A stretch of DNA of 47,993 bases, from NCBI GenBank assembly GCA_016929115.1, contig JAFGJL010000020.1, positions 1 to 47,993 on the forward strand, read 5' to 3'. Source of the DNA: Candidatus Omnitrophota bacterium (lineage in GTDB: Bacteria; Omnitrophota; Gorgyraeia; 2-01-FULL-45-10). Shown here in pieces: positions 1 through 47,993 of this stretch; the first letter of the stretch is position 1, and every line of letters begins with the position of its first letter. A model generated the notes under the pieces. The model had not been told where the DNA came from, did no database searches, and saw only the letters and a program-made list of their open reading frames with translations. The position numbers and the translations under genes were made by a program.

Positions 1-1100
1 GTGCCGCGCGTTATGCCGTAGATCGCGCCGCGCGCGTTCTGGTTCCAGTAAGGCGCGCCCAAGCCGACGAGCGCCGGCACGAAATATACGCCGCCGTTAT
101 CCGGAACGGACTTCGCCAGCCGCTCGGATTCCGGCGCCGTCTTCAATATCTTAAGCCCGTCCCGCAGCCACTGGACGGCGGCGCCCGCGATAAAGACCGA
201 ACCCTCTAGCGCATAGGCGGGTCCGCCCGCCGCGCCGCACGCCAGCGTCGTTATGAGCCCGTATTTGGAGACCGGCCTTTTCCTGCCCGTATTCATCAGG
301 ACAAAGCATCCGGTGCCGTAAGTATTCTTTATCGTCCCGGGCTCAAAACACGCCTGGCCGAAGAGCGCCGCCTGCTGATCGCCGGCGATACCGCATATCG
401 GTATGCCTGCCGGCAACCTCCCGGTCTTTACCGTCTTGCCGAAAAGACCGGACGAACGCTTGGCTTCAGGAAGGATCGAAGCCGGGATGCCAAAAAGCTT
501 GAGTATATCCCTGTCCCATTCCCGCTTCTCGATATTGAAAAGCATTGTGCGCGAGGCGTTCGTATAATCGGTAGCGTGCGAACGGCCGCCCGTCAGTTTC
601 CAGAGGACCCACGTGTCCGTATTGCCGAAAAGGAGTCTCCCCTTCTTCGCCTTCGCGAGAGCACCCGGCACGTTCTTCAATATCCATTCGGCCTTCGTCG
701 CCGAAAAGTAAGCGTCTATCGTAAGGCCTGTCCTCTTCCTGAAAAAAGAGGCCATACCTTTCCTCCTCAACCCGTCGCACCGCGGCGCCGTCCTCCTGCA
801 TTGCCATACGATCGCGTTATGTACGGGCCTTCCGGTATCCTTATCCCAGATGACGGTCGTCTCGCGCTGGTTCGTGATGCCTATGGCGGCTATAGATGAG
901 GGCGGGACTTTTTTAAGCGCCTTCTGGATGGAATCGTAGACGCTTATCCATATGTCGTGAGGGTCATGCTCCACCCATCCAGGTTTCGGGAAATGCTGCG
1001 GGAACTCCCGGTATGCGCTCGCCACTTTTCGTCCGCTCTTATCATAAACGACCGCGCGGCTTCCTGTCGTCCCCTGGTCTATCGCTAGAATATATTTCAT
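1..1100 (-). CDS. glpK: Glycerol kinase, N-terminal ~366 residues (runs off the window)
   Basis: ATP-dependent phosphorylation of glycerol to sn-glycerol 3-phosphate in the cytoplasm. Reading the minus strand from the ATG at 1100 gives an uninterrupted frame that starts MKYILAIDQGTTGSRAVVYD, the FGGY-kinase phosphate-1 motif. It continues with an ITNQRETTVIWD stretch, the WQCRRT region, GDQQAALFGQ, and GLGAPYWNQNARGAIYGITR at the window edge, all typical of GlpK. About 500 residues are usual, so roughly a quarter is missing at the C-terminus beyond base 1. No glpF or glpD is visible next to it. The family call is secure; glycerol as substrate rests on how closely the motifs follow GlpK rather than other FGGY sugar kinases. 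Confidence 0.93.
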   Translation of the reverse strand, partial: MKYILAIDQGTTGSRAVVYDKSGRKVASAYREFPQHFPKPGWVEHDPHDIWISVYDSIQKALKKVPPSSIAAIGITNQRETTVIWDKDTGRPVHNAIVWQCRRTAPRCDGLRRKGMASFFRKRTGLTIDAYFSATKAEWILKNVPGALAKAKKGRLLFGNTDTWVLWKLTGGRSHATDYTNASRTMLFNIEKREWDRDILKLFGIPASILPEAKRSSGLFGKTVKTGRLPAGIPICGIAGDQQAALFGQACFEPGTIKNTYGTGCFVLMNTGRKRPVSKYGLITTLACGAAGGPAYALEGSVFIAGAAVQWLRDGLKILKTAPESERLAKSVPDNGGVYFVPALVGLGAPYWNQNARGAIYGITRG

Positions 1101-1130
1101 CGTTCGCCCCTCACTCGTAAGTCGTGATTA

Positions 1131-1256
1131 TAAATTATGAATTATTAGTTATGAATTATGAATGGATGTGTCGCTTCGCGACCTTTATATCTAGGCCCGA
1201 AGGGCACCTGAATTCATCATTCATAATTCATCATTCATAATTCATCATTCATAATT
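1131..1256. repeat. Inverted array of ATTCATA/ATTCATC heptamers around two mini-hairpins
   Basis: The gap between glpK and the hydrolase holds an AT-rich inverted repeat. The right arm (1211-1256) is a run of alternating heptamers ATTCATC and ATTCATA; the left arm (about 1131-1163) is the reverse complement of the same motif. The GC-richer centre carries two perfect small hairpins: GTCGC-TTC-GCGAC at 1170-1182 and GCCC-GAA-GGGC at 1195-1205. The right arm supplies the TAA stop of the hydrolase gene. Two other heptamer inverted repeats with different unit sequences occur at about 11.3 kb and 28.6 kb. Function unknown; it may act as a transcript end or be a mobile or slippage-prone repeat. Confidence 0.8.
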
Positions 1257-2064
1257 AACTTCTATCTCTTATCCACTCGTGCATGTCCTCAAACACTTTC
1301 TCTCTCCCCACGTCTATCGAAAGCGCGTGATGCATCTCAGGATAAAGCATGAACTTCTTATCCGCGACTTTCAAACCATTGAACAGCTTCCTGGATGCCG
1401 CGGGATTCGATATCAGGTCCGAACCGGCGACCAGGAATAACGCGGGTACGGCAAGCTTCTTCCTTTCCGACGATATGAGCCACCGGGCCACAACGACCTC
1501 GAAAAGGAATTTAGATGAAGCGAACCGGCGCTCGCGCTTGTCTTCGTCAAGCTTCTCCTGGTAAGCGGTATCCCGCGTCGCCATCCGGGAACTGAAAGGA
1601 AGGTGGAATATCTTTTTGGGGTCGTACAGAAGAGGGATGAATATCTTCAGATAATCGAGGATGCTGAACCTCATTGTGTCCGCCAATGCGGGCGACAGGC
1701 AGACAAGCCCGCTGAAAAGGCCGGGACGGCTCAAGGCAACAAGAAAAACGAGAAGCGCCCCTACGCTCTCGCCCGCGACATAGACCCTGGCGCCGGGATG
1801 CTCCTCGTCGATAATATGGCGCAACCGGAGGATGTCCTCGATGTAAACGCTAAATGAATCTACGTGGCCTGCCGGCCCCTTGGTCTCGCCGAAGCCGCGA
1901 AGCTCGATGGCATATGACGCTACGCCGTTACGCTGGAAGAACTCGGAAAGAGACTGCCATCTGAGGCTGTGGCCACCGAGGCCGTGGACCAAAAGCAGGA
2001 CTGTTTTCGGGGACGATGAGACCCATTCCCTGTACATGATGCCGGTCTTCGCATCTTGTTTCAT
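1255..2064 (-). CDS. Alpha/beta hydrolase (Hydrolase_4, monoacylglycerol-lipase-like)
   Basis: A 269-residue serine hydrolase of the lysophospholipase/monoacylglycerol lipase group. Visible features are the oxyanion-hole motif LVHGLGGHS (about residues 25-33), the nucleophile elbow GESVG with Ser100, a candidate acid Asp216 (AGSDLI) and a candidate His245 or His246 (PEMHHAL). There is no signal peptide, so it is probably cytoplasmic. The ATG follows directly on the TAA of the preceding gene, so the two are co-translated in an operon with the HAMP-like and DUF3047 proteins. The substrate cannot be read from sequence; an ester of a membrane lipid is a guess from the family. The stop codon lies inside the heptamer repeat. 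Confidence 0.85.
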   Translation of the reverse strand: MKQDAKTGIMYREWVSSSPKTVLLLVHGLGGHSLRWQSLSEFFQRNGVASYAIELRGFGETKGPAGHVDSFSVYIEDILRLRHIIDEEHPGARVYVAGESVGALLVFLVALSRPGLFSGLVCLSPALADTMRFSILDYLKIFIPLLYDPKKIFHLPFSSRMATRDTAYQEKLDEDKRERRFASSKFLFEVVVARWLISSERKKLAVPALFLVAGSDLISNPAASRKLFNGLKVADKKFMLYPEMHHALSIDVGREKVFEDMHEWIRDRS

Positions 2065-2496
2065 TTAAGAAGCGCCGTGCGCCTTCTCAAGCTTCTCCAA
2101 AAGCAGGTTGACCTTATTGATAAAGCTCCTCAGCTCATCCTTGTCGCGCACCTTGAGCCGTATGTGAGCGTCGTCGCCCTTCAGCGCCCTGTCGATCTCC
2201 TTTTCAAGCCGCGGGATGGGCCCCACTATCCTGTTGGAATAGATGAGGGCTTTTCTCGTGACAAACCACAATGTCACCGGGAGGGCGACGAGCAATACGA
2301 TGTTCACCCTCTTCATCGCCGGCAAAAGCGTCGCGACGATCGCCTCCGGTATCAGCATCTCGCTGAAGACGGAGTAATACATCAAGTAGTAAAGGCCCAT
2401 CAACAGCAGGATGAGCGGCACTACCACAAGGCCCATGTATCGAAGCTGCACCGCCTTGTTTACCAGGTATATGCGTCTTTTCATTTTATTTATCAT
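2065..2496 (-). CDS. Small two-TM protein with a HAMP-like cytoplasmic segment
   Basis: 143 residues. Two hydrophobic segments (about residues 18-40 and 65-85) are followed by a charged region of HAMP type (IVGPIPRLEKEIDRAL, then DELRSFINKVNLLLEKLE), which would pass signals or dimerise at the membrane. No kinase, cyclase or methyl-accepting domain follows, so it is a stand-alone HAMP-like protein. The ATG at 2496 is chosen because AGGAGG lies 8 nt upstream; a longer frame would lie wholly inside the DUF3047 gene. It overlaps that gene by 11 nt. Its role is unknown; as a neighbour of an exported DUF3047 protein it may sense or organise something at the envelope. Confidence 0.7.
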   Translation of the reverse strand: MINKMKRRIYLVNKAVQLRYMGLVVVPLILLLMGLYYLMYYSVFSEMLIPEAIVATLLPAMKRVNIVLLVALPVTLWFVTRKALIYSNRIVGPIPRLEKEIDRALKGDDAHIRLKVRDKDELRSFINKVNLLLEKLEKAHGAS

Positions 2497-3184
2497 CTTC
2501 CGCGCCTCCTTGATCCTTATTCGCTTGTTCAATGGCGATATTGTCAAACGTCGACTCGGCTATAGATCCCGACCCGTCCGCGTCGCACATGATGGCCACC
2601 GCGCCGGCGCTCCTGGTGGGCTTACCTCCGAACGCCGCGACATAGTCATCATACATATTGCGCGTCTCGGTGACCCATTCGTCCCCCGGCACCTTGCCGC
2701 TTCTTACGACTATCTTCTTCACGTTCTTGCCCGCCGGGCTGTCCAGGATAGTGCCCGGCTCCATGTCTTCGGCCCAGACGTACTCGATGAACTTCGATGA
2801 CGAAAAGCTCAGGAACGGGAATATGACATAGACCCTGGCCGCGTAGTCGTCCTTCTCCAGCTCGGTCGTCGCGTTTGATATGTCGGGGAACTTGAAGACC
2901 CTCCATTGCCACGTCAGGACCGGATACTCGCTGAGCTTGAAGCCTATCCTGTAGTAAAGCGCCGAGCATGCCTTTTCGCTCAGTGCTTGGACATAGCCCT
3001 CCTCGCCCTGCTTTAAGAGCGTGTAGTCGACCTGCCCCTTCATGATCATCTTGGACCATTTATCGAGCGCCTTCTCATCGTCAAAGGTGAACTGCTTCAG
3101 GTAGACGACGGCCGAATAAGCGGCGACGCAAGCACATAAAATGATCGCTACCACTGCAAGCGTGATCTTATGCGCCCTGTTCAT
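2486..3184 (-). CDS. DUF3047 family protein, membrane-anchored or exported
   Basis: 232 residues with one N-terminal hydrophobic segment (about 7-28) that is either an uncleaved anchor or a signal peptide. The rest follows the DUF3047 pattern: a YYRIGFKLSEYPVLTWQW-type strand, KDDYAARVYVIFP, a WAEDMEPGTILDSP segment, VVRSGKVPGDEWVTETRNM, DDYVAAFGGKP and a final IMCDADGSGS segment. The family has no known biochemical function but is common in envelope contexts. The start ATG overlaps the TGA of the preceding gene (ATGA), showing translational coupling. Confidence 0.75.
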   Translation of the reverse strand: MNRAHKITLAVVAIILCACVAAYSAVVYLKQFTFDDEKALDKWSKMIMKGQVDYTLLKQGEEGYVQALSEKACSALYYRIGFKLSEYPVLTWQWRVFKFPDISNATTELEKDDYAARVYVIFPFLSFSSSKFIEYVWAEDMEPGTILDSPAGKNVKKIVVRSGKVPGDEWVTETRNMYDDYVAAFGGKPTRSAGAVAIMCDADGSGSIAESTFDNIAIEQANKDQGGAEDDK

Positions 3185-3795
3185 GCTTCCACCCCCTCAC
3201 TGCGATCCTGTTCTTCATATGAAACGTTCGGCTCCACGGCCTTCCTCAGGTCCGCCCAGAACTTCTTCCGGGAATCCGAATCCGGCTGCGAAAGGGCCGG
3301 GAACTCTAAAAACGGGATTTTTATATTTTCTTTAGACAATTCTTCCGATAATATCTCGGCCATGATACCGGTAAGGACCGGGTCGGCCGGATCCGGCTTA
3401 TCGGCCGGGACGGGCGATTCGGTCTGGTACTTGTTTATCTTATGCTTTCCCCAATGGATGCCGCAGGTCGGGCTGTTCTCCAGGCCCACGAATGCCGCGA
3501 GCCGGTAGTTGCTCCTGATGAATTCCTTCGCCATGAGCATGGGTATCTTCAGTAGTTCCTTGCAGTGGTTCCTGAAGAAGATGTTGTCGTATTGCTGGCG
3601 ACCCTGGGGGTTGCGCATCAGCCCCATCGCGGTCGTTTCCGGGCACGGGTACTGGATGATACCGACGTGTTTTTCCATCAGGTAATCGACGAGCTCACGC
3701 GAAAGGGGAAAATTCTGCCCGAGGATGTGGACCCTGCAGTAGGGATTGACAAGGCACTGGGCGATGAGGATGATCCGTTTATCTTTCTTGCTCAT
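3181..3795 (-). CDS. TudS/DUF523-like cysteine protein (probable Fe-S)
   Basis: 204 residues resembling the DUF523/TudS superfamily, whose best-known member is an [4Fe-4S] thiouracil desulfurase. Visible hallmarks are a Cys near the N-terminus (AQCLVNPYCR), a YPCPETTAMGL motif with a following arginine-rich loop, and GLENSPTCG, which matches the SP(S/T)CG cluster motif. It is the first gene of a four-gene operon; the next gene overlaps its stop by ATGA. A -10 box (TATAAT, 3820-3825) lies 25 nt before the start and AGAGGA serves as ribosome binding site. Substrate unknown; cluster binding is inferred from the conserved cysteines. Confidence 0.65.
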   Translation of the reverse strand: MSKKDKRIILIAQCLVNPYCRVHILGQNFPLSRELVDYLMEKHVGIIQYPCPETTAMGLMRNPQGRQQYDNIFFRNHCKELLKIPMLMAKEFIRSNYRLAAFVGLENSPTCGIHWGKHKINKYQTESPVPADKPDPADPVLTGIMAEILSEELSKENIKIPFLEFPALSQPDSDSRKKFWADLRKAVEPNVSYEEQDRSEGVEA

Positions 3796-3819
3796 AAAAA
3801 ATGCTATCCTCTAAGGTAG

Positions 3820-3848
3820 ATTATACCTCGAAAATAGCGCATTTGCAC
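3820..3848 (-). promoter_or_regulatory. Probable sigma-70 promoter of the 3795-1255 operon
   Basis: On the minus strand a perfect TATAAT (3820-3825) is preceded at 17 nt by a weak -35 GTGCAA (3843-3848). Transcription would start about 18 nt before the ATG at 3795, leaving room for the AGAGGA ribosome binding site. Confidence 0.55.
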
Positions 3849-3858
3849 ATACAAATTC

Positions 3859-4341
3859 TTATGTTCTGATATCAGGATAGGCGGCGACCAGCTCTTTTAT
3901 GCAAGAGCGCTCTTCCATCACAAGCTGCTTCACATGCATCCTTCGCCAGCTGTCCGTAAAAAAGTCCTCGAAAGCGCGATAGAAATCTATCTTTTTCCAC
4001 TCCTGCCCGATGGCATATTTTACGATATCTTCTTCGCTGGAATCGGCAAGCGGCGGGTCCAGGAAAATATTACGGCGTTTCAATTCCCCTTCAAAAAAAT
4101 CGAGTGACTCCCTGTCAAAAAACAGGATCCTCCATTCCGATAATGTCTTCTCTATTAATTGCGCATGATGGAAAGCTATACGGGCCAATTTGCGGCACAG
4201 GTCCTTAGCTTTAGGATCCAGGACCTTTTCGGCAAGTTCGACGTAAAAGCCTTCTACGCGCTTTTCCAGGATAAGGCCCACCTTAAAGATGTGCCTCAAG
4301 CGAACCTTGCCGGTACAAAAGATATTGTTATCAGAAAACAT
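3859..4341 (-). CDS. Rubrerythrin/ferritin-like protein, paralogue A
   Basis: 160 residues, all helical by composition, related to the protein at 21938-22399. The two share KVLDP-AKAL, LRHIF-VGL, a DFY-RAFE segment, DSWRRM and LVAAYP. The layout suggests a ferritin-like four-helix bundle, with E-x-FY in helix 1 and QE-x-x-x-DFYRAFE in helix 3. In this copy the ExxH motif of helix 2 has become AFHH and the last helix reads EERSC instead of ExxH, so a normal di-iron site is doubtful. The ATG at 4341 is chosen over an in-frame ATG at 4356, because the latter lies inside the spacer of a strong promoter. The mRNA is predicted to be leaderless. Confidence 0.65.
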   Translation of the reverse strand: MFSDNNIFCTGKVRLRHIFKVGLILEKRVEGFYVELAEKVLDPKAKDLCRKLARIAFHHAQLIEKTLSEWRILFFDRESLDFFEGELKRRNIFLDPPLADSSEEDIVKYAIGQEWKKIDFYRAFEDFFTDSWRRMHVKQLVMEERSCIKELVAAYPDIRT

Positions 4342-4347
4342 ACGACG

Positions 4348-4376
4348 AGTATACACTACATATTTCGTTAAGTCAA
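4348..4376 (-). promoter_or_regulatory. Strong sigma-70 promoter giving a leaderless transcript
   Basis: Minus strand: TTGACT (4371-4376), 17-nt spacer, TATACT (4348-4353), then only 6 nt before the ATG at 4341. The start of transcription should fall on or next to the start codon, leaving no room for a Shine-Dalgarno site. Confidence 0.75.
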
Positions 4377-4436
4377 TACAAAGTAGGCTATCTTTTTTTG
4401 CTCTAACACGAGTCTTTTATATCACGTATGTGTGCA

Positions 4437-6452
4437 CTAAGTCTTGGGATTTTTACGGTGTGATTCGCGTTTCAGGATACGCAGGAAGATGTTAACTATA
4501 TTGGGGTCGAATTGGGTACCGGCACCCTTTTTCAGTATTTTTATAGCGTCCTTCTTCGGATATGCTTCATGATAAGGCCGGACTGAGGTCAACGCCTGAT
4601 ATACGTCCGCGATAGCGATGATGCGCGCCCCTATCGGTATTTCCTGTCCCTTTAAACCGGTGGGATAACCCTTCCCGTCCCATCTTTCGTGATGATGAAG
4701 GATGAGCGGTATTATATCGCTCATGAAATGTATCGGCCTTAAGATATCGACCGCGATCTGCGGATGGGCCCTGATCTCTTCGAACTCTTTTTTGGTCAAC
4801 TTTGACTTTTTGTGCAGGATCTTATCGCTGATGCCGATCTTTCCCAGATCGTGCAATATGGACGCTTGTCTTATATGCTCTATCTGCTCCGGCGCCAGAT
4901 GCATCATCCTCGCTATCTCCGCGGCGTAACCGGCCATCTTTTCCGCATGCTCGCCGGTATAATGGTCTTTCAGCTCTATGGTCTTCGCGAAGGCGAAGAT
5001 CGATTCGAACAGGCTTTGCTTTACGCGCTTGGTGAGCTTGTCCAGCTTCTCTTTCATCGCCTTGACATCCGCGGCGCCCTTCAGGGCTCCTTCCGTCGCG
5101 CGCGGCCTTTCCGCCCCCATGTCCTCGGGCGAAAATACCATGTTGCCGCCTTCCTCCTTGGCCTTGCCCAGGGCCTTGTCCGCCATATCGACCAGGTCCA
5201 TGGCCTTCGTTACCCTGTCATCCGGATACGATATCACCGCGATACTCAGTTTCATCTTTATCCTGTGCTTCTTGTTACCGAAATCATACGCGTTCACGAC
5301 GCTTAAGATCCTTTTCGCCAGAGTCATCGCTCCTGCTGCGCCCGTCCCTGGCGATATTACGATGAACTCCTCCCCTCCGAACCGGATGACGATATCGTAC
5401 CGCCGCACGGCTTTCGTGAGCTGCGCCGCGAACTGCCTCAGCACCAGGTCGCCGAACTGGTGGCCGTACGCGTCGTTTATCGATTTGAAATAATCTATGT
5501 CCATCATGATGACCGACAGCGGCGAATCCTGCCTCTTCGCGCGGGAGAACTCCCTTTCGATGGCTTCTTCGAGATAACGATGGTTGTAAAGGCCGGTGTG
5601 CGAATCCTTGACCGTCAGCTGTTTAAGCAAGGCGTTGGATCTCACAAGCTCTGTATTCAACTCAAGGATCTTCTTCTCCGCCTCTTTGCGCTCGGTGATG
5701 TCCGTAGCCATGCTGAGCACCATGCGTTTTCCGTTCGGCAGCGTGCCGAAAGGCGCGGAGCTCATATCCCAGATCCTTTTCCCGCCGTCTTTAGCGGTAA
5801 CGATATACTCGCCCTCTTTCACCCTCTCATCGAGTTTGTACAGCCTGTTAATATCGACCTTCACCGGCCTCATCCTTTCGCCGCAGGTCTTCCCGGCCCA
5901 AGCCGAAACCGTCGGGATGTCCTCTCTGGAATAGCCGGTCGATTCCGTCCAGGCCTTGTTCAAGAGCAGCACCTTGCCGTCTTCGGAATATATCATGACC
6001 GGGAACGGCGAATAGAATAATGCCTTGCGGAAGCGCAGCTCTACATCCTTCAGCCTCTCTTCGATATACTTGCGCTCTGTTATATCGCGTACGACCGCCA
6101 GGAGCCGGTATTTCGGCCCGATCAGGGACCTCCTCAGGTTCACCTCGATCCAGAAGGGCCGGCCCGCCTTGTCTTTAGAGGCCCATTCGAAAAGCTGCTG
6201 ATCTCCCCGGGAGGCCTTTTCAAAAAAGGAGAGGATGTTCTTTCTGGTATACGGCGGCGGGCCCGGGAAGAGTTCTTCGGCATTAAGGCGCAGGATCTCG
6301 TCCTGGGGATAGCAGAACATCTCGCATCCCCTTTGGTTGGCATCGGTTACCTTAAAGGTGTTTATGTCGTGGATGAAGATGCCGTCGTTGGCCTTATCGA
6401 AGATGGAGCGGTAATCGGCGTCCGATATTACGGCATTAGGATCATTTGCCAA
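4437..6452 (-). CDS. PAS-PAS-GGDEF-HD-GYP protein (cyclic-di-GMP synthesis and breakdown)
   Basis: 671-residue cytoplasmic enzyme. PAS 1 covers about 10-127 and PAS 2 about 135-255, both ending in the DITERK linker. A GGDEF domain covers about 280-440 with an intact GGEEF (359-363) and an RxxD inhibitory site (350-353). A complete HD-GYP phosphodiesterase covers about 480-662, with the HD pair at 534-535 and HHERWDGKGYP at 587-597. Both halves look active, so it could make and degrade c-di-GMP depending on the PAS input. The only usable start is TTG at 6452: a TAG lies six codons upstream and AGGAGG sits 12 nt before the TTG. It overlaps the preceding receiver gene by 11 nt and is the last gene of the 11.3-4.4 kb signalling operon. 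Confidence 0.93.
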   Translation of the reverse strand: MANDPNAVISDADYRSIFDKANDGIFIHDINTFKVTDANQRGCEMFCYPQDEILRLNAEELFPGPPPYTRKNILSFFEKASRGDQQLFEWASKDKAGRPFWIEVNLRRSLIGPKYRLLAVVRDITERKYIEERLKDVELRFRKALFYSPFPVMIYSEDGKVLLLNKAWTESTGYSREDIPTVSAWAGKTCGERMRPVKVDINRLYKLDERVKEGEYIVTAKDGGKRIWDMSSAPFGTLPNGKRMVLSMATDITERKEAEKKILELNTELVRSNALLKQLTVKDSHTGLYNHRYLEEAIEREFSRAKRQDSPLSVIMMDIDYFKSINDAYGHQFGDLVLRQFAAQLTKAVRRYDIVIRFGGEEFIVISPGTGAAGAMTLAKRILSVVNAYDFGNKKHRIKMKLSIAVISYPDDRVTKAMDLVDMADKALGKAKEEGGNMVFSPEDMGAERPRATEGALKGAADVKAMKEKLDKLTKRVKQSLFESIFAFAKTIELKDHYTGEHAEKMAGYAAEIARMMHLAPEQIEHIRQASILHDLGKIGISDKILHKKSKLTKKEFEEIRAHPQIAVDILRPIHFMSDIIPLILHHHERWDGKGYPTGLKGQEIPIGARIIAIADVYQALTSVRPYHEAYPKKDAIKILKKGAGTQFDPNIVNIFLRILKRESHRKNPKT

Positions 6453-6819
6453 ATCTCGACAATGCCTCCTCTATCTTGCCTTTAAGGTCGTTTATCGCCA
6501 CCGGCTTGACTATGTAGCCTTCGTTATAAGAGGTCGCCGCCTGCATCTTTGTCTCTTCGTCGCCCTTGGCGGTGAGCATGAGGACCGGGATATCGATCGT
6601 CCTCTTGTTCTCTTTAAGGATTTTCAGGACATCGATGCCGTCCATGCCGGGCATCATCACATCGAGGAGTATCAGGTCCGGCTGGTGCGTTTCCGCGGCC
6701 CTTATCCCCTCCTTGCCGTTCGTCGCCACGGTCACCTTGTATTCGCTACTCAGCTCCAGGTTCGCTTTCACGAAAAAGCAAAAATCTTTTTCGTCATCCA
6801 CTATCAGGATCTTCTTCAT
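6442..6819 (-). CDS. Single-domain response regulator receiver
   Basis: 125 residues consisting only of a CheY-like receiver: acidic pair in VDDEKDF, phospho-acceptor Asp53 (LILLDVMMPGMDG), the conserved Thr in LMLTAKGDEE and Lys in YIVKPV. No output domain is present, so it acts by docking or as a phosphorelay step. It lies between a PAS histidine kinase (gap 25 nt) and the GGDEF/HD-GYP enzyme (overlap 11 nt), which makes those the likely donor and target. It closely resembles the receiver part of the membrane-anchored protein at 14705-15415 (shared IxDDEKDFCFFVK and YNEGYIVKPV/YNEDYIVKPV), pointing to a common origin. Confidence 0.92.
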   Translation of the reverse strand: MKKILIVDDEKDFCFFVKANLELSSEYKVTVATNGKEGIRAAETHQPDLILLDVMMPGMDGIDVLKILKENKRTIDIPVLMLTAKGDEETKMQAATSYNEGYIVKPVAINDLKGKIEEALSRFGK

Positions 6820-6844
6820 CCTCTTCCCTCCCTTTTTTGACTTT

Positions 6845-8053
6845 TTATGGGGCGCATGGGAGAACGACCTTTACGTCCGTACCCTTGCCCTCAACGCTAT
6901 CCACTATTATCTCACCGCCATAATTATCCATGATAGTCTTCGCTATAAATAATCCCAGCCCCTTGCCCACCGTCCGCTCCTTGGTGGTGAAGAACGGCTC
7001 GAATAACTTAGCCATGTTCTCCTGCGGGATACCGGCCCCCGTATCGATTATCTCTATCACGCACGCCGGCCTCCCCTTCAATAACGCGCCGGTTTTTTCC
7101 TTATACGTCCTGATGGTTATCTCGCCGCCTTTAGGCGTGGCATCGATGGAATTGATCGCGATATTGAAGATGACCTGATACATCTGATCCCTATCGGCCT
7201 CGACGCATATATTTTCTTCGGTCAATTCCGTCTTGAGCCCTATATTTTCCGAAAAGGTCTTGTAGCCCGCCAGGGACGATACTTCGCGCGCCAGGTCATT
7301 CAAAGGAACCTTTACTATCTTTACGGGGGAAGGCTTTGCGTATAGCAGGAAAGACTTCAAAATGGAATCGGCTCTCAGCACAGATTCCCTGATCTTCGCG
7401 AGGGTTTCCCTGACGGTCTTGTCGGCTTTGGGTAATTTTGTCTCCAGGAACTCCGCCCCGCCGAGGATTATACCCAGCGGGTTCTTGACCTCGTGCGCGA
7501 TACCCGTCGCGAACCTGCCGAGCGCCGCTATCTTCGTCGATATGATCAGCTCCTGCTGCGTCTCTTTCAGTTCCGCGTATGCCTTCTTCAGCGCCTCCTC
7601 CGCGGCTTTTCGCTCGGTGATGTCCCAGAAAATGCCTAATATGCCGGTGATTTCACCGCGCTCATCCCTGATGGGCACCTTGACCGTCTGAACAATGCGT
7701 TCTTTGCCCTCCTGAATATACTTCTCTTCGATGTTTTCTGTTTTTCCGGATTCAACGCATCTTTTATCGTCCGTCCTGTATTTTTCGGCCAATTCTTTGG
7801 GATAAAAGTCATAATCCATCTTTCCGGCGATCTCATCCGGCGAGATATTTAGATCCCGGGCATAATTCTTATTACAAGATATATAAACTGAATTCCTGTC
7901 TTTAAGGAATATCTTCTGCGGAAGGTTCTCGGTCAGTATCCTGAATTTGGTCTCATTTTTACGTAGCTCTTCCGTCACCTTCCCAAGCTCTTCTATACGC
8001 TTTTTGAGAAGCTTGATCTCTTCAAGTAGCTGCATTTGGTTCTTTTCTGTCAT
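6845..8053 (-). CDS. Soluble PAS sensor histidine kinase
   Basis: 402 residues without transmembrane segments. A short coiled coil (about 7-32) leads to one PAS domain (about 33-148, ending in WDITERKAAEEAL), then HisKA with the H box GIAHEVKNPLG (His187) and a HATPase_c domain with N, G1 (DTGAGIP) and G2 (GKGLGLFIAK) boxes. The kinase core is nearly the same as that of the large kinase just upstream, so one arose from the other by duplication with different sensory parts. ATG at 8053 has AAGGA 5 nt upstream and the gap to the large kinase is 7 nt. Its signal is unknown; PAS in a soluble kinase fits redox, small-molecule or protein input. Confidence 0.93.
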   Translation of the reverse strand: MTEKNQMQLLEEIKLLKKRIEELGKVTEELRKNETKFRILTENLPQKIFLKDRNSVYISCNKNYARDLNISPDEIAGKMDYDFYPKELAEKYRTDDKRCVESGKTENIEEKYIQEGKERIVQTVKVPIRDERGEITGILGIFWDITERKAAEEALKKAYAELKETQQELIISTKIAALGRFATGIAHEVKNPLGIILGGAEFLETKLPKADKTVRETLAKIRESVLRADSILKSFLLYAKPSPVKIVKVPLNDLAREVSSLAGYKTFSENIGLKTELTEENICVEADRDQMYQVIFNIAINSIDATPKGGEITIRTYKEKTGALLKGRPACVIEIIDTGAGIPQENMAKLFEPFFTTKERTVGKGLGLFIAKTIMDNYGGEIIVDSVEGKGTDVKVVLPCAP

Positions 8054-8060
8054 TTTTTCC

Positions 8061-11282
<3,222 letters not shown>

Positions 11283-11287
11283 AGCTT

Positions 11288-11355
11288 TCTTTCGTCGTTC
11301 GGTTCTCGTCGCTCGGGACTCGTTGCTCGTTAGACCTTTTACGAGCGATGAGCGA
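11288..11355. repeat. Inverted array of CTCGT-type heptamers
   Basis: In the leader of the large kinase a run of 7-bp-phased units ending in CTCGT or CTCGG (about 11292-11333) is followed after about 10 nt by the reverse complement units (ACGAGCG, ATGAGCG; about 11341-11357). The architecture matches the heptamer inverted repeats at 1131-1256 and 28599-28664, though the unit differs. Confidence 0.65.
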
Positions 11356-11405
11356 CGCTTCACTATCCTTTTTCCACTCACAACTGACACAAAATCCAAC
11401 CAAAT

Positions 11406-11461
11406 AAAAAAGCAACCCCCCTTCCTTCAGAGAGTTGCCTAAGCAATACGGATCCGCTTGC
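11406..11461 (-). promoter_or_regulatory. Attenuator-like leader: four mutually exclusive GCAA/TTGC segments and an intrinsic terminator
   Basis: Minus strand, 30-85 nt after the predicted transcription start. Segment 1 GCAA (11458-11461), segment 2 TTGC (11443-11446), segment 3 GCAAC (11434-11438) and segment 4 GTTGC (11412-11416) can pair 1:2, 2:3 or 3:4. The 3:4 helix extends to 9 bp with G-U pairs and is followed by six U (11406-11411), a standard terminator. It may simply end readthrough from the antitoxin gene, but the consensus promoter upstream of it places it inside the kinase leader, so conditional termination is likely. No known riboswitch class was recognised. Confidence 0.6.
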
Positions 11462-11498
11462 CTCATGTACTGCCCTGCTCCTTCTAAACTGCCCTTAA

Positions 11499-11527
11499 AT
11501 TATAGATTATTATGAGGCATATGTCAA
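11499..11527 (-). promoter_or_regulatory. Perfect sigma-70 consensus promoter for the kinase operon
   Basis: TTGACA (11522-11527), exactly 17 nt, TATAAT (11499-11504) on the minus strand. The -35 box overlaps the stop codon of the antitoxin gene. Transcription should start near 11492, leaving a leader of about 210 nt before the kinase ATG. Confidence 0.88.
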
Positions 11528-12063
11528 TGGGGGATGCTTAGCTGGGAGTTGGGAAAATTAATTTCAACCGCCTTGTTTAATGAGCGCGCAATATTAGTAA
11601 GCGTAATCAAAGAGATATTCTCTCCGCCCTTTTCAATACGGGAGATCAATTGCTGGGAAACCCCTATTTTTTTGGCCAGTTTTTTTTGAGATAGCCCCTG
11701 CTCGCGCCTTATAGCAGCTATCTTCTTTCCTATAACTTCACAAAAAGGTTCCTTTGCAGGCGCCGCTTGCCTGAAAACCACCCCTTCTTTACGGTATCTA
11801 TCCGCCAGTTTTTCATAGATAGCCTGCCAGAAGATAATACGCGGCTCACTCCATTTGTCCTGGCGCATCTTTCTTTTGATCCCGGCCCAGTTCTTACAAA
11901 AGATAACGGGGTCGATATAGTTTTTAAATACTTCATTAGGTTCGTTTTTACGGGACAGGAGAAGGGCTGCCATAGTGAAAAAGGCTCCGGTGCCGGGCTT
12001 TTTCAAGGCCTTCTTCGCTTCGCTATCCGTTATCTTCCTGTCCCACAGCCAGTTGTCTTTCAT
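11524..12063 (-). CDS. XRE-family HTH protein, probable antitoxin of the AbiEii-type pair
   Basis: 179 residues. The C-terminal part (about 112-168) is a Cro/CI helix-turn-helix (IAAIRREQGLSQKKLAKKIG, then VSQQLISRIEKG). The N-terminal ~105 residues are a basic, aromatic-rich domain I do not recognise. The gene overlaps the nucleotidyltransferase gene by 4 nt (ATGA), the usual spacing of a toxin-antitoxin pair. It is the obvious candidate to bind the two 20-bp palindromes in front of the pair and repress it. In AbiE systems the antitoxin is a winged-helix AbiEi protein encoded first; here an XRE protein is encoded second, so this is a variant arrangement. Confidence 0.8.
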   Translation of the reverse strand: MKDNWLWDRKITDSEAKKALKKPGTGAFFTMAALLLSRKNEPNEVFKNYIDPVIFCKNWAGIKRKMRQDKWSEPRIIFWQAIYEKLADRYRKEGVVFRQAAPAKEPFCEVIGKKIAAIRREQGLSQKKLAKKIGVSQQLISRIEKGGENISLITLTNIARSLNKAVEINFPNSQLSIPH

Positions 12064-12773
12064 AATTCGCCTATCTCGTATTCAAGGATCTTATCGATCT
12101 CTTTCTTGAAATGCTTCTCCATCGCCTTGCAATCTATCGCCTTATCCGTATCAAGCATGAGGACGCCGTCCATCATCGCCATCCTGTTATATGTCCGGAA
12201 CCATTTGACAATGGCCTCCATTACCGTGCGGTTACAATGCTTGATGACGAATTTGGACAATGGTATGAACGTGTGCGACAAAAAATATACGTCATAGAAA
12301 TCTTTAGCGTCTGCCCTTCCTCCTATAAATTGATACCGTCCCGCTTCATCAAGGATCTTGATCATGCCGGCTAGCGCGTAAATCTTTCGCAGATATATAT
12401 CTTCAAGCGATAATATACGTACCCCGTCAACCATCTTCGTTTTCTTCAGAAGCTCTACGGTATCTTCCACAAAATCTATCTTCATGGCGTCGGACGGCGT
12501 AAAATGTATATTATACACCGCCATTTTCGCGGTCCTTTCTTCGAGAGCCTGGCCCTTAAGGCTGATCTTCTTTTTTAACGCGCTTTCAAGGTATTTCACT
12601 ATCCGCTCTATGTCTGAATAGACGAACTTGGATGTAAAAAAATCCAGGTCGACCGACAACCTGTGATGAAAATAGAACATGCTTAGCGCCGTCCCTCCGG
12701 CAAGGTAAAAAGAGCCTATCTTCCCCGAAAGGGCCGTCAATACTTCCTGTTGATACTTCTCTATCTTCTTCAT
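12060..12773 (-). CDS. AbiEii/DUF1814-type nucleotidyltransferase, probable toxin
   Basis: 237 residues. The nucleotidyltransferase signature is clear: FYLAGGTALSMFYFHHRLSV then DLDFFT, followed by KIDFVED as third acidic motif and the later LSLEDIYLRKIYALAG and ADAKDFYDVYFL segments typical of AbiEii/AbiGii toxins. Such toxins transfer nucleotides to tRNA or other targets and arrest growth. The ATG at 12773 is chosen; a longer frame to 12809 would lie inside the promoter. Only 7 nt separate the -10 box from the ATG, so the mRNA should be leaderless. The pair may serve phage defence or element maintenance. Confidence 0.87.
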   Translation of the reverse strand: MKKIEKYQQEVLTALSGKIGSFYLAGGTALSMFYFHHRLSVDLDFFTSKFVYSDIERIVKYLESALKKKISLKGQALEERTAKMAVYNIHFTPSDAMKIDFVEDTVELLKKTKMVDGVRILSLEDIYLRKIYALAGMIKILDEAGRYQFIGGRADAKDFYDVYFLSHTFIPLSKFVIKHCNRTVMEAIVKWFRTYNRMAMMDGVLMLDTDKAIDCKAMEKHFKKEIDKILEYEIGEL

Positions 12774-12780
12774 GCTATAA

Positions 12781-12809
12781 AGTATACAACATAAAAGTTG
12801 TATTGTCAA
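12781..12809 (-). promoter_or_regulatory. Sigma-70 promoter of the toxin-antitoxin pair
   Basis: TTGACA (12804-12809), 17-nt spacer, TATACT (12781-12786) on the minus strand, 7 nt before the toxin ATG. The whole spacer is filled by operator palindrome 1, so a bound regulator would block RNA polymerase. Confidence 0.85.
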
Positions 12810-12834
12810 ATTAAATACAACTTATAAGTTGTAT
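12784..12834. promoter_or_regulatory. Twin 20-bp palindromic operators of the toxin-antitoxin pair
   Basis: Two copies of ATACAAC-N6-GTTGTAT, at 12784-12803 and 12815-12834. The second is a perfect palindrome over all 20 bp. Centres are 31 bp apart, about three helical turns, so two dimers would sit on the same face. The first copy lies between the -35 and -10 boxes. The XRE protein at 11524-12063 is the expected ligand. Confidence 0.85.
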
Positions 12835-12895
12835 TATTTCGCCCTATCTGCGTTCGATCTGCGTATAATCGGGAACCGGGTCCTAACACAATATG

Positions 12896-13285
12896 TCAAT
12901 ATTGAATGCTATACCTGCTTCCGCCCATAATCCCGTCTATGATACCCAGCAGGGCATCCAACCTGAACGGCTTTGATATATACGATATGGCGCCCATTTC
13001 CATGCCTGCAGCTACATCTCCCATCCCTGAACGGGCGGTCAGCATTATGATAGGGATATTTCTGTACTCGTATTCATTCCTGAGCATGTTGCAGACCCTG
13101 TATCCATCTATCTTCGGCAGCATTATGTCGAGGATTATGAGGTCCGGTTTTTCCTTGCGGACCTTATCGATGGCCGCCTCGCCATCATACGCGGCATCCG
13201 CCTCATATCCGTGAGTTTCCAGATTGAGCTTCAGAAACTGCGCAAAGTCCTTCTCATCGTCAACCAGCAGTATCTTCTTAGACAT
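12896..13285 (-). CDS. Single-domain response regulator receiver
   Basis: 129 residues, receiver only: VDDEKDF acidic pair, Asp53 (LIILDIMLPKIDG), Thr in IMLTARSG, Lys in YISKPF. It lies 31 nt after the transglutaminase-like gene and so belongs to the operon controlled by the 11-bp repeat promoter at 13828-13881. It may close a feedback loop with the hybrid kinase and PhoB-type regulator encoded just upstream. The stop lies about 60 nt before the toxin-antitoxin operators. Confidence 0.92.
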   Translation of the reverse strand: MSKKILLVDDEKDFAQFLKLNLETHGYEADAAYDGEAAIDKVRKEKPDLIILDIMLPKIDGYRVCNMLRNEYEYRNIPIIMLTARSGMGDVAAGMEMGAISYISKPFRLDALLGIIDGIMGGSRYSIQY

Positions 13286-13316
13286 GTTCTTCTCGCCTCC
13301 TTCAGGCTATTTAAGC

Positions 13317-13799
13317 TTACCTCACGCCGGCTGTGTTTCCCGAATATTCCTTTCCCGCATCCAGAAAAGCTATCGATTCCATGTCCGGGTAGAACTTCCG
13401 GATAGCGCCCCTGATATCCCTCTGTCCTGTGCGCTGCAGCTCCTTATTGGAGAGGAAGCTGTAGGTCCCGTCTTTATCTTTCCATATGCATATCGCATGG
13501 CGGATGTTCAGGCCCTGGAACTTTATTATCACGACATTGCTATCTATGCCCAGATCCGACAGGACGAGGGAGGCGAGAGTGGCGAGATCGTCGCAATCCC
13601 CGCTTTTCAGCCGCAGGGTCTCGGAAGCCGATTGCGGCCTGTCGGGTATCTTTATCCTGTACTGGAATTCCGACGTAAACCATTCGGCTATCTGTTCGGG
13701 CGTCCTGACCGAGCTGGGAACCCCTCCCATGTCCTGGGCCAGGCAGGAACCCGCTAAAAACCACGCCGTCATTATGGTAACCAGCACTAACCTTTTCAT
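13317..13799 (-). CDS. Exported transglutaminase-like protein
   Basis: 160 residues. An N-terminal signal peptide (Lys-Arg, hydrophobic core to about residue 20, likely cleavage after SCLA) is followed by a transglutaminase/cysteine-peptidase core: catalytic Cys in LKSGDCDDLATLAS, His in IRHAICIWKD. Such domains act on peptides or peptidoglycan-linked proteins in the periplasm, but the substrate here is unknown. The ATG at 13799 has GAGGG about 8 nt upstream and is preceded by the PhoB-box-like promoter. The following gene is a receiver. Confidence 0.75.
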   Translation of the reverse strand: MKRLVLVTIMTAWFLAGSCLAQDMGGVPSSVRTPEQIAEWFTSEFQYRIKIPDRPQSASETLRLKSGDCDDLATLASLVLSDLGIDSNVVIIKFQGLNIRHAICIWKDKDGTYSFLSNKELQRTGQRDIRGAIRKFYPDMESIAFLDAGKEYSGNTAGVR

Positions 13800-13827
13800 C
13801 TCGCTCACCCTCTCTAATCCCACTACA

Positions 13828-13881
13828 AGCATACACTTCAGGCGTTAATTCGAGATTAGCTTCGGGTTAAGTTTCGGTTAA
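13828..13881 (-). promoter_or_regulatory. PhoB/OmpR-type promoter: four TTAAC-like repeats at 11-bp steps plus TATGCT
   Basis: Minus-strand order: TTAAC at 13877-13881, TTAAC at 13866-13870, CTAAT at 13855-13859 and TTAAC at 13844-13848, each exactly 11 bp apart. Ten nt later comes TATGCT (13828-13833) as -10; no -35 box is visible. This is the layout of a promoter activated by a PhoB/OmpR-family regulator bound where the -35 would be. An almost identical copy lies at 22662-22715. Confidence 0.8.
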
Positions 13882-13899
13882 TTCTTGGGGGCCTTTAAT

Positions 13900-13957
13900 A
13901 AAATAGGGACTGTCCCCAGCGTACCTATAGCGCATAGGCAGGGACTGTCCCTATTTT
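13900..13957. repeat. REPIN-like inverted pair of GGGAC-GTCCC palindromes
   Basis: Arms AAAATAGGGACTGTCCC (13900-13916) and GGGACTGTCCCTATTTT (13941-13957) form a 17-bp stem with one central mismatch and a 24-nt loop. Each arm contains its own near-palindrome. It lies 38 nt after the PhoB-type regulator gene and could also end that transcript, since the minus-strand arm ends in a U-rich stretch. A half copy occurs at 26391-26403, and a RAYT-type transposase is encoded at 22859. Confidence 0.75.
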
Positions 13958-13994
13958 TGGGATAAAAAGAATGTGCGGGAAAGTGCGTTGGAAT

Positions 13995-14690
13995 CTATTC
14001 TTCCGTCTCTTCTACCTTATATCCGGCTCCTGTCACGTTCTTGATGAACTTCTTCGCCTTTCCGAGCTTTTCCCTGAGGTGCCGGATATGGACATCGACG
14101 GTCCTGTCCGTCACGACCTTATCCTCCCCCCACAGGTAGTCGAGTATCTCGGTCCGCGAGAATACGCGCGTCTTCCTTGAGGCGAGCAGCTGCAATATGA
14201 GGAATTCGGCGTTCGTCAATTCCACCTTCTTGCCGTCTGCGAGGACCTCGCGGCTCTTCGGGTCTATCGTGACCTTGCCGCCTATGGTTATCCTGTCCTC
14301 TCCGCCTGCCGGCCCCAGCCTCCTCAGGACCGCCCGTATCCTGGCATCCAGCTCGTTCGCGGAAAAAGGCTTAACGATGTAATCGTCGGCCCCCATGTCC
14401 AGGCAGGATACCTTATCGGTATCGTCATGTTTCGCGGAGACTATTATTATAGGTATGGCGGAGAACCTCTCTTTTTCCTTCAGGGCCTTGCATATCTTGA
14501 ACCCGCTTGCGCCGGGCATCATGAGGTCCAGTAAAATAAGGTCGGGCTTCACCTTTCCGACCTTCTCGATGGCCTTCTCCCCGTCACCCTCGGTGTAGAC
14601 CTCATACTTACCGGTCTCCTCAAGGTTGGATTTAAGCAGCTTCGAGAAATCTCTTTCGTCATCGACGATCAGTATCTTCTTCTTGACCAT
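13995..14690 (-). CDS. OmpR/PhoB-family response regulator
   Basis: 231 residues: receiver (1-120, VDDERDF, Asp55 in LILLDLMMPG, Lys in YIVKPF) and a Trans_reg_C winged helix (about 135-228), visible as ELTNAEFLILQLLAS, the recognition-helix part DRTVDVHIRHLREKLG, and GAGYKV. It is the last gene of the pilin/PilB-REC/hybrid-kinase operon and the only DNA-binding regulator there. The 11-bp-step repeats at 13844-13881 and 22678-22715 are the natural target for this type of protein, which would activate the operons on either side of its own. Confidence 0.95.
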   Translation of the reverse strand: MVKKKILIVDDERDFSKLLKSNLEETGKYEVYTEGDGEKAIEKVGKVKPDLILLDLMMPGASGFKICKALKEKERFSAIPIIIVSAKHDDTDKVSCLDMGADDYIVKPFSANELDARIRAVLRRLGPAGGEDRITIGGKVTIDPKSREVLADGKKVELTNAEFLILQLLASRKTRVFSRTEILDYLWGEDKVVTDRTVDVHIRHLREKLGKAKKFIKNVTGAGYKVEETEE

Positions 14691-14704
14691 GACGCTCCCT
14701 TCGC

Positions 14705-15415
14705 TTAAAACCGCACGTTCAGACTCCGGGCCAGCACTTCGTTTATCTTGGACTTAAGGTCCGCGGCGTTGACCGGCTTGACGATATAATCCTCGTTGTA
14801 GAGGCCGAGCGCCCTCGCCTTGGCCTCGTCGGTCCCGACGGCGGTGAGCATGACGACCGGTACGGAAGCGGTCTCTGTGCGTTTTTTCAGGTCCTTCAGG
14901 ACCTCGAACCCGCTCATATCCGGCATCAGGATATCCAGAAGGATGAGGTGGGGCCTGGCGCGTATCGCGGCCGATAGGCCATCGGGGCCATTTGCCGCTA
15001 CGATGACCTTAAAATGGCCGCCGACCTCCAGGTTCTCCTTTACGAAGAAGCAGAAGTCCTTCTCGTCGTCGATTATCAATATCTTCTTTGCCGGCCCTTT
15101 CCCGCTGATACCCGTGATAGCGTTCAGCCATTCCGGTTTCGAATAGATAAGGAAGGCCGAGGCAGCGATCCCCAGGAATATGCCCGTAATATAGGTGAAG
15201 GCCTCGTCGGTAGTGGCGATGACGCCGGTGACCTTTTCCCTGATGATGAAAAGGCCCAGCACAATAACGGAGAGCGCGATGGTGAGCGCGAAGAGCCCAT
15301 GGCGGGAAGAGCCGAACTTTTTCATCAGCGGGTAGGCAATGGCCGTCCAGCCCACCGGCACAAGGAACGCTATAACCAGCTTCACGAATAAGCTTACATA
15401 TTCTTCTATCGGCAT
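14705..15415 (-). CDS. Membrane-anchored receiver protein (3 TM + REC)
   Basis: 236 residues. Three hydrophobic segments (about 7-30, 40-59, 75-92) precede a complete CheY-like receiver (about 110-232) with Asp161 (LILLDILMPDMSG) and Lys in YIVKPV. No kinase or output domain is present. A receiver bolted to the inner membrane is uncommon; it could sequester phosphate from the hybrid kinase at the membrane, or report phosphorylation to a membrane machine such as the pilus base. It lies 11 nt after the single receiver and 14 nt before the PhoB-type regulator. Confidence 0.85.
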   Translation of the reverse strand: MPIEEYVSLFVKLVIAFLVPVGWTAIAYPLMKKFGSSRHGLFALTIALSVIVLGLFIIREKVTGVIATTDEAFTYITGIFLGIAASAFLIYSKPEWLNAITGISGKGPAKKILIIDDEKDFCFFVKENLEVGGHFKVIVAANGPDGLSAAIRARPHLILLDILMPDMSGFEVLKDLKKRTETASVPVVMLTAVGTDEAKARALGLYNEDYIVKPVNAADLKSKINEVLARSLNVRF

Positions 15416-15426
15416 ATGCGCCCCCT

Positions 15427-15792
15427 TTATAAAAGATGCCTCTTTACCTTATCCAATAACTCTTCAAGGTCGAACGGCTTTTTAACATAATCGTTCACGT
15501 TGGCGGCCTTGATCGCTAAGCTGATATCCTCGCCGCTACTGGCGGAGAGCAAGATGATAGGCGTATCTTTCAACTCTTTGTCGGCCCTTATCTTCTTGCT
15601 TATCTCCAGCCCGTCCATGTCAGGCAGGCGGTAATCGAGCAATATGAGATCCGGCTTTCCGGCCTTTACGAGTTCGAGCGCTTCCCTGCCGGTAGCTGCA
15701 GATATGATCTCGTATCCCAGCTTCTTTAACCTGAAGACGACGACTTTAAGTATGTCCGGCTCGTCGTCGACGACTAATATGCGTTTCGCCAT
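15427..15792 (-). CDS. Single-domain response regulator receiver
   Basis: 121 residues: VVDDEPDI, Asp53 (LILLDYRLPDMDG), Ser-Ala-Ser in place of the usual Thr-Ala, Lys in YVKKPF. It begins 1 nt after the stop of the hybrid kinase and is clearly co-translated with it, so the kinase is its likely phosphate source. Confidence 0.92.
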   Translation of the reverse strand: MAKRILVVDDEPDILKVVVFRLKKLGYEIISAATGREALELVKAGKPDLILLDYRLPDMDGLEISKKIRADKELKDTPIILLSASSGEDISLAIKAANVNDYVKKPFDLEELLDKVKRHLL

Positions 15793-15793
15793 G

Positions 15794-18553
15794 TCACGCT
15801 CCTTGCACTTCCTGCTTCAACAACAAGCGCATCTTAGACAACAGGTCCTTCAGCTGGAACGGCTTTGAGATGGACGAAAGGGCTGAATCCTCCCGCTTGT
15901 CCTCCAGCTTGCCCAGCTCTTCGGCGTAGCCCGACATCGCCAGGATAGGTATCGTCGCAGTCTCTTTATTAGTCCTGAGCCGTCCTATTATCTCGTAGCC
16001 GTTTATGTCTTTCAGCCGCATATCCAATACCAATATATCCGGCTTATCCTTCCGGATCATGTCCATCGCGTTCAAGCCGCTTTCCGAACACGCCACTTCG
16101 TACCCCTCGCCTTCAAGTGATCCTTTATAGATATCGAGGATGTCCCTCTCATCATCCACCAAAAGGACCTTATATCTCGTCCTTACCGGTAATCTAAATT
16201 TAAAATCTGAGCCCTTACCGTATTCGGACTCGACCCATATCTCGCCCCCGTGCTCTTGGATGATCTTTTTGGATATCGCGAGCCCGAGGCCCGAGCTGCC
16301 TTTCCTTTCTACGTGAGCCGTCTCCAGCTGAGAGAAGCCCTGGAAAAGCTTCGGTATATCTTCCTTCTTTATGCCCATTCCCGTATCCCTGACCGAGACC
16401 TGTATGGAGTCACCGTCCCTGGCTGTTGTTACCACAACTCCGCCCTTATCGGTGAATTTAACGGCATTATTGATCATGTTTATGAGGACCTGCGTGATCT
16501 TGTCCTTATCGCAGATCATCTTTGGCAGGCCGGGCGCCAGGCGCGCCTCAAGCGATAAGTTTTTGTTTTTGGCGATAGGCAGCATGATCTTCACGACCTC
16601 GTCTATCAATGCGTTTACATCCGTCTCCTGCATACGGAAGGTCGTCCTGCCGGCCTCCAATCTCTGATAATCCAGGACATCGTTTATGAGACGGGACAAG
16701 CGGTCGACATTCCTCTTCGCCAGGTCCAGGAAGTCCCTCTGGTCGTCATTTATCCCGCCCGCCGAACCGTCCAGGACTATGCCGATGCCCTCCTTTATGG
16801 CCGTCATAGGGGTCCTTAGCTCATGAGAGACCATAGAGACGAAATGGCCCTTAACCTCCATCGCCTCCTTAAGCTTTGCTTCCATCCTTTTATGCTCGGT
16901 TATATCCCGGACCGTCGCCTGTAAGATCTGCTTACCCTCGAGTTCCATGCGGGTCAACAGGACGGTAGCAAAGAAATCCTCTCCGTTCAGGCGCTTATGC
17001 GTCCACTCAAAGAAGTTGAACCCTTTCTCCATCGCCGTCTCGATCATCCTCTTGGCCTTGGCGGAAGAAAGCATTCCGTCTGGCTGGTGTTCGGGGGACA
17101 GCTGCCAGGGCCCCATGGAGGTGAACTCTTTTTCGTCTTTCGCGCCAAATAGCTCGATCGTAGCGGGGTTGCCGGCTGTGAAACGCCAGTCCGGGGGCTC
17201 AAGGGTCATGATAGCGTCACGCGAGGATGTGTAGAGGGTTTTATATTTTTCCTCGCTCTGAATAAGGGCCTGTTCCAGGCCCTTGCGCTGCGCGATCTCT
17301 TCGTTAAGTCTATCGATCGATGTCGTGCTGCTCCTGAGGTTTTCCGTCATCTTGTTAAACGCGTCGGCCAGGCCCTCAAGCTCATCGCCAGTCTTTATCT
17401 CTGCCGAGTAATCCAGCTCCCCCTTGCCGATATGTTCTGTGGCTTCATGAAGTTTCTTTATAGGTTTTACGAATATGCCGCCAAAAATAAACGCTACGGG
17501 GAATAATATCGCGATAGCGATGCCTGAGCTCAGGAGCAGCTTGCTAAATAGCTTATTTAGCGGCAGAAAGACATCATCGACATCTTCATCTATAAATACC
17601 CTCCAGACGATCCCCTCGTTCAACAGAAAGGAATTATTAACGACAGCAAACGATACGAACATATTTTTTTTGTGGCCATGAGGTTTTTTTAATATTCCCC
17701 ACTTTTTTGGATCGGCCACCAGCCGCTCATATTCCTTCTCGCCGCATAATCTCTCGCTCAAAGGTTTTATTCCGGCATGGAAGACGATAAGACCCTTATT
17801 ATCAACCAAAACAGCATGGCCTGTCCTGCCCAGATCAAAATCCATCATAGGCGCGAACAAAACCTCAACCCTCAGGACCGCCTTACACACGCCTATCACT
17901 TCCCCCTTTTTATCCCTTATGGGGACCGCTACCGGCAACGACATTATGCCGGATGATTCATCGTATTCGACATTATCGATATAAACGGCTCCCTTGCCGC
18001 AGTTATAAGCCTCCTGCCACCACCCTTCGTCCGCCTGATAAAAGTCGCTGGTTTTGCCTGACGCCGCTACCAGCCCACCCCACTTATCGGTCGTGAATAT
18101 CTCGGCTATGCTCTTATCGTTTGATGTGTATTGCCTCAGCCTTTGCGCGCTCCTGTTCTGCAGGCACTGAGCAATTAAATCGCTGTCCGGCTTGGCCTCA
18201 GCCCAATTTTTGTCCATCTCTGAAAAATACTCTTTTATGTAGTCCCCATCTTTGTCTTTATACCTTGTTTCGCCTTCCAATACGGCTTCGGCATATATTG
18301 GATTCGCTGCGTGTGTGGTTACATTTTCTATAGCCTTTTCCAATAATCCCGAGACGTTGAACGCCAGATTTTCCGCCATCTTTGAATAATCATTCCCTAT
18401 GGTGTTGAGGAAAAGCCTGTAATTAAAGAAATACCCGGCACCAACGCCGATAAACATGATTATAAACGTCGTGAAACAGATGAAAAGCGTGATCTTACGC
18501 CTTATCCCTGTTTTGCGACTTGTTGGCCGAGGTTTTCTTGGAGTAATTTTCAT
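15794..18553 (-). CDS. Hybrid histidine kinase: Cache-HAMP-PAS-HisKA-HATPase-REC
   Basis: 919 residues. TM1 (about 21-43), a large extracytoplasmic dCache-like sensor (about 45-335, including WWQEAY and PVAVPIRDKKGEVIGV), TM2 (about 338-362), HAMP (about 363-415), PAS (about 435-553), HisKA with His577 in SHELRTP, HATPase_c with DTGMGI and GLGLAISKK, and a C-terminal receiver with Asp844 (ILVLDMRLKDINGY). Cache domains usually bind small molecules such as amino acids or organic acids. The kinase would feed the receiver, membrane receiver and PhoB-type regulator that follow, and perhaps the receiver on the PilB ATPase, which is in the same operon. Confidence 0.95.
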   Translation of the reverse strand: MKITPRKPRPTSRKTGIRRKITLFICFTTFIIMFIGVGAGYFFNYRLFLNTIGNDYSKMAENLAFNVSGLLEKAIENVTTHAANPIYAEAVLEGETRYKDKDGDYIKEYFSEMDKNWAEAKPDSDLIAQCLQNRSAQRLRQYTSNDKSIAEIFTTDKWGGLVAASGKTSDFYQADEGWWQEAYNCGKGAVYIDNVEYDESSGIMSLPVAVPIRDKKGEVIGVCKAVLRVEVLFAPMMDFDLGRTGHAVLVDNKGLIVFHAGIKPLSERLCGEKEYERLVADPKKWGILKKPHGHKKNMFVSFAVVNNSFLLNEGIVWRVFIDEDVDDVFLPLNKLFSKLLLSSGIAIAILFPVAFIFGGIFVKPIKKLHEATEHIGKGELDYSAEIKTGDELEGLADAFNKMTENLRSSTTSIDRLNEEIAQRKGLEQALIQSEEKYKTLYTSSRDAIMTLEPPDWRFTAGNPATIELFGAKDEKEFTSMGPWQLSPEHQPDGMLSSAKAKRMIETAMEKGFNFFEWTHKRLNGEDFFATVLLTRMELEGKQILQATVRDITEHKRMEAKLKEAMEVKGHFVSMVSHELRTPMTAIKEGIGIVLDGSAGGINDDQRDFLDLAKRNVDRLSRLINDVLDYQRLEAGRTTFRMQETDVNALIDEVVKIMLPIAKNKNLSLEARLAPGLPKMICDKDKITQVLINMINNAVKFTDKGGVVVTTARDGDSIQVSVRDTGMGIKKEDIPKLFQGFSQLETAHVERKGSSGLGLAISKKIIQEHGGEIWVESEYGKGSDFKFRLPVRTRYKVLLVDDERDILDIYKGSLEGEGYEVACSESGLNAMDMIRKDKPDILVLDMRLKDINGYEIIGRLRTNKETATIPILAMSGYAEELGKLEDKREDSALSSISKPFQLKDLLSKMRLLLKQEVQGA

Positions 18554-18572
18554 TTTGTGCCCTTTGCCCTGC

Positions 18573-19130
18573 TTAATAGGACTGATACCTTTCTATGGCA
18601 GGGGGCCCGCCCCTGACGTCGCACCATATCTCAGATACATCTCCGGCATGCTTTTTCGGGTCAGGGCAGCAGAATATCTTCCTGCCGCCTGCTTCTTTCA
18701 TGATATATGCCTCGCCAGTCGCCGGGCATGTATACGGCTTTGCGTCTTTCCTGTCCCGGTAGAGCTCTTCCATGGACACGGGAAAGGTCTTGTACTTCGC
18801 GTAATAGTTATCCATGGCCTTCCGTATATCCCAGAGGCGGCCTATGCACTCTTCTATCTTATTATCGGTAACAAACCTGCGGCCGATAGCCCAGTACACC
18901 TTCTTTTCGAATACGCCGGACCCTTGCATAAACCTGACTGAAAAAAATATGACCGCTCCGACGCCGGCTGCGAATAACAGCGCCCTTAAGGCAAAAGACG
19001 CGCCTCCGGCCAGCGCCTCTGAGCGGCGCGCCTTCTCTTTTTGCCGCGCTTTCGATTCCTCGCGGGCCTCATAGTCCGAAAGTATCTTCTTGAGCGACTC
19101 TTCCCTGTCGATATTATTTTCCGGTCCCAC
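18573..19130 (-). CDS. Single-TM protein with pseudopilin-like C-terminal domain
   Basis: 185 residues. A charged coiled-coil-like N-terminus (about 8-40) leads to one membrane segment (about 46-66) and a periplasmic part that resembles the globular end of minor pilins: IRKAMDNYYAKYKTFPVSM, then a YTCPATGEAY / IFCCPDPKKHAGD motif with paired cysteines. It lacks a type III prepilin signal (no G-F-T-L-x-E), so it is not processed like a pilin. It overlaps the PilB-REC gene by 17 nt and precedes the hybrid kinase by 19 nt, suggesting a membrane adaptor between pilus and signalling. Confidence 0.65.
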   Translation of the reverse strand: MGPENNIDREESLKKILSDYEAREESKARQKEKARRSEALAGGASFALRALLFAAGVGAVIFFSVRFMQGSGVFEKKVYWAIGRRFVTDNKIEECIGRLWDIRKAMDNYYAKYKTFPVSMEELYRDRKDAKPYTCPATGEAYIMKEAGGRKIFCCPDPKKHAGDVSEIWCDVRGGPPAIERYQSY

Positions 19131-21282
19131 TCTTCTGGGCCTCTCTCCTTAACAGCATCTTTATCCTTGCCAGGAGCTTATCCTTGTCGAAGGGCTTGGT
19201 CATATAGTCGTCCGCGCCCGCGTCAAGCCCTTCCAGCTCGCCCTCCTTATCCTTCCTGGCCGTCAGCATAAGAATAGGGACGGTAGCCGTCTCCAGCCGT
19301 GACCTCAGCATCTTGGTCGCGTCAAAGCCGCTTAAGATGGGCATCATGACGTCCATCACTATCAGGTCCGGCCTGTCGCGGAACGCGAACTCGACCGCCT
19401 CTTTGCCGTTCCTCGCCATGATGACCTCGTAGCCGGCGCTATTCAGGCGCATGCCGAGGACTTTCAGGATATCCTCTTCGTCGTCAGCGACCAGTATCTT
19501 TATAGATCCGGGAGAGGCTGCGGGCGGCGGGGCGGCCGGCTCGGCGGACGGTGCCGGTGCGGCGATGGCCTCTTTTGGAGGAGCCTCCTTGCCGATGCCT
19601 GCCACCTTGGCCACCTCCTCCAGCGTCGTTATGCCCAGCATCGCCTTTTCGATGCCGGCCTCGGCAAGAGAGCGGAACCCGTCTTTCTTCGCCTCTTCGA
19701 GGATCTCCCCTTCGCTCGCTTTGCGCGTGATGAGCTCCCTGATCTTATCGGTTATCTTCAGAAGTTCTATTATCGCGACCCTATTGAAATAACCGGTGAA
19801 GGCGCATTTTTCGCACCCCTTACCCTTATAGAATTTTTTTGTCTCCCGGCTCCCGATCAGCCCGGCAAAATCGTCCAGAAGCTTCTTGTCGGGGACATAT
19901 TCTTCTTTGCATTGCGGGCAGATGACCCTCACAAGCCGCTGGGCGATGATAACTATGAGGGATGACGCGATAAGGTAGGGCTCGAGGCCTATATCCATGA
20001 GCCGGGTTATCGTCGCGACGGCATTGTTGGTGTGGAGCGTGGAAAATACCAGATGCCCCGTCTGGGAGGACCTGAACGCTATATCGGCCGTCTCCCTGTC
20101 CCTTATCTCGCCGACCAGTATCACGTTGGGGTCCTGTCGTAATATGCTGCGAAGCCCCGTAGCGAACGTAACGTCCTTGAAAGGGTTCGTCTGGATCTGG
20201 TTCAGGCCATCTATCAGGTATTCGATAGGGTCCTCTATGGTGATGATATTCTTCTTTTCGCTTTTTATATGATTGAGGGTGGCATACAATGTGGAGGTCT
20301 TGCCTGAGCCTGTGGGGCCTGTCACCAGTATCATGCCCTGCGGCCGGACTATCGCCTCCTTATATATCTGCAGTTCCTTGGGCGGAAAGCCTATCTGTTC
20401 GAGCCTAAGCCCGGCCTTGCCGGTCCCCAATAACCGCAGGACCACCTTCTCCCCGTGGAAGGCCGGTATTATCGATATCCTCAGGTCGGTCTTTACGCCA
20501 TTGGCCGTTATCCTGGTCCTGCCGTCCTGCGGCTTCCTGATCTCGGCTATATCCAGGTCCGCCATTATCTTTATGCGCGCCACGAGCCGCGACTGCATCT
20601 TTTTGGGGACCTTCATGATGTTCTTGAGGTCCCCGTCGATCCTGTAGCGGACCTCCACAAAATCTTCCTGCGGCTCGACATGGATATCGCTCGCCCTGGA
20701 CTTGATGGCATCGCTCAATATGAGGTTGATGAGCTTTACGATCGGCGATCCGCCCTCTTTCAGCTCATCGATGCCTACGGCGTGGCCGACGGTCTCACTC
20801 TCCCTGGCCAAGCCTACCTTGGTATCGTCCACTATATTCTTGAGAAGATCGTAGAGCGCATCGTCCGACTGGTATAACTTCGCGATCCATTCGCTTATCT
20901 GGCTCTTGGGGCTCAGGATGCGCTTGACCGGCAGGCCGGCAATGAAACCTATATCATCGATAGCAATCATGTCCTGGGGGTCGCTCATGGCCAATACGAG
21001 GCTGCCGCCCTCTATCCGTAAGGGGCATACGCCGTAGCGCCGCGCCTTTTCGTAAGGGATTTTCTTTACCGCCTCGGGTTCTGTCCGCTCCTTATCGAGG
21101 TCCGCGATCGGCATATTGAACGTCTTCGACGCCGTCTTGATCACGTCCTCTTCCTTGACAAACCCCATCTCTATGAGCAGTTCCTGGATGGGCCTCTTCG
21201 CGCCTGCCTGCTTCTGGCGGGCATCATCAATCTGTTCGTTCGTTACCAACCCTTCTTTTACAAGCGCAGCTATCAGGTTCAT
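19114..21282 (-). CDS. PilB/GspE-type assembly ATPase fused to a C-terminal receiver
   Basis: 722 residues. N-terminal GspE_N/MshEN-type region (about 1-135), T2SS/T4P ATPase core (about 170-550) with Walker A GPTGSGKT (322-329), Asp box TIEDPIEY (348-355), Walker B LVGEIRD (389-395), His box HLVFSTLHTNN, and zinc cysteines CPQC (455-458) and CEKC (490-493). An Ala/Pro-rich linker (about 565-593) leads to a complete receiver with Asp644 (LIVMDVMMPILSG). The ATPase drives pilin or pseudopilin polymerisation; the receiver implies direct control by phosphorylation. It follows the pilin gene by 11 nt. PilM/N/O/C partners are absent from the window. Confidence 0.95.
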   Translation of the reverse strand: MNLIAALVKEGLVTNEQIDDARQKQAGAKRPIQELLIEMGFVKEEDVIKTASKTFNMPIADLDKERTEPEAVKKIPYEKARRYGVCPLRIEGGSLVLAMSDPQDMIAIDDIGFIAGLPVKRILSPKSQISEWIAKLYQSDDALYDLLKNIVDDTKVGLARESETVGHAVGIDELKEGGSPIVKLINLILSDAIKSRASDIHVEPQEDFVEVRYRIDGDLKNIMKVPKKMQSRLVARIKIMADLDIAEIRKPQDGRTRITANGVKTDLRISIIPAFHGEKVVLRLLGTGKAGLRLEQIGFPPKELQIYKEAIVRPQGMILVTGPTGSGKTSTLYATLNHIKSEKKNIITIEDPIEYLIDGLNQIQTNPFKDVTFATGLRSILRQDPNVILVGEIRDRETADIAFRSSQTGHLVFSTLHTNNAVATITRLMDIGLEPYLIASSLIVIIAQRLVRVICPQCKEEYVPDKKLLDDFAGLIGSRETKKFYKGKGCEKCAFTGYFNRVAIIELLKITDKIRELITRKASEGEILEEAKKDGFRSLAEAGIEKAMLGITTLEEVAKVAGIGKEAPPKEAIAAPAPSAEPAAPPPAASPGSIKILVADDEEDILKVLGMRLNSAGYEVIMARNGKEAVEFAFRDRPDLIVMDVMMPILSGFDATKMLRSRLETATVPILMLTARKDKEGELEGLDAGADDYMTKPFDKDKLLARIKMLLRREAQKSGTGK

Positions 21283-21293
21283 GATCTAATGTC

Positions 21294-21746
21294 CTATTTT
21301 TTCGATTTTTGCTCTTTTTTGGCGTCCGAAGCGGCTTTCGCCTCCTCGCTCTTTCCCTTGGATTTATCGGTCTCGACCGCCGGCTCTTCTTCTGCCGGTT
21401 CCGCCTGAGTATGGACGGAGCAGCCAAGCAGGAGCTCGTAGCTTGAGTCGACCTGGCCGGAAGCCTCCCACGCATAAACGCCCCCGGAAGGACATGAGGG
21501 TATGGATTTAAGGTAGCCGCTGTCCACCAGGTCCTGCAGCACGGCCGAATGGGTGCCCTTGTCGAAAAAATATCTCTGTTCGGATTGCTCGATGATATTG
21601 CGGTTTTGAAGGCAGGCGTTCCTGGAAGCCGTCTCTTTTGACTTGAAGAACCTGGGCAAGGCAAGGCCGGCAAATATCATGGCGAGTATCGCCGCGACAG
21701 TGATCATCTCGACTATCGTAAACCCGTTTCTCTCTTTATGGTACAT
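21294..21746 (-). CDS. Type IV pilin / pseudopilin
   Basis: 150 residues with a classic prepilin start: short basic leader MYHKERNG, cleavage before FTIVEM (Glu at +5), and a hydrophobic helix to about residue 30. The middle is a small globular domain (ACLQNRNIIEQSEQRYFFDK, GYLKSIPSCPSGG). The last ~40 residues are a Glu/Lys-rich low-complexity tail. First gene of the pilus/phosphorelay operon. Ribosome binding site AAGG 8 nt upstream; the transcript carries the structured leader at 21769-21887. Confidence 0.9.
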   Translation of the reverse strand: MYHKERNGFTIVEMITVAAILAMIFAGLALPRFFKSKETASRNACLQNRNIIEQSEQRYFFDKGTHSAVLQDLVDSGYLKSIPSCPSGGVYAWEASGQVDSSYELLLGCSVHTQAEPAEEEPAVETDKSKGKSEEAKAASDAKKEQKSKK

Positions 21747-21768
21747 TGCGTTTACCTTTTTCGCCTAT

Positions 21769-21887
21769 AAAAACAAAGCCGCCATCCGATTTACTGCAGG
21801 ATGGCGGCAAAATTGAATTTCAGAAAACACGTCCTTCAGAAAATCGTGGTATCTCTGAAATAGCCTTATGTCGAACTTAAGCTACTC
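21769..21887 (-). promoter_or_regulatory. Structured leader of the pilin operon with intrinsic terminator
   Basis: After a predicted start near 21887 the RNA can form nested helices TTTCAGA/TCTGAAA (21854-21860 with 21818-21824) and CACG/CGTG (21845-21848 with 21828-21831). A second copy of TTTTCTGAA (21835-21843) can compete for the same partner. Then comes a 10-bp GC hairpin GCCGCCATCC/GGATGGCGGC (21778-21808) followed by UUUGUUUUU, an intrinsic terminator 22 nt before the pilin ATG. This looks like a riboswitch or attenuator, but it does not match the c-di-GMP-I consensus I know. The terminator could also close the upstream operon. Confidence 0.6.
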
Positions 21888-21893
21888 GTATTG

Positions 21894-21921
21894 ATTATAC
21901 CTTCCTCTTTTAAAAAAGCAA
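21894..21921 (-). promoter_or_regulatory. Promoter of the pilin/PilB-REC operon
   Basis: Minus strand TATAAT (21894-21899), 16-nt spacer, weak -35 TTGCTT (21916-21921). The strong -10 and position before the structured leader support it; the weak -35 leaves room for an activator. Confidence 0.55.
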
Positions 21922-21937
21922 TTTTTTATTTCATCTC

Positions 21938-22399
21938 TTACATGCTGACCTGAGGATAGGCGGCGACGAGGTCCCTCATGCAACCCCGCTCCTCGGTCAC
22001 CAGCTGCTGGATGTACATCCTTCGCCAGCTATCCGAGAAAGCATTTTCAAAAGCGCGGTAGAAATCGACCATTTCCCTCTCTTGATGTATGGCATATTCG
22101 GCTATATCCTCTTCAGTGGCATCCGCAAGCGGAGGATCCTTAAAAATGCCACGGCGCTTCAATTCCTGGCCGTAAAAATCCATGGACTCTTTGTTGAGCG
22201 ATAAGGACTTCCACCCCGACAATATTGCCTCGATCAACTGCACATGGCGGCGCTCGAGCCGGGCCAGGTTGCGGCTCAGGGCTTTTGCGGCCGGGTCCAG
22301 GACTTTCTCAGCGAGAGCATTGTAAAAGGCCTCTCCCTGCTTTCCTATCATCAGGCCCACTTCAAAGATATGTCTTAAATGAACTCTGCCGTTAAACAT
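21938..22399 (-). CDS. Rubrerythrin/ferritin-like protein, paralogue B
   Basis: 153 residues, paralogue of the protein at 3859-4341. Helix 1 holds EAFYNALAEKVLD and helix 2 ExxH (LERRHVQLIEA), so the first half of a di-iron site is intact. Helix 3 has QEREMVDFYRAFE, while the last helix ends EERGC where ExxH would be expected. A function in iron or peroxide handling is inferred from the fold only. The ATG at 22399 is preferred over GTG at 22408, since GGAGG sits 8 nt before the ATG and directly abuts the GTG. It is the second gene of the operon driven by the 11-bp repeat promoter at 22662-22715. Confidence 0.68.
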   Translation of the reverse strand: MFNGRVHLRHIFEVGLMIGKQGEAFYNALAEKVLDPAAKALSRNLARLERRHVQLIEAILSGWKSLSLNKESMDFYGQELKRRGIFKDPPLADATEEDIAEYAIHQEREMVDFYRAFENAFSDSWRRMYIQQLVTEERGCMRDLVAAYPQVSM

Positions 22400-22414
22400 C
22401 TTACTCACCTCCCA

Positions 22415-22633
22415 TTAGAAACTCTTGTAGATACCCCAGCAAAAACTGTAGACCTTGATCGCCAGTGAAGCGATGGGATTGGAATACGATTCTTTCATTG
22501 CGTCTGTAATGGCCCCGTCGAAATCACGGAATGTGCTGTGGTTGACCCTGTTGGTGACCTCTCCCAATACCACCATGGAGCAGAATGCGGCAACGAAAAA
22601 GCCTGTTATAAAACCTGTCATTAATTTTCTCAT
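22415..22633 (-). CDS. Small single-TM or exported protein
   Basis: 72 residues. A basic start (MRKLM) and a hydrophobic stretch (about 6-25) form a signal peptide or anchor; the remaining ~45 residues are mixed polar with aromatic residues (YSFCWGIYKSF) at the end. No family recognised. The ATG at 22633 has a good GGGGAGGGG ribosome binding site, and the PhoB-box-like promoter at 22662-22715 lies just upstream, so it is one of the two likely regulon members besides the transglutaminase-like protein. Confidence 0.65.
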   Translation of the reverse strand: MRKLMTGFITGFFVAAFCSMVVLGEVTNRVNHSTFRDFDGAITDAMKESYSNPIASLAIKVYSFCWGIYKSF

Positions 22634-22661
22634 TTTTAGCCCCTCCCCTTTATCCACTACA

Positions 22662-22715
22662 AGCATACCTTATCGTGATTAATTCGAGATTAACTCCCTG
22701 TTAAGTTTCAGTTAA
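22662..22715 (-). promoter_or_regulatory. PhoB/OmpR-type promoter, second copy
   Basis: Minus-strand TTAAC (22711-22715), TTAAC (22700-22704), TTAAT (22689-22693), TTAAT (22678-22682), 11 bp apart, then 10 nt and TATGCT (22662-22667). About 65 bp including CCACTACAAGCATA (plus strand, downstream part) are nearly the same as at 13822-13887, while the genes behind are unrelated. Confidence 0.82.
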
Positions 22716-22720
22716 TTCTA

Positions 22721-23402
22721 GAAACGCTTTCCAATCACATCGGGAAACTGTACCCCCCTACTCCTTGCCCTGCAAAAATTTTCAAAAATTTTGCAACAAT
22801 TTAGGCGTTTTTTACGTCTTTATATATAGAGGCAAGTATATAAGAAAAAGGAGAGCGTATGCCTATAAAAACACGGATTCTAGTCGATAATGTCTTCTAC
22901 CATATTATGACAAGGGGAAATCAAAAGCAGGAGGTGTTTAGAGAGGAGAGTGACTATGAGGAATACCTTATAAGAATTAAGAGATATAAGAGGAGATATA
23001 ACTTCAAGCTTTATGGATTTTGTCTTATGCCTAACCACGTTCACCTAATCGGGGAGATCGGCAAGAAGGAAGACCTGTCAAAATTCATGCAGGGAATAAA
23101 CCGGTCATATACTGAACACTTCAACAATAAATATGACAAGGTGGGCCATTTATGGCAAGGCAGGTTTAAGAGCAAGCTGATAGTAAGAGATCCATACGCT
23201 ATTAACTGCATCAATTATATTGAATCAAACCCTGTAAGGGCAGGAATAGCGGACAATCCCCATGATTACAGATGGTCTAGCTACAAAGAAAGAGTTTTGA
23301 GCTTAATGGAGATGGGCGAAATCTTGGATATGTTAAAACTATAGGGGTACACTTTCCCGAATAGATTCAAAAGCGTTTCTCGATGTAATCAGAAAGCGTT
23401 TC
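22721..23402 (+). mobile_element. RAYT element bounded by imperfect inverted repeats
   Basis: The left end reads GAAACGCTTTCCAATCACAT then CGGGAAACTGTACCCCCCT (22721-22759). The reverse complement of the right end contains GAAACGCTTTCTGATTACAT, CGAGAAA, about 21 nt extra, and CGGGAAAGTGTACCCCTAT (23341-23402). The matching termini on both sides of a single transposase gene mark a unit of about 680 bp. Target-site duplications are not obvious. Confidence 0.72.
22859..23344 (+). CDS. REP-associated tyrosine transposase (RAYT, Y1_Tnp family)
   Basis: 161 residues of the IS200-like single-strand transposase family, RAYT branch. The HUH motif is PNHVHLIGE (about 59-67); the catalytic-Tyr region follows the family pattern INRSYTEHFNNKYDKVGHLW then QGRFKSK, with the C-terminal YIESNPVRAGI and YRWSSYKE signatures. 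It nicks single-stranded DNA at hairpins with a 5'-phosphotyrosine. AGGAG lies 5 nt before the ATG. It is one of two plus-strand genes in the window and is more AT-rich than its neighbours, in line with transfer. No TnpB partner is present. The inverted repeats at 22721-22759 and 23341-23402 are its likely substrates. Confidence 0.92.
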   Translation: MPIKTRILVDNVFYHIMTRGNQKQEVFREESDYEEYLIRIKRYKRRYNFKLYGFCLMPNHVHLIGEIGKKEDLSKFMQGINRSYTEHFNNKYDKVGHLWQGRFKSKLIVRDPYAINCINYIESNPVRAGIADNPHDYRWSSYKERVLSLMEMGEILDMLKL

Positions 23403-23420
23403 GGGTTGACCCTTTGAAAA

Positions 23421-23457
23421 TTCAAAAGCCCGACATTTTGTGTGTCGGGCTTTTGAA
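23421..23457. terminator. Bidirectional intrinsic terminator
   Basis: Perfect 15-bp stem TTCAAAAGCCCGACA / TGTCGGGCTTTTGAA with a 7-nt loop; each side ends in TTTTGAA. It lies between the RAYT gene and the tRNA cluster and can end transcripts from both directions. Confidence 0.88.
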
Positions 23458-23462
23458 TTTAA

Positions 23463-23504
23463 TGGCGTCCCTGGCCTGATTCGAACAGGCGACCTATGTA
23501 AAGA
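23463..23504 (-). pseudogene. 3' fragment of a tRNA gene (T-arm, acceptor strand, CCA)
   Basis: Directly after tRNA-Arg on the minus strand the sequence reads as the last ~42 nt of a tRNA: variable loop GGTC, T-arm GCCTG-TTCGAAT-CAGGC, acceptor strand CAGGGAC, discriminator G and encoded CCA. No matching 5' half (it would start GTCCCTG) is present. Its T-arm differs from both neighbours, so it came from a third tRNA. Identity unknown. Such tails are typical remnants of site-specific integration into a tRNA gene. Confidence 0.7.
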
Positions 23505-23581
23505 TGGCGCGCCTGGGCCGAATCGAACGGCCAGCCCCATGCTTAGAAGGCATGTGCTCTTTCCAATTGAGCTACAGGCGC
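23505..23581 (-). tRNA. tRNA-Arg(TCT)
   Basis: 77 nt with encoded CCA. Acceptor GCGCCTG/CAGGCGC, D-arm GCTC...GAGC, anticodon stem CATGC/GCATG with loop CTTCTAA (anticodon TCT), T-arm GGCCG-TTCGATT-CGGCC, discriminator G. Confidence 0.95.
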
Positions 23582-23595
23582 GCTATATTTCAAAC

Positions 23596-23672
23596 TGGTC
23601 GGGGCGGACAGATTTGAACTGTCGACCCCCTGGTCCCAAACCAGGTGCGCTAGCCAGCTGCGCTACGCCCCG
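23596..23672 (-). tRNA. tRNA-Pro(TGG)
   Basis: 77 nt with encoded CCA. Acceptor CGGGGCG/CGCCCCG, anticodon stem CCTGG/CCAGG with loop TTTGGGA (anticodon TGG), T-loop TTCAAAT. Its first 23 nt are also the 3' end of the rdgB coding sequence. Confidence 0.95.
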
Positions 23673-24267
23673 ACAGGTATTTTCTTAAGAACGCTCGCGC
23701 TTTCTTGAGCGCCTTGGAGCGGTGGCTCATCCTGTCTTTCGCCTTGAGCCCCAGCTCGCCGAATGTCTTATTATATTTAGGCATTAGAAATACCGAGTCA
23801 TACCCGAACCCGTGCCTACCCCGTATCGAAAAAGCGATTAGCCCCTTGCAAACTTCCTCTATAACCTTTACAACCTTGCCCTTGTCCGCTATGGCTACGG
23901 CGCAGATGAAGCGCGCCGTTCTCTTCTTAAGAGGGGCTCCCTCCAATAACCGAAGCAGCTTGACGTTATTGTCGTGGTTACTCTTGTGCGGCCCCGCGAA
24001 CCGCGCGGACTTGACGCCGGGCTCGCCGCCAAGCATGTCCACAGCCAGGCCGGAATCATCCGCCAGGGCGAGACCATCCGCGAACTTTGAGGTCGCAACG
24101 GCCTTCTTTATCGCGTTCTTCTTGAATGTATCGCCGTTCTCCACGATCCTCGGCGTCTTGCCCAGGTCCTTAAGAGAATGCGCCGTCGCCTTGACGCCTT
24201 TCAGATAACGCCTCAGCTCATGGAGCTTCTTGTCGTTCTTAGTGGCTATGATGATATCTCTCGTCAC
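23650..24267 (-). CDS. rdgB: XTP/dITP pyrophosphatase (RdgB/HAM1)
   Basis: 205 residues. Removes non-canonical purine triphosphates (dITP, XTP) from the nucleotide pool. Family motifs: [11 protein letters not shown] at the N-terminus, [14 protein letters not shown], the catalytic [20 protein letters not shown] (with SARFAG after it), [12 protein letters not shown] and a final [13 protein letters not shown] start at 24267 overlaps the rph stop by 4 nt (GTGA). The last codons run into tRNA-Pro, and the TAG stop is part of the tRNA D-arm, so processing of the tRNA must cut the mRNA before its stop codon. Confidence 0.95.
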
Positions 24268-24995
24268 AGTTTGATGATACCCTTTAGCGCTTTCTTCTGC
24301 ACCGCGACGAGCTCTTTTATGCCGTGGGAGGCGAGCGCCATGAGCGAGCCGAGCTCTTCCTTGCCGAACGGCTCTTTCTCCGCTGTCCCCTGTATCTCGA
24401 TGAACTTGCCCTTGCCGGTCATGACGAAGTTCATGTCGACCTCGGCGGCCGAATCCTCCTCATAATCGAGATCAAGTATCGGCTTGCCGCCGAGCATCCC
24501 CACGCTTATCGCCGCGACATGGTCGGACAGCGGTATCTCTTCTATGGCCTTGTCCTTCAACAGCTTCTCCAGCGCCAGGACCAGCGACACGAAACTGCCG
24601 GTGATCGACGCGCACCTCGTGCCGCCGTCCGCCTGGATGACGTCGCAGTCGAGCCAGACCGTGCGCTCGCCGAGCTTTACCATGTTGACAACGGTCCTCA
24701 TCGAACGGCCTATGAGGCGCTGTATCTCCTGCGTCCTGCCGTTCGGCTTTCCCCGCGAGCCCTCGCGCTGCACCCTCTGCTTGCATGAGCGCGGTATCAT
24801 GCCGTACTCTGCCGTCACCCAGCCGCTGCCCTTGCCCCTCAGGAACGGCGGCACCGTCTCTTCGATGGTGGCCGTGGTGATGACCTTGGTATTGCCGAAC
24901 TCTATAAGGCACGAACCTTCGGCGTACTTTATGTAGTTCTTGTGTATCCGGACATCCCTAAGTTCGTCCGGCCTTCTTCCATTTTGTCTTGTCAT
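24264..24995 (-). CDS. rph: Ribonuclease PH
   Basis: 243 residues. Phosphorolytic 3'-5' exonuclease that trims tRNA 3' ends. Motifs: [17 protein letters not shown], the phosphate-binding arginine region around [33 protein letters not shown] and the late [11 protein letters not shown]. The ATG at 24995 has AGGAAG 6 nt upstream and matches the usual N-terminus; it overlaps the fumarase beta gene by 38 nt. A functional link with the tRNA genes two genes downstream is plausible, although CCA is already encoded there. Confidence 0.96.
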
Positions 24996-25515
24996 ATATG
25001 TTTCTTCCTTTCGAGTCAATACCGACGATGAGCGGAAAATCGACGACCTTCAGTTCATGGATGGCTTCCGGCCCAAGCTCCTTGAAAGCGACGCGCCTGG
25101 CCTTCTTCACCTTCATCGAGAGTAGCGCGCCAAGGCCGCCTGTTGCCAGGAAATAGACGCAGCCGTATTTTCTGACGGACCTTACCACATCTTTCGAGCG
25201 GTCGCCCTTGCCTATCATGCCGCTAAGGCCTTTCCGCATCAGGAGCGGCGCGAAGGCGTCCATCCTCGAGCTTGTCGTCGGGCCGCACGAGCCTATCGGC
25301 CTGCCGCGCCGTCCGGGCGTCGGGCCCGCGTAATATATGACCGCGCCTTTCAGGGCCACGGGGATCTTCTTGCCTTTTTTAATGAGGTCGTGCAACCTCT
25401 TATGAGCCGCGTCCCTGGCCGTATAGATGGTGCCGGTCAGGTATACCTCATCCCCGGCCTTCAATTTCTTTATATCTTCTTTCGTGAAGGGTATTCTCAT
25501 ATTTTTTGGCTTCAT
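24958..25515 (-). CDS. Class I fumarate hydratase, beta subunit
   Basis: 185 residues. C-terminal half of the Fe-S fumarase: [62 protein letters not shown] and [21 protein letters not shown]. Together with the alpha subunit it interconverts fumarate and malate. ATG at 25515 overlaps the alpha stop (ATGA), with GGAGAAGG as ribosome binding site. The related L-tartrate dehydratase has the same fold; fumarase is more likely in an anaerobe but not proven. Confidence 0.9.
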
Positions 25516-26354
25516 AATACCTTCTCCGCGCCCCTCGTCGCGTGACAACTCACGTTGACGGCGACCGGCAGGCCCGCGATATGCGTCGCGAAGGTGACGA
25601 TATTGACGCCAAGCGCGGTCGTCCTGCCGCCGAGCGCCATAGGCCCGATGCCGAGCGCGTTTATCCTCTTCAGAAGCTCGGCCTCAAGCCGCGCGATATG
25701 CCGCTTATTGTGGCGGCTGCCGAGAGGCCGCAACAGCGCGACCTTTGCCAGGTGCGCCGCCATGTCGAAGGTGCCGCCTATGCCGACGCCGAGGACGAGC
25801 GGCGGGCACGCGTCCGGACCGGCCTTCCTGACGACTTCCACTATGAACTCCTTGATATCTTTTTCAGAGGCTGTCGGTTTGAACATCCTCACCTGGCTTT
25901 TGTTCTCGCTGCCGAAACCTTTCGGAGCGACGACGATCTTCACGCGGCTTCCCCTTACGATCTCTGTGTAGACCGCGACGGGCGTATTGGTGAGCGTGTT
26001 CTTGCGCAGGAAGGGATCGTCAACAACGGAGGTGCGCAGGTAGCCTTCGCGGTACGCGCGCTTCACGCCCTCGTTCACCGCGGCGCTGAGGTCCCCGCCG
26101 GCGAGCCGCACGCCCTGCCCTATCCAGATGAAGACCGGCACCATGCCTGTGTCCTGGCAGATGGCGATCTCCCGGCGTCTGGCCATACTGGCGTTCTCGA
26201 TGATATCCGCAAGGATACCGCGCGCCCGGTCATCCGTCTCCTTGCGCAGGGCGCGCTTAAGAGCCTTTAATACGTCGGGCCGCAGCTCAAAGTTCGCCTT
26301 GAGGCAAAGCTCCTTAACGGCGTCGCGTATCTTCGCGACATGTATTGTTCTCAT
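25512..26354 (-). CDS. Class I fumarate hydratase, alpha subunit
   Basis: 280 residues. Fe-S cluster cysteines in ICQDTGMVPVFI, GPDACPPLVLGVGIGGT and [14 protein letters not shown]; further family signatures NTPVAVYTEIV, PKGFGSENKS and a closing GGRTTALGV. Forms the oxygen-sensitive two-subunit class I fumarase with the next gene, typical of anaerobes. Gap of 47 nt to queF, filled mostly by a GGGAC-GTCCC repeat half. Confidence 0.92.
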   Translation of the reverse strand: MRTIHVAKIRDAVKELCLKANFELRPDVLKALKRALRKETDDRARGILADIIENASMARRREIAICQDTGMVPVFIWIGQGVRLAGGDLSAAVNEGVKRAYREGYLRTSVVDDPFLRKNTLTNTPVAVYTEIVRGSRVKIVVAPKGFGSENKSQVRMFKPTASEKDIKEFIVEVVRKAGPDACPPLVLGVGIGGTFDMAAHLAKVALLRPLGSRHNKRHIARLEAELLKRINALGIGPMALGGRTTALGVNIVTFATHIAGLPVAVNVSCHATRGAEKVL

Positions 26355-26390
26355 AACACATGCCCCATATAGTCATTCGCTTGTCTTTTT

Positions 26391-26403
26391 GGGGACAGTC
26401 CCT
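26391..26403. repeat. Half copy of the GGGAC-GTCCC palindrome
   Basis: GGGGACAGTCCCT after a T-run, the same near-palindrome as in the pair at 13900-13957. It extends into the stop codon of queF. Confidence 0.6.
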
Positions 26404-26827
26404 ACGCCCTGTACTCCGCCTTTACCGTCGTCTTTATGCCGCCGCGCGCGTTGAACTCTCCGACGATCTCCATCCACCGTGGCTTACAGCTCTTTACGCA
26501 ATCATCCAGCATCTTATTTATCACATGCTCGTTGAATATGCCCACGTCCCGGTAAAAAATAGTGTAATATTTGAATGACTTAAGCTCCAGGCATAGCCTG
26601 TCGGGAATATACCGTATGACGATCGTAGCGAAATCCGGCAATCCCGTCTTCGGACAGATGCACGTGAATTCAGGTATGTCGATGGTAATGACATAATCCC
26701 TGTCCGGATACTGGTTTCTCCAGGTCTCTATCGCCGGCGTTTTTAAACGCCTGACCGTTTCCTGAAGCCCTTCATATGAAGACGCCTTTTTTCGTCGTTC
26801 CACTTTCCGGGTCCTTTGCATTGTCAC
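26402..26827 (-). CDS. queF: NADPH-dependent 7-cyano-7-deazaguanine reductase (preQ0 reductase)
   Basis: 141 residues, single-domain (YkvM-like) QueF that reduces preQ0 to preQ1 in queuosine synthesis. Motifs: catalytic Cys in FTCICPKTGLPDFATI, the QueF signature LELKSFKYY, and NARGGI at the end. The GTG at 26827 overlaps the queE stop (GTGA); ATG at 26821 is an alternative. The last gene of the run queD-queC-queE-queF, which holds everything needed from 6-carboxy-tetrahydropterin to preQ1 apart from the GTP cyclohydrolase. Confidence 0.96.
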   Translation of the reverse strand: MTMQRTRKVERRKKASSYEGLQETVRRLKTPAIETWRNQYPDRDYVITIDIPEFTCICPKTGLPDFATIVIRYIPDRLCLELKSFKYYTIFYRDVGIFNEHVINKMLDDCVKSCKPRWMEIVGEFNARGGIKTTVKAEYRA

Positions 26828-27528
26828 GGCATGCCCAGCATTTTATGTATCTGCGGCACTATCCTGGCGTTCACCACGCCTTTGGAAGTGACCGTTTCCA
26901 GAAATCCCACGAGCCGGTCCGCCTTCACGGCCGCATCGGCCTTCCGCACCGGAGTGGCCGGCTGTATTATGAGCGGGACCTCGACGCCCGCGCTTTTTAT
27001 GAGCTCCGCGGCCTTTTCAAGGTCCTCTCCCTTGGTCTCATGCGTCACGACCGCCTTTACGAAGACCTTCCTTTTCGCGGCTATCTTTAAAAACTCGCGA
27101 TGCGCGTCCCAGAAAGGCTTTTCGCGCGTCGCGGAAGGCAGCTTGAAATCCATGGCGATTATATCGACAAGGTCTATGACCTCGCCCAGGGCCCCGGGCA
27201 GCGTGCCGTTCGTCTCCAGATAGATCTTATGGCCGTCTTTCTTTAAAAGCGGGATGAACTCTTTCAGGAAAGAGGCGTAGAGGAGCGGCTCGCCTCCGGT
27301 CAGGGAGACCGAGTGGTGCTTGCCCTTCGCCTTTTCCAGGGACCTCACCTCGGCCGCCAGGCTCCCGGCGGAATATACCTTCGAGCCCGCCTTGTCCGCC
27401 TCGTCGCAGAAATGGCACTTCATGTTGCACGCCGCGAACCTGACGAAGACCTGTTTCGCGCCGGCGAATATGCCTTCGCCCTGTATCGATGAAAATACCT
27501 CTGTTATGTCGGCTTCTATCGGTTTCAT
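26824..27528 (-). CDS. queE: 7-carboxy-7-deazaguanine synthase (radical SAM)
   Basis: 234 residues. Converts 6-carboxy-tetrahydropterin to 7-carboxy-7-deazaguanine. Features: EVFSSIQGEGIFAGAKQVFV, the radical-SAM cluster CNMKCHFCD (Cys-x3-Cys-x2-Cys), SLTGGEPLL and YLETNGTLP. ATG at 27528, 7 nt after queC. Confidence 0.96.
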   Translation of the reverse strand: MKPIEADITEVFSSIQGEGIFAGAKQVFVRFAACNMKCHFCDEADKAGSKVYSAGSLAAEVRSLEKAKGKHHSVSLTGGEPLLYASFLKEFIPLLKKDGHKIYLETNGTLPGALGEVIDLVDIIAMDFKLPSATREKPFWDAHREFLKIAAKRKVFVKAVVTHETKGEDLEKAAELIKSAGVEVPLIIQPATPVRKADAAVKADRLVGFLETVTSKGVVNARIVPQIHKMLGMP

Positions 27529-27535
27529 GACATCC

Positions 27536-28213
27536 CTAAGATAATACCGGGTCCTTCAGGCCCGCTTCTTTAAAACCTTTCGCCCGTAAAATACATGAGT
27601 CGCATCGGCCGCAGGGCCTTCCGCCGCCCTTATAACACGACCACGTAAGCCGGAACGGCACTTTCAGCGACGTCCCTAACTCTATGATCTGCTTCTTGGT
27701 CTTGCCTATGAGCGGGAACCGCAGCGAGAGCCGTTTCTCCAGTCCGGCCTTCGTGCCGAGCCTCACCGCCCTGTCGAAGGCCTCGAGATACGCCTTCCTG
27801 CAATCCGGATAACCGCTTGAGTCCTGCGAATGCGCGCCTATAAAGACATGCCGGGCTCCGATCGCCTCGGCGTACGACGAGGCGATGCTCAAAAATATCG
27901 TGTTGCGGCCCGGCACATAAGTGCTCGGTATGCCGCCCGCGCGTATGCTGCGCGCGCTCCGGCGGGCGGGAAGCGCCAGATGCTTATCCAAAAGGCTCGA
28001 GCCCTTCCATGGAAAGCGCAGCTTCACTTCATGAAACGGGCAACCGGCATATCGCGCCAGGCGCCGCGCCCTGTCGATCTCGTTGCTGTGGCGCTGGCCA
28101 TAGTCGAACAAGAGGCAGCGGCATTCATAACCTTTCCTGCGCGCCAAAAAGAGCGTGACAGCGGAATCGAGACCTCCTGAAAGAAGCACGACGGCTTTAG
28201 GCTTCGCGGCCAC
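27536..28213 (-). CDS. queC: 7-cyano-7-deazaguanine synthase
   Basis: 225 residues from GTG at 28213. ATP-dependent conversion of carboxy-deazaguanine to preQ0. Motifs: PP-loop VVLLSGGLDSAVTLFLA, LFDYGQRHSNEI, STYVPGRNTIFLSIA, HSQDSSGYPDCRK, SLKVPFRLTWSCYKGG and a zinc site CGRCDSCILR. The GTG at 28213 is preferred because it lies 5 nt after the queD stop with GAGGG upstream; an in-frame GTG at 28261 would add 16 residues overlapping queD. Confidence 0.95.
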   Translation of the reverse strand: MAAKPKAVVLLSGGLDSAVTLFLARRKGYECRCLLFDYGQRHSNEIDRARRLARYAGCPFHEVKLRFPWKGSSLLDKHLALPARRSARSIRAGGIPSTYVPGRNTIFLSIASSYAEAIGARHVFIGAHSQDSSGYPDCRKAYLEAFDRAVRLGTKAGLEKRLSLRFPLIGKTKKQIIELGTSLKVPFRLTWSCYKGGGRPCGRCDSCILRAKGFKEAGLKDPVLS

Positions 28214-28218
28214 GGTCT

Positions 28219-28578
28219 TTAGGCCCTCGAGTAAGTGGCACAGGAGTTCTCGTTCTCCCACACAGCGACAGACCGTATCTTATTGTTCTTTTTCCTCAGC
28301 CTCCCGAAAATAAAGCGGGCAATGTTCTCCGACGTGGGGTTCGTCTTCCTGAAAAACGGATGCTCGTTCAGATACGAATGGTCGAGGTCTTCCAGGGCCT
28401 CGCGCAGGATCGCCTTGGCCTCCTTGAAATCCACGGCCATGCCGTCTTTGCCCAAAGCCGCGTACGCGAAAACCGCTTCGACGTTCCAGTTGTGGCCGTG
28501 CAGGCGCTCGCATTTCCCGTGGTACTGCCTCAGGTTGTGCGCCGCGCTGAAACTGGCTTTGACTTTTATCTGATACAT
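28219..28578 (-). CDS. queD: 6-carboxy-tetrahydropterin synthase
   Basis: 119 residues. First dedicated step of 7-deazaguanine synthesis from dihydroneopterin triphosphate. Zinc histidines in FSAAHNL and LHGHNWNVE, catalytic Cys in HGKCERLHGH, DFKEAKAILREALEDLDHSYLN region and WENENSCATY. First of the que genes; separated from murI by the heptamer inverted repeat. Confidence 0.95.
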   Translation of the reverse strand: MYQIKVKASFSAAHNLRQYHGKCERLHGHNWNVEAVFAYAALGKDGMAVDFKEAKAILREALEDLDHSYLNEHPFFRKTNPTSENIARFIFGRLRKKNNKIRSVAVWENENSCATYSRA

Positions 28579-28598
28579 GATAGATTTACTCGCTTTTT

Positions 28599-28664
28599 AG
28601 CTCATAGCTCTTAGCTCATAGGGAATACCTTAACCTATGAGCTATCAGCTATGAGCTAAGAGCT
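28599..28664. repeat. Inverted array of AGCTCAT/AGCTCTT heptamers
   Basis: Units TTAGCTCATAGCTCTTAGCT then CATAGG (28597-28622) are followed after about 12 nt by CCTATGAGCTATCAGCTATG then AGCTAAGAGCT (28634-28664). A 7-bp-phased inverted repeat able to form a long imperfect hairpin, starting right after the murI stop codon and thus between murI and queD. Compare 1131-1256 and 11288-11355. Confidence 0.85.
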
Positions 28665-28667
28665 ATC

Positions 28668-29465
28668 TTACTCCGCCCTCTTCGCGCATTCTATCTTTCG
28701 ATGCAGGAAACGCTCGCCCATCCTGGCGAAACGGCCGGGCTCGTCGCTTACGAAGAACCTGGATTTTTTGCCTTTGCCCGTATCGTTCAAAAGCCCGCTC
28801 GCGTCGAGCAGGTCCTTCACGCCGGCCGCCACTTCCCTGGCAGAATCTATAAGACGGACGCCCCTGCCCATGGCTTTGCCTATCACTTTCTTGAGGAGCG
28901 GGTAGTGGGTGCACCCGAGGACGACCGTATCGACGCCTTTCTTTCTGAGCGGCGCAAGGTATATCGAAGCTATCTCGGCGGTGACTCTCTTGCCGAGCCA
29001 ACCCTCCTCGACGAGCGGCACGAACATCGGGCAGCTCCGGCAGAAGACCCTGACATCCGGCCTTAATTTGCGGATCTGGCGCTCGTACGCGCCCGACGAT
29101 ATCGTGGCCTGGGTGCCGATCACCCCTATCCTGCCGTTTCTGGTGGAAGAGACCGCGCCCTTCGCGCCGGGCTCTATCACTCCGATGATAGGGACCCTGA
29201 AGCACCTCTTCAGAAAATCGAGGGACAGCGACGAAGCGGTGTTACAGGCGACGACGACGAGCTTAACGTTATGCTTCATCAGGAACTCCACGTTCTCGAC
29301 CGAAAACCTCGTCACCGTCTCCTTCGATTTCGTACCGTACGGGACACGCGCGGTGTCGCCGAAATATATCATCTCTTCGCGCGGCAGGATCTTCCGTATC
29401 TCGCCGACCACGGTCAGCCCGCCCACGCCGGAATCGAATATGCCGATCGGCCTCGTGTCACTCAC
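28668..29465 (-). CDS. murI: Glutamate racemase
   Basis: 265 residues. Makes D-glutamate for peptidoglycan. Motifs: IGIFDSGVGGLTV, YFGDTARVPYGTKS, catalytic Cys in VVVACNTASS and second Cys in VVLGCTHYPLL. GTG at 29465 overlaps the amidase stop by 4 nt (GTGA), so cell-wall synthesis and cell-wall cleavage genes are translationally coupled. Confidence 0.97.
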   Translation of the reverse strand: MSDTRPIGIFDSGVGGLTVVGEIRKILPREEMIYFGDTARVPYGTKSKETVTRFSVENVEFLMKHNVKLVVVACNTASSLSLDFLKRCFRVPIIGVIEPGAKGAVSSTRNGRIGVIGTQATISSGAYERQIRKLRPDVRVFCRSCPMFVPLVEEGWLGKRVTAEIASIYLAPLRKKGVDTVVLGCTHYPLLKKVIGKAMGRGVRLIDSAREVAAGVKDLLDASGLLNDTGKGKKSRFFVSDEPGRFARMGERFLHRKIECAKRAE

Positions 29466-30601
29466 AAAGTGAACCCTTCCGTGCGTTCGTACTCGCTTTT
29501 ATACGCCTCGATGCCCCGGACCAGGGCATCGACGGCCTTATCGAGATATTTTTGGTCCTTAAGCTTCAGCTCTTCCAGCCTGTTAGAGAGATAGCCGACC
29601 TCGACAAGGACCGAGGGCATGCGCGTGCCCTTAAGGACATAGAAACGCGCCGTCTTGGTGCCCCTGTTCCTTGTAAGAAAGCTCCTGTCGACCGCCCTGC
29701 ATATATGGCTCGCCAGCTCCATCGACTCGTGCCTGTTCTCCGTAAGTTTCATGTCCCACAGCGTCGTGCCTAACCCTTTGGAATTCTCGCCGACCGCCGT
29801 GCCTTCCTCCAATTTCAACGAGGCGTTCTCAAACGCTTCAAGGGCCCGGGAGTTATCGTCGGTCGCTTCGGAAAGATAATAGCACTCGAAACCCGTCAGT
29901 GAGCGCGAGCGCGAAGAATTCAGATGGATGCTGACAAAGAGGTCTGCGTCCGAGCGGTTCGCGATATCGACCCTTCCCGGCAGGGAAATGAACGTATCGT
30001 CGCTGCGCGTCATGATGACCCTTATGCCGCGGGCTTCAAGGGCCTTCTTAAGCTGCCGGGCGACATAAAGCGCCTGGTCCTTCTCCTTTATCCTGAACCT
30101 TCTGCTGATGGCGCCTGGATCCTTGCCGCCGTGGCCGGCGTCAAGAACGATAGTCTCTATCGTGTATTTGCCTGACGGCGCGGCAACTTGCGCCGGCGCG
30201 TAGGTCTGCCCCTGTGAGGCATAGCGCGGGGCAGTTTCTACGATGGCATTGAGGCCGTTCCTGACCAATGAAAGCGGGACATACACTACGCTGCCGGTCA
30301 CCAGCACAGGCCTATCGAGGCGCTTTTCGACGCCGTTAACCAGGATCACGTCACTTCCCGCCCTTAGGACTATCTTCCCTTTTCTCTCGATGGCAGCGGT
30401 GTTCATGAATGGGTCCCAGTCCCATCGCAAACCGTACGCGTCGCACAGGGGTATCAGCGGGATATACTGCGTGCCCTCAAATACCCTTACGTCTTTTTGT
30501 AATGAGGGGTCGAGCCGGAGATACGGCCCCTGGCTCGCGCACCCGGCGATAAAGAGGGCGACGAGGCAAGCTGCGACGATGAATCTTGTACTAGGTTTCA
30601 A
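29462..30601 (-). CDS. Lipoprotein N-acetylmuramoyl-L-alanine amidase with copper-amine-oxidase-like N domain
   Basis: 379 residues. Lipoprotein signal ends in the lipobox LFIAGC (Cys about 21). Residues about 35-130 form a Cu_amine_oxidN1-type domain (two RVFEGTQYIPL / SVVYVPLSLVRNGL-like repeats) and about 148-370 an Amidase_3 zinc domain: VLDAGHGGKDPGA, the zinc Glu region, SIHLNSS and the catalytic Glu in VLVEVGYLSN. It cleaves the stem peptide from peptidoglycan in the periplasm. The start is TTG at 30601 with AAGGAAG 6 nt upstream; no ATG fits. Cu_amine_oxidN domains are commoner in Firmicutes, so its presence beside a lipobox is noteworthy. Confidence 0.93.
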   Translation of the reverse strand: MKPSTRFIVAACLVALFIAGCASQGPYLRLDPSLQKDVRVFEGTQYIPLIPLCDAYGLRWDWDPFMNTAAIERKGKIVLRAGSDVILVNGVEKRLDRPVLVTGSVVYVPLSLVRNGLNAIVETAPRYASQGQTYAPAQVAAPSGKYTIETIVLDAGHGGKDPGAISRRFRIKEKDQALYVARQLKKALEARGIRVIMTRSDDTFISLPGRVDIANRSDADLFVSIHLNSSRSRSLTGFECYYLSEATDDNSRALEAFENASLKLEEGTAVGENSKGLGTTLWDMKLTENRHESMELASHICRAVDRSFLTRNRGTKTARFYVLKGTRMPSVLVEVGYLSNRLEELKLKDQKYLDKAVDALVRGIEAYKSEYERTEGFTL

Positions 30602-30666
30602 GATTTTCTTCCTTGCTTACTTTCTCTGTGTCCCTCCGGTGCTCCCATGGGTCGCACCTGCGGGAC

Positions 30667-31111
<445 letters not shown>

Positions 31112-31145
31112 AACTCAAAAGGTTCGAGTATGTTAATGAGCGTAC

Positions 31146-31595
31146 TTACTTGCCGCGCACGATCCGGCGCAATTCCCGGTCCGCCTCGCGGCGTTTGATC
31201 GCTTCCCGCTTGTCGTAATGTTTCTTGCCTTGCGCGAGCGCAAGCTCTATCTTGGCTATCCCGCCCTTGAAGTACATCTTAAGCGGGATAAGCGCGAGAC
31301 CCTTTGTCGTGACATCAGACGCAAAGCGGCGCATCTGACTTTTGTGCAAGAGCAGCTTTCTCGGCCTGAGCGGATCGACGTTGGCTATATTGCCGAACTC
31401 ATAGGGCGGTATATGAAGGTTAAAGAGGAACAATTCCTTGCCTTCGAACCGCGCAAAGCTGTCTTTCAGGCCGGCCTTGCCGCCCCTGAGGGATTTTACC
31501 TCGGTCCCTTTGAGCTCTATGCCGACTTCAAGGCTCTCAAGGACCTTGTAATCGTGCAGAGCCTGTCTATTTGTTGCTATAACGCTATCCGGCAT
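31146..31595 (-). CDS. smpB: tmRNA-binding protein SmpB
   Basis: 149 residues. Partner of tmRNA in rescuing stalled ribosomes. Motifs: ATNRQALHDYKVLESLEVGI, GTEVKSLRGGKAGLKDSFAR, ELFLFNLHIPPYE, HKSQM and the basic C-terminal tail GKKHYDKREAIKRREADREL. The ATG at 31595 gives a normal length; a TTG 12 codons earlier is unlikely. Directly upstream of ssrA, the common arrangement, so protein and RNA probably share a transcript. Confidence 0.96.
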   Translation of the reverse strand: MPDSVIATNRQALHDYKVLESLEVGIELKGTEVKSLRGGKAGLKDSFARFEGKELFLFNLHIPPYEFGNIANVDPLRPRKLLLHKSQMRRFASDVTTKGLALIPLKMYFKGGIAKIELALAQGKKHYDKREAIKRREADRELRRIVRGK

Positions 31596-31637
31596 TCTAA
31601 TATCTATATCATAATTTTCATATAAAAGCAAGACGAG

Positions 31638-31666
31638 TTGACAGCCACCATATTTTGCTGTATACT
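31638..31666 (+). promoter_or_regulatory. Sigma-70 promoter of tRNA-Leu
   Basis: TTGACA (31638-31643), 17-nt spacer, TATACT (31661-31666), 13 nt before the mature tRNA 5' end. Confidence 0.85.
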
Positions 31667-31679
31667 TTATGGGCTTGAC

Positions 31680-31764
31680 GCGGACGTGGCGGAACTGGCA
31701 TACGCGTACGGCTCAGGACCGTATGGGGCAACCCTTAAGAGTTCAACTCTCTTCGTCCGCACCA
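31680..31764 (+). tRNA. tRNA-Leu(CAG)
   Basis: 85 nt including encoded CCA. Acceptor GCGGACG/CGTCCGC, anticodon stem TACGG/CCGTA with loop CTCAGGA (anticodon CAG), a long variable arm (class II) and T-arm with GTTCAACTC. Own promoter and terminator. Confidence 0.96.
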
Positions 31765-31782
31765 CTTTATCAGCCTGACAAT

Positions 31783-31816
31783 AAAAAATCCTCTCTGACC
31801 CATGAGAGGATTTTTT
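31783..31816. terminator. Bidirectional intrinsic terminator between tRNA-Leu and the TPR gene
   Basis: AAAAAATCCTCTC / GAGAGGATTTTTT, 13-bp stem in all with an 8-nt loop; U-runs in both directions. Ends tRNA-Leu on the plus strand and the bioY-to-TPR operon on the minus strand. Confidence 0.92.
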
Positions 31817-31841
31817 ACTTGAACTTCTTTTTACTGCCGCC

Positions 31842-33647
31842 CTACAGTTCCTTCAGCTTATTCTCCAGCTTCTGCCTTAGCTCCGGAAAGCGGTGCCCGC
31901 ACTCTTCAAGGCCCTTCTCGAAAGCCTTCCTCGCCTTTTCCTTGTCTTTCATCTCGAGGTAGTCATCGCCTATCCACATATATGCCTTGATGACATCGAC
32001 CCTATCTTTCATAAGGGGCATCCCTAGGACAATAGTCTCTATAGCCTTTTTGTGGTCGCCTTTCAACTCGTAAAGGTGCGCCAGGTTAAAATACGAATTG
32101 CTGTAAAACGGGTCTCTTTGTATGGCAGCGCGGAATTCTCTTTCCGCATCATCATACCTCTTTAACTCGGCATAAGCTATCGCCAGGGAATTGCGTGTAG
32201 CCAGAAGATCGGGGTCGATCCTGACAGCCTCCTTCAGCTCTACGATCGATTCCTCATAACGCTTCAGGTTCAGGTAACAATTACCCAGATTGTCATGGGC
32301 ATTTGCGTAATTTTTAGACAAGAAGGCCGCCTTCTTCAGGGGCTTTATCGCCTCTTCGTATCTGCCCTCGGCAGCCAGACTGCCGCCAAGAGAAACAAGG
32401 GCCCATGCGTTCATCGGATAATCCCTGACCATCTTCTGGCTCAAAATAACGTTGCGTTTCCAATCCTCGTTGCGCACGAAAGTTCTTACCGAATAGGCCA
32501 TGACAAGCACGGCCGCTATGACCAGGGCTGCCCGCGTCCTCCTGCTGGACTCAAATACCCCCCCAGACAAAGAACGGCCGGCTATCCTCTCGATAAGTAC
32601 GGCCAGGAGCAGGCAAAAACCGATCGAAGGAAGATATGCGAATCTTTCCGACATGAGGGATTTAATGGGGATGATATTGGAGACCGGCAAGAGCGTTATG
32701 AAAAACCACCAGATGGCAAAAGAGGCCTTCTTTGAGCGCCTGAAAGCGAGCGGCATAGCCACAGAAAATATCAGCAGGAGAAATAGCGCGGAAAAGAAAG
32801 GCCGGCCGTGCAATATCGAATCGTAGATCGGGATCGAGCGGTTTACGCAAAGTTTCGCCGGCAATGCCAGGACCTTTATATAATCGACGACGGCGCCGGT
32901 CATGGAGGCGAAAGTGGCATACGGGCTACCTCCCCACCAGGTTGTCTGGCCCACCTGCCCAATCAAGGCAGTCCTAACCAGGACGTAGAAGACCGCTAAG
33001 GCCATGAAAGGCGCGTAGCCCAGCAGCCTTTCCCGAAGAGGCCTTGATCTGCCGAAATGCATATCGTAAACGACCAGCATAAGAGGCAGCGTAACGGACA
33101 TCTCTTTTGAAAATAGGGCGGCGCCGCATAAAAGAACGGACGCGATGTAGCAATATACACGGCCTTCTTTAGAATATTTCACATAGAAGATGAAGGATGA
33201 AAGATAAAAAAAAAGTGAAAGGACGCCGGCCCTGCCAGCGATCCACGAGACCGCTTCTGTCTGGACAGGGTGCGTCGCGAACAACAGCGCGGCAAGGGCC
33301 GCAAGGAAGATGTCGCCGAAAATAAGCCCAAAGAGAATGAAAACAAGCGCGCCATTGACCGCGTGGAGCAGGATGTTTGACAAGTGATAACCGAACGGAT
33401 TGAGTTTCCAGAAGAAATGATCGATAGCGTAAGACAGGGCCGTAAGCGGCCTGTATATCTCGCGCCAGAACCCTCCGCTAGAAATTGTGTGGGGGTCGGT
33501 AAAGAGGGTCGCTATTCGGCCGAGCGTCTTTATGTGCGGATTGGCGGTGACAAAAAAGAAGTCGTCGGAGAAAAATTCGCCGCCGGCTACATTGGAGTAG
33601 ACCGTCAGCCCTACGGCGAATATCAGAACAGCCAGGGCCGCCTTCAT
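31842..33647 (-). CDS. Polytopic membrane protein with C-terminal TPRs (TMTC-like)
   Basis: 601 residues. About ten transmembrane helices (1-390) in a GT-C-like arrangement, with the early loop SDDFFFVTANPH carrying the acidic pair expected of GT-C mannosyltransferases, FWREIYRPLTALSYAIDHFF, and HPVQTEAVSWIAGRAGVLS. The C-terminal part (about 415-600) holds roughly four to five TPRs (YANAHDNLGNCYLNLKRYEE and similar). Eukaryotic TMTC proteins O-mannosylate proteins; in bacteria the role is not established. The ATG overlaps the deacetylase stop by 4 nt, last gene of the bioY operon. Confidence 0.85.
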   Translation of the reverse strand: MKAALAVLIFAVGLTVYSNVAGGEFFSDDFFFVTANPHIKTLGRIATLFTDPHTISSGGFWREIYRPLTALSYAIDHFFWKLNPFGYHLSNILLHAVNGALVFILFGLIFGDIFLAALAALLFATHPVQTEAVSWIAGRAGVLSLFFYLSSFIFYVKYSKEGRVYCYIASVLLCGAALFSKEMSVTLPLMLVVYDMHFGRSRPLRERLLGYAPFMALAVFYVLVRTALIGQVGQTTWWGGSPYATFASMTGAVVDYIKVLALPAKLCVNRSIPIYDSILHGRPFFSALFLLLIFSVAMPLAFRRSKKASFAIWWFFITLLPVSNIIPIKSLMSERFAYLPSIGFCLLLAVLIERIAGRSLSGGVFESSRRTRAALVIAAVLVMAYSVRTFVRNEDWKRNVILSQKMVRDYPMNAWALVSLGGSLAAEGRYEEAIKPLKKAAFLSKNYANAHDNLGNCYLNLKRYEESIVELKEAVRIDPDLLATRNSLAIAYAELKRYDDAEREFRAAIQRDPFYSNSYFNLAHLYELKGDHKKAIETIVLGMPLMKDRVDVIKAYMWIGDDYLEMKDKEKARKAFEKGLEECGHRFPELRQKLENKLKEL

Positions 33648-34498
33648 GCGCCCCTTTCCAAAAGCAGGTCTTTATATGATATGAGCTTCACGCTTTTATT
33701 GTCGAGTGCTTTCCTGACGCGCGGGCTCGTCAGGGCGAACAGTTCTGTCTCGCAGTTGATATGCCAGCGGTACCTGTCGACGACCTCAGGCCCAAGGAAC
33801 CCCGGGTGGCAGACAAGTTCCGTCGTCCCGTCTTGTAGGCCGCCTATAATGCCTATAAGCGCGCCCTCATTAAGATCGCCGGAATCGAGGAACCCCCTGA
33901 AGTGACCGGTATACGCAAGGCCGCTCTTCCGCGCTATATCTCCCATGCGTTTTTCGAAACAGGAAAGGACTATGGAGCGATAGAACTTCGCGGGGGCCAG
34001 GGGCACAGGCCCGCCCTCCCCGCGGGGATACCTTATGGAGGGGATATCGTACTCCTTCGCGAGCCGGACGAATATCTTGAGGATCTCCGGCACCATGTGG
34101 ACGTGCTCGTGGCTGCTGATATTGGTTATCCGGATATTCAGCTTCCGTAAGCGCTCAAGCTGGTTCTTGAGCTCGAGATATATTTCGTCCCGCTTCACCA
34201 TTCCGAGAAAAAATTTCAGAAGGAATTCGTTGTGATGCGGATAGAACCGGCCTTCCTTTGTGACAAGCGTCGGGATCCTGGCAGGGTCCGTGACGGGGAC
34301 GGTCTCGCTCAGGGCAAGGTGCGCGCCGATCTCTTCGAGTTTCAATTCCGCGGCCAGTCGCGCGGCGTCGTCGAAGGCCTCGCCGCTCGGTATCGGGCTT
34401 ATGAAAGTCACTATGCCCTCCCGGCAGGCCCTGGCAATGCCTTCGTTAATCGACTTTGCCAAGCCGAGGTCATCGGCATTTACGATAAGTTTTTTCAT
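33644..34498 (-). CDS. ChbG/HpnK-type carbohydrate deacetylase (YdjC family)
   Basis: 284 residues. Metal-dependent deacetylase of N-acetylated sugars or glycolipids. Metal ligands are seen in VNADDLGLA and SSHEHVHMVPE, and the late CHPGFLG motif is present. HpnK deacetylates N-acetylglucosaminyl hopanoid, ChbG acts on chitobiose; the substrate here is unknown, but the neighbours (a polyprenol-phosphate-type glycosyltransferase and GT-C enzymes) favour a lipid-linked or envelope glycan. Overlaps both neighbours by 4 nt. Confidence 0.88.
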   Translation of the reverse strand: MKKLIVNADDLGLAKSINEGIARACREGIVTFISPIPSGEAFDDAARLAAELKLEEIGAHLALSETVPVTDPARIPTLVTKEGRFYPHHNEFLLKFFLGMVKRDEIYLELKNQLERLRKLNIRITNISSHEHVHMVPEILKIFVRLAKEYDIPSIRYPRGEGGPVPLAPAKFYRSIVLSCFEKRMGDIARKSGLAYTGHFRGFLDSGDLNEGALIGIIGGLQDGTTELVCHPGFLGPEVVDRYRWHINCETELFALTSPRVRKALDNKSVKLISYKDLLLERGA

Positions 34499-35187
34499 CC
34501 GGCGAACTTACAGGCGAGCATGTCCCAGAACGTCCTGGCCACGATGCTCGGTTTCGAGATCATCGACTTTCCTTTTGTGCGCAGCTCGAATATAAGTCCG
34601 TATTGTTTTACCTTATGGCCTTTGCGCATCGCCTTAAGGAATATCTCGACGTCGATGAAGGGGCTTTTTGATTTGAGCTCCATCCCGCTGAACACCTCGC
34701 GCTTATAGAGCTTAAGGCCGGAATTCACGTCGTGTATATTGAGCCCGAAAAGAAGATGCACCAGGAAATTGTAGGTCTTCGACATCACTATCCGCTTGAA
34801 ACTGGAATCCTTGATGACGAGGCTGTAGCTCGTAACGATATCCGCGTCATCCAAAAGCCTTAGCGCCTTATGCACATCCGCTTCTTTGGCGGGAAAATCG
34901 GCATCCGTGTAGATGACGACCTCCTTGGACGCGCTCAACAGGCCCTTCGCGAGGGCGCCGCCGAACTTCGTGTTCTTCTTGAGCCGTATAGACTTTATGT
35001 GCAGGTCCTTCGAGGCGAGGGTGTCGACCAGGAGGCCGCAACCGTCCGTAGAGCCGTCGTCAACAACGATAAGCTCGTAATCATCGGCCAGCTGCGCGGC
35101 AAGATGCGCCGCTTTGCGGAGCGTATATTCTATGTTCTCCGCTTCGTTGTACATCGGAAATACGAATGAGACCGATCGTTTCTGCAT
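34495..35187 (-). CDS. GT2 glycosyltransferase, polyprenyl-phosphate type
   Basis: 230 residues. GT-A fold with VFPMYNEAENIEYTLRKA, LIVVDDGSTDG, the DXD-like YTDADFP and the DVNSGLKLYKREVF acceptor region, as in DPM1-like dolichol/undecaprenyl-phosphate mannosyl or glucosyl transferases. It has no C-terminal membrane helices. It would make the lipid-linked sugar used by the GT-C enzyme encoded just upstream. ATG at 35187 lies 2 nt after that gene's stop. Confidence 0.88.
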   Translation of the reverse strand: MQKRSVSFVFPMYNEAENIEYTLRKAAHLAAQLADDYELIVVDDGSTDGCGLLVDTLASKDLHIKSIRLKKNTKFGGALAKGLLSASKEVVIYTDADFPAKEADVHKALRLLDDADIVTSYSLVIKDSSFKRIVMSKTYNFLVHLLFGLNIHDVNSGLKLYKREVFSGMELKSKSPFIDVEIFLKAMRKGHKVKQYGLIFELRTKGKSMISKPSIVARTFWDMLACKFAG

Positions 35188-35189
35188 GG

Positions 35190-36851
35190 CTAATAACTCG
35201 TCCTGTCCCTTTTGCGCAGATACCTGCCGTCCTCCGGCACCTTGTTCGTCACAAGGCATTTCTTGCCGTACTTATACACGACATACGACGGTTTCGTGTA
35301 ATAAGGCTTATGGTCAAGCTCATAAAGCTGCCTGTGGTTCTTCTCTTTAAGGACGACCCAGACCCTTTCGCCTGAATCCAGGAAACGGACGAGAAGGTGG
35401 TGCCTGTCGACATCCTCGGCGAATCTGCCGGTATAGAAAGTGACGCCGGCGACGTAATCCTTCTCCGCGCCGGCCCTTTCGCCGGGCTTCATCATCGTCG
35501 CAAGCTTCCGGGCGATATCCTTGCTCGTCTCGTAGGGCTCGAGCGCGGGCAGGGCCAGGACGCCGAACGGGTACAGGAAGAGCGCCACGGCATATACGAT
35601 AAGCGCGAACGCCGCGTTGAAGCGCCTACGGCCCAGCTCAACGGCCGACAGGATGAAACCGAATATCAGGAAGAGCGCCGGTATAAGCACATCGTCGAGA
35701 AGGAGCGGATACCGCCTCTTAAGAAATATGAATATCCCTATGCCGCCGCCGGCGACGACAGCCATGAGAAGGTGGTGCGACCACCTCACCCCTCTCGCGA
35801 GCGCAACCGAGGTTGCGTCCTTCAGAAGATCGTCCCACAGAACGCCGACGATCAGGGCGAGCGACATGAACGACGGGAATATATAGGTCGGGAGCTTTGT
35901 GCTCGACACGCTGAAGAAGAGGAATATGGCCATGAACCATAAAAATACGAAAAGCGAGCTTTTTCTGTCCGCCCCGTCCTTCGCGAAGACCTTTTTGCCC
36001 ACATGCCAGAACCCGAACGGCAGGAACGCGCTCCAGGGAAAGAACCCGCCGAAGACTATCGGGATGTTGTAATACCACTGTGACCCGATCTTGTGCTCCG
36101 AGACTAAAAATCTGGTGACGTTCTGAAAGCCGAGAAAGGCGCTAACGAACTCCATGCCGTGAAGTTTCCATATGACGATATACCAGGGCGCCGAGACCGC
36201 CAGAAATGTGAGCGCCATGCCGATAAGCGGGACCTTCCTGAAGAATTGCCAGTCCCTGACGCACGCAAAATAGGCCAGAAAGATAAAAGCCGGAAGGACG
36301 AGGGCCACGGGCCCCTTGGTAAGCACGGCGAGCCCGAACGCCGCGGCGGATAGATAATAAAAATGCTTTTTGCCGTCAGGATACGCGTAAAAGAAGAAGA
36401 GCGCGCCGAAGAGCATGAGGACGGCCAGGACCATGTCGGTGATGACCGCCCGGCTGAGGATTATATACTCGACGCATGTGGCGAGGGCGAGCGCCGAAAA
36501 CAGCCCGACCCGCCTGTTGAACAGGCGGGCCCCCAGGAGATACAAGGCGATCACGCCGAGAAGCGCGAAGACGGCCGACGGCAGCCTGGCAGCGGCCTCG
36601 TTGACGCCGAAGGCCTTGAACGCGGCTTCGATGAGCCAGTAGATGAGGATCGGTTTCTCGAACTGGGGCTTGCCGTAAAGGAACGGCGTCGACCACTCTC
36701 CCCTCTCGACCATCTCTTTGGCGGTCTGCGCGTAAAAGGTCTCGTCGGGATCCGTTAGCGCGAAGCTGCCCAGCCGGAAGCAGAAGAGGTAGAGGCACAG
36801 CGCCGCCAGAAGGGATATGGATAGAAGGGGTCTTTCTGCCAGTCTGTTCAT
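35190..36851 (-). CDS. GT-C glycosyltransferase (PMT/ArnT family)
   Basis: 553 residues, a dozen membrane helices. The first loop has the catalytic pattern LTDPDETFYAQTAKEMVERG then a FLYGKPQFEKPILIYW motif typical of ArnT-like lipid A or protein glycosyltransferases; FGVNEAAARLPSAVFALLG and LTKGP follow. Transfers a sugar from polyprenyl phosphate at the outer face of the inner membrane. The ATG at 36851 overlaps the bioY stop (ATGA); an in-frame start 18 codons earlier is less likely. Lipid A is a possible acceptor, given the Gram-negative outer membrane. Confidence 0.92.
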   Translation of the reverse strand: MNRLAERPLLSISLLAALCLYLFCFRLGSFALTDPDETFYAQTAKEMVERGEWSTPFLYGKPQFEKPILIYWLIEAAFKAFGVNEAAARLPSAVFALLGVIALYLLGARLFNRRVGLFSALALATCVEYIILSRAVITDMVLAVLMLFGALFFFYAYPDGKKHFYYLSAAAFGLAVLTKGPVALVLPAFIFLAYFACVRDWQFFRKVPLIGMALTFLAVSAPWYIVIWKLHGMEFVSAFLGFQNVTRFLVSEHKIGSQWYYNIPIVFGGFFPWSAFLPFGFWHVGKKVFAKDGADRKSSLFVFLWFMAIFLFFSVSSTKLPTYIFPSFMSLALIVGVLWDDLLKDATSVALARGVRWSHHLLMAVVAGGGIGIFIFLKRRYPLLLDDVLIPALFLIFGFILSAVELGRRRFNAAFALIVYAVALFLYPFGVLALPALEPYETSKDIARKLATMMKPGERAGAEKDYVAGVTFYTGRFAEDVDRHHLLVRFLDSGERVWVVLKEKNHRQLYELDHKPYYTKPSYVVYKYGKKCLVTNKVPEDGRYLRKRDRTSY

Positions 36852-37426
36852 GAAAAGACGCTCTTTGAGCGCGCGGATATCTTTTCGTAGATGAAGGAAG
36901 CGCAAAGCACTTTGATGATGTCGCCGGGGATGAATGGAAGGACCCCGACAGATACGGCCTTTACAAGACCGATCTTATAGGCAAAAACAAGCCATGCGGC
37001 GCCGCAAGATAAGATGACCGCGCTTCCGACTGCAAAAGCGGTGACTACCCTCGTACGGCTTGCGGCATTCGCGCCAAGGACGGCCCCGACCGCATAGCTC
37101 GCGCATAAGAAACCGAATATGTAGCCGCCCGTCGGCCCGAAGAGATGGGCGCCGCCGGCTGCCAGGCCGCTAAAGAGCGGCAAGCCCGCCGCGCCGAGGA
37201 TGAGATAGCCGAACTGGCTGAAGAGCCCTAACCGCTTGCCGAGGACAGCGCCGGCTAATATCGCGAAGAAAGTCTGCAGGGTGATCGGGACAGGGCTCCC
37301 CGGCACCGGTATGCGCACATAAGCGCCCAGGGCCGTGGCGAGGATGAAGAAAAGAACGCCTATAACAGCATTGATGCGCGCGTCTGTGGTTATTTCACGT
37401 CGGGAAATGCTGATCGAATTTTGCAT
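36848..37426 (-). CDS. bioY: Biotin transporter S-component BioY
   Basis: 192 residues, six predicted membrane helices. Family signatures: VRIPVPGSPVPITLQTFFAI, LAGAVLGKRLGL, LGAAGLPLFSGLAAGG then FGPTGGYIFGF, and IPGDIIKV. Takes up biotin with or without an ECF energy module (not in the window). AGGGGG lies 5 nt before the ATG. It heads an operon of four glycan genes, which is odd for a vitamin transporter; biotin need is unexplained here. Confidence 0.95.
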   Translation of the reverse strand: MQNSISISRREITTDARINAVIGVLFFILATALGAYVRIPVPGSPVPITLQTFFAILAGAVLGKRLGLFSQFGYLILGAAGLPLFSGLAAGGAHLFGPTGGYIFGFLCASYAVGAVLGANAASRTRVVTAFAVGSAVILSCGAAWLVFAYKIGLVKAVSVGVLPFIPGDIIKVLCASFIYEKISARSKSVFS

Positions 37427-37450
37427 TTATACCCCCTAATTTAGATATAT

Positions 37451-37479
37451 AAGTTACTATAAATAGATGGGGCTGTCAA
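37451..37479 (-). promoter_or_regulatory. Possible promoter of bioY
   Basis: TTGACA (37474-37479), 17 nt, TAACTT (37451-37456) on the minus strand; the -10 is weak. It lies about 25 nt before the bioY ATG. Confidence 0.45.
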
Positions 37480-37487
37480 TTGAAAAC

Positions 37488-39308
37488 CTAAAACCTATAC
37501 TTCGCCCCCGCCTTGATCCAGCGCCCCGGCATCGGGATATCCGACTGCTCGGAGTATTCTATATCAAATAGGTTGCTTATCTCAAGGAACGCCTCAAATG
37601 CCACGGCGCCCTTAAATCTCACATCCTTGGAGAGCTTCGTATCGACCACCAGAAACCCGGAATCGCCTATCCTCTTTTTGTAGTTAAGCACCCATATGTT
37701 CTTGAAGTCCAAGAAGGTATATTCCAAACCTGCCGATATCTGCTGCTTCAGGTAATCCAGGGCATATTTAGAGAGGTAATCGTGCTTACGGTAAGAATCA
37801 AGGACGGTATAGCCGAAAAATATCCTATCCAGCGGGATGCGGGCAAGGATCTTTTTCGGTTCAACGGCCGCCGAGCATTCAAAGCCGGCGGTATCGACGG
37901 TACCGATATTCGATGCCTGCCACGGGTTTCGCGGGTTCACGCGAGTCCAGTCGATGGTGTCATAAGCGTTCCGCATGAAGAATGTGGCCGACGCGTCAAC
38001 GCCGCCGCGTTTATAATCAAGGCCCGCGTCATATGACCACGAGCTTTCCGGCCTCAGGCCCGGGTTGCCGATATTGGCGGCATCCCTGTAATAAAGGTCT
38101 GTGAACGTCGGTATGCGGTATGACCGCCCGACAGAGGCCCTGATGGTGTAATATTGGAAGACCGTATAAGCGGCGCTGGCCGACGGCGACAGCTCCCATC
38201 CGAAATCTGAGAAGCCGTCCGCCCTCACGCCGGCGTTAAGGTAGAGACCTTCCGAAAGATGCGGCGAGACCTCGAGATAAACGGCGTTCCTCGTCCTGTC
38301 ATGCGTTTGCAGGTTCGTCGAATCGATGGTGTCCGCGGAGAGCTCATAACCATAGGCGACGTCGAGAAAGGCGTTTTCCAAAACGAACGATACGGCGCCG
38401 CCGTAATTATACGTCGTGTGGTAGTTCGTCTGCCAGCCGGGCCTGTTGGTATCGAGCATGAACTTGTCGGCGTGCCGCCGCAGCCACAGCTTCGGCTCTA
38501 TCGTCAGGCTGCCGCGCTCGATCTCGCCGCCCAGTTTAAAGAAGCGGGTATCGGTATGCTCTTCCTCGTTCGGGAAGAGGTTCGAGTAGAAGCTGTCCGC
38601 CCCGAAATCCCTTTTGACGTAGCCGAAGAAAAAGTCATATGCCCCGAAACCGGTCTCTGCCGTAACGCTGTCGGAGAGCGAAAAGATGTTGAACTCGGTC
38701 TGGGGCATGTACCCGCTCGAGCGGCTCTCCGAACACGAGAAGCGGTTATTGAGCGGGCCCAGAGGCGTGGACGCCGACACGGCCGTGAGAAAGTAATCGA
38801 AGGAGCCTCCGTCGGCCTTGACCTCTATCTCGCGTCCCGCCGGTTTTTTGGTCATGATATTGATGACGCCGCCGAAGGAGTTCGGGCCGTAAAGACTGGA
38901 TGCCGGCCCCTTGAGTATCTCGACACGTTGCGCATCAAGGGCCGTGAGCGGCAGGTCCATCGTGTGGTGGCCGGTCTGGGGGTCGTTCACGGGTATGCCG
39001 TCTATCAGGACCGAATTCTGCTCGAACGTGGCGCCGCGGATGCTGATGTCCGACTGCACGCCCTCAGGCCCTCTCCTGCGTATATCGATGCCTCCGACAT
39101 TGCCGATCTCATCCTGGACAGCGTCGTACGATGAGAACTTGAGCGTATCGCCCTCAAGGACCATGATCGAGCGGCCTGTATGTCCGGAAAGAGACTGGAT
39201 ACGGGAAGGGGTGACGACTATCCTGTCAAGCCGTTGGGGTTCCGCGGCGGATGCCGCCGCTGCGAAGGCGGAGAAAAGGACGGCGAAAGAAAGGATGGCG
39301 CGCGCCAT
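37488..39308 (-). CDS. TonB-dependent outer-membrane receptor (BtuB/cobalamin-like)
   Basis: 606 residues. Signal peptide to about residue 21 (AAASAAE), TonB box near DRIVVTPSR, plug domain (about 40-155) with GGIDIRRRGPEGVQSDISIR, IDGIPVNDPQTG and VEILKGPASSLYGPNSFGG, then a 22-strand-type barrel that ends in GAKYRF with the terminal aromatic needed for outer-membrane insertion. Ligand unknown: BtuB/CirA-like size suggests cobalamin, a siderophore or another small nutrient. The gene is alone on its transcript, with its own strong promoter and a predicted leaderless mRNA. Confidence 0.93.
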   Translation of the reverse strand: MARAILSFAVLFSAFAAAASAAEPQRLDRIVVTPSRIQSLSGHTGRSIMVLEGDTLKFSSYDAVQDEIGNVGGIDIRRRGPEGVQSDISIRGATFEQNSVLIDGIPVNDPQTGHHTMDLPLTALDAQRVEILKGPASSLYGPNSFGGVINIMTKKPAGREIEVKADGGSFDYFLTAVSASTPLGPLNNRFSCSESRSSGYMPQTEFNIFSLSDSVTAETGFGAYDFFFGYVKRDFGADSFYSNLFPNEEEHTDTRFFKLGGEIERGSLTIEPKLWLRRHADKFMLDTNRPGWQTNYHTTYNYGGAVSFVLENAFLDVAYGYELSADTIDSTNLQTHDRTRNAVYLEVSPHLSEGLYLNAGVRADGFSDFGWELSPSASAAYTVFQYYTIRASVGRSYRIPTFTDLYYRDAANIGNPGLRPESSWSYDAGLDYKRGGVDASATFFMRNAYDTIDWTRVNPRNPWQASNIGTVDTAGFECSAAVEPKKILARIPLDRIFFGYTVLDSYRKHDYLSKYALDYLKQQISAGLEYTFLDFKNIWVLNYKKRIGDSGFLVVDTKLSKDVRFKGAVAFEAFLEISNLFDIEYSEQSDIPMPGRWIKAGAKYRF

Positions 39309-39327
39309 GCCTCCATTATATGGAGGC
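39309..39327. promoter_or_regulatory. Palindrome across the -10 box of the TonB receptor
   Basis: GCCTCCAT-TAT-ATGGAGGC, a perfect 8-bp inverted repeat directly before the start codon and covering the -10 box. It may be an operator for a metal- or cofactor-responsive repressor. Confidence 0.6.
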
Positions 39328-39342
39328 CGCGCTAATTGTCAA
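39315..39342 (-). promoter_or_regulatory. Consensus sigma-70 promoter of the TonB receptor gene
   Basis: TTGACA (39337-39342), 16 nt, TATAAT (39315-39320), both 6/6, with 6 nt (GGAGGC) to the ATG at 39308. The GGAGG is only 1 nt from the ATG, too close for normal use, so the message is probably leaderless. Confidence 0.85.
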
Positions 39343-39343
39343 C

Positions 39344-40459
39344 CTATAATCTCTCTTTAGGTTTACGATTGCGCAGGATGGAAAAGGACGGCCATCGGCC
39401 CCGCTTGGCTTCCTGTATGCTTTCGGTGCGGCCGGGTGCCTCGCCCTCGGCCTGTGGCTTGGCGGCTTTGCGCTCTTCCTGGCGGAACTTTTCCTGCTGT
39501 TGCTGCCTCTCGAACCGGCGGCGCCGTTCATTCCGGTAAGGCTGGTGGGCGTGGCGCTGGGGCCTCTGGCCGCCTGCCGGCATGGCCTTGCGGCCTTCGC
39601 GCGTCTGCCGCGCCACCTCTTCGCGGTACATGCCATGGAGGCGCTTCGTCAATTCACCGGGCTCTCCCTTGCCTATCTTTCCCTTTGCTATGCGGACGAC
39701 GGGTAAAAGTTCGATTACGGAATTGGTCAGGAAGACTTCGTCGGCGGCAGTGAGGTCGCGCTGCGAGAAATGGCCCTCCTTCACCTTGATGCCGCCGGCG
39801 GCCGCGACAGCGAGAACGGCGCCTCGCGTAACGCCCGGCAATATCCCGCAGTCGAGCGAAGGCGTCATGAGATGGCCGTGCTTCACCATGAATATGTTCG
39901 CCGTCGTGCCTTCGGCCACGTGGCCGCGCGTGTTAAGGAGGATGGCGTCGTCAAAACCGGCCTCCTTGGCATTCATGCGCGCGATGATGTACGGAAGAAA
40001 ATTGAGGGTTTTAAGCCGCGCCACGGGCGACTGGTCGTTCTGCCTGATCGCGGCGATAGTGGCGGCGACTCCCCGCTCGTAAGCGCGCTTGGGGAGCTCA
40101 AGCTGGCGGGTGATGATGACGACGTTGGGCTTAAGATCGGCATGCGAGAAACTGCCGGTAAGGGACGCCCCTCTCGTGACGGTAAGCCTGACATTCGACT
40201 CCTTAAGGCCGTTGGCCTCAAGGCACTTATACACGGCATCTTCCAGGTACTTCCTGTCGTACGGGCATTTTATCTTCATGACGGTGAGCCCGCCGAAAAG
40301 CCGTTCCAGGTGCTCGCGCATCCTGAAGACGGCGCCATCGTAGCTGCGCATCGTCTCGAAAAGCCCGTCCCCGAACATGAATCCGCGGTCGAACACCGAG
40401 ATCCGCGCCTCGCCGTTATCTACCAATTTATCGTTTATCCATACCTTTACACCCGGCAT
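39344..40459 (-). CDS. pabC: Class IV aminotransferase, probable aminodeoxychorismate lyase, with basic C-terminal tail
   Basis: 371 residues. Residues 1-285 form a fold-type IV PLP enzyme: VFDRGFMFGDGLFETMRSYD, the PLP lysine in RLKTLNFLPYIIARM, EGTTANIFMVK, PGVTRG and DEVFLTNSV. Its place after pabB points to 4-amino-4-deoxychorismate lyase making p-aminobenzoate; a branched-chain or D-amino-acid aminotransferase cannot be excluded. Family members normally end near residue 285. Here about 85 residues rich in Arg, Gln and Lys follow, probably disordered and perhaps nucleic-acid-binding. Overlaps the pabB stop by 13 nt. Confidence 0.88.
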   Translation of the reverse strand: MPGVKVWINDKLVDNGEARISVFDRGFMFGDGLFETMRSYDGAVFRMREHLERLFGGLTVMKIKCPYDRKYLEDAVYKCLEANGLKESNVRLTVTRGASLTGSFSHADLKPNVVIITRQLELPKRAYERGVAATIAAIRQNDQSPVARLKTLNFLPYIIARMNAKEAGFDDAILLNTRGHVAEGTTANIFMVKHGHLMTPSLDCGILPGVTRGAVLAVAAAGGIKVKEGHFSQRDLTAADEVFLTNSVIELLPVVRIAKGKIGKGEPGELTKRLHGMYREEVARQTREGRKAMPAGGQRPQRHAHQPYRNERRRRFERQQQQEKFRQEERKAAKPQAEGEAPGRTESIQEAKRGRWPSFSILRNRKPKERL

Positions 40460-41907
40460 AACACGCTCCGCCTTTCTTCTTTGACGGCGCTGACGCCCAG
40501 AGACTGCATGAGCGCCCGCGCCTTGTCCAGCGTCTCCTCATATTCTCTCTCAGGGTCAGAATCCGCGACGATGCCCCCGCCTGTCTGGAAATAGGCCATC
40601 CCCTTGTGCGCGAGAAACGTCCTTATTACGATCGATGTGTCCATGTTGCCGTCGAACGAGAGATACCCGATCGCGCCTGTATAGAGCGACCTCCTGACCG
40701 GCTCAAGCTCGTCTATTATCTCCATGGCGCGTATCTTCGGCGCGCCCGTGATCGACCCGCCGGGGAACGTCGCCAAAAGGCAGTCAACGGCGTCGGCGTC
40801 TTTGCGCAGCGTCCCGGAGACGGTCGATACGAGATGAAAAACTGTCGAATACTTCTCCAGGATGACGAACTCGGGCGGCTTCACCGACCCGTACTCGCAG
40901 ATCCTGCCAAGGTCGTTGCGCTCAAGGTCGACTATCATCACATGCTCAGCCCTGTCCTTCTCGGAGCCCAGGAGCTCCGCCTCCAATGCCAGGTCGCTCA
41001 CAGGGTCGTAGCCGCGCGGCCGCGTCCCCTTTATGGGCCTCGTCTCCACATAGCGGCCCCTCTTAAGCAGGAACCTTTCTGGCGAAGAGCTCATGACCGC
41101 GACATCCCCGAAGTTAAGATACGACGAGAACGGCGCCGGGCTTGCCTGCCTTAACCGGCGGTAGAGCTCGAAGGGCTCGCACGGAAGCTCCGCTTCGAAT
41201 CGCTGCGACAGGTTGACCTGGTAGATGTCCCCCTTTTTGATATACTCCTTAGCCTGCCTCACCGCCTCCATGTAGGCTTCTTTGGAGAAATTCGATCTCA
41301 CGGAATGGCTCAATTTTGTGACGAAACGATGGTGCTCCTTTTGCTCCGCCTTTCCGGTGACCCTGTCCCGGAAACGCCTCATCCTCTCCCTTACCTTGCG
41401 CGCCGGCCGCCAGGAGCCGCTTTTCGAAGATGGGTATCCGGCGATATATGCCCTTCTCTCCTTGTTATCGTATGTCATGACCACATCATAAAAGGCGACG
41501 ATGCAGTCGGGTATCTCCATGTCGTCGATGGCGGTAGCGGGCAGGCGTTCGACAAAATCCTTAAGGTCGTAGGAGAAATACCCGACGCCGCCGCACGGGA
41601 AGGGCGTGCGCCCGTCTGTAGCGACTATACCGTATTTCTTTACGATATCTTTTAAGACGAGGAAAGGGTTTGAACGGAACGTCCCTACCGTGCCGTCATC
41701 CCAGGAAAGCGTTACCGAAGGGCCCTTACTCCTGAAGACGAGAAAGGGATCGCACCCGAGGAAGGAATACCTGCCGAGCTTTCCGGCATCGGCCGCGCTG
41801 TCAAGGAAGAAGCCGCAAGGCCTGTCCTTAAGCCGTTCGAACGCTTCTATCGCGGGAGGGAAATCTTTTAGCTCTTCGATCAGCGGAGCGAATGTGCGTT
41901 TTGCCAT
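40447..41907 (-). CDS. pabB: Aminodeoxychorismate synthase component I
   Basis: 486 residues of the chorismate-using family. Motifs: SFLGCDPFLVFRS near the N-terminus, GDIYQVNLSQRFE, SSSPERFLL, ETRPIKGTRPRG (with the PIKGT Lys of PabB rather than PIAGT of TrpE), SEKDRAEHVMIVDLERNDLG, LVSTVSGTL and FPGGSITGAPK. Makes aminodeoxychorismate for folate with a PabA glutaminase not found here. Starts 1 nt after the hydrogenase protease stop, so the folate genes continue the hydrogenase transcript. Confidence 0.94.
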   Translation of the reverse strand: MAKRTFAPLIEELKDFPPAIEAFERLKDRPCGFFLDSAADAGKLGRYSFLGCDPFLVFRSKGPSVTLSWDDGTVGTFRSNPFLVLKDIVKKYGIVATDGRTPFPCGGVGYFSYDLKDFVERLPATAIDDMEIPDCIVAFYDVVMTYDNKERRAYIAGYPSSKSGSWRPARKVRERMRRFRDRVTGKAEQKEHHRFVTKLSHSVRSNFSKEAYMEAVRQAKEYIKKGDIYQVNLSQRFEAELPCEPFELYRRLRQASPAPFSSYLNFGDVAVMSSSPERFLLKRGRYVETRPIKGTRPRGYDPVSDLALEAELLGSEKDRAEHVMIVDLERNDLGRICEYGSVKPPEFVILEKYSTVFHLVSTVSGTLRKDADAVDCLLATFPGGSITGAPKIRAMEIIDELEPVRRSLYTGAIGYLSFDGNMDTSIVIRTFLAHKGMAYFQTGGGIVADSDPEREYEETLDKARALMQSLGVSAVKEERRSVLCRV

Positions 41908-41908
41908 A

Positions 41909-42382
41909 TCACTGGCCCTTCAGTAACACGGTATCGATGAACGCGCTTATGCGTCCGGTTATTTCTTCTTTCTTATCTGCCAACTGCGGTGTGAAGCCCT
42001 CGCCGTAGGAGGTATCGGCGACCTGGATGCCGGCTATGTAAACCCTCGTTTTGGCGCCAAGTTTTTTGTATAGCTCCAATAGCGTGCTGAAACCGAAACC
42101 GTGCGTCGACGTCACCGCCTCTTTAAGGTCATAGGTGATGTCCTCGAGACGCGCTATCTTGAGCTCACCGGGCTCAAGAGACGCCTCTATGCCGTCTATT
42201 ACCAGCATCGCGTCGTAGGATGACATGCGGTTCAGCAGGTCGAAGCTCGCGGAACCGAAATCGAGATAATCTATCCTTTCCCTTTTATAAAGGGAAAGGA
42301 GGGACCCGAGGACAGTCACGCCGATCCCGTCGTCCCTCCTTAATGTATTGCCTATCCCGACTACAGCTATCCGGTTGGCCAT
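41909..42382 (-). CDS. Hydrogenase maturation protease (HyaD/HybD/FrcD-like)
   Basis: 157 residues. Cuts the C-terminal peptide off the [NiFe] large subunit after nickel insertion. Motifs: VVGIGNTLRRDDGIGV with the first Ni-binding acidic residue, VIDGIEASLEPGE and TSTHGFG with the conserved His. It is 48 nt after the large-subunit gene, whose product ends soon after DPCISC, so its substrate is clear. Confidence 0.93.
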   Translation of the reverse strand: MANRIAVVGIGNTLRRDDGIGVTVLGSLLSLYKRERIDYLDFGSASFDLLNRMSSYDAMLVIDGIEASLEPGELKIARLEDITYDLKEAVTSTHGFGFSTLLELYKKLGAKTRVYIAGIQVADTSYGEGFTPQLADKKEEITGRISAFIDTVLLKGQ

Positions 42383-42430
42383 CTATGTATGCGCAGGCGA
42401 TTTTTTTCGCCTGTGCCGCCGTCTCGCAAG

Positions 42431-43783
42431 TTAAACGAACTTAACATCCAATAGATGCGTGGAACACGATATGCATGGGTCGTAAGCGCGCGCAAGCATC
42501 TCAAGGTCAAGCGTTATCTCGTCCTGCGTCTTCTTGCCTAAAAGTTCCGGGACGATCTTTCTCATATCGTCCTCGAGATTGCCCATGTTCTGGTTGGTCG
42601 GTATGACGCAGTTGGCGGACGTTATGTGGCCGGTATCGTCTATGGTGTATTCGTGGAAAAGCGCGCCTCGCGGCACCTCAACACAGCTGATGCCCGTGTT
42701 GGGCTTGTAGACCGCCTTATCCGCTTCGCCCCTCTTCGGCCACGATGATACCACTATCCTCTTTTCGTCAAGGCCCTCTTTCGATATCTTCTCCATTATG
42801 GCAATGGATTCCTCGAGGCAGTGTACCCATTCAACGAGCTGAGCCGCCGTGTTAAGGTACGGATTATGGCACGGCGCCTTCAGTCCTATCTCCTCGGCTA
42901 CAGCCTTCGCCTTCTTGTGGAGCTTGGCATAGTTGTTGTTGAACCGCGAAAGAGCCCCAACGGCATATGACTTGCCGTTTATAGTCGCGACCTTGGCGCG
43001 CGAATAATCGAGGACGCGCTCGGTGAGGAGCTTGCGGTAATCGTGCGGCTTTGTCCTCTGCTTACCGCTGACCACCATATCTCCGTCATAGAAGGCGTAC
43101 TCTTCGTCGTTCGTGAGCGATAAGTACTGCGTCGGCCTGTCAAAGTCCGGGAATTTCAATTTTTTGATCAGCTTGACCGTCTCGTCGGTGTCTTTGCGGC
43201 AATCGACCATCATCTTATACAGCTTCTCAAGGCCATCTATTGAAGGCAGCTGCGTAAGGCCGCCGATGACGTAGCTTATCGGATGTATGTGGCGGCCGGC
43301 AAGCACCTCTCCGGCATAATCGCTCATCCGCTTCATCCTTAATGCCATCTCAATGACCGGCTTATGCGTTTTTACCAGCGGGACGATGCTCTTGACACCC
43401 AGAAGGTCCGGCGCGACAAGTATGTATATATGAAGTATGTGGCTGTCCATCTGCTCCGTATACAATAAGAGCTTGCGCAGCATCACCGTCTCTTCGGAAG
43501 GCGTTACGCCGAGGGCGTCCTCGCCCGCCTTTACGCTGGCCAGAGAGTGGCCGCAGGCGCATATGCCGCAGATGCGGCTCGTTATGTGCTGCGCCTCCCA
43601 GATAGAGCGTCCCACAAGCATCGACTCGAAAAAGCGCGGACTCTCTATGACCTGGAATTCGCACTTCTCGAGTTTCCCGTCCTTGACATCCACGACGATG
43701 TTGCCGTGGCCCTCCACCCTTGTGAGGTAGTGGACGTCAACTTTGACGTTCTTGGCATCTATCTTACTTGAATGCTTGGTCAT
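42431..43783 (-). CDS. [NiFe] hydrogenase large (alpha) subunit, group 3b-like
   Basis: 450 residues. Carries the Ni-Fe(CN)2CO site: N-terminal RICGICACGHS (L1) and C-terminal RAYDPCISCSTH (L2), with a short tail to be removed by the protease. The set alpha + delta (small) + gamma (FAD/NAD(P)) + beta (Fe-S) in the order beta-gamma-delta-alpha is that of the Pyrococcus sulfhydrogenase and bacterial group 3b enzymes, which are cytosolic and reversible, use NADP(H), and can also reduce polysulfide. Overlaps the small-subunit gene by 20 nt. Confidence 0.95.
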   Translation of the reverse strand: MTKHSSKIDAKNVKVDVHYLTRVEGHGNIVVDVKDGKLEKCEFQVIESPRFFESMLVGRSIWEAQHITSRICGICACGHSLASVKAGEDALGVTPSEETVMLRKLLLYTEQMDSHILHIYILVAPDLLGVKSIVPLVKTHKPVIEMALRMKRMSDYAGEVLAGRHIHPISYVIGGLTQLPSIDGLEKLYKMMVDCRKDTDETVKLIKKLKFPDFDRPTQYLSLTNDEEYAFYDGDMVVSGKQRTKPHDYRKLLTERVLDYSRAKVATINGKSYAVGALSRFNNNYAKLHKKAKAVAEEIGLKAPCHNPYLNTAAQLVEWVHCLEESIAIMEKISKEGLDEKRIVVSSWPKRGEADKAVYKPNTGISCVEVPRGALFHEYTIDDTGHITSANCVIPTNQNMGNLEDDMRKIVPELLGKKTQDEITLDLEMLARAYDPCISCSTHLLDVKFV

Positions 43784-44528
43784 ATTTCGCTCCTTGCGAA
43801 TCGTTGTACAGGGTGAAATGGTTCAGTATGTCGTTCAGTTTGAGGCCGTATTTAGCCAATATGTCCTTGGCGCCGTTAGCGGCGGGATCGTCGACAAGAC
43901 CCCTGCATCCGTAACAACGATTGCCGTTATTCACGCACCAGGAATTGCAGCCGGCCCTGGTCACGGGCCCCATGCACTCCTGGTCCTTCTCGTAGCGGCA
44001 TACGTTCTCGTTCATCTTACATTCAACGCAAACCGAGTAGTTCGGCACGACATAGGGCTTTCCCAGCAAGATACATTTCAAAACGCTGACCACTTCCGGG
44101 ATATATACGGGGCAACCGTTGATAAAATAGTCTACCTTCACCACCTCATGCACCGGCATGGTCTTTATGGTGTTGACCGTATCGGCCTTGTCGCCGTAAA
44201 CGCGCTTCTTCGCGACCTCGAGGGGCGCGCGGTTCTTCATCCCGTTGACGCCGCCTATCGTAGCGCACGCGCCGAGCGCCACCACTATCTTCGCCTTCTC
44301 GCGGATCTTCTTCACGCGCTTAACGTCATTGTCCGTCGTGATGCTGCCCTCGACGAAGGCCACGTCGTAATCCTCCCCCGCCTCCGACATGATCTCGCGA
44401 AAATTGACTATGTCCACAAGCCCCATCACTTCGAGGAGCGTCTCCCCCATGTTCGCGAACTGCAGCTGGCAGCCCTCGCAATCGGAGAAATCGAAGAACG
44501 CGACCTTTGGCTTAGACTGCTTTTTCAT
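43764..44528 (-). CDS. [NiFe] hydrogenase small (delta) subunit
   Basis: 254 residues. Fe-S cluster cysteines in FSDCEGCQLQF (proximal), ALGACATIGG, INGCPVYIPEV and a C-terminal set CVECKMNENVC, CMGPVTRAGCNSWC and NGNRCYGCRG. No Tat signal, so the enzyme is cytosolic. Overlaps the gamma gene by 17 nt. Confidence 0.94.
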   Translation of the reverse strand: MKKQSKPKVAFFDFSDCEGCQLQFANMGETLLEVMGLVDIVNFREIMSEAGEDYDVAFVEGSITTDNDVKRVKKIREKAKIVVALGACATIGGVNGMKNRAPLEVAKKRVYGDKADTVNTIKTMPVHEVVKVDYFINGCPVYIPEVVSVLKCILLGKPYVVPNYSVCVECKMNENVCRYEKDQECMGPVTRAGCNSWCVNNGNRCYGCRGLVDDPAANGAKDILAKYGLKLNDILNHFTLYNDSQGAKYDQAFK

Positions 44529-45384
44529 GGCACTCTCCTTTGAACTTCTTCAACTCGCTGTACCTGAAGACCGGCCCTTTCTGGCACACGTAAACGCCCT
44601 CTATCTGGCAATGGCCGCACTTGCCCAACCCGCACTTCATCCGTCGCTCAAGGTCGAGGATGAGCTGATGGTCCGGGATTTTCTTCTCAAGAAGCTTCAC
44701 GATAACGAACTTGTACATTATGGGCGGCCCGACGACGACCGCGTATGTCCTGGTGGGGTTGAGATCGACGCCCGGGATGAGAGTGGTTATAAGGCCTACG
44801 TTTCCCTGCCACTCGGGATCCGCCCTGTCGACGGTGCAGTTCAGTTTTATCTCAAAGCGTTTCATCCAGTCCTTTGTCTCTTCTTTAAAGAGGAATTCCT
44901 GCGGCGTCTTGCAGCCCAGTAGTATGTCCACTTTGCCAAAATCGCTCCTGTTGTCCATTATATACCGTATGAGCGATCTCAAGGGGACGATGCCGAGACC
45001 GCCCGCGACTATCAATATGTCGTAGCCGAACATCGCGTCTATGGGGAAACCGTTGCCGAAAGGCCCCCTTATGCCCACGACATCCCCCTTGCCAAGGGTG
45101 TGCAATTTGTTGGTAAGGCTGCCTACAGCGCGCACAGTCATCTCGAAATAGCCCCGGTCAGTCGGGGAGGAGCATACCGATATAGGCGCTTCCCCGAAAC
45201 CGAACACGGATACCATTACAAATTGCCCGGGCTCATGCCCCAGCTCTATCTTGTCCTCAAGCTCTATCTTGAAGAACTTCTCCTTCTCCGTGAGCATCCG
45301 CGCCTCGATTATCTTGCCCTTCATCGGCTTGTACGGGGACGTCTTCATCTTTTCCAGGAGCAGCTCTCTGTTGATATTGATCAT
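44512..45384 (-). CDS. Hydrogenase gamma subunit, FAD/NAD(P)-binding reductase
   Basis: 290 residues, ferredoxin-NADP reductase fold: FAD-binding barrel (EPGQFVMVSVFGFGEAPISV), NAD(P) domain with ILIVAGGLGIVPLRSLIRY, and a C-terminal [2Fe-2S] site CGLGKCGHCQ...C, as in HydG and PyrK. Couples the hydrogenase to NAD(P)H. The ATG at 45384 has GAGGTGAAGAG upstream and starts MININREL; the longer frame to 45507 overlaps the beta gene and lacks a ribosome binding site. Confidence 0.93.
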   Translation of the reverse strand: MININRELLLEKMKTSPYKPMKGKIIEARMLTEKEKFFKIELEDKIELGHEPGQFVMVSVFGFGEAPISVCSSPTDRGYFEMTVRAVGSLTNKLHTLGKGDVVGIRGPFGNGFPIDAMFGYDILIVAGGLGIVPLRSLIRYIMDNRSDFGKVDILLGCKTPQEFLFKEETKDWMKRFEIKLNCTVDRADPEWQGNVGLITTLIPGVDLNPTRTYAVVVGPPIMYKFVIVKLLEKKIPDHQLILDLERRMKCGLGKCGHCQIEGVYVCQKGPVFRYSELKKFKGECHEKAV

Positions 45385-45416
45385 CTCTTCACCTCGTTTG
45401 GATTTTCGTCCGTATT

Positions 45417-46466
45417 TTAATGCGCCTTTTCGGCCCAGGCCATCTCCGTGGCCAGCGCGTTCACCGTATCTATAAGGCTGATCCCCGACATGCACGTCCG
45501 CGTGCACCTGCCGCAGCCCGTGCAGAAGTACCTGTTGAACTTATCGACAGGATACTTGAACTTCCTGTAATATCTGTGCCGCTGTCTCGCGTCGCGGCCC
45601 TTCCTGAAATCCTCGCCTCCCACCACTTTGGCAAAATCGTCCATCTGGCAGGAATTCCAGATCCTGTAGCGCGTGCCGCTGTCCAGGGACAGGTCAAGGT
45701 CGTCATAGACGTCGAAACAATAGCATGTGGGGCAGACCGCCGTGCAGTTGCCGCAGGCTATGCACTTCTTGCCGACTTCATCCCAGACCTTTGAGCCGAA
45801 AAGTTTATCGAAAGCCTCGTATATTTTCGGGAGCGGCGCGGCGAACTCTTCCTTAAAGACCTTCTTCTTCGCCTCCCGCACGCGTTCCAGGGAGGCCATC
45901 TCGGCTTCGCTGGCTTCCTTGATATACGCGACCCCCCTGACGAGGCCCTCGCCCTTCTCGGAATTTATATGGAGTATGAACTTTTCGCCTATATCTATCA
46001 TCATGAGGTCATAGCCGCCGCGCGGCTCGTGATTGCCCATCGAGGCGCAGCTGGCGTATTTATCGCAGTACTCAAGGCACTCTATGCCGATGATGGTCAT
46101 TTTGTCTTTTCTATTGAGGTAATTGGGGTCTTCCGGCGTCTCCCTGAACACGATGTCCATGCACTGTATGCCGGCTATATCGCAGGTGTGGACCGCGAAA
46201 AGGATATACTCCTCGAACTCCTTGAAGGCCTTGGAGGTCTTGAAGGGCTCGATCTCGAAGTTCAGGAGCTTCTCCTTCTGCGGAAAATAGTATTTCTTCG
46301 GCGGGAGTATCGTGGGTATGTACTTAAGGCAGACCTCGCTCACGTCGTGCAGCGGCCTGAAGATGAACTGGTTCTCTTTCTTTTTCGGGACATAGACCCG
46401 CGCCTTTTTCTTCATGTGTTCAAGCCATTTGCCGAGGTCTTCTTTCTTTATCGAAGCGTATTTCAC
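45417..46466 (-). CDS. Hydrogenase beta subunit, Fe-S electron-transfer (HydB-like)
   Basis: 349 residues. Related to anaerobic sulfite reductase subunit A and HydB. Two [4Fe-4S] ferredoxin-type motifs, CIACGNCTAVCPTCYC (about 237-252) and CTGCGRCTRTC, plus further cysteines in FAVHTCDIAGIQCMD and ECLEYCDKYASC. First of the four core hydrogenase genes, 12 nt after the HypA-like gene. Confidence 0.93.
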   Translation of the reverse strand: MKYASIKKEDLGKWLEHMKKKARVYVPKKKENQFIFRPLHDVSEVCLKYIPTILPPKKYYFPQKEKLLNFEIEPFKTSKAFKEFEEYILFAVHTCDIAGIQCMDIVFRETPEDPNYLNRKDKMTIIGIECLEYCDKYASCASMGNHEPRGGYDLMMIDIGEKFILHINSEKGEGLVRGVAYIKEASEAEMASLERVREAKKKVFKEEFAAPLPKIYEAFDKLFGSKVWDEVGKKCIACGNCTAVCPTCYCFDVYDDLDLSLDSGTRYRIWNSCQMDDFAKVVGGEDFRKGRDARQRHRYYRKFKYPVDKFNRYFCTGCGRCTRTCMSGISLIDTVNALATEMAWAEKAH

Positions 46467-46478
46467 GGTGATCCTCCC

Positions 46479-46727
46479 TTACGATTTAGCGAATTCTATC
46501 TTCTTTATCTCCAGTTCCGGGCCGTATGGGACCGTGCTAAGCTCAAGTTCCAGGCCCTCCCATCTCGTGCCCTTCGACGCCTCGCGATAGTGCTCCATAA
46601 AATGCTCTTTCGTGATGCTGCCGAACTCCGAGAGCGATATATGGACTCTTTTTATTTTTTTCGAAGCGGCCGTCTCTTCGCTTTCAAGATACCGGAATAT
46701 GTTCTTTAAAATGTGGGTGTCGTGCAT
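46479..46727 (-). CDS. HypA-like nickel-insertion protein lacking the zinc domain
   Basis: 82 residues. Starts MHDTHILKNIFRYL, matching the HypA start in which Met1-His2 bind nickel. KIKRVHISLSEFG and the GTRWEGLELELSTVP segment match HypA strands. The CxxC...CxxC zinc module of HypA is missing and the protein is about 30 residues shorter. Position within the hydrogenase operon supports a maturation role; full-length HypA/B must come from elsewhere. Starts 6 nt after the NIL-ferredoxin stop. Confidence 0.75.
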   Translation of the reverse strand: MHDTHILKNIFRYLESEETAASKKIKRVHISLSEFGSITKEHFMEHYREASKGTRWEGLELELSTVPYGPELEIKKIEFAKS

Positions 46728-46733
46728 CGGGCC

Positions 46734-47141
46734 TCAAAACTTCACTATCATCGCGCGCGGCGGGCATGCCTTCACGCAAAGCTCGCAGGCTATGCACTTC
46801 TCCGAGTCGAAGATGACCTTCATCGTCTTCTTGTCGACATAGAGCGCCTCAGTAGGGCAGACTGTCACGCATGCCCCGCAGTGGGTACAGCGTTCCTCGT
46901 CGCGCAGCACTTCCTTGGAAAGCGGCTCTATCTTGACGCCGATCTCTTTAAGATAATCCACGCCCTTGGCGTAGTTCTCCTTCTTCCCCTCAAGCTCCAC
47001 GACCATCATACCCTCTTCGTTCGGCATTATCTTCGCCTGTAGGATGTTGAAGATTAGGTCGAAATCCTTCACCAGCTTATAGACTATGGGCTTGTCGACC
47101 AGCTTGTGCGGGAATGTAAGGACTATGCGCTTCTTGACCAT
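46734..47141 (-). CDS. NIL-domain ferredoxin, 2x[4Fe-4S]
   Basis: 135 residues. NIL domain (about 1-75, LTFPHKLVDKPIVYKLVKDF), then two clusters CTHCGACVTVCP and CIACELCVKACP. In methanogens and other anaerobes NIL-ferredoxins together with DUF39 (COG1900) and COG2122 proteins have been linked to homocysteine formation from aspartate semialdehyde. Here the UPF0280/COG2122 gene is directly upstream, which fits; a role as electron carrier to the hydrogenase is the other option. ATG at 47141 has GGAGG 5 nt upstream. Confidence 0.88.
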   Translation of the reverse strand: MVKKRIVLTFPHKLVDKPIVYKLVKDFDLIFNILQAKIMPNEEGMMVVELEGKKENYAKGVDYLKEIGVKIEPLSKEVLRDEERCTHCGACVTVCPTEALYVDKKTMKVIFDSEKCIACELCVKACPPRAMIVKF

Positions 47142-47160
47142 CTCTTCCTCCGCATTGATA

Positions 47161-47880
47161 TTATGCAAGTTTTATCTCCCCCCAGCTTCCCATCTTATCG
47201 CCCATCAAAACCAGCGCTCCTTTAACGCCTTCGACCGATCTCACGAAGGCGATCGCCTTCTCTATATCCGCCGGCGTATTGACCCTGTTGGCGGCGGCTG
47301 TCGCCATCGCATCAGCAAGCGCGGCGGAGCGCGCTATGACGAGCGCGGCGTCCGCATTGCCGAAGCTCAAAGAGTGGCTGACCGTGCCGCTCGAAGTGCA
47401 TACGCCCAGGCCTTCTTCAGCGGGGTCGACTTCCACGGCGAGCTTGCCCGTGAACGGCGAACTTTCTCCGGCATAGATGCCGAACGTCCTTTTCTTGGAT
47501 GACCTGACGAATATATCGCCGCCGTTCTCTACTATTATCTCTTCCGAAGACCTTAAGAGATCCCTGCCAACGAACTCGGCCATCGCGCCTGCTACAGCCG
47601 CCATCGGCCCAACCTCTGCCTTGCGGCCCGCCTCTGCCATGGCCTTGACTATCGAGGGAGCATCTATTTTAACATTAACCGGCTCTAAAGAGGAATAAAA
47701 AATTGCGTTGGCGCGTATGTAATCTTCGATATCGCGCCGATAGCGCAGGATCGCTTCCCTGGCTTCGCGTCCCAGACCCTTAGTCGCGGATATAAAGAGG
47801 TCCGTCTCTTTCTCGATGACCTCGAACGTCACGAGGTCCCCGCTCTTCACCCATCTCCTGTATGCGCGCTCTTTGTACAT
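47161..47880 (-). CDS. UPF0280 (COG2122, ApbE-like) family protein
   Basis: 239 residues. Family signatures: an early YRRWV, KETDLFISA, the central VGPMAAVAGAMAEFVG, IVENGGDIF, CTSSGTVSHSLSFGNADAA and ADAMATAAANRV. The fold resembles the ApbE flavin transferase. Members have been implicated in anaerobic homocysteine biosynthesis with NIL-ferredoxin and DUF39 proteins. First complete gene of the hydrogenase-containing operon, about 48 nt after the stop of what may be another gene running in from the right edge. Confidence 0.9.
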   Translation of the reverse strand: MYKERAYRRWVKSGDLVTFEVIEKETDLFISATKGLGREAREAILRYRRDIEDYIRANAIFYSSLEPVNVKIDAPSIVKAMAEAGRKAEVGPMAAVAGAMAEFVGRDLLRSSEEIIVENGGDIFVRSSKKRTFGIYAGESSPFTGKLAVEVDPAEEGLGVCTSSGTVSHSLSFGNADAALVIARSAALADAMATAAANRVNTPADIEKAIAFVRSVEGVKGALVLMGDKMGSWGEIKLA

Positions 47881-47927
47881 AGTAATCCTTATGTGACCTA
47901 AAACTCATTATTCTCGCACTGAAAATT

Positions 47928-47993
47928 TTATCCTTCGGGTCCTGCCGCTTTCCATGCCTTTGCCCTATGGGCTCGTATGGGGTTTACTATCGA
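47928..47993 (-). CDS. Possible 3' end of a gene entering from the right edge
   Basis: Of the three minus-strand frames only one stays open, for 21 codons to a TAA at 47928; it ends in AWKAAGPEG. It is followed by about 48 nt and the UPF0280 gene in the same direction. Too short to identify. If the homocysteine idea is right, this could be a DUF39 gene. Confidence 0.35.
   Translation of the reverse strand, partial: SIVNPIRAHRAKAWKAAGPEG

Follow-up and report, generated by a model that had tools for sequence, protein, structure and literature searches.

A PhoB-type regulator and a candidate private two-promoter regulon with TTAAC boxes in an Omnitrophota bacterium

Results

The regulator cluster and its two flanking promoters

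The window, that is, the whole 47,993-nucleotide stretch of contig JAFGJL010000020.1 analysed here, comes from a Candidatus Omnitrophota genome (G000; 1,504,170 bases, 90% complete) of the same class as the 384 genomes used for comparison and of the same family as one of them, G015. On its minus strand lie the genes of a PhoB-like response regulator (13995..14690; PF00072 and PF00486), a membrane-anchored receiver (14705..15415; PF00072 at residues 112-224, with N-terminal hydrophobic segments), a single receiver domain (15427..15792) and a hybrid kinase (15794..18553), the last two assigned by domain search. The kinase combines dCache, HAMP, PAS, HisKA, HATPase and receiver domains and is a candidate sensor; a pilus-type ATPase and a pilin are encoded beyond it, upstream of the regulator. 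The regulator belongs to the OmpR/PhoB family, since both of its domains score above the cut-off and D10, D11, D55 and K107 are kept. Among the window proteins scanned, we found the Trans_reg_C winged helix in this protein alone, as the first-pass annotation had claimed, and the genome encodes three such regulators, the other two on contigs C47 and C56. The window regulator scores 238.3 bits against the PhoB equivalog model TIGR02154, below the cut-off of 296.2, and so does the pst-linked C47 protein (249.4 bits), which means that this cut-off does not settle the matter in this phylum. The gene context of PhoB proper (PhoR-type kinase, pst, phoU, phosphate porin) is absent at the window regulator and present at C47, where the neighbours are a kinase, a porin, pstS, pstC, pstA, pstB and phoU.

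Two promoter sites on the minus strand flank this region. Promoter A (13844..13881) consists of four direct repeats at 11-bp steps, reading from 13881 to 13844 TTAAC-cgaaac-TTAAC-ccgaag-CTAAT-ctcgaa-TTAAC, followed after 10 nt by the -10 element TATGCT (13828..13833). Promoter B (22678..22715) reads from 22715 to 22678 TTAAC-tgaaac-TTAAC-agggag-TTAAT-ctcgaa-TTAAT, again with 10 nt and TATGCT (22662..22667). Boxes, steps and spacing are thus as first described, and no match to the pattern appeared when the window was shuffled 100 times with its dinucleotides preserved. At neither site was a sigma-70 -35/-10 pair recognised, which agrees with the claimed absence of a -35 box. The layout is that of a PhoB-type promoter: the repeats end 10 nt from the -10 element in A, in B and in all aligned relatives, and there is no -35. 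The description of about 65 nearly identical base pairs proved too strong, as the two sites agree at 49 of 62 positions (79%), with an uneven distribution: 18/20 in the boxes, 14/18 in the spacers, 3/10 in the linker, 6/6 in the -10 element and 8/8 in the bases that follow it.

The genes behind the two promoters are those originally named, a transglutaminase-like protein and a receiver behind A, a small membrane protein and a rubrerythrin-like protein behind B. A1 (13317..13799, minus strand) has a hydrophobic N-terminus, matches PF01841 and PF04473 above cut-off and carries Cys69 and His101, both invariant in its homologues; since its listed start, an ATG at 13832, overlaps the -10 element, the ATG at 13799 was used instead. 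A2 (12896..13285, minus strand) is a single receiver domain (PF00072). B1 (22415..22633, minus strand) is a 72-residue protein with a hydrophobic N-terminus and no family match, and B2 (21938..22408, minus strand) is ferritin-like of the rubrerythrin type (PF02915, E 7.4e-5, and alignment of paralogues). The full Glu/ExxH di-iron ligand set is not present in B2, in which, judged by eye, the second ExxH reads EERGC, the first being lost in paralogues. A terminator-like hairpin (21778..21808, minus strand; -20.7 kcal/mol, z -3.7, T-rich tail after it) closes operon B ahead of the pilin gene. The pilus part of the proposed envelope or pilus regulon is therefore not borne out, since the pilin and pilus-ATPase genes have no site of the A/B code and lie behind this hairpin; the targets are better described as mostly exported proteins, export being judged here by hydrophobic N-termini and not by a signal-peptide program.

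We scanned the whole genome for the four-box pattern, as had been proposed, and recovered A and B as the only matching places at up to 3 mismatches, with no match in the reversed control. Site B also matches on the opposite strand because the repeats are partly self-complementary. Neither the ferritin-like paralogues (3859-4356 in the window and one on contig C11) nor the transglutaminase paralogue on C11 has a four-box site, and a scan of the genome contigs for the full A/B consensus including spacers gave 0 matches, because the spacers are not conserved. Relaxing the search to as many as 3 mismatches, or to three boxes, yielded no further regulon member in this genome, in which at 90% completeness further sites may be missing, besides A, B and one site on contig C56. 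This last site, the only other three-box site with a -10 element in the genome, lies 3' of the C56 kinase gene (TTAAT/CTAAT/TTAAT, 10 nt, TATACT) and raises the possibility that the C56 regulator, which has a CusR/CopR-like helix, binds A and B. We regard this as very improbable: the C56 boxes all end in T, its recognition helix reads NVIDVYISYLR where the window regulator has RTVDVHIRHLR, and sites of the A/B type accompany orthologues of the window regulator in many genomes, as described below.

The site is conserved next to the regulator gene

Searching the 384 genomes of the class for the exact pattern with its -10 element, we found 10 sites in 9 genomes and none in the reversed control. 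Eight of the ten occur together with an orthologous regulator in one locus, and the remaining two (G338 and G373) precede a porin. Scored with a profile of the regulator, 21 close relatives (286-414 bits) stand apart from PhoB types (at most 264 bits). The first-pass annotation had made its reading depend on relatives with the regulator gene also conserving the repeats, and 12 orthologues from several families do carry a four-box promoter 3' of the regulator and ahead of a target gene, site A thus being conserved in 11 other genomes. The distance from the stop codon of the regulator gene to the site is about 30-240 nt in G000, G015, G044, G134, G102, G201 (contig C6), G260, G264, G107 and G212, and about 520 nt in G228; in G248 one gene intervenes. 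The sites of G107, G212, G264 and G228, which have the same layout, were found by way of the regulator and not by exact matching. G126 has only a degraded site, which precedes a paralogous regulator, and no site was seen in the DNA examined 3' of the regulator in G140 (two copies) or on contig C7 of G201. Another group among the close relatives, the regulators of G035, G249, G224, G039 and G094, forms a sister clade, whose genes are directly followed by a kinase gene.

At 11 site-bearing loci, the observed score was not reached by any of 200 dinucleotide-shuffled versions of the 3' region. PhoB-type regulators taken as negatives gave best 3' scores of 9-14 out of 20, among those that could be read. 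Over 12 sites, the footprint carries 1.76 bits per column in the boxes, a figure partly built in since TTAAC matching helped to select most sites, 1.50 in the -10 element, 0.56 in the spacers and 0.40 in the linker. The hybrid kinase of the window is 44% identical over 440 residues to the kinase adjoining the regulator in G102, indicating that kinase, receiver, regulator, site and target have been kept together across two families.

The genes behind these promoters vary. A transglutaminase-like target follows the promoter in G000 (A), G260, G102, G228 and G107, and in G248 after a VanZ-like gene; in these proteins and one paralogue the Cys of a GDC motif and a His are invariant. In G015 and G000 (B) the target is ferritin-like; G134 and G044 have a small exported protein in this place, G212 a protein with a FecR domain, and G201 uncharacterised genes. 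Some A1 homologues weakly match the BTLCP/LapG-type transglutaminase-like cysteine proteinases (PF06035), with which they share a conserved Cys and His; these matches, however, stay below cut-off, the best matches are PF04473 and PF01841, and a cysteine-proteinase activity is putative.

This conservation bears on whether A and B are simply a recently duplicated segment to which no protein binds. A and B share 14 of 18 spacer positions and all 8 bases downstream of the -10 element, so B probably descended from A or the reverse. A recent duplication without binding nevertheless fits poorly, as the linker is only 3/10 identical while the boxes are 18/20 identical, and other genera have the same boxes, steps and -10 distance with different spacers; we consider it the least probable of the alternatives, with only a very slim chance of being right.

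The phosphate promoters of the same genome carry a different box

The C47 PhoB provides the comparison within the cell. The porin promoter at C47 has the same geometry as A and B and different boxes, TTTAC/TTCAC/ATCAC/GTAAC, followed by 10 nt and TATACT, and a second pstS promoter of the genome reads TTCGC/TTCAC/GCCAC/GTAAC. TTCAC boxes also occur in the porin promoters of four genomes whose PhoB belongs to the same clade as that of C47 (G126, G201, G212 and G085). In the sister clade of the window regulator, the porin promoters are instead of the TTAAC/TTAAC/TTTAT/TTAAC type in G035 and G249, and G224 has a mixed array. In the regulator tree, one branch (92/97) sets apart the site-bearing regulators, and another (100/100) the TTCAC PhoBs.

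The recognition helices differ accordingly, reading DVHIRH or DVHIKN in the window clade versus DTHVKR in the TTCAC PhoBs. Four residues of E. coli PhoB contact bases: T194, V197, R201 and R219 (PMC3264566). The first variable position of the helix aligns with V197 and its last with R201, which is His in the window regulator and Arg in the C47 PhoB; in addition, the wing Arg (R219) of relatives and E. coli PhoB is Thr in the window regulator. In the Arg group, 13 of 20 boxes have C as their third base, versus 1 of 16 in the His/Asn porin promoters and G248. Among 24 regulators from many phyla encoded within 8 kb of TTAAC arrays, none has Arg at this position, a count made without the background frequency of Arg. 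As the Arg group is a single clade, the association of helix and box is a correlation with one origin and not a proof.

These promoters also bear on the rival reading that A and B are ordinary Pho boxes of the pst-linked C47 PhoB, both operons being phosphate-starvation genes and the nearby regulator incidental. TTAAC arrays do precede PstS-, PhoU-, porin- or phosphatase-like genes in many phyla, and the TTAAC sites of G338 and G373 stand before a porin. Yet the porin/pst and second pstS promoters of this very genome are of the TTCAC type, as are those of the four relatives in the same PhoB clade, A and B have no phosphate gene behind them, and the A/B-type site tracks the orthologues of the window regulator from genome to genome. 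Control by the C47 protein is therefore unlikely in our judgement.

Discussion

Taken together, the comparison gives good support to a PhoB-type activator that governs a private regulon of two promoters: the regulator encoded at 13995-14690 probably activates A and B as a small regulon apart from phosphate control. A and B would be activator-dependent promoters of the PhoB kind. The regulator would be phosphorylated, probably through the neighbouring hybrid dCache kinase, to whose signal it may respond, and the receivers; once phosphorylated, it would bind as two tandem dimers, arranged head to tail on the four TTAAC-like boxes, and, from its place just upstream of the -10 element, replace the missing -35 contact and recruit RNA polymerase. 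Promoter A would then drive the exported transglutaminase-like protein and the receiver, and promoter B the small membrane protein and the ferritin-like protein. Since the clade of the window regulator goes with TTAAC boxes and the pst-linked promoters of the genome with TTCAC boxes, the regulon is likely to be insulated from phosphate control.

The PhoB/OmpR-type activation suggested at first reading is thus supported as a proposal, with binding at A and B the predicted step. Its layout is that of known PhoB promoters and is not new; nor is the mechanism, which is that of PhoB, and TTAAC-type Pho boxes have already been described elsewhere. In Bacillus subtilis, the PhoP boxes are TTAACA-type repeats at about 11 bp; the difference is that PhoP is a phosphate regulator. 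E. coli PhoB is, like the window regulator, a winged-helix response regulator whose direct repeats at 11-nt steps replace the -35 and end 10 bp upstream of the -10 element (PMC1906773, PMC4415409), PHO boxes being in general 11-nt direct repeat units whose consensus differs among species (PMC4415409). The system described here differs from that of E. coli in having TTAAC and not CTGTCAT, four boxes, non-phosphate targets, a His at the R201 position and a score below the equivalog cut-off. The PHO boxes of cyanobacterial SphR, CTTAACCT in at least 3 repeats, share the TTAAC core and, with 8-bp repeats and 3-bp linkers, the 11-bp steps (PMC1906773). SphR, however, controls phosphate genes, whereas here the targets are others and a separate PhoB apparently reads TTCAC. 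At least 116 stretches of public genomes contain TTAAC arrays with a -10 element at 10 nt, many of these arrays lying, as judged by eye, ahead of PstS-, PhoU-, porin- or phosphatase-like genes.

What is new is the regulon, its conserved adjacency to the regulator gene and the presence of two apparent codes within a single cell; a literature search for Omnitrophota response regulators returned nothing relevant, and none of the papers searched describes the regulon. We tentatively suggest, as a possibility somewhat short of probable, that Omnitrophota have two PhoB-type regulators with identical promoter geometry and insulated codes, TTAAC and TTCAC, split mainly by the residue equivalent to Arg201 (His/Asn versus Arg), and that the TTAAC clade, which has a sister lineage located next to a porin, was recruited to control a private regulon, mostly of exported proteins, that it carries directly 3' of the regulator gene.

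The assignment of regulator, operator and target made here comes from conservation and not from resemblance, and concerns a phylum known almost entirely through metagenomes. It makes the transglutaminase-like protein a candidate output of the dCache kinase pathway. Paralogous PhoB-type regulators that share one cell and one promoter geometry and have different boxes would make the change of a DNA code, and the avoidance of cross-talk, testable.

Across the 12 aligned four-box sites, conservation extends past the -10: the eight positions that follow it read TTWAGTGR in consensus, at ~1.1 bits per column, and possibly form a discriminator or start-site element. The PhoB-like response regulator proposed to bind promoters A and B (13995-14690, minus strand) carries Thr at residue 220 in place of the wing Arg of its relatives; the equivalent residue of E. 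coli PhoB is R219, which contacts the minor groove.

Between the stop of this regulator and promoter A lies a strong inverted repeat with AAAATAGGGACAGTCCC arms (13900-13957; -31.7 kcal/mol), a candidate REP-like element or terminator. A resembling element, GGGACAGTCCC, is found upstream of the transglutaminase paralogue on another contig of the genome, C11. Directly behind the promoter-A operon, an AbiEii-type nucleotidyltransferase and an HTH protein make up a toxin-antitoxin-like pair (11524-12809).

The ferritin-like target of promoter B has a paralogue in the window (3859-4356; 59-61% identical), which adjoins a PAS-GGDEF-HD protein and at which the four-box promoter is absent. In the same-family relative G015, a 701-aa open frame carries the ferritin-like domain at its N-terminal end.

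A third promoter with the layout of A and B (TTAAT/CTAAT/TTAAT, 10 nt, TATACT) is present on a further contig (G000:C56:16209-16251; near 11199-11260 of the public sequence stretch L038), 3' of a different regulator-kinase pair and ahead of the gene for an exported protein. Because this promoter repeats the arrangement, this genome may habitually place an activator promoter directly 3' of the locus that encodes the promoter's regulator.
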